Positions 1 through 64,000 of a stretch of 64,000 bases of DNA are shown here, one piece after another. A model generated the notes under the pieces. That model worked only from the letters and a program-made list of their open reading frames with translations. It had not been told where the DNA came from and did not search any database. The first letter of the stretch is position 1. The number at the start of each line of letters is the position of its first letter. The DNA is taken from positions 1 through 64,000 of the forward strand of contig JAJOHG010000087.1 in NCBI GenBank assembly GCA_021029095.1, in the 5' to 3' direction. The position numbers and the translations under genes were made by a program. Source of the DNA: Phellopilus nigrolimitatus (Eukaryota > Basidiomycota > Agaricomycetes > Hymenochaetales > Hymenochaetaceae).

Positions 1-902
1 CCCGAACGACGTGCGCGGAATTGATGAAGACAAAGACGACGGCAAAAACAAATTAAAGAAGAATCAGCGGAGCGAAGGACGACGAGAAATATCTTGGATA
101 TGGGCCCGAATGCGAAGCGATGAAGGGGGGGATGCAGAGATTGACGCCGGTACGTACCTATCTGATTTGTTTACCACCGGGCAGCCAGCTCTCCTTCCAT
201 AATGTGGCAGTCCGATGGAGTTCGCCCGTCCAGTACAGTTTGTGGACCGGCTGACTGCAACAGGCTGACAGGCCGGATTGCTGGTCTAAGCCGTGGACGT
301 GTTGACTTAAGTTAATGACCGTTGCTCTAGGAATCCGAGTTGAATGGGCGAAAGCGCAGGCTCGCGCTGAGCGCTGGCAGGAAGAAATCACGCTAGTCGT
401 CGAGGAAATGCGTCGGACGCTCGTGTACTGTGACTGGAAGGCTGGGTGGTGGCGTGAACAAGCTACATTGCGTAGGGTGTCGGAGGACCCTGCATTAGCT
501 GCCGGACTTCAAGCATGTGCAGAAAAGCAAGCCGTCATATGGGAAGGACTCGCGATGTCATTTGCGGCAAGGTGGTACAAGACAGTCACCGCTCGCGGGC
601 ACGCTATCGAATGGCCCCAGCGCTATTGCATCGTGGGCGAAGCAACTCGCTCGATAATGACTACGACAAAAGTACGGACAACCCTCGTACTCGCGCGGAT
701 GCAAGTCGACGAAGCCGAGCAAGAGCGAAGGGCGCCGAGTGAATTGGCAGACAACGAGTTGGAAGCAGAAGCAACGGAGGGACGCGACGTCGCAATAGTC
801 GATGGGGGGGAGAGTATTTTTATTGACGAAGGCAAAGACGATCGCAGGCTGGCGGACTCGCTAGACTCGGATCTCGAAGACGATGTACAAATATCTTTAT
901 AA
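1..902 (+). pseudogene. KDZ transposase, C-terminal part (5' end outside window)
   Basis: Two exons join in frame: 1-149 and 331-902, with a GT-AG intron (GTACGT donor at 150, CTAG acceptor at 330). The frame is open to the window edge. The spliced protein reads SWIWAR...GIRVEWAKAQARAERW...EEMRR, then a Trp-rich CDWKAGWW stretch and an acidic tail. This matches the C-terminal part of the Kyakuja-Dileera-Zisupton (KDZ) transposases common in Agaricomycetes, which move large DNA transposons. The catalytic region would lie left of the window. No stop or frameshift is visible in this part, so it could belong to an intact element. Confidence 0.7.
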
Positions 903-1256
903 TCAAATTTCTTCTAATAAGTTTCTACTAATTTACAAGAGTGCTAAGCATGACAGTAATTTGGACTTGCGGGCAAGCCTGGTTGGTTAATGAGTTAAAT
1001 GAACTTCATGAAAAAAAAGGTAAATCGGCAAGTACCGGAAAATCAAAGTTACTGATTTTGGCTTGCTAATCATCCCAATGTAGACACAAGCATGACGCGT
1101 CATGCTTTTTTTTTTCTCGTAGCCTCACTGTAGCCCTCGCCAGCCCTCGCCTTGTCGCCTTCTCTGTGCCTCCGCCATGAATCCTTACTCCTGTACACGC
1201 AACATTGCGCTTGTCTCCGTCAGTGAACCAAGAAGCAAACAACGGCGAGCTCGCAA
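903..1256. other. Intergenic DNA with a 20-bp palindrome
   Basis: No coding signal is visible. A perfect palindrome (AAGCATGACG and its complement) lies at 1088-1107, followed by a T run. It may be the edge of a small inverted-repeat element. The rest is unremarkable. Confidence 0.4.
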
Positions 1257-1838
1257 GCTTTGCGCCGCTTCGCCGTCGTCTCCGCGCTCCCCACGCTTGT
1301 CCTCGCGCGCGGCCACCGCATCGAGCAGGTCGAGGTGCCTCCCGTTGTCACCGCCGCCGCCGAGCCGCTCCTCAAGACGAAGGAGGCTGTCACGCTCCTC
1401 ACCGCACTCGGTGCGTACGCCGACGTGCAGAAGGTCTACTCCCACAAGCACCGTGCGGGCAAGGGCAAGTTGCGCAACTGCCGCCACTGCCACCGCCGCG
1501 GCCCGCTCATCGCCTACTCCGAGACAACGGCATCGTCAAGGCGTTCCTCAACCTACCCGGCGTCGAGCTCGTCATCTGGAACGAGAGCGCGTTTTCTCGC
1601 CTCAACGAGGTCTTCGGCACGTTCGACACCGCCGTCTAGAAGAAGGACTACTTCCTCCCAACCGCCAAAATCGTGAACCCCGACATTACACGCCTCATCA
1701 CCAGCTCGGAGATCCAGGCCGTCGTATGCCCCGCGGGCCCGAAGATCAACAAGTGCCCCTGGACGCAGCACAAGAACCCGCTTACCAACAAGCTTGTGCT
1801 ATTCCGTCTCAACCCGTACGCGAAGACCTTAACAAGAG
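1257..1838 (+). pseudogene. RPL4: Ribosomal protein L4 (uL4) pseudogene
   Basis: The translation carries the uL4 core LVLARGHRIEQVE, AGKGKLRN, DNGIVKAFLNLPGVE, TAKIVNPDITRL and LFRLNPYAKTL, in the order of eukaryotic uL4, a large-subunit ribosomal protein. It is broken: the N-terminal third is missing, a one-base frameshift lies near 1524, about 20 residues are deleted between LPGVE and LVIW, and an in-frame TAG lies at 1637-1639. Homology stops abruptly after AKTL. No poly-A tail or target duplication was seen, so it is not clear whether it is processed or a DNA fragment. Confidence 0.9.
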
Positions 1839-1844
1839 ACGGCG

Positions 1845-2110
1845 GTTGGACAGGTGGTGAGCGCAGAAATGCGGGACGACACGCAGAAATGCAGGGCAAT
1901 GCGCAGCAGGCGGCGGGGTAAACGGGCGGGGTGAACGGGCCCGAGGGCCCGACGCGATGCGCAGGCCAGGCGGTGGGTGGCGGTGAGCGGGCGAGCGAGT
2001 GCCCGGAGGTGTGCAGTGCGGACAGTGGGTGAACAGGCGCGAGGGACCGACACATCGCGTCGGGCCAGGCGGCGGGTGGCAGTGGGCAGGCGAGCGAGCG
2101 CTCCCCGTCC
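1845..2110. repeat. Degenerate G-rich tandem repeat, unit about 100 bp
   Basis: The segment starting near 1932 (GAACGGGCCCGAGGG...GGCGAGCGAGTGCC) is repeated about 100 bp later near 2032 with scattered differences. A weaker relative of the GTCGGGTGGCAGTGAGC motif occurs near 6415-6435. The region is GC-rich, and its open frames are likely to be meaningless. Confidence 0.55.
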
Positions 2111-2372
2111 CCTCTTAAAATGTATAGCGAGTAGCGTAAATATATACTTTTTGTAGTAATATAGTCAGAATAAATAAACGACGAAAATACAAAAGCAAAG
2201 TCAAAACAAAACAAAAGTAGAGGCCGATGTTGCAGCGACGGCAGTGCGTCGGGATCGCGTCGGCCAGCCGCCCAAAAAAGCAGGGGCGCGATCAAATGGG
2301 ATTGTCGGCAAGCGGTCCTAAATTAGTATAGGTCGGTTTCACATCGGGTTCTCACTTACAGTGCTTATCGCA

Positions 2373-2646
2373 CCAGGTAATCCTAGGGAGGGCGGGCAGT
2401 AGCATTACAAATACACATAATTTCTATAATGGGAAAAGGGCGGCAACACGCGACATTGAGCAACTGCCTGCCACTTTTGGCATAGACCAAGGCCCTGCCG
2501 GAGTGCCGGGGCTGCTGGTAAGAGCCTGCTGCAGCCCAACAGGCCATATAATGAAACTTTAATATTACCATGGTAGGTAACCCCTTCAAAACACGCTAAT
2601 TAGCGTCCAGGTAATTCCAGATTGGTTGGTACGGCTCGTCGGTCAT
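2373..2646. repeat. Dispersed repeat, copy 1
   Basis: The part at about 2582-2646 is found again in reverse complement at about 20547-20600. The shared core is ATTACCTGGACGCTAATTA, followed outward by the relative of GAGCCGTACCAACCAAT. Identity over about 60 bp is high (roughly 85-90% by eye). It sits directly before the SNF5-like and Ca2+-ATPase fragments, so it may be the 5' end of the element that carries them. Confidence 0.55.
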
Positions 2647-2700
2647 AGACACTGACTATGGCCTTTCTTCGAGCTATCACGCAACCATCATCAAGGTATG
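2643..2700 (+). pseudogene. SNF5/SFH1-like remnant (single exon piece)
   Basis: The frame reads VIDTDYGLSSSYHATIIK. The same protein segment (VIDDYGLSSSYHATITK) occurs inside the better preserved SNF5-like fragment on the minus strand near 23.65 kb. SNF5/SFH1 proteins are core subunits of SWI/SNF-RSC chromatin remodellers. Only about 18 codons remain here. It lies upstream of the Ca2+-ATPase pseudogene in the same order as in the other copy. Confidence 0.55.
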
Positions 2701-2999
2701 CTCTGCTTTCGTTAGCTTTGACGTGGAGACACGGGAGATTTAATAATGGTCGGCTTTTACAGTTCGATATCACCGCGAATACAATAAAGCTATGACATCG
2801 AACATGCGGAGACTCCAGCGGAGCAGTTCCCAGAGATCTGCTGCAGTGACGCTGGAGAACTCAAGCAAGTGTCGCATTTTCATTCTTTTCGCAGTAATTT
2901 TCTTACCATTTCCATAGAGCCACCTATACAATACGAGAATAAGGCAGTGCCTCTCTTTTCTTCATCGGGCACCCCTCTGATGAATCAGCGGTATAGGAT

Positions 3000-4655
3000 G
3001 ACGATCTGCGCATGTCCTTCCTGCCATCAATCGCGCCCATTGCGCGCTCCATCGCCCAGATACAGTTGTGCCAGCCGATCATCAACTATCTCAGCGATGG
3101 CGAGCCTGATCAGCTCGACAAGGGCGCGCTCGTTTCCGCCATTCCTACAACGTACTACTCGTTTTTTTTCTTCTTGGCGAAATGAATGGCACGTCATAAT
3201 GTGCAGTGCTCGGGTAGACCCGTGACAATACCCATTGCACACCGGTGCGTTATCCTCCGCGCAGGCCCGACGGCATCCTGCTCGATGTGGCCTCCACTCG
3301 CGCGCGCTTTGGCTCTGGCTCCGGCTCCGGCTCCGTCTCTTTCTCCCCCTCCCGCTTGGCGTCCCCGTCGCACTCGCGGGGACGACGCCTCTTTCCTCAC
3401 CACCCCACCGTCCCCGACGCTCTCCATCCGCTCCACCTCTTCCTCGACGGACCATTACCCGACGTCACTCGCGCTGCGAGATAACCGGCCCGACGTGCAC
3501 ACGGGGCTCACGAGCCTCACACTCCCGCCTAACTCGCCGAACTATGGACACATGTGCAAGAGCCCCTTTGCGTCGACACTCGCCGGCTCCGACGGCAGCA
3601 AGCCATCCAGCCTGATAAGCCCGACGATCGGAAATCCTGACTGCTCGTCTGTCCGTAGTGCAGGGCCATGGCCTGAGTATCGATGGCTACCAGAGCCATT
3701 TGTGACGCACGAGCATCACCATCGCCGTGCCATCTTCTACCGGCGGAGGCGACTGCTGCGGCGACGCGGATGCCTTTTCTTCAAGAAAGCACGGAGAAGG
3801 CCAGAAAAGCAAATCCGACACAGACATGGCAGAAGGAAGGAGGAAGGAGAAGGAGAGAGAGGAGTGGGAACGGCAGATCGTGCCCTGCAGCGACGAGCCG
3901 GTGCGGAGGCGGATATGGGTCCGTTCCCTGCGCAGCTCAGCACACTCGCGCTCGCGTAGCTTGTCGAGCCAAAGAGTCTGCATGTGCTCGAGGCACTCGG
4001 CGGCATCAACGGGCTGTTTCGCTCAGGTGCGCGCCGCGGACTGTCCAATCTACGGTCTTCGAATAGGGCAGAGCCCGGCGGTGGGAAAGGCTGAAATGGA
4101 AGCGGCAACGGCGCACTCCTCGCATTCTCCAATGCGGAATCGGGGGCGCACGCTCGCACGCGGACAGCCAGTGCGCGTACGGGCAGAACGTGCTCCGCGC
4201 CCGCGGCAGCAAGACGCTGCTGCTGTTTATGTGGCTAAGGTGCTCGTGCTGCTGTGGCCGTCGTCTCACTCGCGCCTATCGATTGGATTGAAGGTGCGCA
4301 CGGCTTATAGTTCAAATGAGGAAAGGATGCTTATTTTTTTGTGAAGGCGTGGCAATTATGGTTGCGATTGTCATCATATTTTGTCGTTGGCTCGATGAAC
4401 GACTGGCAGAAGGAGAAGCAGTTCAAGAAGCTGGACGAAAAAAAGGGGTTTATCCGCGACAGTGCTGAGAAAGTCATTAACGTGAAGGTGCGTGTCCATT
4501 AAATCATATTATTTTGTTTTTGCTGATTTTCTGCAAAAATGTTGTTAAGACGTGGCTACTGCTAGTAGAGCCGGAGGAGGGCGTCCCGTGCGACGGCGGT
4601 TTTCTTACAGGGAACAATGTCGTCCGTCAAGAGCTACAACGGGCGGATCATTGTG
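3000..4655 (+). pseudogene. Plasma-membrane-type Ca2+-ATPase (P2B) pseudogene, 5' part
   Basis: Recognisable pieces in order are a Ser/Pro-rich N-terminus (FLTTPPSPTLSIRS, LALRDN), LVEPKSLHVLEALGGINGLF, YGQNVL, GVAIMVAIVII, then GSMNDWQKEKQFKKLDEKK and EPEEGVPCDGGFLTGNNV. The NDWQKEKQF motif in the first cytosolic loop is characteristic of calcium pumps of the PMC1/PMCA family. Several frameshifts and stops (for example after STLALA near 3960) separate the pieces. A likely intron begins at the GTGCGT near 4487. The pump stops after the actuator region; the phosphorylation and nucleotide-binding domains are absent. An inverted second copy lies at 22.3-23.3 kb. Confidence 0.75.
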
Positions 4656-5300
4656 GGTAAGCGCGTGCTTTTAACGACTTGTCTTCGAGATCCGCTGGGC
4701 TATATTCGTCTTCGGGCGACCCTCGTGACAGCAATAGAGAGCTCGACTTTGGCTCTGGAGCGTTACAGGTCTTTTTCCCAACACGCCCACAGTCCGACGC
4801 GCGGCTTTCGGACAGGGAGCAGGACGCACTTGTCCCTCGCTTCCATACGCTGTCGGCCTCAGACCCCGATCATGCTGTGCGCCCAGGTTTTGAGAAGTGC
4901 GGCGCCGCGATTGCAGTTCGTGCGAACTGCTTCGTGCTCAAGTATCGTTCTGTACGTTACACAGCCATGATTGCCTCCAATGTGGTCTTTACGGCTGTTC
5001 GTAAGTCACTTACATGCGCTGCCATTCTCGTCCTTACGGACGGCGGGCGCAAGGATTTCAAGGAATCCTTGGACCCGGGGTTGCGTGGCATCCTTGATGC
5101 GGTTCCTGGCCATGTGCCGGGCGGGCGGGATGCAAACCGACCACGCACTCCCGCCGCTGCTTTTTGTGCGGCTCCCACCCATGAGACCTGTTGTGTACCA
5201 TGGCGACCGATGTAATCGAGAAGGAGATTAAGACGCTTCCTGGGCACCTGAACACCATCCTCATGTCGCGGTTCACTCACCATTCAAGCCTATGGCGCGC
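4656..5300 (+). pseudogene. Argonaute-like fragments (N domain joined to linker/Mid), heavily deleted
   Basis: The frame cont­aining RPGFEKCGAAIAVRANCFVL resembles the start of the Argonaute N domain. It is followed without the PAZ region by ILVLTDGGRKDF, which parallels ILVLANGGHENF in the Argonaute pseudogene at 30.3-31.5 kb. The end (about 5240-5440) also aligns with the end of that pseudogene. The stretch 4656-4850 is not identified. Argonautes are small-RNA guided slicers; this copy cannot be functional. The assignment rests on short motifs and on the parallel with the other copy. Confidence 0.45.
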
Positions 5301-5445
5301 TACTAGTATCAGCTTAGTAACTCATCCAAAAACAACCCCGTTTACATAGTTTTTGTTTCCCATTCGTCTACAAAGCACCTGTTGCGCTATATACTAAAAA
5401 AATGGGCAAGGATTATCAAGAATTTTAACTTACCATACTATATTG
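5300..5445 (+). repeat. Shared element terminus, copy 1
   Basis: The sequence CATCCAAAAACAACCCCGTTTACATAG...CTATATACTAAA...AATGGGCAAGG aligns with 31530-31690, where it also follows an Argonaute fragment. The last part also resembles the minus-strand sequence ending near 34100. It is read as the 3' end of a gene-carrying mobile element. Confidence 0.5.
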
Positions 5446-5659
5446 GTACGAGTAAATGCTTCCGGATCTCTAGGTTATTTTGTACAGTCCTTCCATTTGC
5501 TTCCCAGTCAATGAGCTATTTCTTATGGGCCTTCCATATGCTTCCTGAGCTGACAAGCTACATACTACACAGCTACAAGGAGCTACAGACTCCTACAGTG
5601 CTATAAGTGCCTATGCACTTTGTGCAATTGACGCTACAGACACTACACAGTGCTACAGT
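5446..5659. other. CTACA-rich spacer
   Basis: No gene is recognised. From 5550 to 5660 the pentamer CTACA/GCTACA recurs many times in a loose array. Nothing else stands out. Confidence 0.4.
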
Positions 5660-5982
5660 GCAATGCAGGAAATACATTTTCCTGATGAGGCGAGTTCACT
5701 ATGGAGTACAAGGTTGGTCCTCTCAGCCTGTCCTTTTGTGCCACCCATCTTTCTAACTCACCTTCTCTTCCAGACGCATGCACCTGTGCTCCCGCAAAAC
5801 CAGAAGGAGCTCAAGGAGGTGTACAGGAAGACGCGTCCGCAGAAGAAGTAAATTCGGGAGCTAGGAACTTATGAGAAACAAAATTATACGCTTCTCGCAG
5901 CACTCATTCTATCCTCGAAGTTCTTGCAAGGCCGATGCTACTCGAACCGCATGTGGGCCAAACTCTCCGGGCTCCCAGGTGC
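5660..5982 (+). pseudogene. Cyclin-like fragment (fungal PCL-type)
   Basis: The frame reads LRELGTYEKQNYTLLAALILSSKFLQGRCYSNRMWAKLSGLPG (shown here as motifs TLLAALILSSKF and CYSNRMWAKLSGLPG), resembling the helix that ends the first cyclin fold in fungal PHO80/PCL-like cyclins, which bind cyclin-dependent kinases. An in-frame TAA interrupts it at about 5849, and a GTGCTC donor-like site follows LPG at about 5980. The fragment lies about 35 bp from the hAT end at 6015-6220, so it may be cargo of that element. Confidence 0.45.
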
Positions 5983-6014
5983 TCCCATGTTTTCTTTCAT
6001 TTTCAACATTATAA

Positions 6015-6220
6015 TAAGTGTACATAATGCTGCAAAAACCCGTCAGGACCCGTGAACTAACCGTCGACCCGCTTGACCTGCACCCGCGGGTTTCTGAGGA
6101 CCCGCGGATCCGTGTCCCAACGGATACAGGTCAAGATGGGTCCGGGTCTAGGATTTTTCGTCACGGGTGACCCGCCAACGGGTCCGGTTCAACCCGCGTG
6201 TGGACTCGTGGTGAGCCCTA
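6015..6220 (+). mobile_element. hAT-like element, right end only (copy D)
   Basis: About 200 bp rich in ACCCG/CGGGT ends with GGACTCGTGGTGAGCCCTA. It aligns along its whole length with the right end at 8155-8360. Its outermost bases are a mutated form of the 18-bp terminal repeat of elements A and B. No left partner was found, so the target duplication (expected GCGTGGAC at 6221-6228) cannot be confirmed. Confidence 0.7.
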
Positions 6221-6580
6221 GCGTGGACGCGGCACGCGGCGTGGTCGAGAGCCTCGCGGCGATCCTCGCGCTCTCGGCGCGCGTGTGTTCTGCGAGGTAT
6301 AGCTAATAATAATATTTTATTTTTCGTACATAATACAAAAAAATTATGTAAGGGAAAATGTGATGAACAAAAAAAAGGCAATGGGTGCAGCGTCGGGCTG
6401 ATTAGTAAGAAGGCGGGAGTCGGGTGGCAGTGAGCACAGAAGCCGAGGGCGGAGCACACATCAACAGCACATTATATAACAATAATGACAAATTCTACCC
6501 AAATAGGAGGGTTCCGGCCCATTCCTAGAGGCTGCCTGTAATTACATTATTTAAAAACAGCTCAGACAAGTTGTACAAAT
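6221..6580. other. Spacer, no gene recognised
   Basis: The first 80 bp are GC-rich and open in one plus frame (ARGVVESLAAILALSARV), possibly a tiny gene fragment. The rest is AT-rich and repetitive, with a short segment related to 2130-2290. Confidence 0.3.
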
Positions 6581-6960
6581 TAGTGTATGATTTTGAAAAA
6601 AGGTATACACTACTTTTGAATATAGCCTGAGCCGGTTCTACAAAACCAAGCTATTATTTAAAAACAGCACAGACAGGTTATACAAATCCGAGCCTTTGCT
6701 TGAAAATAGACCTGTATGATTTTGACAAAAGATATACACTATTTTCAATATAGCCTGAGCCAGTTCTACAAGACCATGCTATAATTTGAAAACAGACCTG
6801 TATGATTTTGAAAACAGGTATATACTGTTTTGAATATAGTCTGAGTCGATTCTAGAAGACCATGCTATTATTTGAAAACAGACCTGTATGATTTTGAAAA
6901 CAGGTATATACTGTTTTGAATATAGCCTGAGTCGATTCTAAAAGACCATGCTAAGTTTAT
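6580..6960. repeat. 86-bp tandem repeat
   Basis: The start word TGTATGATTTTG recurs at 6584, 6713, 6799 and 6885. The last two intervals are exactly 86 bp and the first is 129 bp (one and a half units). The two most similar units differ at only a few positions. The unit is AT-rich and non-coding. Confidence 0.85.
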
Positions 6961-7179
6961 AGACAAAGCTACACCATTATTAAAATATACAATATGCTCA
7001 CAATATATGCATGCAAAATTCTAGAACTCACACTATGCAAGTTTCAAAAAAGAACACACATTTTATACAAACTCGTGTTTGAATTGTGTTAAACTATGCT
7101 AGATATGATATACAAAAAGTACAGGAATAAAGACAACAGTATCTACACACCAAATGCCTAGGAATTCTTATAATTATAG
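6961..7179. other. AT-rich spacer before the hAT transposase relic
   Basis: There is no coding signal. It may be former hAT internal or intron sequence, since the transposase frame starts abruptly at about 7180. Confidence 0.3.
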
Positions 7180-8111
7180 TAATCACTGCCCTATATTCAA
7201 AGCCTTTTCTACGTGCAACGCAAAGAATTTCAGAGTCGACGACTCCCCTTCTTCACGAGGTCATCCCTCTGATTGACGCGCTCTCGTCAATGCTCAATAC
7301 GGCTATTATGAACAAGATGCACCATCCTCTAGTCCGCGCTGCGACCTCGCGAGGCCGCGAAGTCCTCAACAAATATTACGCTAAATCTGACGAGTCAGTC
7401 ATGTATCGTATGGCAATGAGTAAGCTGTTCGTCTCCTATCTTAGTTATTATTATTATTATTTATTATACTTTTTTGCAGTGCTTCATCCACGCTTCAAGA
7501 CAGCCTACTTCGAGAAGCAGAATTGGCTGCCTGAGTGGATTTCCGCAGCGAAGGGAGTGCTCTTAGAGCAATGGGACGAGAACTACAAACCTATGGTCAT
7601 CGGAGATGAAGAGCCCGCTGCCGACGACACTACGATCAATGAAACTGACTTATTCTCGAATATCGACAATTGGGGTAAAAACGGAGACTCACAGACCAAG
7701 CTTAGTGACTACCTTCACAGTCCTATTGTTTCTTCGTGTAAAGATCCTATTGCGTACTGGGCACCCATCGCTAATACCGGAGATGCATTTGCTCGCATGG
7801 CATTAGATTTTCTTTCCGCTCCAGGTACAATCTTTCTTTCTTATCTATTTCTTTCTTATTTATTGAGTTCTTTAATCTTAGCGACGTCCGTTGATGTTGA
7901 ACGTTCGTTCTCGCGAGGGACACTGACAGTTTCTAAGTACAGGCATGCTCTTTCGGATGAGTCGACTTGTGCGCAGGTGGTCCTTGGCTCGTGGTCTCGA
8001 ATATCAGGTGCAATAGTGGAAACTGACATCATTGAAGCCTTCGACGAAAATCCAAAATGTGTCAAGACAAAGGAGAAGGATGGGGATAAAGACGTAGAGG
8101 CGGAGGGTTAG
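7180..8111 (+). pseudogene. hAT transposase, C-terminal half
   Basis: The frame runs ATQRISESTTPLLHEVIPLI, KYYAKSDESVMYRMAM, LHPRFKTAYF and, at the end, the hAT dimerisation motif TSVDVERSFSRGTLTVSKYRHALSDES (given in part). Two introns are clear: GTAAGC (about 7418) to TTGCAG (about 7480), and GTACAA (about 7825) to TCTTAG (about 7880); both restore the frame. The N-terminal BED zinc finger and the first catalytic residues are missing. It lies 45 bp from a right end of the same hAT family, so it is the best candidate for a former source of transposase for elements A and B. Confidence 0.85.
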
Positions 8112-8154
8112 CTCGTAGAGCTTTTTTGTGTAGTTTGTCTATTCAATTTTTACA

Positions 8155-8360
8155 AGTGATGCATAATGGTACGAAAACCCGTGAAGATCCGTATACTAAC
8201 CCGCTGACCCGCTTGACCTGTACCCACGGGTTTCTGAGGACCCGCAGATCCGAGTCTCTACGGGTCCAGGTCAAGCCGGGTCCAGGTCAAAGATTTTTCG
8301 TTGCGGGTGACCCGCCAACGGGTCCGGGTCAACCCACGGGTGGACTCGTGGTATGCCCTA
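8155..8360 (+). mobile_element. hAT-like element, right end (copy C)
   Basis: The ACCCG-rich subterminal region ends GGACTCGTGGTATGCCCTA, the exact 18-bp terminal repeat of element A. The next eight bases are AAGCCCGG, inside the Gypsy pol frame, which stops abruptly here. The transposase relic lies just inside this end. No left end with AAGCCCGG was found, so the element is truncated on its left. Confidence 0.8.
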
Positions 8361-9481
8361 AAGCCCGGGGTGAGTTCTATAGCGTGATCCCACGGGCGTC
8401 GTTCTGGTAGCTGGTCAAAATCAGATTGATCGAAGACATCTTTGAACTCAGTCACATAATCTGGGGTCGAGTCCACAAGTGTCTCAGTCGAATCCGACCA
8501 TCGCCTCATTTTTTGAGCATGTGAGGAGACGTATTGGTCCCAGTCGAATGCGAAGAGCCTTTCTCCTTCCTCCATAACTAGTTCAGGTTCCTGGTCATCA
8601 TCAGGGTCGGCATCAATGTCCAAGAGGTCGGCTACATATCCGCATGCATCTGGGCATCTATCAAATGTGATTGTTGATTTCTGCCAATCAATGCTTGGGT
8701 TGTGGAGTTTCAGCCACTCGTGCCCTATGAACAATTCTGTCTTCCCTAAATCTGTGACTGCGAAGGTGATGCGTTCTGCATGATCTCGGATTATCATTCG
8801 CATCTCCACCGTCTCTGTGATCGATCCTTCCTTGTTCAGGGTACCATCGGCGTTATAGACTGGGATTGGAATTGGTGTGTTTTGGGTCCGAATCCCATTC
8901 TTTTGTACAAAGGTTCGATCAATACATGAGCCGGTGCAGCCGCTGTCAAGTAGAGCTTCAACATTAAACCATGAACCAGTGTCTGTTGCCTGCAGGGAAA
9001 CCGCGACATTCAACTGCTGTCCGCGGGATCCCCTGATAAACCTTTTAGGGCCCCTCAGCCCTCTAACCGCTTTCACCGCCTCCTCATCTTCTAGCGCAAT
9101 GATCTGACGTACAGTCTCTTCATTCGCTTCCTTCTGCCTCTTCTCATGCATCCACACTCGCAACGTTGTTAGGGCATTTTCGAGTTTGTCATCCTTTAGG
9201 CGCCTTACCACCCATGGTGCAGTAAAGGGGATGGCTCGTGCCTTTGGAGACTCGTTTTTTACGGTTTTGGGTTTGGTTTCATAAACACTATTATTTGAAG
9301 AAGAAAGTGAAATATCCGCTGTATCAACAGACGGCAAGCTATTTACAGTTTCTGTTTTTGCGTTCTCGTTGTTTTTTATTTTTTGTGTGCTTTTTTCGTT
9401 TTTTGGAGAAGTAGGAAAACTATTTTTACAACTATCTACAGTGACCGTGTCCGAAACCGAAACCGAACCTTCCCCAGGAAG
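8361..9481 (-). pseudogene. Gypsy pol, protease domain and start of RT
   Basis: The frame opens with a Ser/Thr-rich linker, then has ALLDSGCTGSCID, the active-site motif of retropepsins (Asp-Ser-Gly), and the later IGHEWL loop. It ends with DVFDQSDFDQLPERRPWDHAIELTPG, which normally leads straight into the RT fingers. The frame is open for about 370 codons and then runs into the hAT end at 8360. The protease would cut the Gag-Pol polyprotein in the retroelement particle. It is joined to gag across element A in the -1 frame. Confidence 0.85.
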
Positions 9482-9889
9482 TAGGGCATACCACGAGTCC
9501 CTAGAACTCGTGGGTACCCGTGACCCGACCTGGACTACAGATCCGTATTCACGGATCACCCGTACACGGGTGAACCGTGGGAAACGGTTTGTCGCGGGTC
9601 CGGGTTGAGAATTCTCGATTTTTAATACCCGTGGGTAGTTCACAGGTCTGAGGAGGCAGTTCGTTCATTTTTATGTTATATTTATGTATGCATGGAAATA
9701 CAATTTGAATCAGCAATGACCCCAACGCACATAAGCACATAAGCACAAAAGCAATATGGATTGACATGGTACACGCGGGCATATGCGCCGCGCAGGTTGC
9801 ACCCTCCTCCCCAGAGTTGGTGTCGAAGACGCACTCGATCGTGCTCGACTCCGCAGTGCGTCCGGCGCAGGGGCACGACGAGGTGTATG

Positions 9890-10297
9890 AGTACAAGGGA
9901 AGCTCGCATCGCCAGGAATTGCGAAGCTGTCGATGGCGAGCGTGTTGAGGGTCTTGAATGCCTTGATCTGGGCCGGCACGGTGCACGCGGAACTGATTTT
10001 GGCGAGGCAGTCGGAGACAAAAAGAATGAGGACGATGAGGACACGGTCAGAGAGTCCCTTGATCTCGAAGTTGCGGAAAAGCGAGTTGGCGCAGAAGAGA
10101 TCGAGTGTCTCGTCAAAAACGTCGGCCTCACTGGCATCCGCTGGTAGTCTCGGGTCGGTTATATTTGTGCAAACAGCATGTAGAGACGCACCTATTGGCG
10201 CGGGTCCGCGAACCTTTGTCCTGATGGGGAGAATGGACACGTTGTCGACCTGATGGACGTCGGGGAGCTCATTGAAGGATGAGTGGTACGCCTGCAC
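9890..10297 (-). pseudogene. ARC18: ARP2/3 complex subunit 3 (ARPC3, p21-Arc) fragment
   Basis: The frame reads AYHSSFNELPDVHQVDNVSILPIRT, RGPAPIG, then DLFCANSLFRNFEIKG, LIVLILFVSDCLAKI and LNTLAIDSFAIPGDASFP (in pieces), following ARPC3, a subunit of the actin-nucleating ARP2/3 complex. A likely intron (GTGCGT...CCAG) lies after RGPAPI, so the source was genomic DNA. The start codon is GTG instead of ATG, and homology is lost after about residue 115, where the rest of the protein should follow. It is inside element A and is surely not functional. Confidence 0.85.
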
Positions 10298-10559
10298 GCT
10301 GTGCTAGACGACCACGCCTGCAGGCTTGCGCCGCCTTGTACACGATGTTCACGCCGAGTGCGAGGTCGAACGCACCCAGCTCAGCCAGTACGTGGAGCCT
10401 GCGCCCCTCCGCTGCAGGGCACTCGGGGATCCCGAATAGCGCGGGCGCGCCGGCGAGTGACTCCGCGAGGACGCGCGCGCCGATGCTAGCGTAGTCGACG
10501 TTCTCGAGCGGCACATTTACGAGGCGCACCGCAACCGTGCCGAACGCGAACGTGCGCAC
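10272..10559 (-). pseudogene. Unrecognised gene fragment in element A
   Basis: This is an open frame with protein-like composition (TVAVRLVNVPLENVDYASIG, LFGIPECPAAEGRRLHVLAE, LGAFDLALGVNIVYKAAQ). It has a mixed hydrophobic/charged pattern unlike the low-complexity frames around it. I do not recognise the family. It lies directly upstream of the ARPC3 piece on the same strand and slightly overlaps it, so the two were probably captured separately and joined. Confidence 0.4.
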
Positions 10560-10877
10560 AAGCCGCCCCGCGCTCGACTAGCCGAAACATGAGGAACTAA
10601 GCGAAAGCAGCGAACAATGTGTTTGCGCCTGAGCGGACACGGTTCCTACGGAGGCGGAGACAGACGCGGGTGTGCTGAAGACAGACGAAGATTCGGGTGT
10701 CGAGAGCGAAGCAGTTGAAGGCATCGAAGAGGAGCTTGCCGAACCAGATCCAGAGCCGTGCGAGCGGGACAGGAATGCAAAGAACGAGTGCCTTTGTATC
10801 CCTGTCCTTAGACGAGGTGAACCAGCCTGTGGTAGTCTCTGTGCTCAGAACCCATCAAAAACCTCAACTTATGACTT

Positions 10878-11360
10878 ACAACTGAGCCTTCCCAACTGAT
10901 CAAGCTTTCCGGTGTCGCCGCGGGACAGGCATGCACGGCAGTATTGGGCGGTTCGACGACACAGATGGTCGACGAGGCCGAGCACTCGCTACACGACGCC
11001 CTGTCCGTGCTCTCACAGACCGACCGCGACACGCGTGGATGCGCAGATGCGCATGAGCTGTGCAGTGGATGACGACGCGCGGTGCGTCGCGGGCAAACAG
11101 GCACTCGCTGCCGAGGCTTTCGCGCGGGCCCTGCGTGCGATCCCAACCGTCCTTGCTGATAATGTCGACTCGGCGGACCTCGTTTTGCGGGGCTGGACCT
11201 GATGGAGGGCGTCGCGGCGGTTCAATCAATTACGATCAAGAATGATGTTGTCCTCGGACTAGAAGGAGCGCACGCCGCGAGCAGCGCCGCGGCGTCTTCA
11301 ACGGAGGTTGTTGACATCAATGAGGGCGACAGCTTCGGCGAGCGGTGTGGAAGAAGAGCG
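10878..11360 (+). pseudogene. CCT2: Chaperonin CCT subunit beta fragment
   Basis: The frame reads [20 protein letters not shown], then [16 protein letters not shown] and, after a frameshift near 11030, [37 protein letters not shown] and DSADLV. This is the C-terminal part of the intermediate/equatorial region of CCT-beta, a subunit of the cytosolic TRiC chaperonin. The terminal QVVL...RVDDI region is badly eroded. It is oriented opposite to the ARPC3 fragment and lies inside element A. Confidence 0.88.
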
Positions 11361-11594
11361 TGAGAATGCGGCCAGTGCTCGTTTACTAATATATTTAATT
11401 GATTCAAAAACCCATAGGGAACCGTAAATATACCCACTGACCTCCGTGACCTGGACCCACGGGTTTGGGGGCACCTGTGAATCCGAGTCCCAACGGGTCC
11501 AGGTCGAAGCGGGTCCGGGTTGAGGATTTTGGGTCACGGGTAGATCCGCCAACAGGTCCGGGTCAACCCGGGGATCGACTCGTGGTATGCCCTA

Positions 11595-11806
11595 CCAGGA
11601 AGTGCCGTAATCACTTCTGGGGTTCCGCAAAATCCGACTCTTTGAGGAGATTAAACTCCGCTGCCCACGCCTTCTTCTGCTCTGGCATCATCGCGTACAC
11701 AAATTGCTTTATGTCCGCGGAACTCTTCAATTCACGCACCTCTACCCCAGTGGACACGCTTGTTCCCGTGCCTCCACTGGGTGGCATGTCAGATGTCGTA
11801 GCGCGC
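11595..11806 (-). pseudogene. Gypsy gag, 3' end, between elements A and B
   Basis: With element B and one copy of TAGCGCGC removed, the gag frame continues here without a break (TEVRA then TTSDMPPSGG) and ends KESDFAEPQK plus TGA at 11611-11613. This shows that the two hAT elements entered a single Gypsy copy. The pol frame overlaps the gag stop in the -1 phase. Confidence 0.8.
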
Positions 11807-11989
11807 TAGGGCATAGCACGGGTCGCTCCGTGGGTAGATCCGGATCCGTTTGCGCGGGTATGAGAATTTCAAAACTCAGACCCGGACTCTCGTCTGACCC
11901 GGATCCGCAGGTCTGCATGACCTGCGGGTCCGGGTCAGGCGGGTCCGGGTCTAGTGGGTATGCATATTGATCCGTGGGTCCTCAGTATT

Positions 11990-12625
11990 CAGTAGGAAAA
12001 AGAATAAGTAAATACAGCTTTGTGAGTTTGTGCGATGGTCGTAGGAGCAGCGACGGCGATATATACGTTTGCGTTTATTACGCAATCCGGAACATGAAAC
12101 GACGTTGCGCGTGCAACCTAGGTCTGTAGGCACACAAGCTTCTTGTGCTTGCGAACTCGCCCGGTGTGACCTTTGCGGCGTGAAAGCTCCGCTGTCACAA
12201 AGCAGGTCGACAAAGCAAATGGCGATGCACCCGTCAACGTTGAGGATGAGTGCTTTCTTCGCCGTGGTGACCTTCTCGACTGCAAGCGCGTAGTCGAGTA
12301 GCGAGTGGCTAGAGAAATGCTTCAACACATACTCCTTTACGAGCTCGACACGCACACCAGGGTTGTTCACGCTCTTGATCTTGTGCCCGATACCCCGATA
12401 CCACTAACTATGGAGAATCTCTCAGTAGATGGTAAGCGAAGAAAGTGATTATACACACACTAAGCTTGTTCGCCTTACGCGACTCATCGACGAGCTCACA
12501 CGGGGTCAGGCCGGCATCGCGTGCATTCGAGAACATACAGGCGGCTCCGTCGAGAGCGCCACCGAAGCGGGAGCCGACAGTGAGCGAACCAGACGCGAGC
12601 GAAGAGACAAGGTCCTTGCCTGCAC
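11990..12625 (-). pseudogene. ACL1: ATP-citrate lyase, C-terminal fragment
   Basis: It begins [25 protein letters not shown] and goes on [20 protein letters not shown], an intron-like gap (about 12415-12465), IGHKIKSVNNPGVRVELV (parts), LDYALAVEKVTT and LILNVDGCIAICFVDLL. This is the citrate-synthase-like end of ATP-citrate lyase, which makes cytosolic acetyl-CoA. Homology is lost after GAFTP. It is joined directly to RPL30 sequence upstream (HHFS then AGKDL). Confidence 0.9.
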
Positions 12626-12695
12626 GAGAAGTGGTGCACAGTCGTTTTTGAGAGCATGGTGTAGCACTCGAGCTCGGACTTGCGCACTCGCTTTG
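12626..12695 (-). pseudogene. RPL30: Ribosomal protein L30 (eL30), internal exon fragment
   Basis: The frame [19 protein letters not shown] matches the conserved middle of eL30 ([17 protein letters not shown]). It is wedged between an unrecognised piece and ATP-citrate lyase and separated from the first RPL30 exon by about 1.3 kb of other genes. The two RPL30 pieces keep their natural order, which suggests that the other fragments were inserted into an earlier RPL30 capture. Confidence 0.85.
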
Positions 12696-13030
12696 CCCGA
12701 AGCCCACAGAGGCGCCCAACATCGTGAGGTCCTCGCCTCCACCTATGCCTCCCGCAGCCGTCGACGGCAAGGATGTCGGCAGGCCCAGTGTCGTGCCGCC
12801 TGCAAACCCCGCGCCGCCGCCCGGCCCACCGAAGTAGTCCATCCCCGCGCCCGGCGAGACGAGCTCGCTGAGCTGCGGCGCGCGGGGGTACGGTGGCGCG
12901 AGAGTGAGCTGCGGTGCAGCATGTGGCATCAGCTCCGCGCCGGACCCCGCAGAGAACGCACTGTGCAGCGTGCCCGGCGAGCACGCGCTGTCGCACAGCG
13001 ACGCGTTCTGCGAGTGCATGCCCGTGCTCT
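12696..13030 (-). pseudogene. Unrecognised Gly/Pro-rich fragment in element B
   Basis: The open frame contains [20 protein letters not shown] and [17 protein letters not shown]. Such Gly-rich tails occur in many fungal proteins and I cannot name it. It sits between the V-ATPase and RPL30 pieces on the same strand, so it is probably a fourth captured gene. Confidence 0.35.
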
Positions 13031-14030
13031 AGTCGTGGTACGGGAATGCGAGTGATTGTGGCCTGTGTTGTATAGCGCAGTCGAAAGGTCTTCGAGACGC
13101 GTGTTTACATCACGCAGAGCGTCTGTACGCTTGTCCGCGTTTGAATTGATACGATGAAGTGTCGCACCCATTGAATCCGCAACCATACAAATCTTCGCGA
13201 GCAATACCTTGCCATGCATGAAAATGATGAACACATTCTTGCGTGTCTCCTCGCCAGTAGCAGGGTTGATGAACGGCTCCTCGATGTCGTACAGGTTTCC
13301 TCGCAGTACACGCCATACTATGCGCTCGAACGTAAGCATGCGAGAGCGCTCAATTGTTCTGTAAACAAATATGCGGGAAGATGAGTAAGTCAACAGAAAC
13401 ATTCATTAGAAAAACATACTCCAAGTCGAAGCCTCCAGACAAAGATTGACTCGCTGAGAACTGATTCTCAGTATCGTCATGCTGGAGCAAAGGTGTAGCG
13501 CTACCATTGAACGACGTTCGAATTTTGCTCTGGTATCCCTCAGCCTGGTAGCATGTCGGTGAGCGCGCTCTACGCCACAAACTGGAACTGTCGATGCGCA
13601 CCTTCAGGAAGAAAACAGCAGTCTCATGAAGAACATGTCTCGCTTCGATAAGCTCCCTCGGGCAGTCGCTCAATGTCTGCTAGCTGTCGTTCATTTGCAC
13701 TAGTCTCTTCTCGTTCTCTGCGAGCTGAAAATAGAGCTTGTCGATTGCCTGAGGGCCGCGCGGGCTGGCCGAAATCATCATCGACGCAGACCTGTACAAA
13801 GGTCTGACACGTATGGGATCCTTTTCCTTCTCTGTTTGCGACGCGAAAAAACCGGTCCCATCTGGCCATCTTGTCGATGCGGTGTATCTCGGCGACATAT
13901 GAGCGTTGGAAGGGATTGACGTCTGGGTTGAACTGTTTACTTGTTAACAATAGTTATGATAGAAAGGATGATCCAACATACATCTTTGAACTGGCCGTTT
14001 CCGAGCTCCCCAAGCTCATAAAGCACGCGC
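13031..14030 (-). pseudogene. VPH1: V-type H+-ATPase subunit a, N-terminal fragment
   Basis: The pieces in order are LYELGELGNGQFKD, an intron (GTATGT to AACAG, about 13935-13982), FNPDVNPFQRSYVAEIHRID, EKEKDPIRVRPLY, RELIEARHVLHETAVFF, SFNGSATPLLQHDDTENQFS, a further intron-like break, [33 protein letters not shown] and [13 protein letters not shown] (motifs shortened). This is the cytosolic N-terminal half of subunit a, which anchors the proton pump to the vacuolar membrane. Several frameshifts and one stop are present. The fragment starts and stops inside the protein, in element B. Confidence 0.9.
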
Positions 14031-14120
14031 AGACTTGTAGCCAAGCGAGTATTTGCCCGACTTCACGACGAGCGCGGGATGAGAGGAGATGGACGAGGTG
14101 GACTTCTTGGAGGGGGCCAT
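14031..14120 (-). pseudogene. RPL30: Ribosomal protein L30 (eL30), first exon
   Basis: It starts with ATG at 14120: MAPSKKSTSSISSHPALVV, then KSGKYSLGYKS, the N-terminus of eL30. After YKS the sequence switches within a few bases to V-ATPase subunit a in another frame. The start codon and reading frame are intact, so this piece could supply a start to a chimeric transcript, but the switch leads to a stop (ARAL then TGA). Confidence 0.85.
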
Positions 14121-14470
14121 CTCGGTTTTGTCAAGGGGACACGTCGAGTGTCTGGCTGTCGGCGTGCATATGCAGCTGCTGCTAGCGCTGCTTCTGTTGA
14201 TGCCGCTGTTGTTGCTGGTGCAAGGGTGGGGTGGCCCTGCGCCGCGCATGTGCACGTCCCAATCGCAGTCGCGCGGCCGAGAGGGGATGGCCTTGGAGAT
14301 CGAAAGCGGCGAACGTGCGGATGGCACGCATGTCTTTCCTGATAGGGAACACCGTACTTTCTTTGAACGACACACGAAAATTCGAGCACAACTCGGCGAA
14401 AAAAAGTGGGCACCAAAACTTGGTGGAAACATTGCTAATCTATATAGACATGTATCACCTACAAGTCCTC
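14121..14470. other. Left-over DNA of element B upstream of the RPL30 start
   Basis: A CTGCTG-rich stretch (14170-14225) is followed by ordinary sequence. It could be the captured RPL30 upstream region. No clear promoter motif is seen. Confidence 0.3.
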
Positions 14471-14639
14471 AATACCCGTGGGTAACCGTGGGTCTGTAAA
14501 ATCTGCAAAAATCCAGACCCGGACTCCCGCTGATCCGTGGGAAACGGATCACCCATGCACGGGTGATCCGAACCCGTGAGTGTTCCCATGGATCCACTTG
14601 CGGGTTACCGTGGGTAAACCTGACCCGTGCTATGCTCTA

Positions 14640-15549
14640 TAGCGCGCACCTCCGTCTTTTGGCGATTTGGACAAAACTTGCCAATGTGACCCGGTAGTCC
14701 ACATTTGTAACAAACACCCTTCTGCCTCGCCTCATCGAGATTCATCGGCTGTCCCGTGCCGGTGAAGACGGTCCCTGTGCCATCGCGTTTATAGGTAGGA
14801 GCGGTATTAGGCGCAGTACGAGTGGTCGTTGTCTGTTTGGGTTTCCTGGCAACAGGGGGGTTGTGTGGTGTCTGCTGGCGGCGCACTTCTTTTAGTCGAC
14901 GCTCAAGGTTGTCAAAGCGAATCACCTTCTGCTTCCACCCGTTGTAGGTAGCGGGTAGAATTTCCGAGCTGTAAATCCTTGTGACGATCGACTCGTTGAG
15001 TTGCCGTTCCAAGAGCTCAATAAGGTACTGGTCATGATTCCTGCTGTACCCAGCTATTCGGCGAAGAATGTCGAAGTTCTGGAAGAACTCTTCAGCCAAT
15101 GTCAAGCCCTGGCGCAGAGATGATAGGTTACGCTGAGCCGTCTGTGCCTCGTTGGCATCGTGGAACGAATCCTTGAGCTGCCCGAGGAAAACGTCCCAGG
15201 CGCCGAAATCAGGATAGTCGTCTGTTCCGTCTGCAATGGCTTTGTCGATAAAGTTCTCTGCCCATTTACTGGCGCGTCCCTCCGTCATGAATGAAAGCGT
15301 AAACTCGATTTTCTCGTCCTCAGTCGTAAAGTCCTTTTTGTTCGCCCAAAGGAACAATTTGACTTGTCGTATGAACTTTTTGTAGTCCTTCCCCGAAAAA
15401 GGGTCAGGTTTCGCTACATGGGTCTTCTTCTTTTTGTCAAAGAGTCCCGCAAGAAAAGGGTCTGCCCCGGGCATGGGCGAGGGTAGTCGTGAGCGCTCGG
15501 GTTGCTGCCACTCCTGCTCGTCAGCTGGGTTGGTAGCTGGTGCATGCAT
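14640..15549 (-). CDS. Gypsy Gag (main part; frame interrupted by element B)
   Basis: The open frame of about 300 codons begins at an ATG at 15549 (MHAPATNPADEQEW). It contains a capsid-like segment (FSGKDYKKFIRQVKLFL, WAENFIDKA, FLGQLKDSFHD), basic residues and one CCHC zinc knuckle, CYKCGLPGHIGKFC, near the end. It packages the retroelement RNA. The original frame continues at 11806. An upstream ATG in another frame (MSETNPLDQV) stops early, so the start is not certain. Confidence 0.85.
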
Positions 15550-15689
15550 GCTACCCGTCAGACCTGATCCAGAGGGTTGGTTTCTGACATCGTTTCTGAT
15601 GACGAATCATCGTTCAGGGGAATGGGCAATCTCCTGTCCCAAACGGGGTCCAGGGTGGGCTCTATGCGCGGTAGAAAGTCTATTTACTG

Positions 15690-16541
15690 ACTACCAGGTG
15701 ATCTCTGCTAGGCGCGCCGGCCTACTGTATACTCTAACTGTATACTACTGAGTTGGTTACTCTAGGGGTCTGGGGGACTGCCGCACTAGTCACCCTTCGT
15801 TGTATCAGCCAGCGATTGCATCTTCTGACTAGTACACGCTCTCTCGCTGCCTTAAAACACGACAGTAGAACTGCACGTGCCCAACGGTCCGGTGATCTAG
15901 CCCTACAGCCGTGTATCTGTATGTAGTTCTAGCGCTACCGAAGAGCTTAGCCACACCAAAGTGGAACACAGTAAAGATTCAGCAGGGCAAAGCGACAACC
16001 GCCTGGGTCGTAGAGGAAACAAAGACCCTGGCAGACGGCTGGTGGGAATATGGGATGTAGCTACTGAAGATCAAAGAGACCTACGCGCAGCCCTGAGTGA
16101 TAGAATGGGTCGCAAGGAGATACCTCGCGGTTGGAGTCCGGGTCGTCGAACACGGCGTGTATGGCGAATGGACGGAATGTTGAAAAGGGTAGAGAGATGA
16201 GACGATTTTAAGATGTGAGAGGAAGGTGTGTGAGGTGGTACGGAAGTTTCGACCTGATGTCAGCGACTGACTAGAACCAACTGTCCACGCCACGTCACAC
16301 AACAATCAGAGAGGTAAGGGAGATGTATTGCAACGCACACTAGCCAGGAGTATTGACTAGGTCGAAACTGGGGTCTAAGTACAGATATCTAGTCTACTTA
16401 TATACCCAAACTTAGTGCGCACAGACCAAGCAGTACACTACCTAATATGGCTACTCTAGTGGAGCGGGCGGGGCTAATGATGTCATAGGTGATGTCATCG
16501 TCAATGATGTCACTATGATGTCATGGTCTAGCCCTATGACA
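15690..16541 (-). repeat. 5' LTR of the Gypsy element (approximate limits)
   Basis: Upstream of gag on the minus strand lies non-coding DNA with a TATATAAG box (16398-16405) and an outer edge starting TGTCATAGGGC at 16541. The inner edge is uncertain; a TGGTAGTCAG sequence (minus, near 15700) could be the primer-binding site. No second LTR is in the window, so the limits rest on these landmarks only. Confidence 0.5.
16478..16523. promoter_or_regulatory. Four TGATGTCA repeats in the LTR
   Basis: TGATGTCA occurs at 16478, 16490, 16505 and 16516, about 75-120 bp upstream of the LTR TATA box. It is one base from the ATF/CREB site TGACGTCA, a bZIP target. This suggests a stress-linked bZIP input to the retroelement promoter; the function is inferred. 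Confidence 0.5.
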
Positions 16542-16966
16542 TAAGCTTATCTAATGTCCGCTATTGTCCGTATTATCTAAGTGGCCATGATTTGTAAGGA
16601 AATAAGAAAATGAAAATGATCGTTCATGACAGAGCCTTTCAGTGTGCAATAAAGTTCAACACTCTTGGGAAATTTCATATATATGTTTATATATCTTCAC
16701 CATACCTTTTCTTATACAATAAAGGCTTAAGAAAGGGGGTGTGACCACAATTTCACCCCTTTGTTATGCCTTTCTTGTGTGGATAATGGTGTAAAGAATG
16801 TTAAAATTTATTGTACAGAGAAAAGAATTGTGAAGTTATACTTTTTTGGTAAAAGTGTCCAAAAGTGTTAAACATTACCACATGGAAAAGGGCATTGTTG
16901 AGTAAAACAATGTATATCTATTCACATACACATTGCCATTGCTACTTACATAATCAAAATGTATGG
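16542..16966. other. AT-rich flank, no gene recognised
   Basis: The sequence is markedly AT-rich with several AATAAA-like words (for example GCAATAAAG, ACAATAAAG). It may hold the 3' untranslated region of the minus-strand gene at 16967-17497. Confidence 0.35.
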
Positions 16967-17497
16967 TTAGTACTTAGGACAATTAGGATACTTCTTAAGA
17001 TACTCCTCAAGCTTTCTCCATGCAATATCCCAAGCATCTCCTGCACGAGCAAGCTTGTCCTGAGATTCCTTCAAGATCATGTCATTTTTTCCTTCATCAT
17101 GCAGTTCAATCATGCGACAAATCACTGCCTTAAGCCTGCATTCAGCTGCAGAAAGCTGGCCCTCCAGATCCTGCTGCCTTTGTTCATACTCTCTGCGCTT
17201 GCGGTCAATGCATATATGTCCAATCACTGCCAGTTTTCCTATTGCTGAAATCAGGTACTCAAATGCCTTTTTATCTTCGTGCAAGTCCTCAAGCAGTGTA
17301 CTGAACTTGGCAATGTCTCCCTTTTCTGCACCACACTTGAAGTTTAATTCCATCGTCTCCACAGGTCGTTGACCCTGATTTTCTTCCATGCATCTCTGTG
17401 CTGCATGATACTTGAGCTCAGCTTCTTTTTCTTCTTCCTTCAGTGCTTTTAATATGTTGGGGTCTGGTTGGCTGGGAGTGGAGGTGTTAGTTGACAT
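16967..17497 (-). CDS. Hypothetical coiled-coil protein, 176 aa
   Basis: The single open frame starts MSTNTSTPSQPDPNILKALK. A CTTTCAG acceptor-like site just upstream supports this ATG over the one at 17587. The protein is rich in Glu, Lys and Gln with long predicted helices (EEEKEAELKYHAAQR, RKRREYEQRQQDLEGQLSAA), so a coiled coil is likely. It ends LEEYLKKYPNCPKY. No family is recognised. Base composition is much more AT-rich than the surrounding gene relics and no break is present, which points to a recent arrival or a young repeat-borne gene. Confidence 0.6.
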   Translation of the reverse strand: MSTNTSTPSQPDPNILKALKEEEKEAELKYHAAQRCMEENQGQRPVETMELNFKCGAEKGDIAKFSTLLEDLHEDKKAFEYLISAIGKLAVIGHICIDRKRREYEQRQQDLEGQLSAAECRLKAVICRMIELHDEGKNDMILKESQDKLARAGDAWDIAWRKLEEYLKKYPNCPKY

Positions 17498-17556
17498 GTT
17501 GGAGTCTGAAAGGACTGTGTTAGTACAAGACACTGCAGGCATTGACAGTGAGTTCC

Positions 17557-17644
17557 ACCATGGTGAGTTGAATAGTTGCTTTATCAAACCATGCCTTTTC
17601 CCACACAGTAATGTTTAATAAAACAACTATTCAATGCACCATGG
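17557..17644. repeat. Imperfect inverted repeat
   Basis: CCATGGTGAGTTGAATAGTTG at 17558-17578 is matched in reverse complement by CAACTATTCAATGCACCATGG at 17623-17643 with two differences and a loop of about 45 bp. It lies just upstream of the 176-aa ORF. Confidence 0.6.
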
Positions 17645-18804
17645 GGTATTCTATGCCAGCCTGCAGTGATCTCTGAAAATGTTGCTAGAGAAAGTTGTGT
17701 CTAATGGATGCTCACCTTATCAGTGGTATGTAGAGATGTTTTAGAACAAAAGGCTGGCAGGAGTGCTGCCTTATATACAAGACAGATCTGCAAAGTGGCA
17801 CAGACAAGCATTGCAGCAAAAAAGTGTGCATCACTACCCGTATCCAACCTAGAAAGCATTCTGTGTGTTGTGTGGTTACTGGTAACCATTAGACAGAAGA
17901 TTGCACTGAATGCACAGACAAATGCACCCACAGCCATAAAGTGTTGCCTTCAAAGTACAAAGCTTTGCTGTCCAAGCCCAGGTTGTGCAGAGTACAGGAA
18001 GCAGAGGTAACTACATTGTGTGTATGTGTGTGGAAACTCAAAAAAGCAAAGTCTGCATTTTCCCTACTCCTCAGAAAGATTGAGGATGAGGATGTGCTTC
18101 TACTTGTGTTATGCCATTGCTACAGCATTAGGACAGACCCAGAAGCAACTTATGGTAGAATCTCTAATACTGGTTTCCACAAAGAAAAAATGAAATTTTG
18201 TGCCCAAACTATTGTATTTTCACATGCATGTTTTTTCTTCTTTTCTTTTTGCACATATATTTTTTTGTTGCTACTGCAAGAGCCCAAGGCCAAGAGTGGA
18301 AGCAAAGAGTGTTTTATATTTTACTGTACTTTCCCCCTGACAGCCATCACAGACACTGAAGTGTGCAGCATATTGGTCATGCAACACAGTTCAATTCACC
18401 CAACACTTGTCATGTGCAAGGCAGAGGTGACATTCATCAGAATTGGGCTCTAAGACCACCAAGGTCCCTGATATTTACTCTTTGATTCAGGCTTATGCAC
18501 TTTTGTGCTTGTGCTCTATGGGATCCATAATCAAATTTAATATGACAAGCTTGCTGCACCTCAGAGCTGTGGGGAATTGAGGACAACAGACAGCTACACA
18601 GCACATGTTCCCACACAATATTAATGTCTAAGAGCAGCTCAATAGGTGCAAGGGGAGTACAGTGCTTGCCTATAAATTTATTCAACAAGATACAGGATAT
18701 AGACAGGGGTGAAGCATTGCATCACTGACTCCACGAGCTTCAAAACATGCCCTGACAAGCCTGTCAAGCAGCATAGCAGAGCAACATCACAATGAATGAT
18801 CCCA
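17645..18804. other. AT-rich non-coding stretch
   Basis: Open frames here are short and low in information. Composition is like that of the 176-aa ORF and unlike the flanks, so the block of about 16.6-18.8 kb may be one insertion. No TIR or LTR was found for it. Confidence 0.35.
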
Positions 18805-19075
18805 GGCATGTTACGATTCCTGACGTAAGGAAGGGATCGTCCTTTCCACTCCTACGTTTTCACCCCCAGTGGCTGTGCAGGTTTGTCATGGTCACAATTA
18901 CAAAAAAGTGTACAAAGTAGTCGAAAAGTGTACAAACAATGTGGGAATCTATGCCTTATAATGAGAGGGGTTACAGCCACACAACACCGCCACGCGTCAC
19001 ACTTTTCCTCCTGAGTGTTCCGGTTCGTATCTAACATTTCTTTTTTTCCCCTCTGCATATAAAAGCTTGATTTAT
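18805..19075 (-). repeat. Dispersed TATA-bearing repeat, copy 1
   Basis: TTACGATTCCTG, GGATCGTCCTTTCCACT, the doubled word AAAAGTGTACAA and CGCCACGCGTCACAC recur in the same order at 21705-21925. The end, GCATATAAAAGCTTG at about 19055, recurs at about 27700. The strand is given as the orientation in which GGAATCGTAA lies at the end. Confidence 0.8.
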
Positions 19076-20449
19076 TTTTTATTATGAAGGCCCATGTCTA
19101 AGCTATACAACCATGTAAGTTTTTTTGCACATATGTGATTGAGTGATATGTAAAAGCGGACCAGCTGGGCACTGCTCAGGTGACTGCAAATTTGAGCCTC
19201 GGACTTCGAAATCGCCTAAGTCCTTTCTTCTTCTTCACCACCATTCTCATGTCATCGTCATCGTCGCCGCTGCCGCTGCCACCATCTCGTCCTCGTCGTT
19301 CACACCGCCGCCCTCTTCCTTCGTCCCCACTGCCGCTCTCGTCCTCGCCGCCACCCTCCGATGTCCTCGCAGCCACCCTGCCTTGTCCTCGCAGCCACCC
19401 TCCCTAATGTTCGCCGCCTGACCGCACACCCTCAACCAGAAAGAAGAAGAAAAAAGCTGGCTTGGAAGCTCGTGTCTGTACTACAGACACAAATAGTTTA
19501 AGCCAGCTGCAGTAAATGTGGGCCATGCAGGAACGCAAGGCGATCGCGCTTGCCGCATAACAACAACAGCAACTGCAGATGCAGCGCCAGGCCGTCTCTA
19601 GCATCCCTGCCTCCGGCGTTCTCGCACACGGCTTTACCCACCTCAACAGTGTCCGCCGTCGCTGGTAGCCCCGGCTCCTCCGCCTCTCCCAAGCCCTTGC
19701 ATTCAAGCTCAACTTCGTCCCCGCTCCTCACCAACTTACTGCTGCCCAGTCTCCCTCCCAACTAGCGCTGCTTCTTTCCTCCGCGCTTGCAGACGCGGAC
19801 GCACTCTGTCGCGAGCTTACCGTCACGCAGGGCCGAGCACCTTCTGGCGTCGGTCCAAGGCTTGCCTTCTCGCGCTTCCCCTGACCCAAACGTGGACGGA
19901 GAGAAGGCCAATGGAGAGAGGGAAAGGGAGAAAGACATGAAAGCGGAGTCCAAAGTGCTCAAGAGCGCGAAGGCCGTCCTCAACACTGAGGCACGCGCGG
20001 AGCATGCTGAGCGGTAAGCAGCAGATTTTCTTCAATTTTTCTTTCAACTTGTTGAATGTATACCACACAGTTCTCATGCCGACCTCGCTGAGTCATTGCA
20101 GTCTCTGTGCGCGCAATTCACCAAGTTGAACGGTACGAACATGCGTGCTCCCTCCTTCCGCCGACGCGTGCACTGCTTTTGCGCCCCTCCTCTCGATGGC
20201 GTCGTCGCACGCTCCCATCCCAGTGACCCGACTGCCTCATCTTCTGAGAGCCTGCATTTTTCAGCACGGACAAAGACAACACTCTCACCCTGCCTTCCCT
20301 TCCTCTGCCGCACGCCATCGGGGCTCCGTCCTCCAGAAATAGCATGCTCACCGGACCAAGCGCACATCCCGCGCCACCTGCATCATTCACTTCCCTGCAA
20401 TACTCCCGCGCTCTGTCAGCACCTCATGTCTGAGGCGCATTCTCGAGCC
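19076..20449. other. Unrecognised gene-fragment DNA
   Basis: Plus-strand frames of coding character appear, for example MQRQAVSSIPASGVLAHGF near 19580, LADADALCRELTVTQGRA near 19790 and LPHAIGAPSSRNSMLTGPSA near 20310, but in different frames with many stops. A TCGTCGTC/CCGCCG-rich part lies at 19250-19380. No family was identified. It looks like another block of eroded gene pieces. Confidence 0.35.
19455..19507. repeat. Hairpin element, copy 1
   Basis: AGCTGGCTT and AAGCCAGCT close a 53-bp stem-loop with GTGTCTGTA/CTACAGACAC at its centre. The same hairpin with about 40 bp of flank lies inverted at 24153-24202. Confidence 0.75.
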
Positions 20450-20610
20450 GTACCAACCAATTCCGGACGTCAAGTCCCTGTAATTACAGGGCACTGGCAG
20501 TACTACAGTCCCCTGTAATTACAGGGAGGCCATTTTTTGCATTACAGGAGCCATACCAGCCAATATGAGATTACCTGGACGCTAATTACCGTGTTTCCAA
20601 GCACTACTCC
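20450..20610 (-). repeat. Dispersed repeat, copy 2, with two perfect 16-bp palindromes
   Basis: 20547-20600 is the reverse complement of 2582-2646. The outer word GAGCCGTACCAACCAAT also occurs at 20452-20468. Between them the palindrome CCCTGTAATTACAGGG stands twice (20476-20491 and 20511-20526). Confidence 0.6.
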
Positions 20611-20769
20611 TTACTAGTATTATAAAATAATAACAGACATATGTCTCAAAGTACATGTGTATAGCGCGGGAGGTCTGGTTTTATTCTATACAAGGTGCCT
20701 GCTCTGGTTGTAAAAACGACAGCCTAGTGGTAGATGGGTCTTGTTAGAACACATGAGGCCTAATTGTGT
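20611..20769. other. Spacer
   Basis: No feature was recognised between the dispersed repeat and the satellite. Confidence 0.3.
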
Positions 20770-21510
20770 TTTAACGATGAGGCTGCATTTTATTTTTTCC
20801 GGGGTCAGTTGTAATTAACTCTTGGGGTGCTATAATTATATGGGCTGATTGTAATTATCTGCGAGCCACGTTTTATTCTTGCTGAGGCGGATTGTATTTT
20901 TCTTCTACGGTACTGTGATTTACACTTGGGGCGGCTTGTAATTATCTGTGAGTGATATATTATTGTCTGCGAGGCAGATTGTATTTATTTTAAGATGCTA
21001 GGACCGATTGTAATTATCTTCGAGTCATGCTTTATTCTTTCTGAGGCTGATTGTATTTAGTTTTTCAGGTGCCGTTATTTACGCTTGGGGCGGTTTGTAA
21101 TTATCTGCGAGCAGTATATTATTGTCTGCGAGGCAGATTGTATTTATTTTAAGGTGCTAGGGCAGATTGTAATTACTTTTTCAGGTGCTGCAAGTTACAC
21201 TTGGGACGGTTTGTAATTACCTGTGAATGATATTTTATCTGCGAGGCGGATTGTATTTAGTTCTAAGCCTTGCTGTAAATTACACTTGGGGCAGGTTGTA
21301 GTTATTTGCGAGCCGTATTTTAATTTCTGCGAGGCTGATTGTATTTACTTTTTAAGGTGCCGTGATTCACATTTAGGGCAGTTCGTAATTATCTGCGAGC
21401 CGTATTTTATTCACTGCGAGGCTGATTGTATTTACATTCCGAAGTGCAATGGATTCACATTGGGGCAGATTGTGATTATCTTCAAGCTGACGTTATTTCT
21501 GTAGGTCACC
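20770..21510. repeat. Degenerate dimeric satellite, unit about 87 bp
   Basis: About eight units follow the pattern CTTGGGGCGGTTTGTAATTA ... GAGGCGGATTGTATTTA. Each has two half-units of about 43 bp sharing GATTGTA(A/T)TT. Units differ by many substitutions and small indels, so the array is old. It is non-coding. Confidence 0.8.
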
Positions 21511-21704
21511 CAAAAAGCGATTGTCCCAGGGAGGCAACATTAACTCGATTGAGTACTAAAAAGCTATCCTATGTAAGAGCTAAAATGGAAAGAAAATAAC
21601 TATGGGTAATTGTACGAGATAAGCGCGCTAACTAATGAGCTTCAATACTAGGCTTAATATTTCTTGCGACGGAGTCTTGAAAGAACAATCAGCAAAAATT
21701 ACGA
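21511..21704. other. Spacer
   Basis: No feature was recognised. Confidence 0.3.
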
Positions 21705-21925
21705 TTCCTGCAAAGGATCGTCCTTTCCACTTCCTCGTTTTCGATTGCAGTGGCTGTGCACCTTGTCACGGTCACTATTACAAAAAAGTGTACAACGTAG
21801 CGGAAAAGTGTACAAACAGTGTGGGAACATATGCCTTAGAATGGGGAGGGGTCACAGCCACACGACACCGCCACGCGTCACACTCTTCCTCGTGAGCTTT
21901 CCGGTTCGTATTTCCCCCTTTTTTT
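21705..21925 (-). repeat. Dispersed TATA-bearing repeat, copy 2
   Basis: About 80% identical by eye to 18815-19045, from TTACGATTCCTG to TTCCGGTTCGTAT. The TATA-containing tail is missing here. Confidence 0.8.
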
Positions 21926-22269
21926 ATTTTAAATCTGCTCGTACGGTCTTTTTGTCTTTTCTGACAGGATGGCCAGTCTCTTGGCTAGGCTTGCATGTAA
22001 TTTTTTTGTGCTTATGTTGTAGCTAGACTTCATGAAAAATCGTTCCGTTGCTCGCTCCCTGTGTGACGCCTGTTTCCACCCACGCAAACACAGGTTTGAA
22101 TCCTCTTTTCTATTCTACTCTGATAGTAATTGACTGTGCTTATTCAATACGACCCTACTACAAAATAAATGCTGCACGAGTGTCCTCGAAACGGACACAT
22201 CTCGCAACTGTACTAGACGGCCTGTGCGGACTAGGTACCGCGTGTGGGGCACAGGAGAGGACACGAGTA
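21926..22269. other. Spacer
   Basis: No gene was recognised. A tRNA-like GGTTTGAATCC word at about 22091 does not fold into a tRNA. Confidence 0.3.
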
Positions 22270-23315
22270 CGTACCTTGTGCACGCCACCACTGTCCTCCT
22301 TAGTCACATGAGCAGCAGCAGGCTCTTGCTCACGCGCATGGGGAGCACATTCTGCCCGTACTGGCTGTCCGCGTGCGACGTGTGCGCCCCCAATTCCACG
22401 TTGGAGAACGCGGGGAGTGCGCCATCACCGCATCCCTTTCGGCCTTTCCCGCCGCCGGGCTCCGCCCTCTTCGAGGACTGCAGATTGGACAGTCCGCGGC
22501 GCGCGCCTGCCGCCGAGTGCCTCAAGTATGTGCAGACTCTTCGGGTCGACAAGCCGCGCGAGCGCGAGTGCACTGAGCTGTGCAGGGAACGGGCCCATAT
22601 CCGCCTACGCTCCCGTATCGCTACCGAGCGCAATTGGCCTTCTCTGTGCTTTCCTGAAGCAGAGGCATCCGCGTCGCCGCCGCTGCCACCTCTGCCGGGA
22701 GAAGACGGTGCGGTGATGGTGATGTTCGTGCATCGCGAATGGCTCTGGTAGCCGTCGATACTCGGGCCATGGCCCTGCCCTACGGACAGATGGGCAGAGT
22801 CAGGATTGCCAATTGTCGGGCTTGTCGTGGCTCGTCACTGTTGGAGCCAGCGAGTGTTGACGCAAAGGAGCTCTTGCGCATGTGTCCATGGATCAGCGAG
22901 TTGGGGCGGAGGACTGTGAGGCTCGAGAGCCCCGTTTGCCCTTCGGGCTAGTTATCTCGCAGCGCCAGTGACGTCAAGTAATGGCCCGTCTAGGAACGGG
23001 TGGAGCGGGTGAAGAGCGTCTGGGACGGCGGGATGGTGAGGAAAGAGGAGTCGTCCCCGCATGAGGGCGACGGGGACGGTGAGCGGGAGAGGAAGAAAGA
23101 GACAGACCCGAAGCGCACGCGAGTGGAGGGACGACCCACCGTGGGTATCATCACGGGTCTACCCGTGCACTGCACATTATGACGTACAACTCGCTTTGCC
23201 GAGAAGAAATAAAGCGAGTAGTACGTCATAGGTATTGAGATAGTTGACGATCGGCTGGTTTGACTGGTCGACGGAGTGCGCAACGGGTGCGCCCAATGGC
23301 AGGAAGGACATGCGC
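22270..23315 (-). pseudogene. Plasma-membrane-type Ca2+-ATPase pseudogene, second copy (N-terminal part)
   Basis: Reverse-complement homologue of about 3000-4270. Matching pieces include DLRMSFLPLGAPVA, FLTIPPSQTLFTRS, LALRDN and, further on, ERRRIWARSLHSSV with YGQNVLPMRVSKSLLLLM near 22310-22370, the region before the first membrane helix of P2B calcium pumps. Frameshifts and stops are frequent. It ends at about 22270, before any catalytic domain. It lies downstream of the SNF5-like fragment on the same strand, as in the first copy. Confidence 0.7.
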
Positions 23316-23419
23316 AGATCGTCAGATCGTCGTCCTGGACTATCCATAGGAGGGGTTCCCGACGAGGAAAGGAGACTTTTGGTAGGTACTGACTTGTTCT
23401 CGTATTGAGTGTGGACGGT

Positions 23420-24140
23420 TCTATGGAAATAGTAAGAAAATTGCTGCGAACAAGAATCTATCTGAATTCTCCAGCGAGTCCGTCACGCTCTGCAACAGCG
23501 CGCGTGTGCGGTCGTAGCCGTCCTTATTGCGCAGACGCTTCCGCCTTCCCACAGGTCCCGCGCGCAACTTCCAGCCTGTCGGCGCGACGGACATGTCGTT
23601 ACTGGCCAGCTGCTCCTGTTTCGATTTGGTGATGGTTGCGTGATAGCTTGAGGAAAGCCCATAGTCGTCTATGACCGACAGCGCAAAGACTTCGGGCGTT
23701 ATGATCGGGTCTGTCAGCAACAATAGTAAACGAGATCAGCAAAAGAAGAGACAGAATGAGACTGCTATCTATTCGCACCATTCAAGTTCCACACAAGCGT
23801 ATCACAATATCTATGGTGCTCGACATCGAGACGTATCGGCGCAAGCTGCTCCACGCGCGCGTGCCCGCAGACCCCACTGCGAGCTCCTCCTTCACACGCC
23901 CCGCCATCCTGTGGAAGCGCGCCTCGTATGCGCGATCCGCCATCCACCCATGATCTTCCCAGCGGACAGCTCCGAGATGCGTGCGCGCCTGCCTCCGCGA
24001 GCGGCACCGCCGACACGCGCGTCACAGACGGGTTGAGTTGCACGTTCGCGGAAAGCGGCGGCAGGCCGGTGGCAGACGACGCTCCGCTGCCACTAATCGC
24101 GGTGTCACCAGTCTCAGGGACGGAGGGTGTAGGGCCGCTG
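23420..24140 (-). pseudogene. SNF5/SFH1-like chromatin remodeller subunit fragment
   Basis: The pieces RAYEARFHRMAGRVKEEL, APIRLDVEHHRYCDTLVWNLN, an intron-like gap (about 23725-23790), DPIITPEVFALSVIDDYGLS and SYHATITKSKQEQLA, then GRRKRLRNKDGYDR. The PIRLDVE...LVWNLNDP...TPEVFA...DY pattern is the SNF5 (INI1) repeat domain, found in SWI/SNF and RSC complexes. Frames change several times. The same short exon survives at 2643-2700. Confidence 0.7.
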
Positions 24141-24152
24141 CTCGAGGACGAC

Positions 24153-24202
24153 CTGGCTTAAACGACTCGTGTCTGTACTACAGACACGAGCTGTTAAGCC
24201 AG
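24153..24202. repeat. Hairpin element, copy 2
   Basis: CTGGCTTAA (24153) pairs with TTAAGCCAG (24194-24202), and CTCGTGTCTGTA with its complement at the centre: a near-perfect 50-bp stem. It is inverted relative to copy 1. The stop codon of the neighbouring minus-strand gene lies inside the outer arm. Confidence 0.8.
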
Positions 24203-27200
24203 AGTTTTTTTCCTTCCCGGTTCAGGGTGGAAGCCGAAATCCTCAGGCGTGCGCGCGGACGATGCTGCTGTGTCTACACTCTCTGCAGGGTGTTGCAAGG
24301 ACTGAACGTCGGCGTCTGCTGAGAAGCGATTTGGATAGAGCAGCTGCAGTGAATCGCGCCCTGGGCTCGTCGAGCTGCGTGCAGGGAGGGCCGGCGGGGA
24401 CGGCGACCTGCGCGTGTCTCTAACGAGGCCATAAGATAGGCCAGGAAGTGGGTCGAGGCTCTCATCAGGAGAGAACAGCGTCGGAGAGTCCGAGCGTGCC
24501 CTCGATTGTGTGCTCTCCGCGAGCCCCGAAAGTAACCTGAGACGCCGCTGCCTCAGCAGCGCCGGCGACATGTGGGCGTTCGCATGTCGCGCCGGCCCCG
24601 ATCCTGGTCCCGATCCATACGGCGCCGATGCGAAGAACGCAGCGGCTTCGGTGGATGACGTTGTCGCGTTGCTCACAGAAGCGGACCCCTCTGACTCCTG
24701 TGCCAGGTACCTCTGCACCGTCTGCGCGTTTGCCGGCGGATCGCTGTCGTAAATCGGCCGCCAGTTCCTGGGAGGCGCAGGGGTATCGGTATTGAAGGGC
24801 CTCTGACGCGTAGTCGTCATCTCCGAACGGCGCTCGTAGTAAGAACGCGGACGGATGGGCAGGCGGTTAAGCTCGCGAAGTTCACTAAGCCTCGGACGCT
24901 CTGTCGGCACGCTTGCGACGTTCGTGCGTTCCCACTCCCGCTCTCGCTCCCACTCTCAACTGCGGTCCCTTTTTATCTCTCGGTCCCTTTCACGATCCTG
25001 GCTCTGGAGGTTCATGAGCGACGACATCAGGCTGCTCGTCGCGTTCCTAATCTCCTCGTTGTCCATGATTGAGCGTCCATTCGGGCCCGGCCTATGGAGA
25101 TCGGCGATGGTGATTGGCGGTAGGTCCATAAGCTGTGAGAGGGGTGAGGGCGGGGAACGCTCCGCCGCCTCCTGCCGGCGCTCGCCGTACGGCATCTGCT
25201 CCTCGCGCCGGTACTGCGCTTGGTGCTGCGCATACGAGCTCGAGCGCTCGAACTCCAGCATGGACATCGTGCGTGAATCCATACGCATACCTATATACAA
25301 CAGAAGCACGGGAAAAAGTCAATACAAGTCTTCGAGAAGGAAATTATTATCCTTACCTCTCGACCGCAGTCCCACGACCGACATGGACGGGGAAATCGCA
25401 CTCGCGTTCGCGTTTGTGGCGTTCCTCTCTGCATCCCTTTCTTCCCTATGTTGCCTTTCCTCTCTCAGCATGTCGGCCACCACCCCTGCAGACCCACCAA
25501 GCGACTCAGAGCCATAAATCGACGACTGGAGCACCGGCAAGCTCAGGCGCTGTGGCGGAGGCGAAGGCAATGTCCTGTTCTGCGTTATATGCGAATGCGT
25601 GTGCATGTGGTTGTGGTTGTGGTTGTGGTTGTGCACATGCGTATGTGTCTGAGGGCGGACGTCCATCTCCATATCGAGGCGCACCATGCGCCCGATCCGC
25701 TCGCTCTCGAACTCGCCTGCCGCAGCACCAGGCCCGCTTAACGAGAACGACGGCGACGCTGCAGACTGCGGGGCCGAGAACTCGTGTAAGGGCGCACCAC
25801 GTGCAGGAGCAGGAGCAGAAGGAGGGCCAACACCCGAACCTGCACCAGCACGCTCCTCCCTGTCGGGTAAGGGAAGCGGGCTCCACAGCCAGGTGCTAAT
25901 ACGATCCCCACCCAGGCCTGTCTGCTCCGCCTGACCCTGGCTACGGTTCATCATGCGCTCGAGCCGCGGATTCGGGTGCGAGACAGGGTGCCGGACGGCC
26001 GCGCTCGAGCTCCCGTTATTATGAGCGGTGCTGCCGACCCTGCTGAACAAGGAGGACGACGCGAACGGCGGGGGAAGCTGGAAGCCTGACGCACTCGACT
26101 GGGCACTGCCAGCACGCCGGGAGCTATCCGTAGCGGACTCGCCTACGGGCGAGCGCGAGGGACGCAGGCCCTGGCGCGACGAAAGGAACGACGAATGCCG
26201 GCGAGCCGGTGAGCTATCACCTCTGGCCCTGCCTATGGGCTCATCTTCGAAGTCGCTTGCGGACAAGGACCCAGAATCCATCTCGCCCAAGAGGGATACA
26301 ACGCGGTCGCGTAGCAACGACGTCTGGCCACGGATCCCGGCACTCGAATTTTCGTTAGCACTAGTGCAGCTCTGCCGTCCACTACTCTCGTTCGGAGCAG
26401 TTTCGACGTGCGATGAAGCTCCTTCTCCATCCAGTTCACGATCGATGTCGTCCAGCTCGTCGTCAATATCGTCCTCGTCATCATCTAAAGCGAGCGGCAA
26501 GCTAAAGCGCATCGGTTCCGGAGACGGGTTTCTGTTTCTGCGAGTGTTCGCATTCATGGACGACACTCTAGCACCGGCGAAAAAAGAATTTCCAGCATCT
26601 GCACTACTTCCGAAAGACGCCCCAGACGCAGGAGCAGAGCTTATATTGGATGTTGACGAAGACAAGGAATGAACAGATCTCGGGAGATAACTTGTATTAG
26701 CATTCTCTGTAGCAAAAGAATGGTCGTGATCTTGATCAAAGGAGTTTGGCGCCCCTGCGCTTTGACTTGTATTTTCATTACTGTTTGCATCGCCAAAGGG
26801 CATAATGAGAGACATAGCAGGTGAAGGACGCCGGCGGTGCGACTCAAAGTCGAATGGTGGGAGGCGGGGACGAGGCGCCTCCTGCCCTTGATCACGAAGA
26901 CGTTGCCAAGCCGGATTATCAGACCGCAACGGCGCCAGCCTCCTATCAAACTCACGAGTCCAAGCTAGTGACGAGCGCAAATTGTCCGTCGCAGCCTCCA
27001 GTCTGGAGTCGGACTCGAGACCTCGATCGTGGCGGCGCGCCGCGAACGAGCGCTGCGGAGCGCCTACTTCGTCGGCGTCATTCATCATGATATCCAGATC
27101 CACGGCCAACGGAGGGGCGGGGCTCGACAAGCGTGGCGATAGCATTCCCGAGAAGCCTGGCGGCCGTTCATGCGTACTTATCGATGCCCGAGAAGCAGCG

Positions 27201-27352
27201 AAGTCGGCTATGGAAGCTGTGGGCGGCGCAAAGGAGGGCATCGGGAGGGTCGCGGATGACGACTGCGCCGCCGTCCACGACGGTGAGTCCGTATATGTCG
27301 AGCCTGCGCTTGGGGTGGTCAAGTAGTCTTCGTACTCAGCAGGCGCCTGCAC
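24194..27352 (-). pseudogene. Large Ser-rich, low-complexity protein, one in-frame stop
   Basis: There is a long minus-strand frame with one intron (25291-25356, GTAAGG...TATAG), which joins GLRSRG to MRMDSRTM in frame. The product (about 1,030 codons) is rich in Ser, Pro and Arg, with an acidic run (DDDEDDIDDELDDIDREL), His-Asn repeats (HNHNHNHNH) and a charged RERDREIKRDR segment. No catalytic domain is recognised; such proteins are often regulatory. A TGA at 24956-24958 interrupts the same frame between KRDRS and EWERERE. The frame begins without an ATG (GTG at 27352), with a stop upstream, so the first exon is unknown. The last codons come from the hairpin at 24153-24202, so the true C-terminus may be lost. 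Confidence 0.55.
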
Positions 27353-27546
27353 TGGTCCTTCATGTTGCTGAGCGCTTGAGGACGAAGGCAGGGCACTGGC
27401 GCTGTACCTCCCCGGATACGCATCTCAGAGCAGCGCCGCCTTTGTCGCTAATGTGCTCACTGTTCCTCGCATTGATATTCGTATTCGTATTCGCATTCGC
27501 ATTCTACGGGCCCTCGCTGCGTGCGCGTTTGATCCGCTCGCCGTGG

Positions 27547-27554
27547 TTATATAC
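27547..27554 (-). promoter_or_regulatory. Possible TATA box for the Ser-rich gene
   Basis: GTATATAA on the minus strand lies about 200 bp upstream of the long frame. A purine/pyrimidine word array (GAATGCGAATGCGAATACG) lies between them. Function is inferred from position only. Confidence 0.35.
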
Positions 27555-27589
27555 GTCGCCCGATTGCACGCTGTAGCTCGAGTTCAAAA

Positions 27590-27720
27590 GTGTACAAATA
27601 ATTTTCTTACTATCGACTCTCGACATCGCCACGCGGCACTGCCACTTGTCACACATTTCCATGTGAGCTTTCTCGCCACTTATTTTCTTTCCTTTGCATA
27701 TAAAAGCTTGGTTTAGTTTC
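27590..27720 (-). repeat. Dispersed TATA-bearing repeat, copy 3 (partial)
   Basis: AAAAGTGTACAAA, CATCGCCACGCGGCAC, TGTCACAC and GCATATAAAAGCTTGGTTT match the second half of copy 1 (18.9-19.08 kb) in order and orientation. Confidence 0.7.
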
Positions 27721-28263
27721 TGTTGAGTGCACTCCCGAACGGCACGGCGAATGCGTGGACAGCAACGCGCAGAGGTGCGCGAGCGGAAAACAGCGTTGTC
27801 GGTGACTGAGCGTACCTTTTCGAGGACGGGTGGACGTACGGGCTTCCAGGTTAGCAGTCGAATGCGCCCACTATGCAAATTGGCTCCTTGACGTACTTAT
27901 AACTCAAAAACCTTTTTTTTGTTTTGAATATTCTTCTTTCTATGTTTGCGCTGCTCGTCGACTAGCAAAAATCTGAACGCAACATCCAGAGCTGTATGAC
28001 CGCTCCGCAGTGCGGCTGCTACGCGATGTCCGTGCAGCTACTCCTCGGGACGCTGGAGCTGTACAGGACTTTTCTCCCAACTCATCTGCTCAACCCATCG
28101 AGAAGAGGGCGCCGCCGAGGTCTCGCCAAGAGAGATGCACCGCCCGTGAAGGCATCCGCAGGCAAGAACAGCGAGCACGTCCCGGAACACCCGCCTCTGA
28201 ACACTAATCAAAACGCCCGAAGCTCGCAGCATGCCCGCCCACGTCCAGCGCCCCTCCGCCGAT
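27721..28263. other. Spacer with possible hAT-like scrap
   Basis: Around 27800 a plus frame reads VTERTFSRTGGRTGF, which loosely recalls the hAT motif VERSFSRGxLT. It is too short to assign. Nothing else was recognised. Confidence 0.25.
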
Positions 28264-29229
28264 GATGCCTCTCGCCGTGCCGCCGCCCCACGCCCCCGAC
28301 CTGCGCCTCGCACCCTTCCCCGAGCCATGCGCATTCCAGAAGCGCGAGCGCGGCGCTCAACCTCCCGCCCTACTCGTACGCCGAACGCTTTCCGCGCGCG
28401 CGCATGCTGTACATTTGCGACCACAAGGAGGCGAACAAGGAGCTCAACGGCCTCTCCGTGGCGCCGCCGCGCGTCGTCGGCTTCGAGTGGCGCCCGTTGT
28501 TCACGTCCGGGAGCCCCCAAGCAACCGGTGGCACTTGTGCAGATCGCGACGCCGGAGACGATTTTCCTGTCAGAGCCATGAAGAGTCAGTGGCGTGTTAA
28601 AGTCAATGTTCTTCGGCCTCCAGTGGACTAAACTCACGTTCTAGTGTCTCCAAGCAAGCTGATCGAATTTCTCGATGATGAAAGCATCATCAAAGCGGGT
28701 GTTAATATACTTGGTAATTTTTTCTCTGTCATTGTTGGCACCCTTAATTGACTCCATGGTTTCCTACTTGAAGCCGACTACCAGAACCTCTACGGGGATT
28801 TTGCTGTCTCTACCTGCTCCTGCATCGAGCTCTCCTATCTCGCATGCTGCGTCGACGGCACGCGGTGGCCCGGAGCATTCAAACAGCTCACCGGCCTTGC
28901 ACGGCTCGTCAGTGCGTACGAGAGCTGCTCATTTTCCAAGGGCAAGATGCCGCTCAGCAACTGGGAGGCCAAACTGACCGCCATCCAGCAGCATTGTGAG
29001 TCCGCCATCTTCCGATCCCCCACTCGTCCGTTATACATGTATATGAACTTATGCACAACCACCAGACGCAGCAAACGACGCGCACCCGGGGTTCGTGCTC
29101 TGCACCGGCCTTCTCGAATGTGCCAAGGACATCAAGCTCGAGAGCTCCTACTATACGTTCAACGTCATCAAAGGCGCCCGCGCTCTGCACGGACGGCAGC
29201 CCCTAGCAGAGCATAAATTCGAACCCTGA
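28264..29229 (+). pseudogene. 3'-5' exonuclease (WRN/DEDD-type) gene, nearly complete but frameshifted
   Basis: Exons approximately 28264-28584, 28645-28713, 28774-28995 and 29066-29229, with good GT-AG introns. The frame reads LNLPPYSYAERFPRARMLYI, VVGFEWRPLFTSG, PVALVQIATPETIFL, ADYQNLYGDFAVS, GLARLVSAYES, SNWEAKLTAIQQ and YAANDAHPGFVLCTGLLE, ending EHKFEP. This follows the exonuclease fold of RNase D/WRN-like proteins: FEWRP (exo I, with the expected first Asp replaced), and AANDA (exo III). Between about 28520 and 28570 two opposite frameshifts scramble PVALVQIATPETIFL, and an in-frame TGA at 28263 blocks the N-terminus. Probably inactive. Confidence 0.65.
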
Positions 29230-29464
29230 GCCGGCTGTGGCCCCTGTGAGCGCTGAGAGCGTGGCCGACGCTGCGACACAGACGGAGATGCAGACTCCGC
29301 ACTCCCGCCTCGGACGGGGAATAGAACGCTCTTGCCTTCCGCTTCCAAGCGCTGTCGGCCACAGAACTCGACCACATTGTGCGTCCGTGACTCAGGAAGT
29401 CCAGTGCTGTGATCACAATTTGTGCGAACTTCTTCCGAAGGACGTCGTTTTGTATGACTGCACG

Positions 29465-30165
29465 GGGGCAACTACGACCCCGCGGTGCTTCCAAACTGCG
29501 GGCTGAATTTCGCACACGCACTCGTGCGCTGCAGGTTCGGCGGCACGCTGCTCGATGCGGGAGCATGTGCGGAGCTGCGTACGAATGAGTGGGGGCTGCT
29601 CAACTCGAAGAAGGCGCGGCTCGCGCAGGTGCTGCCCGAGTCATTTCCGGACGTCGACGTGCTCCTATTGTACACGCACCCGGAGACGTCCGAGTGCAGC
29701 GGGCACGCGCCGTCCGCAGTCAACTACCTGTGGACACGCGAGCCGGACCTGGGCAAGCTCGCAGCGCTGTGCGAGCGCAAGTTTGAGTGGGGCGTGCACG
29801 AGCTCATTGTCAAGCACTCCGTAGTCATATGCGCGTCCTAGGTGCTCCGCATCCTGCGGCGCGCCGTGCTCGACACCGATGAGACTGAGTCTTCCAGCCG
29901 CGAAAAAAGAGGCCACAGGACGAGGGAGCTACAGGCACACCGTTGCCAGACACTTCTGGTTGCTCAAGCTGAACGACGACTACGACAATAGCAACGACGA
30001 CGAAAAACACGGGCTGATTTTTAGAATCCACGCGAAGCGCGCGCATGCCTCAAATGACGGCATGCTGGAGTACTAGCTCGAGATCGCGCCCGCGCAGCTC
30101 ATGCGGCTCACCGAGGCCGGCATGCAAGTCATCCGGGTACTTCCCAGCAAGCCCGCTGGAGACTG
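29465..30165 (+). pseudogene. GEN1/XPG-like nuclease fragment
   Basis: The frame reads GGNYDPAVLPNCGLNFAHAL, RCRFGGTLLDA, LPESFPDVDVLLLYTHPETS, LWTREPDLGKLAALCERKFE and WGVHELIVKHS, then after a stop VLRILRRAVLDTDE and, in other frames, RIHAKRAHASNDGMLEY and LEIAPAQLMRLTEAG. This resembles the C-terminal half of fungal Holliday-junction resolvases of the XPG family. The catalytic N-terminal PIN domain is missing. It follows the exonuclease gene on the same strand; the 235 bp between them (29230-29464) are not identified. Confidence 0.55.
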
Positions 30166-30319
30166 ACAACTCTAACGACTCTAATTTGACGACTCTGACG
30201 AGTTTGACGACCACGGCGATGGCTGCGACGGCGGGAGAAAGAAAAAGAAAGGAGGCTGAAAGACGCCACCACCCGCACTTCGATTGGTAAGTGTTCATAT
30301 TCTCAACTAGAACAAACAA

Positions 30320-31512
30320 TTTCTAGTTACCTCCGAGGTGAGGATGCAAATTATTCTCATATCCCGATCATCTCTGCCTTCAACCTTATCGCAACAAGAA
30401 AGGCTACTTGCTTCTCCCTTCAATTTTGGGCGAGTCTCAGCTCACTCTCAATGCGAGTCTCGAGGCATGGAAGGGATTCTTCGCAAGCGTGCGCCCAGTG
30501 TACAAGGATCTCATAGTCAACATCACTGTCTGCATGGGTATTGTTTACGTCGCGCGCCTTAGCAATGTGATGATCAAATATCAACAGATGTTGTATGGGA
30601 CAAGCAAACCCCAGAGCTTTTACCGGTGTGTGGGGTTTACAAGGAAGCACCTAGGCTACTGCAGGAAGAGCAGAATCAAGGCTTTCAGAAGCCAGTAAAC
30701 GAGGGAAGACAGTCTTCCAGCGCAACGAACTGGGCGAAATGGTCTGCGTGGAACAGTACTTTGTTACGAAGTAAGCACAACTAGCATGTGTGGCTAATTG
30801 GATCTTAGATGCGCATGGCAGTGTACAGAATTCATTATTCGCCTCCAACATGCGGATGACTTGCCTGTTGTCAATGTGGGAACAAGACCAAGGAAATCTT
30901 TGTTCCCGCCGAGCTCTGCGAGATCGAGCTGGGCCAGCAATACGCAGGTATGCTGTCCGAGCGCGAAACTCTGGAAATGGCAAAGTACACATTGATGCCA
31001 CCGCTCGCCAATGCTAAGACGATCGTTGAGTAGGGAATCAAAGTACTGGGCCTGCGCGAGGGCGCGCCGTTCATACAGGGCTTCGGGATCGAATGTTCCC
31101 TCGACATGGCGGTCATCCCTTTGCACCTGCACAGCTCTCTCAAAGTAATCTGCTCGTCCGGCTCTCTCATCGTCACCAATGGATACTGGGATACTCGCGA
31201 CGTGCACTTTCACCGAGCCGCGCTGCTTACTCGCGCCACCATTCTCGTCCTTGCAAACGGCGGGCACGAGAACTTCGGGGATTCCTCTGTTGTGGCGAGC
31301 TGCGATGAGGAGTTCATGCGCTATCCCGCAAGTCTAGGCCTCCAGGAACACAGCAAAGAGGCGAGTTTTATAACCCTTTTATTCTTGTCTTTCACGATGA
31401 CATTTCGTACACGAGGTTATCGAGCGGCTTAATGAATATTAGATCACTCCAAAAGTACATTATTGTGCTCCGCGGCGGCGTCTCCGATGACCAGTTCGAC
31501 CAGGTATGTCAT
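30320..31512 (+). pseudogene. Argonaute (QDE-2-like) pseudogene
   Basis: Pieces in order: YLRGEDANYSHIPIISAFN, EAWKGFFASVRPVYKDLIVN (linker 1), KTVFQRNELGEMVCVEQYF (PAZ), an intron (about 30770-30810), FVPAELCEIELGQQYAGMLS, MPPLANAKTIVE, GFGIECSLDMAVIPLHL, GYWDTRDVHFHRAAL, ILVLANGGHENF (linker 2/Mid) and YIIVLRGGVSDDQFDQ (start of PIWI, normally YRDGVSEGQF). Frames change often, stops are present (after AKTIVE, for instance), and the catalytic PIWI residues are absent. Argonautes bind small RNAs and silence transposons; this is a relic. Confidence 0.72.
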
Positions 31513-31529
31513 GTTGCAGTGACACTCAC

Positions 31530-31707
31530 CATTGCCTATGGCACACTGTCAACTTAAATCATCCAAAAAAACCCATTTATATAGTTTTTATTCTCATTTA
31601 TCTAGATGCCTGTGTTCTTATATATACTAAAGCAAATGGCAAAGTTTGACTGAGGAAAAAAAAAAGGAATCGTAATTTGCCATGCGCAGCAATGGCCCAC
31701 TACCAAA
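31530..31707 (+). repeat. Shared element terminus, copy 2
   Basis: It follows the Argonaute relic. The first part aligns with 5290-5400. The last 42 bp (31666-31707, starting GGAATCGTAATTTGCC) match the reverse complement of 34061-34102 at 38 positions; the A-rich stretch and ATATACTAAAG before it also match. Confidence 0.65.
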
Positions 31708-32522
31708 GTCAGTATATACGGAACCATCCTGCATGCATTGAACGGCAGGCTTTTGAAGACAATAAGATGGATGCATCAAGTTGCGGTTTAATTCAAATCA
31801 AACCTCGTTACTGCCCAAGTCTCGCGCCCTCCGTTCGTCGTAAGACCATGGCTCCAGACAATGTACATGTAGCAAATGGTATAACACAAGACAATCGTAG
31901 ACATTGCTCGAAGAAAATCTCTCGATTATTGCTCGGCGCTCGCCCTTTATTTTCAGTTTCCTCGGCGCCACCGGTCATAGCGACAAGTGTCGACGAAATC
32001 CTCTACTCCAAAGACACGAATCTCGGCTCGGTCTCTTCTCCCATTCATGCTCATACTTAGCGCGACTACGTCCACCTCGCAACCAGCACTTACCTCGCCC
32101 TCTTTATCTTCATTTTATATCTTTGCAGCTCACGCGCAAAGAGCACGCCTACAAAAATCACAAAAGAAAATCATTCCTTGCAATTATGCAGCCTACTAAA
32201 ATCGCGGTGCTTTACTGTCGGCATTCTCGCTCCTGTATTTTGCCTCGGCCTCAGGATTCGCGAATACATAGTCTCCTAGCCCTTTCGTGAACACTATGAG
32301 GAACACGGGCGCTTGTGAGTTCGATATTCGCCAGCAGGCCGCTACACGCAATGAGCTAGCTTCAGTTGGTTCATATTCATATCGCAAATGAAATGTGTCA
32401 CTGGGCACGAAAGCAAAAGAAAAAACAATATTATACACTTTTGTGAAGTCGAGTTTTTATTTATTTAGAAAGCGAGTGTAGAGGAATGCGCTCACTCAGT
32501 ATTTCATTTGGACTTTAACATA
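31708..32522. other. Downstream flank of the alcohol dehydrogenase gene
   Basis: No gene was recognised. A plus frame at 31677-32060 is open but low in information. It probably contains the ADH 3' untranslated region and terminator. Confidence 0.35.
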
Positions 32523-33871
32523 TCATTTGTATATATCCAGGACAACTCTTTCGGCAATCTGACCCTTCTCCATCTCTTCATAGACCCTGCAGTAGTGATA
32601 ATCAGCATCGTCTCACATTTGAACGTACGAAAGCAAACAAACTCATTGAGCTCTGAAAGCCCCCGGATGGAGTAGATGCACTTGACCTTGCTGGTAGCAG
32701 CAATGTTGACAGCCTCGATGGTTTGCTGGCGAGTACTGTAGCATCATCCATCGTATTAGCTACTTCTTCAATACATTAATGAATTGCACCGAACCCAATG
32801 AAATTTCCGCGTATTGTTAGTCCCCGCACGACGACCAAGTGGACGGGAACCGATATCATTGCGCCAGGCGGGAGGCCAACGGCGAGTAGCGTGCCCGTGC
32901 GGCGCAGATACGCTGCGGCGGTCTCGTATGCGCTGCTCCCACCTGCCGCGACGAGCGCGGCATGAGCTCCCCCCTCGGTCGCGCGGATGACGTCCGCGAT
33001 GAGGTTCGTGCTCTCGAGGAAATCGATCCACTTCTCTGCGCCGAGCTCGAGGTCGCGCTTGGCAACTCCTGCGTCGATAGCAACGACACGCAGGCCCATC
33101 GCGACGGCGTATTGGATGGCTGCCAGCGTGATGTGAGAAATACATAGTTTTGAAGCAAATTAAGGACATACCAAGATGACCCAGACCACCTCCGGCACCC
33201 GAGATTACAATCCAATCACCAATGTGCGTGTCGCTCTGCCTCAGAGCGCTATAAGCAGTGACGCCCTACAAGTATTTTGTATGAGAGATGAGCAATACGT
33301 ACGGTAGCTAGGTTTGCTTACCGCGCACATAATCGCAGCAGCAGCGCTGCTTTCGAGCACTTCTGGAATAGGCGTAACGTAGTCTATGTACACCACAGCA
33401 TACTCGCAGAATGTCCCATCATATTCTTTCCCAGTTGACTTGAATTCCAGACAATCTGCCCCACAGCTGATCAGCCTTCTAGCAAGCAAGGGTATTGCGG
33501 AAGTACGCACAGTTTTCGAGTCCTTTCAAACACAGTTCGCAATTCGAACATGCAGAGCCTAGATACTTGATTCCCACCCGGTCGCCGACGCTGACCTTCC
33601 TGTTTGTCGTGTGGTCTCCGATCGCGACGACAGTGCCCACGCCCTCGTGTCCGCCAACGAGGTCCGTCTTCAGTTTGTTGGGAAACGCGCCCTTCTTGAT
33701 ACCAAGGTCGGAGTGACAAACGCCTGAGTGCGTGAGCTTCACGAGACATTGGCCCGGTAGGAGTTCAGACTTCGACAGGACAGGATGGTCGTTGACGAGC
33801 TTGATTTCACCGCCGACAACGGGCAAGACGAAGGCACGTTGTGTTTTCGGAATCATGAAGGCTTCAGACAT
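32523..33871 (-). CDS. Zinc-dependent alcohol dehydrogenase (MDR family), intact
   Basis: Six exons on the minus strand: 33511-33871, 33322-33455, 33172-33265, 32795-33119, 32643-32735 and 32523-32586; five GT-AG introns of 52-59 nt; 1,071 nt, 356 aa, no stops. It starts MSEAFMIPKTQRAFVLPVVG. Catalytic-zinc ligands lie in SGVCHSDLG and GGHEGVG. Splicing of intron 1 restores the structural-zinc motif CSNCELCLKGLENYC (C-x2-C-x2-C-x7-C). The NAD-binding loop is GAGGGLGHLAIQYA. It ends EEMEKGQIAERVVLDIYK. It should oxidise alcohols or reduce aldehydes with NAD(H) in the cytosol. It is the best preserved gene of the left half and stands between two inverted copies of a mobile-element terminus. Confidence 0.95.
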
Positions 33872-34060
33872 GGCTAACAGAGCTCTGCACGCTTATCTTC
33901 GCAGTTTAAGATGCTAGCTGCGGCCGTCGAGCATCTCAAAAAGGGCTCTAAGAGTGACATGTCGGTCCTAGAACGGCTGAGAGACACGGCGAATGGAATA
34001 ATAAAGTGTTTACCCAATTCGTGGTCAAATGGCAGATGACAATGGGATCGCCAAGACGAC
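33872..34060. promoter_or_regulatory. Upstream region of the ADH gene
   Basis: The promoter of the alcohol dehydrogenase should lie here. No clear TATA box is seen within 100 bp. The inverted element terminus begins at 34061. Confidence 0.4.
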
Positions 34061-34175
34061 TTCGGTAGTGAACCATTACTGCGCATGGCAAATTACGATT
34101 CCCGTTTCTTTTTCCTTTTTCTCCCTCTTCAGTTCATCCTTCCCATTCACTTTAATATATATCCTTCTAAGTCGC
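34061..34175 (-). repeat. Shared element terminus, copy 3
   Basis: Minus-strand sequence TATATATTAAAGTGAATGGGAAGG ... GGAATCGTAATTTGCC (shown in parts) matches 31617-31707. It follows the HIR1 relic immediately (FLDA then TTAGAAGG). Confidence 0.65.
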
Positions 34176-35700
34176 GTCGAGGAACGCAGCAAGCGTGCTG
34201 AGTGCCAACGTCGGCATGATCCTGCGTGTATTTAATTGACTGAATAATGAGACGAAAAAAGGCAGGGGTGGGGATGCGTCTTTTGCCCGAGGGCAAGTAC
34301 ACATGCTGCGCCGTCCTCGAGCGCGACGGCGCAGAAACGGGCAGTCGTGCACACGTGAAGCGCGCGAGCGGGAAGGTAGTCGAGCCACTGCACGCTCTTC
34401 TCCTTCGCTGCGAAGAATAACACCTCGCTCGGCTCTGCACGATGAATCAGCTACGAGAGAGGAGAACAGAAAAGAAAAGGCCGCACCACTCTCAACCTCC
34501 GAGTTGCGCGCCACGAGCACGTCCCCGGTCTCCTCCACGCGTGCCTCGAGGAACGTCTTCAGGTTCGGCGCCTCCGGTCCCGCCCATTTTCATTCCCAGG
34601 CCCCAATCCCAACCCCTGCCCTTGCAGCCCCAGCGCAGACGCGGATGTGCCGGCGCCCTCCCAGCGGATCTCGCGCGCCTCTCGCTCCGCGGCATCGCGG
34701 TCGCGCACTTGGTCCCCGTGGAGCGTGCACGCCTTCGGCGGGGGCAGGCCTTCTCGCCGTTTCCCTCCTCGCCGTACGAGACAGCGACGTTGCCCCGCCC
34801 GGTGTGCCGCCCGCGCGTGTCGAGCGCGCTGACGGGCACGGCCATGTCCAGATCCGCGCACAGCCCGAAGTCTTGCTCACGGTCGAAGCCGAGGTCGAGG
34901 TCTATGCCGGTGCCGAAGCCCGTCGAGAACGCGGAGACCGACGTGGGTAGGGGCGCAAGGACCGTGTTGATGATGATACTGGGAGGTGCGGGCGCGGGCG
35001 CGTCGCTGGTGCTGGAGCCGTTCGCCCCGAACGAGCCGAGGAAGGTAGGCTGTAGGCGGCGCCTGTCCTTGGGCGCGGGGCACGCGACGAGCGTAGTGAC
35101 GCGCTCGCCGGGGCCCGCGAGCGGGCCGTGGCAGAAGCCGTTCTGATGCGCCAGGAGAGATGTGACCGGCCGGCGCTGGCGCCTCCCGCGAAACCCACGG
35201 GGAGGAATGGCGGCATGAAGCCGAACTTGGCGAGGTAGAGGCGCTGCGTGTCCGCGGGGGTGATGCCCTCGAGCTTGGGCGGGCCGAACGCGAAGACGGC
35301 GAGGGTGCCGTCGGAGGAAACGGCGTAGAGCGCGAGGCCGTCGGCGGCTTAGGCGAGGTCCATGATCTGGCGCGCGAAGAGGACCTTGGCGATGACGAGC
35401 GGAGGCGCGCTTTTCGTCTGCCAGACGCTGATGGAGCGGTCCGCACCGAGTGCGACGAGGGAGCAGATATTTTCAGTCGCGACGAGCACGCGCAGGTCGC
35501 GCAAGAAGATGTGCGGATATGTATGTCGGCCTCCGGCAGCACGCATTGTGCAGTCTGGACGGCAGACGGACGTGGCCAGCGCGGCGTGCCCTGGGATCAT
35601 GTGCACGAGCGTCTGGGACGAGCCCGGCGTATTCTGCGATGACGAAGTGCCTGGAGGCTCAGACACTCCCTGGTATTTGGCAGGACACCGACGCAACCCA
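34176..35700 (-). pseudogene. HIR1: HIR1/HIRA histone chaperone pseudogene, C-terminal half
   Basis: Pieces in order: LVALGADRSISVWQTKSAPP, VIAKVLFARQIMDLA, DGLALYAVSSDGTLAVFAFG, PADTQRLYLAKFGFMPPFLP, LLAHQNGFCHGPLAG, RRRLQPTFLGSFG, ADLDMAVPVSALDTRG, ARVEETGDVLVARNSE, SVQWLDYLPARALHVCTTAR, FCAVALEDGAA and MPTLALSTLAAFLDA. This is the last WD repeat, the linker and the start of the Tup1-like HIRA C-terminal domain; HIR1 deposits H3-H4 outside replication. At least six frame changes and an in-frame TAG (near 35349) are present. Confidence 0.75.
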
Positions 35701-35909
35701 GTCGTCGTGCGGGAGCAATTCGAACGGGATGGGCACCGCGCACGTGAGCGCCTTGTTCACGAGCTGCGAGAGCTGAAAGCATTGGGATCATGGATTCCTG
35801 CGCGGGGCAGTGCGCGTGAGACGTCTGCGTCATGAAAAGCACGAGTAGCGTGTGTGTGTCGGTGACCATCCGCGGGTGGAGAGGATGAGAAGGTGGGCCC
35901 ATCGAGGCT
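35701..35909 (-). pseudogene. Unrecognised piece between PUF6 and HIR1
   Basis: A minus frame reads QLVNKALTCAVPIPFELLPH and DWVASVSCQIPG. It looks like real protein but is not identified. It lies in line with its neighbours on the same strand. Confidence 0.35.
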
Positions 35910-36741
35910 TAGGTGCCGAATGGCCCCGCAGGAGCTCGAGAGGATCGCCGCGCGCAGTGCGCGGGGCAGCTGCGGATCAGCTTCGTCACGAGGAACTGTC
36001 TGTACGGCGAGAATGCAATTAGTTGTTTTGCAGAACGTCCCTTCTGGCGGAGAGAGCCCGCACCTTCGAGTACCGGTTTCTGCACGAGCTCCTTGTACCG
36101 TTCCTTCAGCTCGCCCACGATTTTCGCCTGGTTGCCGTACTTCACGAGCGTCTGCACGATGCGGCTCGTATCGTGCTTGAGCACGACGTCCTGGACACTC
36201 TCGCGGACGACGCGCATGAGCTTCCTGACGAGCCTTGTGCGCTCAGCGCAGGCACGTCTTCCTGCGCCCAGAGCTCGGCGAACAGCGCGGCGTGCGTCTT
36301 TGCCACGCGCCGCTCATCCTACAGCGCTTTTTGCGCTTTTTGCGCCTCTCGCGTACCTAGGCAGGCATGTCAGCAATCTGTAGAAAAAGAGAAAAGAAAG
36401 GGCATACTTTTAAGATCCTCTTAAGGGGCGTTGCCGTTCTTGTCCTCCTCCACGATGGCCATCTCCTCGTCCGCATCTTCTTCTCCCAATCCCTCCTCGC
36501 TCCTCGTCCACGTACGTAACCCGGGTCCTCGTAACAGGCAATTTCCTCGTTACTTTGATCTTATTCTCTCTCGGGCCTGGGACGGGGGTGTCTTTCCTCG
36601 CAGATTCAGGCTTGTCCGAGTGCGACTTGAGCTACTTGTGCGCGGGCCCTCGCCATCTTTCTGGGCATGCGTGGCCGCGACCGCCGTCGGTGTGGGTGCA
36701 GAGCGCTTCTTGGTGTGTTTTGCTGAGGCTGCTGCTGCCAC
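35910..36741 (-). pseudogene. PUF6: PUF6/PUM3-like Pumilio protein, N-terminal fragment
   Basis: It starts MAAAASAKHTKKRSAPTPTA, followed by an acidic stretch (EEGLGEEDADEEMAIVEEDK), EERRVAKTHAALFAEL (approximate), LMRVVRESVQDVVLKHDTS, RIVQTLVKYGNQAKIVGELK and ERYKELVQ, then FLVTKLIRSCPAH. The KHDTSRIVQTLVKYG stretch is the first Puf-A/PUM3 helical repeat; the family acts in ribosome biogenesis in the nucleolus. About 25 residues between KELVQ and QFLVTK are scrambled. It is followed by the HIR1 relic on the same strand. Confidence 0.65.
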
Positions 36742-37668
36742 AAGTATGAGCCTAAGTAGACTCGTTGTCGAGGCGATGATCCGACGAGAATTTCTTGCTT
36801 ATGTAACAATCCTCTAGCAAATGCTGGCGTACTTACAAACATACATGTACAAAGAAAGAAGTACATGTCTTTTGCGTTCTCTATTAAACCCTTCCAACCC
36901 TATTCCTCAAAAAATAGCCCATATATCAACTATGTATATCACTTCAGCTCTGCGACCATCCCGCACACACCGCATCTCCAGACCGTCATACAAGCTAGAT
37001 GAGGGGGTTTAAGCTGAGAGCCGAGGTCTGTGACGTGGAAAGCATCCACGCTCTCTCCTGCTTCCTCACTCTCGTAGTCAGTCCCACACGCGGTCAACTG
37101 CTTCCTCCGGGGAAAGGGGACCTGCGGTTTGATCCTAAACGACCAATTGCATCTCGACAACGATGGTGTACACGGACGGTGATGTTGAGGAGATGGACAA
37201 GTTTGGTGTAATGGCGTGTGAAGGAGAGGGAAAAAGTAGACTAGATCTCGACGCGGAAATCGTGCGTGCCGCGAACGGCTTTCTCTTGCAGTCAGTCGAC
37301 CATCAGGTGGAACCATCCCGGACTGCAAGTTTGCGGCGCTGCCAGTCTGATATTTCTGCCTTAGGTTGTTATCGGGAACATGTTTATCAACGGCGCGTCG
37401 CAGAGGGATGGGCTGTTAGCTCTCTCCCGCGCGCCTAATCAGTAAAGCTAGGAAATTTATTCATGATCTTTCCAAAGCAATGAGCAGGCTTACATAGCCC
37501 CTTCTAGAAAAGCGCTCAAGTTTCGCGATAAACGTGTTGCCCCACGGAAGAGGGAGAGGTTGATGAGTTGTACAGAATCGTCGACTTTAGACGAAGTATA
37601 GAAACTTGATTTGATTTCCAGTGTTTATTTACCTAAAAACACACATTTTTTCAAGTAGTCAGGAAAAG
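36742..37668. other. Region with two unassigned ORFs
   Basis: A plus ORF at 37163-37438 (91 aa) has the acidic motif RLDLDAEIVRAANGF, matched by DLDIDAEIARAANAF in the plus frame at 50.1 kb. On the minus strand, 36939-37328 is open (KQLTACGTDYESEEAGESVD), overlapping it. Neither is recognised. The shared motif suggests both sites hold pieces of the same gene. Confidence 0.35.
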
Positions 37669-38680
37669 CTACAAGCTGTCGGACGTGTCGGTAGGCTTCT
37701 GAGCGTAAAATATGTGAAACTCGATCTCGGCATCTGGCGTACTATCCCACTCCCTCTCCAATTCATCAAGAAAGTGGTCGAACTCTTCCTCCGTCTGCAC
37801 GAACCCGAGTCCCCCGAGACGCATGATCGGCGTCTTAACAGCACGAAAAGCGCCTATCCAATTGTTGCGCGCATCTGCGCCAGTCTCTCCTGCCAGTGGA
37901 AGGTTTCGCACCTCGACTTTGATATTGTCAAATTTTGCTTTACGAAGGAGCTCGGGGATCTCCATGCTGACATCGAGCAAGAGTTCGCGGGAGTCGAAGA
38001 GCGCATGAAGCATGCGCCTGTGCCTTTCCGACACTGGGCCCGCGTGCCAGGTCCCGACCTCGCCGAGCTGAACCCAGCCTCCGGGACTAAGGACGCGGTG
38101 GATCTGTCCTAGCGTCTGCGGCCACTGAGATCGCGTAAGCGCGGTAAGGAGGAGACGCTGATTAACCAAATCGAACTTGTTCTTCCACTCCTCAGGGAGC
38201 GACACGATAGAGCCGACCGAGAATGAAACATTTGTAGGGCGCGAGTGCGGGAAAAGGCGGCTTTCTAGATCCACACCGTGCAGGATGGCTGAGACAGATA
38301 GTTCGGAGGCGACGTCCAGGAGCCAGGCAGCTAGAATGATACCTGTATGAGGCTGACATCGCCCCAATAACAGTTAAAACTCATGTGCGTACCGGGACCA
38401 ACGCCAGAGTCGAGCACAAAGTAGCTTGATTGGCTTTTAAGAGGTGGAAAAATGAGCCTCCCCTCAAATGCGTTCTTAACGACGTTGTGCTGCAGCCTCA
38501 GCCTGTATTCAGTATTCCGTTAACCGTTGTATTTCGTTATCGACAAGCAAGCGTAAAAGAATACAGAGCTGACCTTTCAACCTCTTGTTCGTCCGTAGGA
38601 AGAACATAATGGGAGTCAGGATAATTGTGGTATTTGCGAGCATCATGAGGTATAGGGGTCAAATCGCTTTCAGTTGCCAT
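37669..38680 (-). CDS. SAM-dependent methyltransferase, LaeA/class I type, intact
   Basis: Three exons on the minus strand (38574-38680, 38393-38502, 37669-38342), two GT-AG introns (71 and 50 nt), 891 nt, 296 aa, no stops. It starts MATESDLTPIPHDARKYHNY. LPTDEQEVERLRLQHNVVK is typical of fungal LaeA-like methyltransferases. Motif I is VLDSGVGPG, split by intron 2; an acidic residue follows in GVDLESRLFP; motif II/III parts are NQRLLLTAL and VLSPGGWVQLGEV. It would transfer methyl from S-adenosylmethionine, often to a small metabolite. The substrate is unknown. Confidence 0.88.
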
Positions 38681-39292
38681 TATTGGTCCTGGTTTCTGGA
38701 TACCACGAAAGGCCCTGACGAAATATTTGAAGTGCTGCTGTTGATGGGTATTCACTGTTCTCAAGATTAGGCGATAGGTTACTATAAAATCTAGTCGTGT
38801 GAAAAATGTATTTTTAACTGGGAAAAGAAGGAGTGATGAACAAACGATGATGATAACCATCACCGCTAGAAATTCTTCCCATCATTGCCAATCTACAGGG
38901 TGTAATGGAGAGGCTTTTTCGGGGTGGCAGGTTTCCTATGTATCATACGATTCCGCTGCAATGCAACAATAAGTGCCAAACCAATCTCGCTCCAACTTCT
39001 CCTGTGATGTATGAAGTATCAACCGGTTCAATTCATTAGTGTTTGTTGATGCCGCCGGTACGCACATGCGGCTATAGAAATAGGTTTGAGTAATTCTGCA
39101 ACTCGTCAATGTTTGCGTTTCCTTTTCACGCTTTCCCCCTACTCACGATGTTTCATCATTTTCCTCACATCTGTCCATCGCTTGCTTCTTTGAAGTTTAT
39201 ATTTACAACGAAAAGTGATATATATGAGACGTCAGGAAGACCAACCCCAAACATACCCATAGCGTTTTCTGTTAGCTCGTCGTCGTCTCAAC
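38681..39292. other. Divergent promoter region
   Basis: Sits between the methyltransferase (minus) and the membrane-protein gene (plus), so both promoters should be here. A GATATATATGAG word at about 39208 could serve the plus gene. No repeats were seen. Confidence 0.4.
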
Positions 39293-40738
39293 ATGGCTGT
39301 AGGACTCGCTGAAGCGACACTTATCTCTCTACTTATGGAGTCAATTCTTTTTGGTGAGTGCTTAACTCACGTAAACCGCTTCAAGACATGACTGTGACTT
39401 GGTGATTAGGAATTTTTACAGTTCTGTTCTTGGCGACCCTTTATATATTGATCATGCGAAGGAAATCACAGCAATTGAGGATTCATATACTCGCCGTTTC
39501 TGTCTGTATGTACGTGCTGGCGCTCATGGTATGTCATACACGATCTGGCTGCTAGGATTTAACATTGTTGAAGTCACTATTGCCCAGCATCTTGCAGTCG
39601 ATATGCATCGTGCCATTGTCGGCTTTGTTGGATTCTCAGATAGTTCCCAATCAGAAGTGTACTTCAATGCACTGTCTAATTCGACGTCTCTATTCAAAAA
39701 TGGGATTTTAATCGCTCAGATTCTCCTTGGCGACGGATTTGTTGTGAGTATATAATCCTCATTAAGGCGGAAGTCAAATATTTTATACATTTAGATTTAC
39801 CGCCTATACATGGTCTGGTTCTGCGACAAGCGCATTGCTGCTCCAGCCATTCTCTGTCTCCTAGCCAGCTTCTGTAAGTACCTGCTACTGTCTAATCAGA
39901 ATAAGCAACATAAGGTTTATTTATTGCAGGTGTTGGTGTTATCACTTTGAAAAAAGAAAGTGAAGTAACGCCAACCACACTTGTATTCAACGACGAGCTC
40001 AAGCTATGGGTCACATCGTTCTTTTCCATGACACTGATTACGAACTTTAGCTGCACAGGTACAACTTCCGCATTGCATTGTCTGATTGGATCTGGTTTAG
40101 CTCAAATAATTCTTTCAGCTTTAATCGCTTTTCGCATCTGGCGCATAGAGCTCCGGACATCTGCAATGTTTCGCTTGAATAACAGCTTATCCCCAGTCAT
40201 GGTCGCGATCATCGAGTCTGGTGCCATTTATTCGGCGACCCTCATCTCTCTTTTGGCCACTTATCTAAGCGGAAGCGACGGACAGTATCCAGTGCTTGAC
40301 TCGGTACGAAGAGACAATTTCCTTTCCGACAATATAATAATTGATGAAGACATATTCTCGACTGTGATTCTCTGTTGCTTAGATCGCGCAAATTATCGTG
40401 AGTATATTGCGTTTAAGACCTGGTAATACGAACTCATGGGTCGGCAGGGTGTAGTCTTTTCACTCATCATTGTGCGCATCGGCCTTGGAATCTCATCGAA
40501 AGACACGACGCACCATGGTACGACGAGCATTGGACCGATCAACTTTAGTAGCCAAAGACCTCTACGACCCGTCTCTGTACACATGACACGCACGAGAACC
40601 GCTCTCGACGACCAAGGGGAGACGCTGGGCATGTCGCGTACCGTCTCCGTCTCTTCCAACACCGCGGTCGACCTGGAGTCTAAAGTAAATGCAAGCAGAA
40701 GCGACTATGAGATCACGAAAACACAACAACGAATATGA
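39293..40738 (+). CDS. Multi-pass (probably seven-helix) membrane protein, intact
   Basis: Eight exons: 39293-39353, 39410-39528, 39588-39743, 39795-39873, 39930-40058, 40119-40303, 40383-40397 and 40448-40738; all introns GT-AG; 1,035 nt, 344 aa. It starts MAVGLAEATLISLLMESILF. Hydrophobic segments include GIFTVLFLATLYILIM, IHILAVSVCMYVLALM, GFVIYRLYMVWF, AILCLLASFCVGVITL, SFFSMTLITNFSCTALIAFR, ESGAIYSATLISLLATYL and IAQIIGVVFSLIIVRIGLG. The C-terminal tail is hydrophilic. Such proteins form a large Agaricomycete family without a known ligand, sometimes compared with GPCRs. Exon 7 is only 15 nt. Confidence 0.85.
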
Positions 40739-41574
40739 ACGGGTAACAGTCTTTTCTTTTGACGGTGGACGCCCATTCTCACGTCTAATCTTGTCTTGAT
40801 TAATTACGCAGTCGAGCCTTGAGCCCACTTTGTGCGCAAAACTTTGAGACTGTCTGAGATAGTAATTGTCTTCTTAGAAAGAAAACTTCGGCTTAGGGAG
40901 GTTCTCCGAGATAGATCTGCACTGGAACATCGAGTTGGCGTACTTGAGCATGACGCCGGGCTTCTTGATCGGGGTGCTTGACGAACGAGTCGAGCTGTCT
41001 TAACGCGGCCTGCGGTGTGGGCCGCGGCCTAAGATGGCACTCATGTCAGGTAGGTTGAGATCGCTGTCAAATTCAAAAGAGAGATTAAACATGGCGTCAA
41101 CGGGGACGCTGGGAGCCCGTCTACGTTGGGGTGAGGGAAGTGGCTGAAGGAAGTAAGGCTTCGCCATACCAGACTAAGAGTTGAGTAGGGGTAGTGCACG
41201 GACCGCGCTCTTGTTCCTCAGCGCGCGAGTCAGGCAGTGTCGCATACCGGCACGTCACAGGGTCGCCCTTACGGCCAACGGGCGAGGGGCGTCGATAAAC
41301 GCTCGAAATCGTCATCGTTGCCGTCGCAGATCGGGGACGCGTCATTGATAGTACTGACACCTGGGTGACTAGGCGCGACTGTTGCTCAAACATGTCAGAT
41401 GAAATTGTTTTCGTCTCCGAGAAACTGCGAGAAGAACAGATAGGCAGGCATCGACGAGTTGGAGAACAGCGAAACGATCTTGGTCAGATATTTCTGTTTT
41501 ACATAAGCCGCAAGGATTTCCACGTGATTTAAGTACTCCCCGTTTCGCAAAGACAATATCCTCGCGCAACTACG
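40739..41574 (-). pseudogene. Unrecognised gene relic
   Basis: Minus frames contain coding-like pieces (QQSRLVTQVSVLSMTRPRSA, RRPSPVGRKGDPV, then FNLSFEFDSDLNLPDMSAIL), separated by stops and frame changes. No family was recognised. Confidence 0.35.
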
Positions 41575-42110
41575 ACGATGCTCACTTCACTTTCATCTCA
41601 TCGAGCAGTGATTCGCACATATGACTTTAACCCGGAGTTATCTTTTTGCTATCAGCTGAGCTGCCTGCCGGAAATGCTGGCGCTGGTACTGGTAACGGCT
41701 CTGTCAGACTTCCGCCTGTACCAGCGGATGCGCCGCCTGCGTGAAGAGAAGCTGGGCAATGACGCGAGAAAATAGGAAGAACGGAAAGAAGAGGAAGAGA
41801 ACTATGATTGAATTCGCGGAAGGTAGACAGGAAACGGAAGAGCCGCGTTTAGGCGGTGTGGCGCCGTCGCGCTGGCGTCTGCTCACGATCCCCATCATCT
41901 CCATCCTGCTCTGGTTCGCGTTCGACGCGCTCAGCTCAACCAGAGAATATTCAAAGGTCGTGTACTCCACTCGGTGCGTATCACCAATCATTATACATAA
42001 TTTTGTGCCCTTCGTCTACCCTTACACTTCTATTCACACTTTCGCCTCATAGATACTCGAGGGACCACACATTGTTCCCACCGCGAGTCCCATTGTTACA
42101 GAGCGCCTGA
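41575..42110 (+). pseudogene. Membrane-protein fragment, unrecognised
   Basis: A plus frame gives FCYQLSCLPEMLALVLVTAL followed by YQRMRRLREEKLG (a helix, then a basic stretch), a stop, and in another frame APSRWRLLTIPIISILLWFA. Two membrane segments are likely. The family is not recognised. Confidence 0.35.
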
Positions 42111-42539
42111 AGGATGGACGCACCTCCGGGGCGCGTAGCTTGCGATGGGTGAGGAGTGGAAGGTCCGGAAGGCCAAGAGGAGTGGGTGGCGAATAGGCCC
42201 TAGGGAGTCGACAATGCGGGTTTTAGTACAGCCTGGGTTCTGCTCTAGGTACTTGGCGGTCGTCCTCGACGGTGAGGGATTAATTGACTTTGAATCGTTA
42301 TCTTGCTGATATAAACTACAGACTGTAACTAGAAGGACACGGATTCGAAGGAGCAATGACGATTTGGCCGCGTCGCATCGTGCTACTCGGTGGACCGGTT
42401 TTTGCGCAGACAAATGCGTGGTAGGACGAGCCAGAGGGCAGAGAACGAGGTACGTGGCGAATTCATTTGAACGCGAGCGACAGCATTGAGCGCGCGCCCT
42501 ATATCTAGTCGTCGCCAGCACGGCAGCCGCACACGCGCT

Positions 42540-43605
42540 CAGAACCTCTTGTCCGTCGACACCGTCGCTCTCGAGGCGGCCATTATCCACCTCATCGAGG
42601 ATTACTTCAAGAATTTGGCACGCACCCATGCCCACGTACGTCGTCAACAGCCTGCCCGATGAGGACGCACGCCGTCGCCAAGCTCCTCAAGCGCGTCGCG
42701 CAGAAGTCTGGCGAACTCTGGTTCAACGTACCTCAATCCGGGCGCGATCAACTCAAGCAGGCTCTCCTCGATATCACGCTCACACAGCCGTTCAAGATCT
42801 TCCACCCCTCCGCGCCGCGTGTCATCGCCGCGATCGCCTTCATCGACACGAACCTCAAGCAGCGGCCGGATCTCGAACTCACCAATGGCTGATGTACGTC
42901 CCAGCAGGTCACTGACTGCGAGTTCTTCGTTTTCCTCATCTTCACCGTGCCCGGGGTCATCGTCGAGGGCTTCAAGGAACATATCCATGCCTTGCCCACC
43001 GTCTTCAAGAACCTCCAGGATTCGCGGGACGCAGATGAGCTCCTTACCCGCCGTGCGCGCTGCTTCTTTGCCTCTTCTATCAGGCACTCTCGGATAAAGA
43101 CTCGGACTGCCTTCGCTGTCGGCCTGTCGATGTCAGCCTGGTTGTTGAGTGCTGCGCCCAGGATCTCTCCTCAGTACCAACCCCTCCTCACTGCGCTGCA
43201 TCCACATCCACACTTCCTTGTTCGATCCAACTCTATCCCGGCCAAGTAAAACGCGCACGACAATGCCGCCAGTGTGGTTAGGACATGATCTTCTGCAATG
43301 CTGCCGCCATGTCGCTCGCTGATGTTACCACTCATCGTCGACGTGCTGCCGTTGAAGAACGACTGCCTCGAAAACTGGCCCATGTTCCACCCACTGTTCC
43401 TCCTTTTACGCATACGGCCTGGCGTACTCATTCTGAACATCGACCAGCTGCTGCCTGTGTTCCCTCATGACCCAAACGGGCCCGGTCAGTTTGGCAACGA
43501 GACGCGCGCAGAGCTGCTCAATCTCGTGGGGGTGCCCAACGGGGAGAGCCCGACGAGAGACCACGCTACGGCCATTACGGCCTTCTCGATCTACGCACGA
43601 TGAGA
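42540..43605 (+). pseudogene. KAP123: Importin-4/Kap123-like karyopherin pseudogene
   Basis: N-terminal part: AVAKLLKRVAQKSGELWFNV, APRVIAAIAFIDTNL, then FVFLIFTVPGVIVEGFKEHI and LPTVFKNLQDS. After a deletion, the C-terminal part: DVLPLKNDCLENWPMFHPLF, ILNIDQLLPVF, GNETRAELLNLVGVPNGESP. These match the start and end of the HEAT-repeat importin that carries ribosomal proteins and histones into the nucleus. Several hundred middle residues are missing, and frames change. Confidence 0.65.
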
Positions 43606-43789
43606 GAGCACGAAGGAGAGCGCGTCATCTGTTACACCGCATTTGCAGAGTGCTTGAAGTGCACTGAAGCCCACCTCGTGCATCGCGTTTTGCTTTCATG
43701 CCGACACTTTTTCCAGTCTTCACCTGGTAAGCTTCTTTATTCTTTCTGCAACTCTAATTTACTGATAACGAACTAATAGTGCCTCTCTT

Positions 43790-44655
43790 GAGGAAACCCC
43801 GCACTCCGAGGCCATCGACAGACATCGACATCATTACCGGCTGAATCGAGTCCGAGCAGGTCCGCCTTGCCATATTCAAGACGAGCATCGCGGACACACC
43901 TGGCGCATTAGATGAAGCAGGAAGGGGTGAGTTAGACTTCGAAGGCACGGCAAGCCTGCCGCGGCGGCTTGTGACGGAGCGATCGACCGCACGCGAGGTG
44001 AGTACGCATGTCCCGCTGTTCGTGTTTCTGTGTATGTATTCTGACGAAGAGGCGCAGGGTTGACGACGTCGTTCTTGTTTCTTAAACACTGCCCTTGACC
44101 TCGACTCTCCCGCCGTACGGCAATTGATTATCTCTTTCTTGAGTGCCTTCAACTTCCGGGAGGAGGTGCGCTTTGCTGGGCCACATGTCCTCGGGCCGCT
44201 TTTGCAATGGATCGTGTGTGTCGTCTCTGGCGTCGCGCGGCGCGGGCACACTCCTTAGGAGACCTATTTGCACTGGCGGCAGCTTGAGCATGCAAGCAAT
44301 TTCAGCAAAAATGAATTTACGACGTTTGTCAGTTCACTGTACCTGCCCCTTTGCAGCCTCCTGTTCACTCTCGTCGGTCTGCTCACCCATCTTCTTGCAC
44401 ATTGGACTCCTCTGGTCTCATCCCCGCACACTCTCGCGCCTCTTCTCGGTCAGCTATTAATTGGACTATCGCTGGCGATCTTTCTATACGACATACGTAG
44501 TCTATCTTCGCACCTCCCAGGCCGACGAGCATCTGTTGCTATCGTATGTGCGTCTGCAAGTTGCCAAGGCACCGCCGACCGCCCCACCGTCCCTACGCCT
44601 TCTCAGCTGGGTGTAAGGTTTGGTAACTTCTTTCGTGCCGCTCGCCAGCTTTGAG
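43790..44655 (+). pseudogene. Msb1-like (DUF1708) protein fragment, with an unassigned 5' piece
   Basis: From about 44080: LDLDSPAVRQLIISFLSAFN, FREEVRFAGPHVLGPLLQW, then LFTLVGLLTHLLAHW, LAPLLGQLLIGLS and SLSSHLPGRRASVAIV. This resembles the RhoGAP-related Msb1/DUF1708 domain of fungal polarity proteins, but the match is by eye only. The preceding piece (LAIFKTSIADTPGALDEAG, FEGTASLPRRLV; 43790-44040) is unassigned. Stops and frame changes occur. Confidence 0.45.
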
Positions 44656-45415
44656 CGTCCGCGGCTCGGTGCGAGGACGTGACGCGTGTCGAGCGTCCGG
44701 AGAAACGTGCGCATGTACACCTGGCCCATCAGATAGACATGTAATAAAGGCACGGATTTTGATTTTCTTCTGTAAAAAATTGTCAAAGTACAGGATGGTC
44801 TGCCGCAGAAGGAGAAGAATGAATGGATTTTCCAGTGCCGTTCTCAGTGATGAATGTGGCAGGGCCAAGAGCCGAGATGCGGGGGTGTTTGCAGGTGAAT
44901 TCTGGGAAATCACACGCCTTCAGCGGACAAGCGAGGCTCATACTAGCAATGTGTCTACCTCGCTTTTCTCGCCGTGCAAGATACATCATACTAAACGTCC
45001 GTTTCAAGTATGAATCTTTCACGACGCGAAACACAGCGAACTTTGCGCTACATAGGCCAAACTTGTTCGAGGCGCACACATAAAGGGAGCGAAGTTTGCG
45101 AAACCTCAATTCTGTATGTACTGTCGCGCGCCACATCTACAGCCTGTTTCGCAATATACTGCCATGGACACGCGTTTGGGATCCTCCGCCTGCACTCTGA
45201 CCCGATTTTCGCGTTTGAGGGGATTCACGGTGCAAATTACGTACCGCTTCAAATCTAGTTCCTGTCTTTCATGCGTCGCAGCTAGATGGCATCGCGAGAC
45301 CCGTCGCAGTACAAAAGCTAGGCGAGGTCGTTGCTTGAACCCATCTTCTTTTCTTTCCTCGGAGGCCATCCTACAGTCGTACAAACAGCCAAAGAAACTA
45401 GCAGTGATACTAACA
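44656..45415. other. Region without assigned gene
   Basis: A minus frame at 44783-45136 is open (ACPLKACDFPEFTCKHPRIS) but not recognised. The right part should contain the promoter of the 108-aa gene. Confidence 0.3.
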
Positions 45416-45819
45416 ATGCCAGAGCTCCGTCCCATCGAGAATAAAACATACCTTCCGATATCGAATAAGGCGGAGTCGCCCCACCCAGATCCGAAAATCC
45501 CGGCCACGATACGAGAATGTACGTTTTACCTTTACGTCCATCCTTCGGAGCCATCCACATGTGCACGGCGCACTGATCCATTATTCCTCCTGCAGACGCG
45601 GAGAGCCGCGGATACAAAATTACAGTGTGCTTGCACGAGAATCGCAAGGAAAACGGATGGCTGTGGGATCTCGAAGTCGAGGACCGCAAGCACGGTGAAA
45701 GCAAGAGCTGTGTGACGAGGTGGGAAGCGAAGTTTCCTGAAGAAGTGGAAAAGATTGTGAAGGAAAAGATGGAACAGTGGGAGATTGACGATGCGGAAAA
45801 GAGGCGCATGAGGGCGTAG
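45416..45819 (+). CDS. Small hypothetical protein, 108 aa, two exons
   Basis: Exons 45416-45518 and 45596-45819 are separated by a GT-AG intron of 77 nt (GTACGT...CTGCAG) that keeps the frame; 327 nt. It starts MPELRPIENKTYLPISNKAE and ends EKMEQWEIDDAEKRRMRA. The middle reads RGYKITVCLHENRKENGWLW; the C-terminus is a charged helix. No family is recognised. Intact splicing and frame suggest a real gene, or one only recently lost. Confidence 0.6.
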
Positions 45820-46361
45820 TGTAGCAGAACATACCTGTGTGTTATGGTAATAGACTCTGATACGATTATTCGACGCAGTAGTATCAGTGGAGATTCTGTC
45901 TGGGAGGGGCCGTGCGTGATTATTAATGGCGTATATGTCAGTGCGCTGCTGTAAAATAGAGTAAAACTTGTACTGGCACACTGCTTGATCGATGCTCGGC
46001 ACAGCCCGAGGACAGCGGTCCTCGTCATGTCGATCTTCATGCTTTTTCGTCTTCGTCTCGACCTCTCGCCTTTTCGACTTCTCGACTACGGTCCGTATGT
46101 TGCTATCTATTCGTAAGTTATTCCCTTTCTTCAGGCCTTTAGTGTGCTAATCTGTGAACCATCCGTCTAGCGCGAGGATCGTGCAGCAGCCGCAGCAGCA
46201 ACAACAACAACAACAGCAACAGCAGCAATTTAGCCGCATCCCGTTGCGCTAGTCGTCCTTGCACCGGCGAGCCCATGATTTTGTAGGAGTTGGAGAGGGT
46301 TGACAAGATATAAAAGAAAAAGGGCCTATGTACGTAGTAAAAACTTCTGAACGCGAGCGCG
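45820..46361 (+). other. 5' flank of KIN1 copy 1
   Basis: From about 45990 the sequence aligns with 51600-51980, upstream of KIN1 copy 2 (CGGCACAGCCCGAGGACAGCG, TTTCGACTTCTCGACTACG in part). It holds a CAG/CAA microsatellite at 46183-46227. Confidence 0.5.
46183..46227 (+). repeat. CAG/CAA microsatellite
   Basis: Runs of CAGCAG and CAACAA lie in the 5' flank of KIN1 copy 1; the counterpart in copy 2 is longer. Confidence 0.85.
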
Positions 46362-48310
46362 ATGCTAACGACTACTTCAGCGCCTCGAACGCATGTCCTC
46401 CCTACCACGCGCCAGCCATCTGTGAATGGCGCACACCCCCGACCACTGTCAATACCGATGGTGCCCCAGCAGTACGTCCCAATTGGCGGTGATGATGGTG
46501 AGATGCATGCGCCCGCAGCCTCGCAGGTGCCGCTCGAATCGAACACGAACATCCGTACTTAGGAGACGCGCAGTTCGATTCGTGTGCTGAAAGACTACAC
46601 TCTCGGAAAGACGATAGGCAACGGGTAGCATGGGAAAAGTCGAATTGACGTATCACGAGCTCACCGGCGTGAAGGTGCGCAGCAGCGTCAGTGTCAGCAG
46701 TTCGATCTGCATACTGACGTTTTTGATTTATATTTATAGGTGATCCCGCCCGCTGTGTACGCATCTCGCGATCAAGATCCTCCTGCGAGCCAACATCGCA
46801 AGCTCAGGGATGAATGGCGCCCGCCGACAGCGGAGGCGGTGGCGAAGCAAGCGTCGAAGGGGGCATCGAAGGAGATTCGCACGATGCAGGAGTCGGCGCT
46901 GTCGATGCTGCTACACCACCCGTATATCCGCGGCATGCGGGAACTCATCACGTACACGAACCACTACTGCATGGTTTTCGAGTACGTCAACGGTGGGCAG
47001 ATTGCTCGACAACATCATCTGCCGTCTTCGCGAGCGCGTTGCCCGCAGGTCGTCCGCCGAATCGGCTCCGCACTCGACTACTGTCACCGCAACAATCGTC
47101 TACCGTGACTCAAAATAGAGAACGTCCTCGTTTCCCAGACGGGCAACATCAAGGTCATCGACTGTGGTCTTTCCAACCTCTACAGTCCCATCGCCCGTCT
47201 CTCTACCTTCTGCAGACCTCTATACTTCGCCGCGCTCGAGCTCGCCTATCTCGCATGCGTCGCTAGTCGACATGCAGCGCGAGTCCTCGGACTCAACGGG
47301 CGGCTTCCACTCGATGACGGCCCTGCTCCGCCGCCGAGCGCGATGAAACCCCTACCCGTCCCCGCAGCCATCAAGGCAAACAGCAGATCGCCTCAATCAG
47401 ACCAAGTTAAAGCGGATTATAGCATGGAGCTTCCTCGTCTTCCCGCACCTGCGAGCACACATCACTCACGGCTGTCGTACGACACGCACGCCGTACCGCC
47501 GCCGACTTCGCCGAACTTCGCAGCTGCGGCTGCGGCCGCCCCCTAGTTAAGCACGCGTGACGCTGGTGCTGAAGCAGACGCTATTGGCAACACTCCCTCA
47601 GCCGGTTCGGCGAGCGCGGCGAGCACGCCCGCGAAGACAGAAATGACATACGCGCCGCCCGCATCGACGCACCGTCGCAGCCAGTCTCAGCCAACGCCCG
47701 ATGATGGCGTCGGTGCTCCGCGCCCGGGGCAGCGCGCGCGGTAGCGTGCACGGCGAGCGCGAGCCGCCTGCTTCGGCTGCAACGGAGCTCGGCACGTTTG
47801 CGGAGCGGATGAATGTAGTACCCACACGTAAGCCAGGCGTCTTACAAGCCGCCCCTAAGCTTCCATGCAGCGACAGTGACGCGTAGCGCGGGCACGCAGT
47901 CAACATCTTCCACGCCTGCTGGAGCGAGGGGTATTTCCAACTGGAGAGGAGGCGCGCAGACTAGGACCGGTGCGACGGCAAATGCGCACTCGGCTGCGAC
48001 GGCGTCTGCGGATCTCAAGAACGAGGGCGACGACATAACCGAAGGCGGGTCGGGCGTCGGACAGGGTCAGAATGCTGAAAGCGACGGCGACAGCGCGGAA
48101 GGTGCGGTGGCCGGTGTCGGTGCTGGAAATGGAAGGGGGTCGGGAGGGCGCACGGTGTCGACAGTCGCACATGACACGGTGGAGCGCCGGTTGGCACGGG
48201 ATAGAGAGCCCGAGCGACTTGCATTTGCACCTGCTGTCGATCTTGCGAGCATCCAAATTGTTGCACTCTTCTCAATTGCTCGGAAAAATGGTACGCCGGT
48301 GAGTTAACAT
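46362..48310 (+). pseudogene. KIN1: KIN1/MARK-like protein kinase pseudogene, copy 1
   Basis: N-terminal part MLTTTSAPRTHVLPTTRQPS; glycine loop KDYTLGKTIGNG followed by a stop; [65 protein letters not shown]. The HRD of the catalytic loop is replaced by a stop and DFG reads DCG, so it is dead. At about 47250 the sequence jumps to the far C-terminal linker ([45 protein letters not shown]). The real enzyme controls polarity and exocytosis at the plasma membrane. Its tail after 47560 is Ala/Ser-rich and uncertain. Confidence 0.7.
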
Positions 48311-48319
48311 TCAGTCAGT

Positions 48320-49640
48320 TCATCTCGTGTCTCATTTTTGCTTTCGAAACCAGACTGTTTCGGACTTCGCAAGGCCGCGTGGAGAAGGCAGGAATGGTCA
48401 TAGTCACGTTATGGGTTTGCCCAGCGCCAACTCAAATACGATCGCGCTGGCAAACCCTGTAACCTCGTTCTTTGGCCCGGGCAACACTCTCGGCGGTCCG
48501 CCAGCGACGAGCATGTCGATTCCTATTAGCATGCGGCGGCGCGCAGCAGCGGTAACCGCAGGATCGTCGTCGATAATGACAATACCGCAATGAATCATGC
48601 GGTTCCACGCCCAACGGCGCCTGCACCAGAGAGTGCCTCCTCCCGCCAACTCGGGCCTGAACGTGTTCTCGGCGGAGGAGCAGGAAACCGTCCGCAGCTT
48701 CCTGTTGGCGGTAGGGATGTCTGAGGCGGAAAGCAAAGCGCTGGCGGACGACGGGGCGGGGTACGCCGCCGCGCTTCATGCGGATTTCGAGGCACACATC
48801 GCGTCGTCGGAGCGCAGGCGGGCGGTAGAGCGGATGCGGGCGGGGGAGAGGGCGCTGTCGGGTCGAATCCAGGCGCTGGAGGTGCGCGATCGTCGGGCGC
48901 GTGCGCGCTTCGGCTGCGGGTTCGAGTTCAGGTGCAGATGCGAGTGAAGACGATATGGTCTCGGTTTTGCGCGCCGCGCACCATCGTCTCGAGCTCGCGC
49001 GGACAGCCACCGCAACAGCAACAGTAGCAATCCTCGCCCCCGCCGCATAAGCAAACCCCGTCGTCGCCGCCGCCCATGCGTACTCAACCGCCCAGTTCAA
49101 GAGCGCTGCGCTACACGCCGCGCACTGGCACGGCCGTCTAAACCGCAGCTGCGCGCGCGCGTACTCGATTCGCGTCTGTTTGACCGCTGGCACCGTCTCC
49201 CGCCCCGCGAATCGACTCACGAAGCACCCCAGGCTGCGGCACTTTCCGGCTGCGGCCTCCCTGCGCAGAACGTGCAGGCCAGCGGATATGCCGGCAGTGC
49301 GGTGTGCCCGGCCGCTACAAGGACAGCAAGAATGTCGAGAAGTCTGTCCCTGGACCTGAGGGGCCGAGAGTTGTGTGCGACCAGTGCCGCAAGAAGGTGA
49401 AGCACGTCGAGTACCGCGGTACGCTGGATTCCGTGAGCGCAAGCCAGCAGGTGCAGATGATCGCGCACCGCTCGTCGCACCCCGCGCTCGCGCATTCCCA
49501 GTCCCAGTCCGCACTCGCGCACTCTGCGGGCCAGAGCCAGCATGCGTGGTCGGCCGCGCACGTGCGACGACGCGCAAGGATACGCTTCTGGATGACCACC
49601 ATACCGGGTGCGCACAGGCGCAATCTCACATGCTGAGTCC
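48320..49640 (+). pseudogene. Zinc-ribbon (GATA-like) protein pseudogene
   Basis: A piece at 48597-48947 reads SGLNVFSAEEQETVRSFLLA and AALHADFEAHIASSERRRAV. Near 49300 PGRYKDSKNVEKSVPGPEG and VVCDQCRKKVKHVEYRGTLD follow: one CxxC knuckle of a possible zinc finger; its partner cysteines upstream are damaged (CGLPAQNV). The family is common in Agaricomycetes but I cannot name it. Frames change between the pieces. Confidence 0.4.
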
Positions 49641-51169
49641 CAGGCCCACGAACCATTATCGGGAACACGAACGCGACCAGGAGAACCGAGGGGGCTCGAG
49701 CCGCTGGCACTCTGGCTCGCCGGTGTCTGCGTACGCCTCCGCGGTGGCGAGCGGGAGGCTGCATCCTGCGGAATCCTCGCATCTCAGTCAGGGCCAGGCG
49801 TATCCCTCGGCAGCAACAAACATGAACGCGAATGACTAGCAAGCCAGGCTGCACGCAAATGCCCGCCGACGCCGCCTTATATCAACTCTATCTCGACGCG
49901 CGAGTAGTACGCAAACGGTTTTTCCTCGAGCGCCCTTCCTCACCAGCATAGTCAGTACCACTCACGGTCCGCTGCAGCGATTACTGGAGGATGAGGCACA
50001 GGGAGCCGTAGTTCGAACGTGAACGAGAAGGACCTACTCGACGGCGATGGGGACGGCAACGTCAAGGAGGAGGACGCTCTCCTCGACGGCCAGGGCGACG
50101 GAGAGTGCGAGGGCGACTTGGACATCGACGCGGAGATCGCGCGCGCCGCAAACGCGTTCTCGTCTTCGCTCTCTTCGCTCACAAAAGCACAGAATCAGAG
50201 TACGACGAAGACCATGCCCTGAGCTACCCGGACCTGAGCGGTGCGGCGACACCATGACATGCACACTCCCGGGATATCAATGCTTTCGCTAGCGTGGCCG
50301 TGTCCTCGAGGGAGGAATCGGGGAAGCGCATTGCCGATGCCGCTGCCCTCGGTTGCCGCTATGGACCCCGCGCACGCAGTCTCTCGCGAGTACCACGCGT
50401 CGTGCGGGCGCGAGTGTGTTTCGCAGATGGACGAGTTTGAAGACGGGTACGACGGGGTCGCGGATGCGGACCTCCCTGAGCGCGGGTCGGGTGTCGATGC
50501 CGATGGCGAGGAGGACGAGAACGGCGCAGAGGGCTTCGGAGAGTGCGACGCCGACGCGGATGCGGAGATCATGGACGCGTTGGATGCGGCTATGAATGGA
50601 TTTTGGACCTTCTGTGATTTCTTTCTGTTTCTTATTTGCTATTTTTCTCTCCCCGTTTCTTTCGCTGCTGCTTCTCGTGGTCCTTCTCTCCCCTTTTGCG
50701 ACTCCAAACTGAAATGTTTCCACACATGGTTTCTCGCTTCCATTTGGGCTTCCTCTTCCTCTTCCTCTTTTTCCTTTGTCCTTCTCGTCTAATCGTCTAC
50801 GCCGTCTCCGAGGCTCACGTCCATGTCCACGTTTCTCCAGCTGTCGATATGCAACCGCAACAAGGACTCGTATGCTAAACATACATAACCGTGTTTTGTT
50901 TTGTGTATTCTGTAGTCTTTATAATACTATTTTCCTAACCTTTTCTTCTGTCTTCGTGTTCTGTGTCCTTGCTATCCTCGCTCGCGAAGATGGAGGCAGA
51001 TTCGGTAAGCTTGTTTCTGTCGTTCATGAGGTCCTATTATATGACAATAAACTGACTACTGTATCTACAGCTGTCGCTCTCCCACAACATGTATATCACC
51101 AACTTGCCGTATGCCCGTCGTCATTCCGTGTGTCCAGCCGCCCTATGTTCCGCTCCTGCATACCTCCTT
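49641..51169 (+). other. Eroded gene DNA, unassigned
   Basis: Plus frames with acidic runs occur: LLDGDGDGNVKEEDALLDGQ, DLDIDAEIARAANAF (as at 37.25 kb), then MDEFEDGYDGVADADLPERG and DADAEIMDALDAAMNGF. The two last motifs look like diverged duplicates of one another. From 50.6 to 51.1 kb the DNA is T-rich and non-coding. Confidence 0.35.
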
Positions 51170-51417
51170 AATGTACGGGCGCATCAAGAAAGGACATTAC
51201 CGAATTTCCTGTGTTCCGCTTTTACTGGCTTTTTAAAAGCCGCACACCGCAGGAGCTGCAGCGCCGATGCAACACGCTGCTCGGACTGATCGAGAAGAAG
51301 GCAGAGCAGGAACAGCAGCAGGAGGCAAAGACGAAGGGTGGGGCGCGCGGGAAGAAGCGCGCTGTAGACGACACTACGAACGCGAGCGCAAGCAGGAAGG
51401 GTGGGAAGGCAGCATGA
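51170..51417 (+). pseudogene. ISW1: ISWI chromatin-remodelling ATPase, C-terminal fragment
   Basis: It reads YGRIKKG, then in the next frame [39 protein letters not shown] and a basic tail ([11 protein letters not shown]), ending at a natural-looking stop at 51417. This is the SLIDE domain end of ISWI, which spaces nucleosomes. Only the last ~80 residues are present, with one frameshift near 51195. Confidence 0.7.
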
Positions 51418-51792
51418 TGAACGGCGCTTAAGACGGCCTAGCTAGAGGAAGCGGGGGCCACGCCACGCCTCCATGCTGAGCGCGAAAAAGACTGAAAATG
51501 AAAGTTAGATACCCTGTTGTATAATGGAGCAGAAATCTGTACTAACCTTCCGCTGTGTTGTTTCTGCTTGTCTGGCCTGGCACGCTGACATGAAGACGAT
51601 CGTCGCCGTCCGGCACAGCCCGAGGACAGCGATGCGCGTCGTCCTCATCATTCGTCTTCGTCTTCGTCTCGGTCTCTCGACCTTTCGACTTCTCAACTAC
51701 GCTCCGTGTAATGCTGTTAAACGTAAGTCAATCTTTTTTCTTCGTGCCTTTAGGGTACTAATTTGCAAACCATCTATCTAGCGCGAGGTCAT

Positions 51793-51835
<43 letters not shown>

Positions 51836-51983
51836 CGACAGCAGCAGCAACTTACTCCTTCGCCTTGGTAAATCAAGACCGTCTCGCGCTGGCGAGCCCA
51901 CGCATTTGGAAAAGTTGGAGAGAGAGGATTAGAATAAGCAAGGACCTATGTACGTAGTGAAAACGTCTGAACGCGAGCGCGAT
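51418..51983 (+). other. 5' flank of KIN1 copy 2
   Basis: From about 51600 it aligns with the flank of copy 1. The stretch 51418-51600 is not identified. Confidence 0.5.
51792..51849 (+). repeat. CAG microsatellite
   Basis: About eleven CAG repeats, then CAA and CAG words, in the 5' flank of KIN1 copy 2. Confidence 0.9.
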
Positions 51984-53600
51984 GCTAACGACCGCTTCAG
52001 CACCTCGAACGCGTGCCTTCCCTACCGCGCGCCAGCCATCTGTGAATGATGCACGCCCCCCGACCGCTTTCAACGCCGATGGCGCCCCGACAGTGCGTCC
52101 CTACCGGTGGTGGTGGCGAGCAGACGCTTGCACCCGCAGCCGCGCAGGCGCCGCTCGGGTCGAGCACGGGCATCTGTACCCAGAAGCCGCGCAGCGCGCC
52201 GGGAGATTACACGCTCGGAAAGACGCTCGGCGCGGCGAAGTCAAACTGGCATACCACAATCTCACCGGCGAAAAGGTACGGAGCAGCGTCAGTGTGAGCT
52301 GTTCGATCTGCACACTAACGTTTTCTAAGATATATTTAGTAACGATCCCACCCGCTGCGTGCGCAGCTCGCAATCAAGATCCTCCCGCGAGCCAAGATCG
52401 CAAGCCCACGGATGAGTGGCGTCGCGCAGACAGCGGAGGCGGCAGCGAAGCAAGCGTCGAGGGAGGCATCGAAGGAGATCCGCACGATGCGGAAGGCGGC
52501 GCTGTCGATGCTACTACATCACCCGTATATCTGCGGCATAGGGGAACTCATCACGCACCTGAATCATTACTACATGGTTTTCGAGTACGTCAACGGTGGG
52601 CAGATGTTCGACCACATCATCAGGCACGACCGTCTCCGCAAGCGCGTTGCCCGCACATTCTCCCGCCGAATCGGCTCCGCACTGGACTACTGTCGCCGCA
52701 CCAACGTCTTCCACCGCGACCTCAAGTTCGAGAAGACCCTCATCTTCCAAACGGACAACATTAAGACATTGAAAAAGGTCTTTCCGACTTCTACAATCCT
52801 TTCTCCCATCTGCCCGCCTTCTCCGGATCTTTATACTTCGCCGCTTCCGTGCTGCTCAACGCCATGGTCTACACCGTCGACATCTGGAGGTTCGGTTTCG
52901 TGCTCTACGTGCTCGTCTGGCAAGGTATCCTTCAACGACCAGAGCGTGCCCGCGCTCCATTCCAAAATCAAACGCGTCCTCGTCGAATGTCCAGACTGAC
53001 TCAGCGCAGGTGCGATCCATGCAAGAAATCATTATCTTAACTAATTTGTCTATCATTTCCTGACAGAATGCAAGCACCTACTTCCACGCATGTTCGTCGT
53101 CAACCCATCCGCGCGCACCACCCTCACTGAGATCCTCTCTCATGCGTGGATGGTCCGCAGGCACGATCTCCCCCAGTCGCGCACATGCTCTATCCCAAGC
53201 CCCTGCGCATAGACGAGCTCGACCGCCAGGTTATCCGTGGCACGTTCGGTTTCGAGTTCGGTTCCAAGGATGAGTTCGAGCGCAAACTTGTTGACGTCCT
53301 CGAGAGCGACGCATATGCGCGCGCTGTCCAAGCCTGGGAGCGCCGCCGCCAGGCCCAGGGTGCAGTGGCCGCGGCGGGCACTCCAACGCGTCCCTCGCAT
53401 CTTATGACTGCGCGTTTTCCGGGCTCTGGCCGAGTGGGCGGTACGCCGACTTCGAAGAAGGTCCGTCGCTTCTCTGGATCCGACTTCCACCGACGCAAGT
53501 TGTTTTCACCCGGCTCGTCCCCGCCCGACACTTCGACACACCGCACACCAACGACGTCGAGCTCGCGTCAGAGGCCAGCAAGCGAACAAAGCCGTCGAGT
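51984..53600 (+). pseudogene. KIN1: KIN1/MARK-like protein kinase pseudogene, copy 2 (kinase domain part)
   Basis: MLTTASAPRTRAFPTARQPS; DYTLGKTLG and VKLAYHNLTGEKV in different frames; an intron (about 52290-52345); [93 protein letters not shown]; then DELDRQVIRGTFGFEFGS and FERKLVDVLESDAYARAVQA. The HRD is kept, but the catalytic Asn is Lys (LKFEK) and DFG is lost in a frameshift. It is more complete than copy 1 and followed by an inverted piece of the same gene. Confidence 0.72.
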
Positions 53601-53775
53601 ATGATCGTCGACTCCGAACTGCGCTCGATGAGAGCGGCAGTGTTCTGGAACGAAGGGGACCGCGAAAGCGAAGCCGGGATTTTGATGGCGAGGAACATGG
53701 TCTCTTGGTTTGTACGAGCCAATGGCGCCGCCCCAGACGCGAAGCGCAGACGTCGCCTTCGGGCGTTGGCTGTGA

Positions 53776-54300
53776 CTATGGCTGCGACGGTGCGTCGACG
53801 CGGGCGGCGCGCGTGGTAGTACTGTCTTCGCGAGCGCGCACCCGCCGAACCGGCTGAGGGAGTGTTGTCGATAGAATCTGCTCCAGCATCAGCGTCGCGC
53901 GCGCGTGGCTAGGGGAGGCAGCCGTGACCTCGGCCATAGCGGCAAAGTTCGGCGAAGTTGGAGACGACACGGCGTGCATGTCGTACGGTAGCCCGGAGTA
54001 ATGTGAGCTCGCAGGTTCGGGAAGACGCAGAAGCACCATACTATAGGCCGCTTTGGCTTGGTCTGACTGAGGCGGCTGCGACGATCTGCCGTTTGTCTTG
54101 GCGGTTGCGGAAGCAGGTAGTGGATTCAGAGCGCTCGGCGGCGGAGCAGGGCCATCATCTTTCCCGAGCAGTGACATCTGAGAGCTTGCGAAATGACCAG
54201 GCCCGTATACACGCTCGTGCTCAAGCTTCTCAAGTGCGAGAAAGTACATTAAAAGGAGCAGGTGAAAGCCGCCCGTTGGATCTGCGGACTCGCTCTGCAT
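53776..54300 (-). pseudogene. KIN1: KIN1-like kinase, inverted linker segment of copy 2
   Basis: On the minus strand: ESADPTGGFHLLLLMYFLAL, EKLEHERVYGPGHFASSQMS and SYDMHAVSS-like words ([19 protein letters not shown]). These belong after the kinase domain of the same protein and appear on the plus strand in copy 1 (47280-47540). Here they are reversed, so an inversion of about 0.5 kb has occurred. Confidence 0.65.
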
Positions 54301-55744
54301 GTCTACGAGAGACTCTGCTGATGATGTTGGCGCGGCTGAGGAGTGGCGCGCTGGACCTCGAGGACGAGCAGGACCTGTTCACGCAGGCTATCCGGGTGGC
54401 AATTCTGGATCTCTTGCTCCGTGGGACGAAGCATAACAAGTCTTCTCTAACATTTCTGCTGTTGTTCGGAAAGGTAGCACCCGATGCACAGATCCAGGAC
54501 GCACACGCTCTCGGGTCGAGGGAGATTTGTCTGCATGCTGTGCTTTATCTGCTGAACACGGGTGGGCCGAGGCTGAACGGTAATGGGAAGGGAAGGGAAG
54601 GAAAAAGCGCAGAGCGGGAAAGGCAATCCCGCTGTTCGAGAGCCAGCCCGTCCTAGCTGAGCTGTTGTACAAGCTCATTTATCAGCTGTGTGAGCATCCG
54701 CGTACAAGTTCGTCCCTAATGCTTTATCTCCAGATATGCGAGGACTTTTTCGCTCGCCACCTGTCTGCGATGGCCGTGCACGCTCCCTTCGAGACTCCAT
54801 TTATTGAAATGCTTTACATTGATGGGTCCCGCGTCGCCACGACATGTGCGACAATGAAGGCCTTCCTCAGAATCCGTTCCTGGTTGCTGGATCTTACATC
54901 GCTTGAGCTGCACGTCCTGACGAACAGGGGCCAGAACCAACACGTCAAGGACCTCCTGGATCTGCTCTTCGGCACCACAGACTCGTATCATAAATCAGAG
55001 AGCGATTGGGAGCATGATATTTTCAGCCATTCAACGATGTCAGCCAGTTGCAGATTCGCCTTATCGAGCTCTTCCAGTCGTTGGAATTTGAGTGGCATGA
55101 CAGTGTGTCACCGTTACACCCGTCGACTTGCAGTTCCATACGACACTTAACCTGCACTTTTGTGTTCGTGCGGATGAAAACGGATGTGAGGTCGTCGATC
55201 GCAGAGGCCTTTTCGAGCTCCTCAGCAACGCCCGCAGGACGTTCATGCGCCAAGGGAAAATCGCCAGCACGGCCCACAACACGCAGCTCGACGCCGGGAT
55301 GAGGTATATCTTGGAAAGCTGAGTTAGAGAACAATTGGCGCGAGGTCCAGTTTGCACTCAATGTCAGTTACGAGTTGTGGAAGCAACTGGCCGACGTCGT
55401 ACTCACGAAATGCTTCGGTCGTATTGCTCACGACCTGCGCAAAGACATCCTTTTCGATTTGCTGTACGTCCTCCCACCAGCGATTCGCATCACCGCCTTA
55501 CCTGAGTCATCCGCTATCCTTCTTTCCGAGGTACTCTTTTTATTCATTACTAAGTTGCGGGAAGCACGGTGTCAGGTATACTTGCTTTCTTGTGGAGATT
55601 CGCTAGATTCGAGTGCTTTGCCGGAAGGGAGAAGAACAACATTACTTCGCCATATACTAGACTGCATTATGAATAAGAACAGGCAGGGACTCGTCCGCGG
55701 AAACATTTACACAGCTTTGGTAAACTTCCTCGGTTTCATGCATG
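54301..55744 (+). pseudogene. NUP192: Nup192/Nup205-like nucleoporin pseudogene (internal part)
   Basis: IRVAILDLLLRGTKHNKSSL, TFLLLFGKVAPDAQIQDAHA, LAELLYKLIYQLCEHPRTSS, YLQICEDFFARHLSAM, LRIRSWLLDLTSLELHVLTN, VDLQFHTTLNLHFCVRADEN, VVDRRGLFELLSNARRTF, FALNVSYELWKQLADVV, DILFDLLYVLPPAIRITALP and LVRGNIYTALVNFLGFMHG, all in order. This is the middle of the large inner-ring nucleoporin. Frameshifts lie near 54610, 55018, 55105 and 55322. It ends at a GTGAGT donor at 55745. The long preserved order suggests a recent loss of function. Confidence 0.78.
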
Positions 55745-56166
55745 GTGAGTGCGAGCCGCTTGCGTACCGTAAAGCCAGAACTAGCCAATCGGCAGGGTGC
55801 ATTGGCGCGGGGCCATGCTCCTCGACCGGCAGGGGTGCATGGCACGGCACGAGCGGAAGAACAGGCACAGGTGCAGCCTGTTTGCGTCGGCGATGGTGGA
55901 CGGGCCATTAGGACGCCACCGCTGCCCGTCGTCAAGTATGGGCATGGCGGACGCGTTGTCCGTGGCATTTGGACACGCAACAGAGGAGAAAGAGGGCGCA
56001 GGCCGCCTGTCTTCCAGGCGGGACTCATGATTCTATCATAACCTAGATAAATTTCCTATCTCTGTCTCTCCTACTCTCCACTGCTTGTACTCAGAGAAGA
56101 GAATGAATAAGAGAAGAACAAAAAGATATTTAAAAAAAAAAACTAAAAAAAAAATGAATCAATAAA
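55745..56166. other. Junction region before the satellite
   Basis: A plus frame (FASAMVDGPLGRHRCPSSSM, ADALSVAFGHATEEKEG; to about 56030) may be another gene scrap, not recognised. An A-rich run (56130-56160) leads into the array. Confidence 0.3.
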
Positions 56167-59100
56167 CACAAGTTAAAAATGGAATTTGCAGACAGGTAAT
56201 GAAAATCCGCTTCAGAGACAAACAGACGTAGAAAGTTTGGTTGTGTTCCGATGCGTTTGAAACTCGGTGAGAACATGATCCAGGATGATTCAGACATGTC
56301 CAACCCGTTTACGAAGTTTTTCAGAAACGAATCCAGTTTTGCTCCCCCGATATCCGGCCAGTAGTGGCGACCGAGTCGGAAACATAGACGTGCGATGTAA
56401 TCGGAAGTCTTTCATACTGGGCATGATCGAATCAACACAGTATAACCAGCTTCAACTCACCCGACACAAGTTAAAAATGGAATTTGCAGACAGGTAATGA
56501 AAATCCGCTTCAGAGACAAACAGACGTAGAAAGTTTGGTTGTGTTCCGATGCGTTTGAAACTCGGTGAGAACATGATCCAGGATGATTCAGACATGTCCA
56601 ACCCGTTTACGAAGTTTTTCAGAAACGAATCCAGTTTTGCTCCCCCGATATCCGGCCAGTAGTGGCGACCGAGTCGGAAACATAGACGTGCGATGTAATC
56701 GGAAGTCTTTCATACTGGGCATGATCGAATCAACACAGTATAACCAGCTTCAACTCACCCGACACAAGTTAAAAATGGAATTTGCAGACAGGTAATGAAA
56801 ATCCGCTTCAGAGACAAACAGACGTAGAAAGTTTGGTTGTGTTCCGATGCGTTTGAAACTCGGTGAGAACATGATCCAGGATGATTCAGACATGTCCAAC
56901 CCGTTTACGAAGTTTTTCAGAAACGAATCCAGTTTTGCTCCCCCGATATCCGGCCAGTAGTGGCGACCGAGTCGGAAACATAGACGTGCGATGTAATCGG
57001 AAGTCTTTCATACTGGGCATGATCGAATCAACACAGTATAACCAGCTTCAACTCACCCGACACAAGTTAAAAATGGAATTTGCAGACAGGTAATGAAAAT
57101 CCGCTTCAGAGACAAACAGACGTAGAAAGTTTGGTTGTGTTCCGATGCGTTTGAAACTCGGTGAGAACATGATCCAGGATGATTCAGACATGTCCAACCC
57201 GTTTACGAAGTTTTTCAGAAACGAATCCAGTTTTGCTCCCCCGATATCCGGCCAGTAGTGGCGACCGAGTCGGAAACATAGACGTGCGATGTAATCGGAA
57301 GTCTTTCATACTGGGCATGATCGAATCAACACAGTATAACCAGCTTCAACTCACCCGACACAAGTTAAAAATGGAATTTGCAGACAGGTAATGAAAATCC
57401 GCTTCAGAGACAAACAGACGTAGAAAGTTTGGTTGTGTTCCGATGCGTTTGAAACTCGGTGAGAACATGATCCAGGATGATTCAGACATGTCCAACCCGT
57501 TTACGAAGTTTTTCAGAAACGAATCCAGTTTTGCTCCCCCGATATCCGGCCAGTAGTGGCGACCGAGTCGGAAACATAGACGTGCGATGTAATCGGAAGT
57601 CTTTCATACTGGGCATGATCGAATCAACACAGTATAACCAGCTTCAACTCACCCGACACAAGTTAAAAATGGAATTTGCAGACAGGTAATGAAAATCCGC
57701 TTCAGAGACAAACAGACGTAGAAAGTTTGGTTTAGTTCCGATGTGTTTGAAACTCGGTGAGAACATGATCCAGGATGATTCAGACATGTCCAACCCGTTT
57801 ACGAAGTTTTTCAGAAACGAATCCAGTTTTGCTCCCCCGATATCCGGCCAGTAGTGGCGACCGAGTCGGAAACATAGACGTGCGATGTAATCAGGAAGTC
57901 TTTCATACTGGAATGATCGAATCAACACAGTATCACCAGCTTCAACTCACCCGACACAAGTTAAAAATGGAATTTGCAGACAGGTAATGAAAATCCGCTT
58001 CAGAGACAAACAGACGTAGAAAGTTTGGTTTAGTTCCGATGTGTTTGAAACTCGGTGAGAACATGATCCAGGATGATTCAGACATGTCCAACCCGTTTAC
58101 GAAGTTTTTCAGAAACGAATCCAGTTTTGCTCCCCCGATATCCGGCCAGTAGTGGCGACCGAGTCGGAAACATAGACGTGCGATGTAATCAGGAAGTCTT
58201 TCATACTGGGAATGATCGAATCAACACAGTATAACCAGCTTCAACTCACCCGACACAAGTTAAAAATGGAATTTGCAGACAGGTAATGAAAATCCGCTTC
58301 AGAGACAAACAGACGTAGAAAGTTTGGTTAGTGTTCCGATGTGTTTGAAACTCGGTGAGAACATGATCCAGGATGATTCAGACATGTCCAACCCGTTTAC
58401 GAAGTTTTTCAGAAACGAATCCAGTTTTGCTCCCCCGATATCCGGCCAGTAGTGGCGACCGAGTCGGAAACATAGACGTGCGATGTAATCAGGAAGTCTT
58501 TCATACTGGGAATGATCGAATCAACACAGTATCACCAGCTTCAACTCACCCGACACAAGTTAAAAATGGAATTTGCAGACAGGTAATGAAAATCCGCTGT
58601 CAGAGACAAACAGACGTAGAAAGTTTGGTTTAGTTCCGATGCTGTTTGAAACTCGGTGAGAACATGATCCAGGATGATTCAGACATGTCCAACCCGTTTA
58701 CGAAGTTTTTCAGAAACGAATCCAGTTTTGCTCCCCCGATATCCGGCCAGTAGTGGCGACCGAGTCGGAAACATAGACGTGCGATGTAATCAGGAAGTCG
58801 TTCATAATCGGAATGATCGAATCAACACAGTATCACCAGCTTCAACTCACCCGACACAAGTTAAAAATGGAATTTGCAGACAGGTAATGAAAATCCGCTT
58901 CAGAGACAAACAGACGTAGAAAGTTTGGTTCAGTTCCGATGTGTTTGAAACTCGGTGAGAACATGATCCAGGATGATTCAGACATGTCCAACCCGTTTAC
59001 GAAGTTTTTCAGAAACGAATCCAGTTTTGCTCCCCCGATATCCGGCCAGTAGTGGCGACCGAGTCGGAAACATAGACGTGCGATGTAATCAGGAAGTCTG

Positions 59101-62100
59101 TTCATAATCGGAATGATCGAATCAACACAGTATCACCAGCTTCAACTCACCCGACACAAGTTAAAATGGAATTTGCAGACAGGTAATGAAAATCCGCTTC
59201 AGAGACAAACAGACGTAGAAAGCTTTGGTTCAGTTCCGATGTGTTTGAAACTCGGTGAGAACATGATCCAGGATGATTCAGACATGTCCAACCCGTTTAC
59301 GAAGTTTTTCAGAAACGAATCCAGTTTTGCTCCCCCGATATCCGGCCAGTAGTGGCGACCGAGTCGGAAACATAGACGTGCGATGTAATCAGAAGTTGTT
59401 CATAATCGGAATGATCGAATCAACACAGTATCACAAGCTTCAACTCACCCGACACAAGTTAAAAATGGAATTTGCAGACAGGTAATGAAAATCCGCTGTC
59501 AGAGACAAACAGACGTAGAAAGTTTGGTTCAGTTCCGATGTGTTTGAAACTCGGTGAGAACATGATCCAGGATGATTCAGACATGTCCAACCCGTTTACG
59601 AAGTTTTTCAGAAACGAATCCAGTTTTGCTCCCCCGATATCCGGCCAGTAGTGGCGACCGAGTCGGAAACATAGACGTGCGATGTAATCAGAAGTCTGTT
59701 CATAATCGGAATGATCGAATCAACACAGTATCACGAGCTTCAACTCACCCGACACAAGTTAAAAATGGAATTTGCAGACAGGTAATGAAAATCCGCGTCA
59801 GAGACAAACAGACGTAGAAAGTTTGGTTCAGTTCCGATGTGTTTGAAACTCGGTGAGAACATGATCCAGGATGATTCAGACATGTCCAACCCGTTTACGA
59901 AGTTTTTCAGAAACGAATCCAGTTTTGCTCCCCCGATATCCGGCCAGTAGTGGCGACCGAGTCGGAAACATAGACGTGCGATGTAATCAGAAGTTGTTCA
60001 TAATCGGAATGATCGAATCAACACAGTATCACAAGCTTCAACTCACCCGACACAAGTTAAAAATGGAATTTGCAGACAGGTAATGAAAATCCGCTTCAGA
60101 GACAAACAGACGTAGAAAGTTTGGTTCAGTTCCGATGTGTTTGAAACTCGGTGAGAACATGATCCAGGATGATTCAGACATGTCCAACCCGTTTACGAAG
60201 TTTTTCAGAAACGAATCCAGTTTTGCTCCCCCGATATCCGGCCAGTAGTGGCGACCGAGTCGGAAACATAGACGTGCGATGTAATCAGGAAGTCTTTCAT
60301 AATCGGAATGATCGAATCAACACAGTATCACAAGCTTCAACTCACCCGACACAAGTTAAAAATGGAATTTGCAGACAGGTAATGAAAATCCGCTGTCAGA
60401 GACAAACAGACGTAGAAAGTTTGGTTCAGTTCCGATGTGTTTGAAACTCGGTGAGAACATGATCCAGGATGATTCAGACATGTCCAACCCGTTTACGAAG
60501 TTTTTCAGAAACGAATCCAGTTTTGCTCCCCCGATATCCGGCCAGTAGTGGCGACCGAGTCGGAAACATAGACGTGCGATGTAATCAGGAAGTCGTTCAT
60601 AATCGGAATGATCGAATCAACACAGTATCACGAGCTTCAACTCACCCGACACAAGTTAAAATGGAATTTGCAGACAGGTAATGAAAATCCGCTTCAGAGA
60701 CAAACAGACGTAGAAAGTTTGGTTCAGTTCCGATGTGTTTGAAACTCGGTGAGAACATGATCCAGGATGATTCAGACATGTCCAACCCGTTTACGAAGTT
60801 TTTCAGAAACGAATCCAGTTTTGCTCCCCCGATATCCGGCCAGTAGTGGCGACCGAGTCGGAAACATAGACGTGCGATGTAATCAGAAGTCGTTCATAAT
60901 CGGAATGATCGAATCAACACAGTATCACGAGCTTCAACTCACCCGACACAAGTTAAAAATGGAATTTGCAGACAGGTAATGAAAATCCGCTTCAGAGACA
61001 AACAGACGTAGAAAGTTTGGTTCAGTTCCGATGTGTTTGAAACTCGGTGAGAACATGATCCAGGATGATTCAGACATGTCCAACCCGTTTACGAAGTTTT
61101 TCAGAAACGAATCCAGTTTTGCTCCCCCGATATCCGGCCAGTAGTGGCGACCGAGTCGGAAACATAGACGTGCGATGTAATCAGGAAGTCTGTTCATAAT
61201 CGGAATGATCGAATCAACACAGTATCACGAGCTTCAACTCACCCGACACAAGTTAAAAATGGAATTTGCAGACAGGTAATGAAAATCCGCGTCAGAGACA
61301 AACAGACGTAGAAAGTTTGGTTCAGTTCCGATGTGTTTGAAACTCGGTGAGAACATGATCCAGGATGATTCAGACATGTCCAACCCGTTTACGAAGTTTT
61401 TCAGAAACGAATCCAGTTTTGCTCCCCCGATATCCGGCCAGTAGTGGCGACCGAGTCGGAAACATAGACGTGCGATGTAATCAGGAAGTTGTTCATAATC
61501 GGAATGATCGAATCAACACAGTATCACGAGCTTCAACTCACCCGACACAAGTTAAAAATGGAATTTGCAGACAGGTAATGAAAATCCGCGTCAGAGACAA
61601 ACAGACGTAGAAAGTTTGGTTCAGTTCCGATGTGTTTGAAACTCGGTGAGAACATGATCCAGGATGATTCAGACATGTCCAACCCGTTTACGAAGTTTTT
61701 CAGAAACGAATCCAGTTTTGCTCCCCCGATATCCGGCCAGTAGTGGCGACCGAGTCGGAAACATAAACGTGCGATGTAATCAGGAGTTGTTCATAATCGG
61801 AATGATCGAATCAACACAGTATCACGAGCTTCAACTCACCCGACACAAGTTAAAAATGGAATTTGCAGACAGGTAATGAAAATCCGCGTCAGAGACAAAC
61901 AGACGTAGAAAGTTTGGTTCAGTTCCGATGTGTTTGAAACTCGGTGAGAACATGATCCAGGATGATTCAGACATGTCCAACCCGTTTACGAAGTTTTTCA
62001 GAAACGAATCCAGTTTTGCTCCCCCGATATCCGGCCAGTAGTGGCGACCGAGTCGGAAACATAAACGTGCGATGTAATCAGGAGTTGTTCATAATCGGAA

Positions 62101-62631
62101 TGATCGAATCAACACAGTATCACGAGCTTCAACTCACCCGACACAAGTTAAAAATGGAATTTGCAGACAGGTAATGAAAATCCGCGTCAGAGACAAACAG
62201 ACGTAGAAAGTTTGGTTCAGTTCCGATGTGTTTGAAACTCGGTGAGAACATGATCCAGGATGATTCAGACATGTCCAACCCGTTTACGAAGTTTTTCAGA
62301 AACGAATCCAGTTTTGCTCCCCCGATATCCGGCCAGTAGTGGCGACCGAGTCGGAAACATAGACGTGCGATGTAATCGGAAGTCTTTCATACTGGGCATG
62401 ATCGAATCAACACAGTATAACCAGCTTCAACTCACCCGACACAAGTTAAAAATGGAATTTGCAGACAGGTAATGAAAATCCGCTTCAGAGACAAACAGAC
62501 GTAGAAAGTTTGGTTGTGTTCCGATGCGTTTGAAACTCGGTGAGAACATGATCCAGGATGATTCAGACATGTCCAACCCGTTTACGAAGTTTTTCAGAAA
62601 CGAATCCAGTTTTGCCCCCCGATATCCGGCC
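56167..62631. repeat. 298-bp satellite array, about 21.7 units
   Basis: Taking GATGATTCAGACATG as anchor, units start at about 56285, 56583, 56881, 57179, 57477, 57775, 58074, 58373, 58674, 58975, 59273, 59572, 59871, 60169, 60469, 60767, 61066, 61365, 61664, 61962, 62260 and 62558. Spacing is 298-301 bp. Identity between units is very high (about 95-100%). Three types occur: units 1-5 and 21-22 (TTTCATACTGGGCATGATCG), 6-8, and 9-20 (GTTCATAATCGGAATGATCG). The unit is not a multiple of three, so the short frames in it are unlikely to be genes. Confidence 0.97.
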
Positions 62632-64000
62632 TAGTACCTGGAAGCCTCAAGATATGTACATATCTTCGCCTCGGGGTCAAACACCCATATCTTTGCAAGG
62701 AGACATCGGATGGCCCTGTAACTTGGTAGGTGTGTGGGGGGACATGTCCCACACAGCCTGAAGCAGGTAGATCACGGATTTGCTTGCGTCGTCGCCGTTG
62801 GGAGGCCGAGGTCAACAGGGTCACTTTAGAGCGGGGTCAAAGAGGTCCTCAGATGTAGGAAGGGTGAATTCTCTCAATGTTTCTCATGGGGTCTGTCGAG
62901 GATAATGTTAGGGAAGGAATGTTGGTTATTGTTGTTGGGTTTTGTGTCTTGCTCGTTGTGGAGGAGCATTTGACCCCGATTTTGGGCTTTTTTGGGGGTC
63001 AAATGGGGTCAAAGGCTTTGTATGCAGCTCGTTTTGTTCAATACTTGGCCAGAATGTGGGTATTAGTATCCCGGAAGGTTTGTATAAGGTGCGGAAGCCA
63101 TCAGATCATTTTGTGATTTTGTGATCGCTGTTGACCCACAATGACCAGCTTTTTTGGGGGTCAATTAGTGCCCACTGGCTCAAAACGAGCCGGATTCCTC
63201 TGATACTTTGTACATATGCTGTGTACAGTAGTATAAATTTTTACATGAATTTGCTTTAGTTCCTGGGGATGCAGAAGCATTAATAATGAATTTAGTTGAG
63301 TTTATATCGGTTTTCTATCAGGTCAAACAGTGAAAAAATATGTAAAATTGTCTATTGTTGATGCAGAGCTCTGTGGTGACGGATATAGGTGTGTCTCTAT
63401 GTTAACAAGGTGTGAGGATATGTAGTTTGTGTCTTTGTGGTGTAGATGTCGAGCTAGAGGCCGATGAATGGATTTCTGGCTAAATCGGGAAGTGCTTTCC
63501 CAGGCAAAAAAACGGCGCGCCGTTTTTTTTCCTGAGTGTTATGTAATCTGTGCCAGGTCAAACAAGCCTGTGGACATAGGAAGTGGGAATTCTCTCAGTG
63601 TTTCACATGGGGTATGTCAGGGATAACACTAGGGAAGTATTGTATGAGAAGGTAGATGGGTTTTGTGGCTTGTTCATTGTGTAATAGCATTTGACCTCAA
63701 TTTTTGGCTGTGTTGGGGGGTATAATGAAATTGATGCCTCTGTATGCAGCTCATTATACCCAGAATTTTGCCAGTATGTGGGTATTAGTGCCCCAGAAGG
63801 TTTGTTGAAGGTGTAGAAGCCACCAGATTATTTGGTGATTGTATGACCTCTGTTGACCCACTGTGACCTGGTTTGTTTGGGGTCAAATGGGGTCAACGGA
63901 CTCAAATCAAGTCATATCCTTTGGAGTTTTTGTACATATGCTCTGGATAGTGGTATCCAAGTTTCTTAGAAGTTGCTTTATCCACTAGTGAAGCAAGAGC
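62632..64000. repeat. Degenerate tandem duplication, period about 725 bp
   Basis: The segment starting GGGTCAAAGAGGTCCTC near 62831 (GGAAGGGTGAATTCTCTCA, TTTGACCCCGATTTTGGGC, GTGGGTATTAGTATCCCGGA) returns near 63556 with about 75% identity by eye. GGGTCAAA and its complement recur many times. A palindrome, AAGATATGTACATATCTT, lies near 62650. No gene was recognised. Confidence 0.7.
63501..63534. repeat. 34-bp palindrome
   Basis: AAAAAAACGGCGCGCCGTTTTTTT is a perfect inverted repeat without loop, extended by CAGG/CCTG with one mismatch. It contains an AscI-like GGCGCGCC core. Confidence 0.9.

What the first reader, a model, noticed from the sequence alone, without database searches (positions are those of the whole stretch)
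11807..14639. hAT-like element B has captured pieces of at least three, probably four, unrelated host genes
Within 2.8 kb closed by 18-bp inverted repeats and an 8-bp duplication (TAGCGCGC) lie RPL30, V-ATPase subunit a, an unrecognised Gly-rich piece and ATP-citrate lyase, all on the minus strand and with introns. Two RPL30 pieces enclose the V-ATPase and Gly-rich pieces, so capture was stepwise. Pack-type gene capture is well known for plant MULEs and Helitrons; a fungal hAT family doing this would be new to me.
Basis: partly seen in the sequence, partly recalled or inferred. Interest (0 to 1): 0.9.

Follow-up and report, generated by a model that had tools for sequence, protein, structure and literature searches.

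The report
Mushroom transposon hoarding host gene pieces
A hAT-type DNA transposon in what is likely a mushroom-forming fungus carries pieces, introns included, of three identified and unrelated host genes plus one piece of unknown origin, sits at three separate places in the genome, and belongs to a family whose members hold different host gene pieces, so it likely shuffles exons much as the Pack elements of plants do.

Summary
Window 11807-14639 is a 2,833-bp hAT-type element (18-bp inverted ends, 17/18; 8-bp duplication TAGCGCGC). Two more full copies (99.6%, 99.4%) lie at unrelated sites with their own duplications, so the chimera moved as a unit; all 19 other matches to the joined target flanks run uninterrupted across the site. 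Donor genes for three pieces lie elsewhere in the genome: ATP-citrate lyase, V-ATPase subunit a, RPL30. Introns were retained; the coding pieces are decayed. The Gly-rich piece has no identified donor. Relatives share some junctions and lack this V-ATPase piece, so capture was stepwise. In the family, 21 two-ended copies were found, 18 with perfect 8-bp duplications; other members carry PRP40, velvet, BET or a PAK-type p21-binding domain. A 6.2-kb member with the same ends encodes a hAT transposase and is the likely mover. What is not new is the kind: Pack-hATs are published for plants and animals, and hATs that amplified one histone H3 gene for other fungi. An intron-bearing, multi-donor Pack-hAT family in a basidiomycete was not seen in the listed results of eight searches of the open paper library. 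Route of capture and transcription remain untested.

The parts
11799..11806 (.). left target-site duplication TAGCGCGC
11807..14639 (.). whole element (non-autonomous Pack-hAT, 2,833 bp)
   Evidence: two further full copies at C357 and C335
11807..11824 (+). 5' terminal inverted repeat, 18 bp
11825..12007 (.). 5' subterminal DNA rich in ACCCG/GGGTC motifs, shared with the transposase-bearing members
   Evidence: element 1-201: 93% to C25; 1-195: 76% to C611:80529-86777; motif density in 200-bp ends versus interior of 11 elements
12177..12626 (-). ATP-citrate lyase piece with one intron; donor gene on C614 (locus L035)
12628..12684 (-). RPL30 exon-2 piece (donor positions 487-431 of L045)
12682..13052 (-). 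Gly-rich piece, donor unknown; elsewhere in the genome at 68-80% identity (strand assumed from the neighbouring pieces)
13056..14022 (-). V-ATPase subunit a piece with two introns; one stop in the donor's frame and one 1-base exon insertion; donor gene C618/C46 (L023/L024)
14027..14176 (-). RPL30 5' leader and first 36 codons (donor positions 286-122 of L045; cut before the first splice donor)
14177..14238 (.). short block of unknown origin next to the RPL30 leader in several members
14240..14639 (.). 3' subterminal region, shared at 82-85% over nearly its whole length with C91, C619, C112 and C611:3084-5501
14622..14639 (-). 3' terminal inverted repeat, 18 bp
14640..14647 (.). right target-site duplication TAGCGCGC
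11603..11806 (.). target DNA: left part of the interrupted LTR-retrotransposon gag region
14648..15606 (-). target DNA: rest of the gag-like open frame with zinc knuckle (named by eye)

Best explanation
This is a non-autonomous Pack-type hAT transposon, in a genome that is likely a basidiomycete's, that holds DNA copied, introns included, from ATP-citrate lyase, RPL30 and V-ATPase subunit a genes plus a Gly-rich piece of unknown origin, and it is likely moved in trans by the hAT transposase encoded by larger members with the same ends. Shown: the ends, the 8-bp duplications, three full copies at unrelated sites, uninterrupted paralogous target sites, the donor genes, retained introns, junctions shared with relatives, and a transposase-coding member whose ends carry the same 18-bp motif. 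Inferred: an ancestor first took a contiguous RPL30 piece, then the Gly-rich piece at the border of its first exon and intron; ATP-citrate lyase was joined beside it before V-ATPase arrived. Inferred and untested: each capture probably happened when a break or stalled fork inside the element was repaired by copying from an ectopic host gene (template switching), after which ordinary cut-and-paste transposition spread the result.
For: Ends and duplications: 21 facing neighbour pairs within 10 kb among 76 ends; 18 of 21 have perfect 8-bp duplications. The three full copies differ by 10, 12 and 18 of 2,833 bases, with no flank similarity (E 1e-5) in 2 kb on either side. Empty paralogous sites: all 19 matches to the joined window flanks other than the window's own two halves cross the junction; three at 88-93% and ten at 68-72% for C357. 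Donors: L035, L023, L045. Introns kept, point decay. Shared junctions: ATP-citrate lyase 1201 | RPL30 487 in the window element and C21, 1202 | 483 in C624; RPL30-Gly-RPL30 order in C625, C610, C368 and, partly inverted, C13, without V-ATPase in the DNA fetched. Transposase: joined exon-like pieces of C611:80529-86777 hit PF05699 at 2.6e-8, the transposase chains 4d1q and 2bw3 at 4e-5, and 56 proteins of which 32 carry PF05699 in the table. No internal remnant of the ends at 5 mismatches or fewer; two places at 6.
Against: Capture route not shown: at about 10% divergence from the donors the breakpoints cannot be read to the base; by eye they show 0-3 bp overlaps or short fillers, which fit end-joining too. 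Three of 21 copies (C25, C135:181459, C603) lack the duplication. For C335 the empty paralogous sites are partial or weak (72-85%). Loci C610 (near 90 kb), C368, C13, C624, C21, C90 and C113 carry parts of the cargo with no pair of ends found in the DNA fetched, at up to 6 mismatches an end with a matching duplication, although C610 and C368 are collinear over 1.4-1.8 kb with C625, for which one end is known. PF05699 was not listed on C25 or C611 by the six-frame genome search, only after joining exon-like pieces. The basidiomycete host is inferred from transposase relatives only.
Confidence: 0.87

Rival explanations
1. Capture by neighbouring insertions: two copies of the family land on either side of host DNA, the outer ends are used together, and the inner ends decay (the model given for plant Pack-TYPE elements).
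For: Close pairs of the same family with separate duplications exist, both in inverted orientation: C598 (two 3,324-bp copies, 100% after rounding, 1.9 kb apart) and C379 (two 376-bp copies, 376 of 376 identical, 0.8 kb apart). The model is described in PMC8903248 (section 9).
Against: No inner end remnant at 5 mismatches or fewer in the window element, and pieces from genes on different contigs abut each other directly, which would need repeated rounds and complete loss of the inner ends.
Confidence: 0.25
2. The RPL30-Gly core was assembled outside the family (pseudogene, Helitron or segmental duplication) and was taken up as a ready-made block.
For: C610 (near 90 kb), C368 and C13 carry the core without a recognised pair of ends; the Gly-rich donor is unknown.
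Against: The RPL30-Gly part lies about 0.35-0.38 kb inside a family end in C598, C625 and C633, and C625 has the second RPL30 piece too; C610 and C368 are collinear with C625 on both sides of the core. It would not explain the ATP-citrate lyase and V-ATPase pieces.
Confidence: 0.08
3. The chimera is kept as an expressed gene: RPL30 leader and first exon joined to the downstream pieces.
For: RPL30 leader and first-exon DNA are kept in several members; 6 of 7 Pfam- or PDB-identified cargo genes of the family read in the same direction as the transposase gene.
Against: The RPL30 first-exon piece ends at codon 36-37, before its splice donor. The V-ATPase piece has a stop in the donor's frame and a 1-base exon insertion, and the ATP-citrate lyase piece an 8-base exon insertion (by eye). 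No RNA data are at hand. 6 of 7 is not significant (one-sided binomial 0.06).
Confidence: 0.08
4. Assembly artefact or chance similarity.
For: The assembly is fragmented (635 contigs) and appears to hold two haplotypes (C618/C46 99.56% alike).
Against: Three copies in different contigs with different duplications and flanks; the ATP-citrate lyase and V-ATPase matches run for 441 and 964 aligned bases at 90-91%.
Confidence: 0.01

Closest known systems
Pack-TYPE transposons of plants, Pack-hAT included (PMC8903248; passages and section 9 read)
   Same: hAT ends, 8-bp duplications, non-autonomous elements carrying pieces of host genes, with successive acquisitions described for other superfamilies
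   Different: that paper covers plants; here a likely basidiomycete, with three identified donors plus one unknown piece within one 2.8-kb element and a traceable order of capture
Pack-TIRs of animals, with Pack-hAT-N8_XT of the frog (PMC8277862; abstract and passages read)
   Same: captured DNA inside hAT ends, multicopy by transposition; template switching is the proposed route
   Different: the passages seen describe young captures in animals; here captures are layered and about 10% diverged from their donors while the copies are recent
hAT transduplication of histone H3 in Pyrenophora tritici-repentis (PMC3538342) and in Pseudocercospora and relatives (PMC6710886); passages read
   Same: fungal hAT with a host gene between its ends; a large transposase-bearing and a shorter form in Pyrenophora; 8-bp duplications and 18-20-bp ends in Pseudocercospora and Cercospora
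   Different: one gene, captured as transcript or retrocopy according to PMC6710886; here many genes as genomic DNA with introns
Helitrons of Pleurotus and other fungi with captured genes (PMC4289320; search listing and start of abstract only)
   Same: captured gene fragments in basidiomycete transposons
   Different: rolling-circle elements, without inverted ends and target duplications (recalled)
Active hAT families of Marasmius oreades (PMC9674265; passages read)
   Same: basidiomycete hAT with transposase-bearing and non-autonomous members sharing ends
   Different: no gene capture in the passages seen ('captured' and 'gene fragment' occur 0 times in the main text)

Membership tests
hAT superfamily | 8-bp target-site duplication | tested here: met
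   18 of 21 two-ended copies, the window copy included
hAT superfamily | short inverted ends starting C/TAGRG (motif recalled) | tested here: met
   TAGGG/TAGAG, 18 bp
hAT superfamily | transposase with hAT C-terminal dimerisation region in a member with the same ends | tested here: met
   C611:80529-86777, PF05699 E 2.6e-8, 4d1q/2bw3 E 4e-5, homologues with PF05699, all on joined exon-like pieces; not listed by the six-frame search
hAT superfamily | this transposase moves these ends | not testable with these tools
   needs an excision assay
Pack-TYPE element (Pack-hAT) | host gene pieces inside the ends with donors elsewhere in the genome | tested here: met
   ACL L035, V-ATPase a L023, RPL30 L045; Gly-rich piece without donor
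Pack-TYPE element (Pack-hAT) | no transposase of its own | tested here: inconclusive
   49 frames listed, 8 of them scanned without a transposase match; not all frames scanned
Pack-TYPE element (Pack-hAT) | moved as a unit after capture | tested here: met
   three copies with separate duplications and unrelated flanks
Pack-TYPE element (Pack-hAT) | chimeric transcription of cargo | not testable with these tools
   no RNA data at hand
Mutator-like element (Pack-MULE) | 9-11-bp target-site duplication (recalled) | tested here: not met
   the 9-mers beside the element differ, GTAGCGCGC and TAGCGCGCA
Helitron | no inverted ends and no target duplication (recalled) | tested here: not met
   both are present
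Fungal histone H3 hAT transduplication | single gene captured without introns | tested here: not met
   several donors, introns kept

The most novel reading that the evidence does not exclude
The family is an exon-shuffling machine: elements keep the RPL30 leader and start of its first exon as a ready-made transcription and translation start and stack further host exons behind it in the transposase's reading direction, so that each transposition delivers a chimeric transcript unit, or antisense and small RNAs that act on the donor genes.
Probability: 0.12. Interest if true: 0.8.

Novelty: new variant of a known kind. Interest (0 to 1): 0.58.

Why it matters
Gene capture by hAT elements is known from plants, animals and, for one intronless gene, from ascomycete fungi. 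Here one small fungal genome holds a recently spread family with a transposase-coding member, identifiable donor genes, empty sites, and relatives frozen at different stages of capture. That would make the disputed route of capture (gap repair versus neighbouring insertions) testable in a fungus.

Tried and rejected
Ribosomal L7Ae family hits on C1, C223:391800, C223:45300 and C117 were fetched as possible RPL30 genes and rejected (no match to the element); C603:424400-425300 is the RPL30 gene. C446:93966-95803 was first taken for RPL30 and is another chimeric locus with an RPL30 N-terminus. The donor of the Gly-rich piece was sought by DNA (23 matches, none above 80% outside the three copies) and not found. 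A GATA-like cargo of C91 is weak (PF00320 E 0.0018, below the curated cut-off); C625:102000-104600 resembles it at 80-85% but was not shown to be a gene. The search for hidden pairs of ends around 15 loci gave no new pair with a duplication. The PF05699 genome search did not list the family's own transposase. Genome DNA searches score at most 40 candidates, so (40 of 114; 40 of 125; 40 of 263; 40 of 93; 40 of 116) give lower bounds; a locus like C90/C113 at C446:192742-193072 was not fetched.

Paper searches for the novelty statement: (open-licence library only; no preprints, most subscription journals missing; several listings were cut, for example 15 of 2,169, 20 of 39, 15 of 28, 15 of 23).

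Full report
Observation. The element at 11807-14639 has 18-bp inverted ends (17 of 18 identical) and an 8-bp duplication TAGCGCGC. It lies in a gag-like open frame of an LTR retrotransposon (the zinc knuckle was read by eye). The end motif with at most one mismatch occurs 76 times in the 56.4-Mb genome (48 exact) and its reversed control 0 times.

Movement as a unit. Two other full-length copies exist, C357:137311-140143 and C335:164188-167020. They have duplications of their own, ATAAGCAG and ATAAGAGT. The three copies differ by 10, 12 and 18 of 2,833 bases, and 2 kb of flank on either side shows no similarity between them at E 1e-5. For scale, the two apparent haplotypes of the V-ATPase locus differ by 0.44%. 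The joined flanks of the window copy find 21 matches: two are the window's own halves and all 19 others cross the junction uninterrupted (14 of them over essentially the whole query at 91-92%; two begin at a contig end). For C357 three matches at 88-93% and ten at 68-72% cross it. For C335 only partial or weaker matches cross it (72-85%). The cargo therefore arrived with the element.

Donors. ATP-citrate lyase: element 371-820 matches the gene on C614 at 88.7% including an intron; the neighbouring open frame carries CoA-ligase domains. V-ATPase a: element 1250-2216 matches C618/C46 at 88.5% with two introns, and the gene continues beyond the captured stretch. RPL30: element 822-878 and 2221-2370 match the gene at C603:424400-425300. 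Identity of the pieces was confirmed against PDB sequences and Pfam. Gapped global alignment gives 91%, 90% and 88% identity over aligned bases for the ACL, V-ATPase and RPL30-leader pieces; 123 of 153 changes are transitions. Read by eye: the V-ATPase piece has a stop in the donor's frame, a 1-base exon insertion and a 12-base exon deletion; the ACL piece an 8-base exon insertion and a 3-base deletion; the other small indels fall in introns. From these distances captures look old and the spread of the finished element recent (inference).

Order of capture (inference by shared junctions). C625 and C610 have RPL30 donor positions from 483-485 down to 313, then the Gly-rich piece, then 283-286 down to 125; C368 is similar with gaps and C13 partly inverted. 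The Gly-rich piece thus interrupts a contiguous RPL30 piece; the missing stretch, 287-312, is the end of the first exon with the splice donor. None of these four has V-ATPase there. The ATP-citrate lyase | RPL30 junction (1201 | 487) of the window element recurs in C21 and, at 1202 | 483, in C624, which has ACL, RPL30 and Gly-rich pieces and no V-ATPase. The V-ATPase range 2001-2978 was found only in the three copies and the donor (one search is capped); C90 and C113 hold an overlapping but different range (2748-3301 and 2712-3301) beside a bit of the Gly-rich piece, so V-ATPase was either caught twice or trimmed differently. A separate 90-110-bp ATP-citrate lyase piece sits beside the RPL30 leader in C610, C13, C368 and C625. 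A 1.3-kb one lies in C430 and, with an internal gap, in C334 and C383, the last two also with another part of RPL30.

The family. Of 76 ends, 21 facing neighbour pairs lie within 10 kb. 18 of 21 have perfect 8-bp duplications: C622, C357, C335, C91, C619, C112, C611 (two), C135:160714, C183, C446, C598 (two), C379 (two), C36, C224, C544; not C25, C135:181459 and C603. Cargo in others: C598, PRP40-type FF domains (PF01846 E 3.1e-19) from the gene on C246 at 91.6%, plus Gly-rich and RPL30 pieces; C135:160714, velvet (PF11754 E 6.4e-22; locus on C620 at 87.7%) and BET (PF17035 E 2.3e-7; locus on C1 at 95.6%); C25 and C611:80529, p21-binding domain (PF00786 E 2.1e-22 and 1.3e-13; donor not sought). 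Not every member's cargo was identified. The terminal 200 bp of 11 elements hold ACCCG 209 times in 4,400 bp against 76 in 29,489 bp of interior, both strands counted.

Transposase. C611:80529-86777 has identical 18-bp ends and a duplication. tblastx against C25 shows conserved coding pieces, among them DGWTSPN, CDNASNND and SVDVERAFSRG. Joined, they hit Dimer_Tnp_hAT at 2.6e-8, the transposase chains 4d1q and 2bw3, which I recall as Hermes, at 4e-5, and 56 proteins (7,995 candidates scored), 32 with PF05699; the best named ones are from Antrodiella, Phanerochaete, Agrocybe, Coprinopsis, Trametes and Ganoderma, weaker ones include Puccinia and an oyster. Hence the inference that the host is an agaricomycete. 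That this transposase moves the window element is inferred from the shared ends.

Mechanism. DNA-level capture is shown by the introns. The route is inferred: the pieces come from genes on different contigs, abut without inner ends (none at 5 mismatches or fewer, two places at 6), and show 0-3 bp overlaps or short fillers by eye. This fits template switching in gap repair as proposed for animal Pack-TIRs (PMC8277862, passages) better than fusion of neighbouring insertions as proposed for plants (PMC8903248, section 9), though close pairs exist (C598 and C379, both inverted). Strand: ACL, RPL30, V-ATPase, PRP40, velvet and BET read in the transposase's direction, the p21-binding piece against it (6 of 7); this is suggestive only.

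Known or new. Pack-hATs are known in plants and animals and hAT capture of histone H3 in Dothideomycete fungi. The listed results of eight searches of the open paper library showed no intron-bearing, multi-donor Pack-hAT family in a basidiomycete; absence there is weak evidence.

Noticed in passing
window 9482-11594: A neighbouring element with related ends (TAGGGCATACCACGAGTC, duplication CCAGGAAG) carries an ARPC3 piece (PF04062 E 1.8e-36; gene at C223, 91%) and pieces matching a second locus (C112:523129, 87-95%). A copy at C611:68478-70590 has 100% identity and its own duplication CTGCGCGA.
   Followed up: partly
window 8360 and 6220: Further ends of the TAGGGC(AT/TC)ACCACGAGTC type on the minus strand without a found partner.
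   Followed up: no
C598:62032-70533 and C379:136729-138326: Close inverted pairs of family copies with different duplications: apparent local insertions.
   Followed up: partly
L016 (C25) and L029 (C611): Both transposase-bearing members also carry a p21-binding-domain (PAK-type) frame on the strand opposite the transposase; in C611 part of this stretch is duplicated in tandem.
   Followed up: partly
window 12177-14176 against the donors: 123 of 153 changes are transitions; 38 of 146 donor CpG became TpG/CpA against 18 of 122 element CpG that are TpG/CpA in the donor, a possible methylation trace.
   Followed up: partly
L020/L021 (C21): Two inverted copies on one contig carry the ACL and adjoining RPL30 stretch of the element; in the one mapped in detail (L020) a velvet piece lies next to it.
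   Followed up: partly
L011, L014, L015, L036, L063: A GATA-like, low-complexity coding block recurs in several members; domain evidence is weak.
   Followed up: partly
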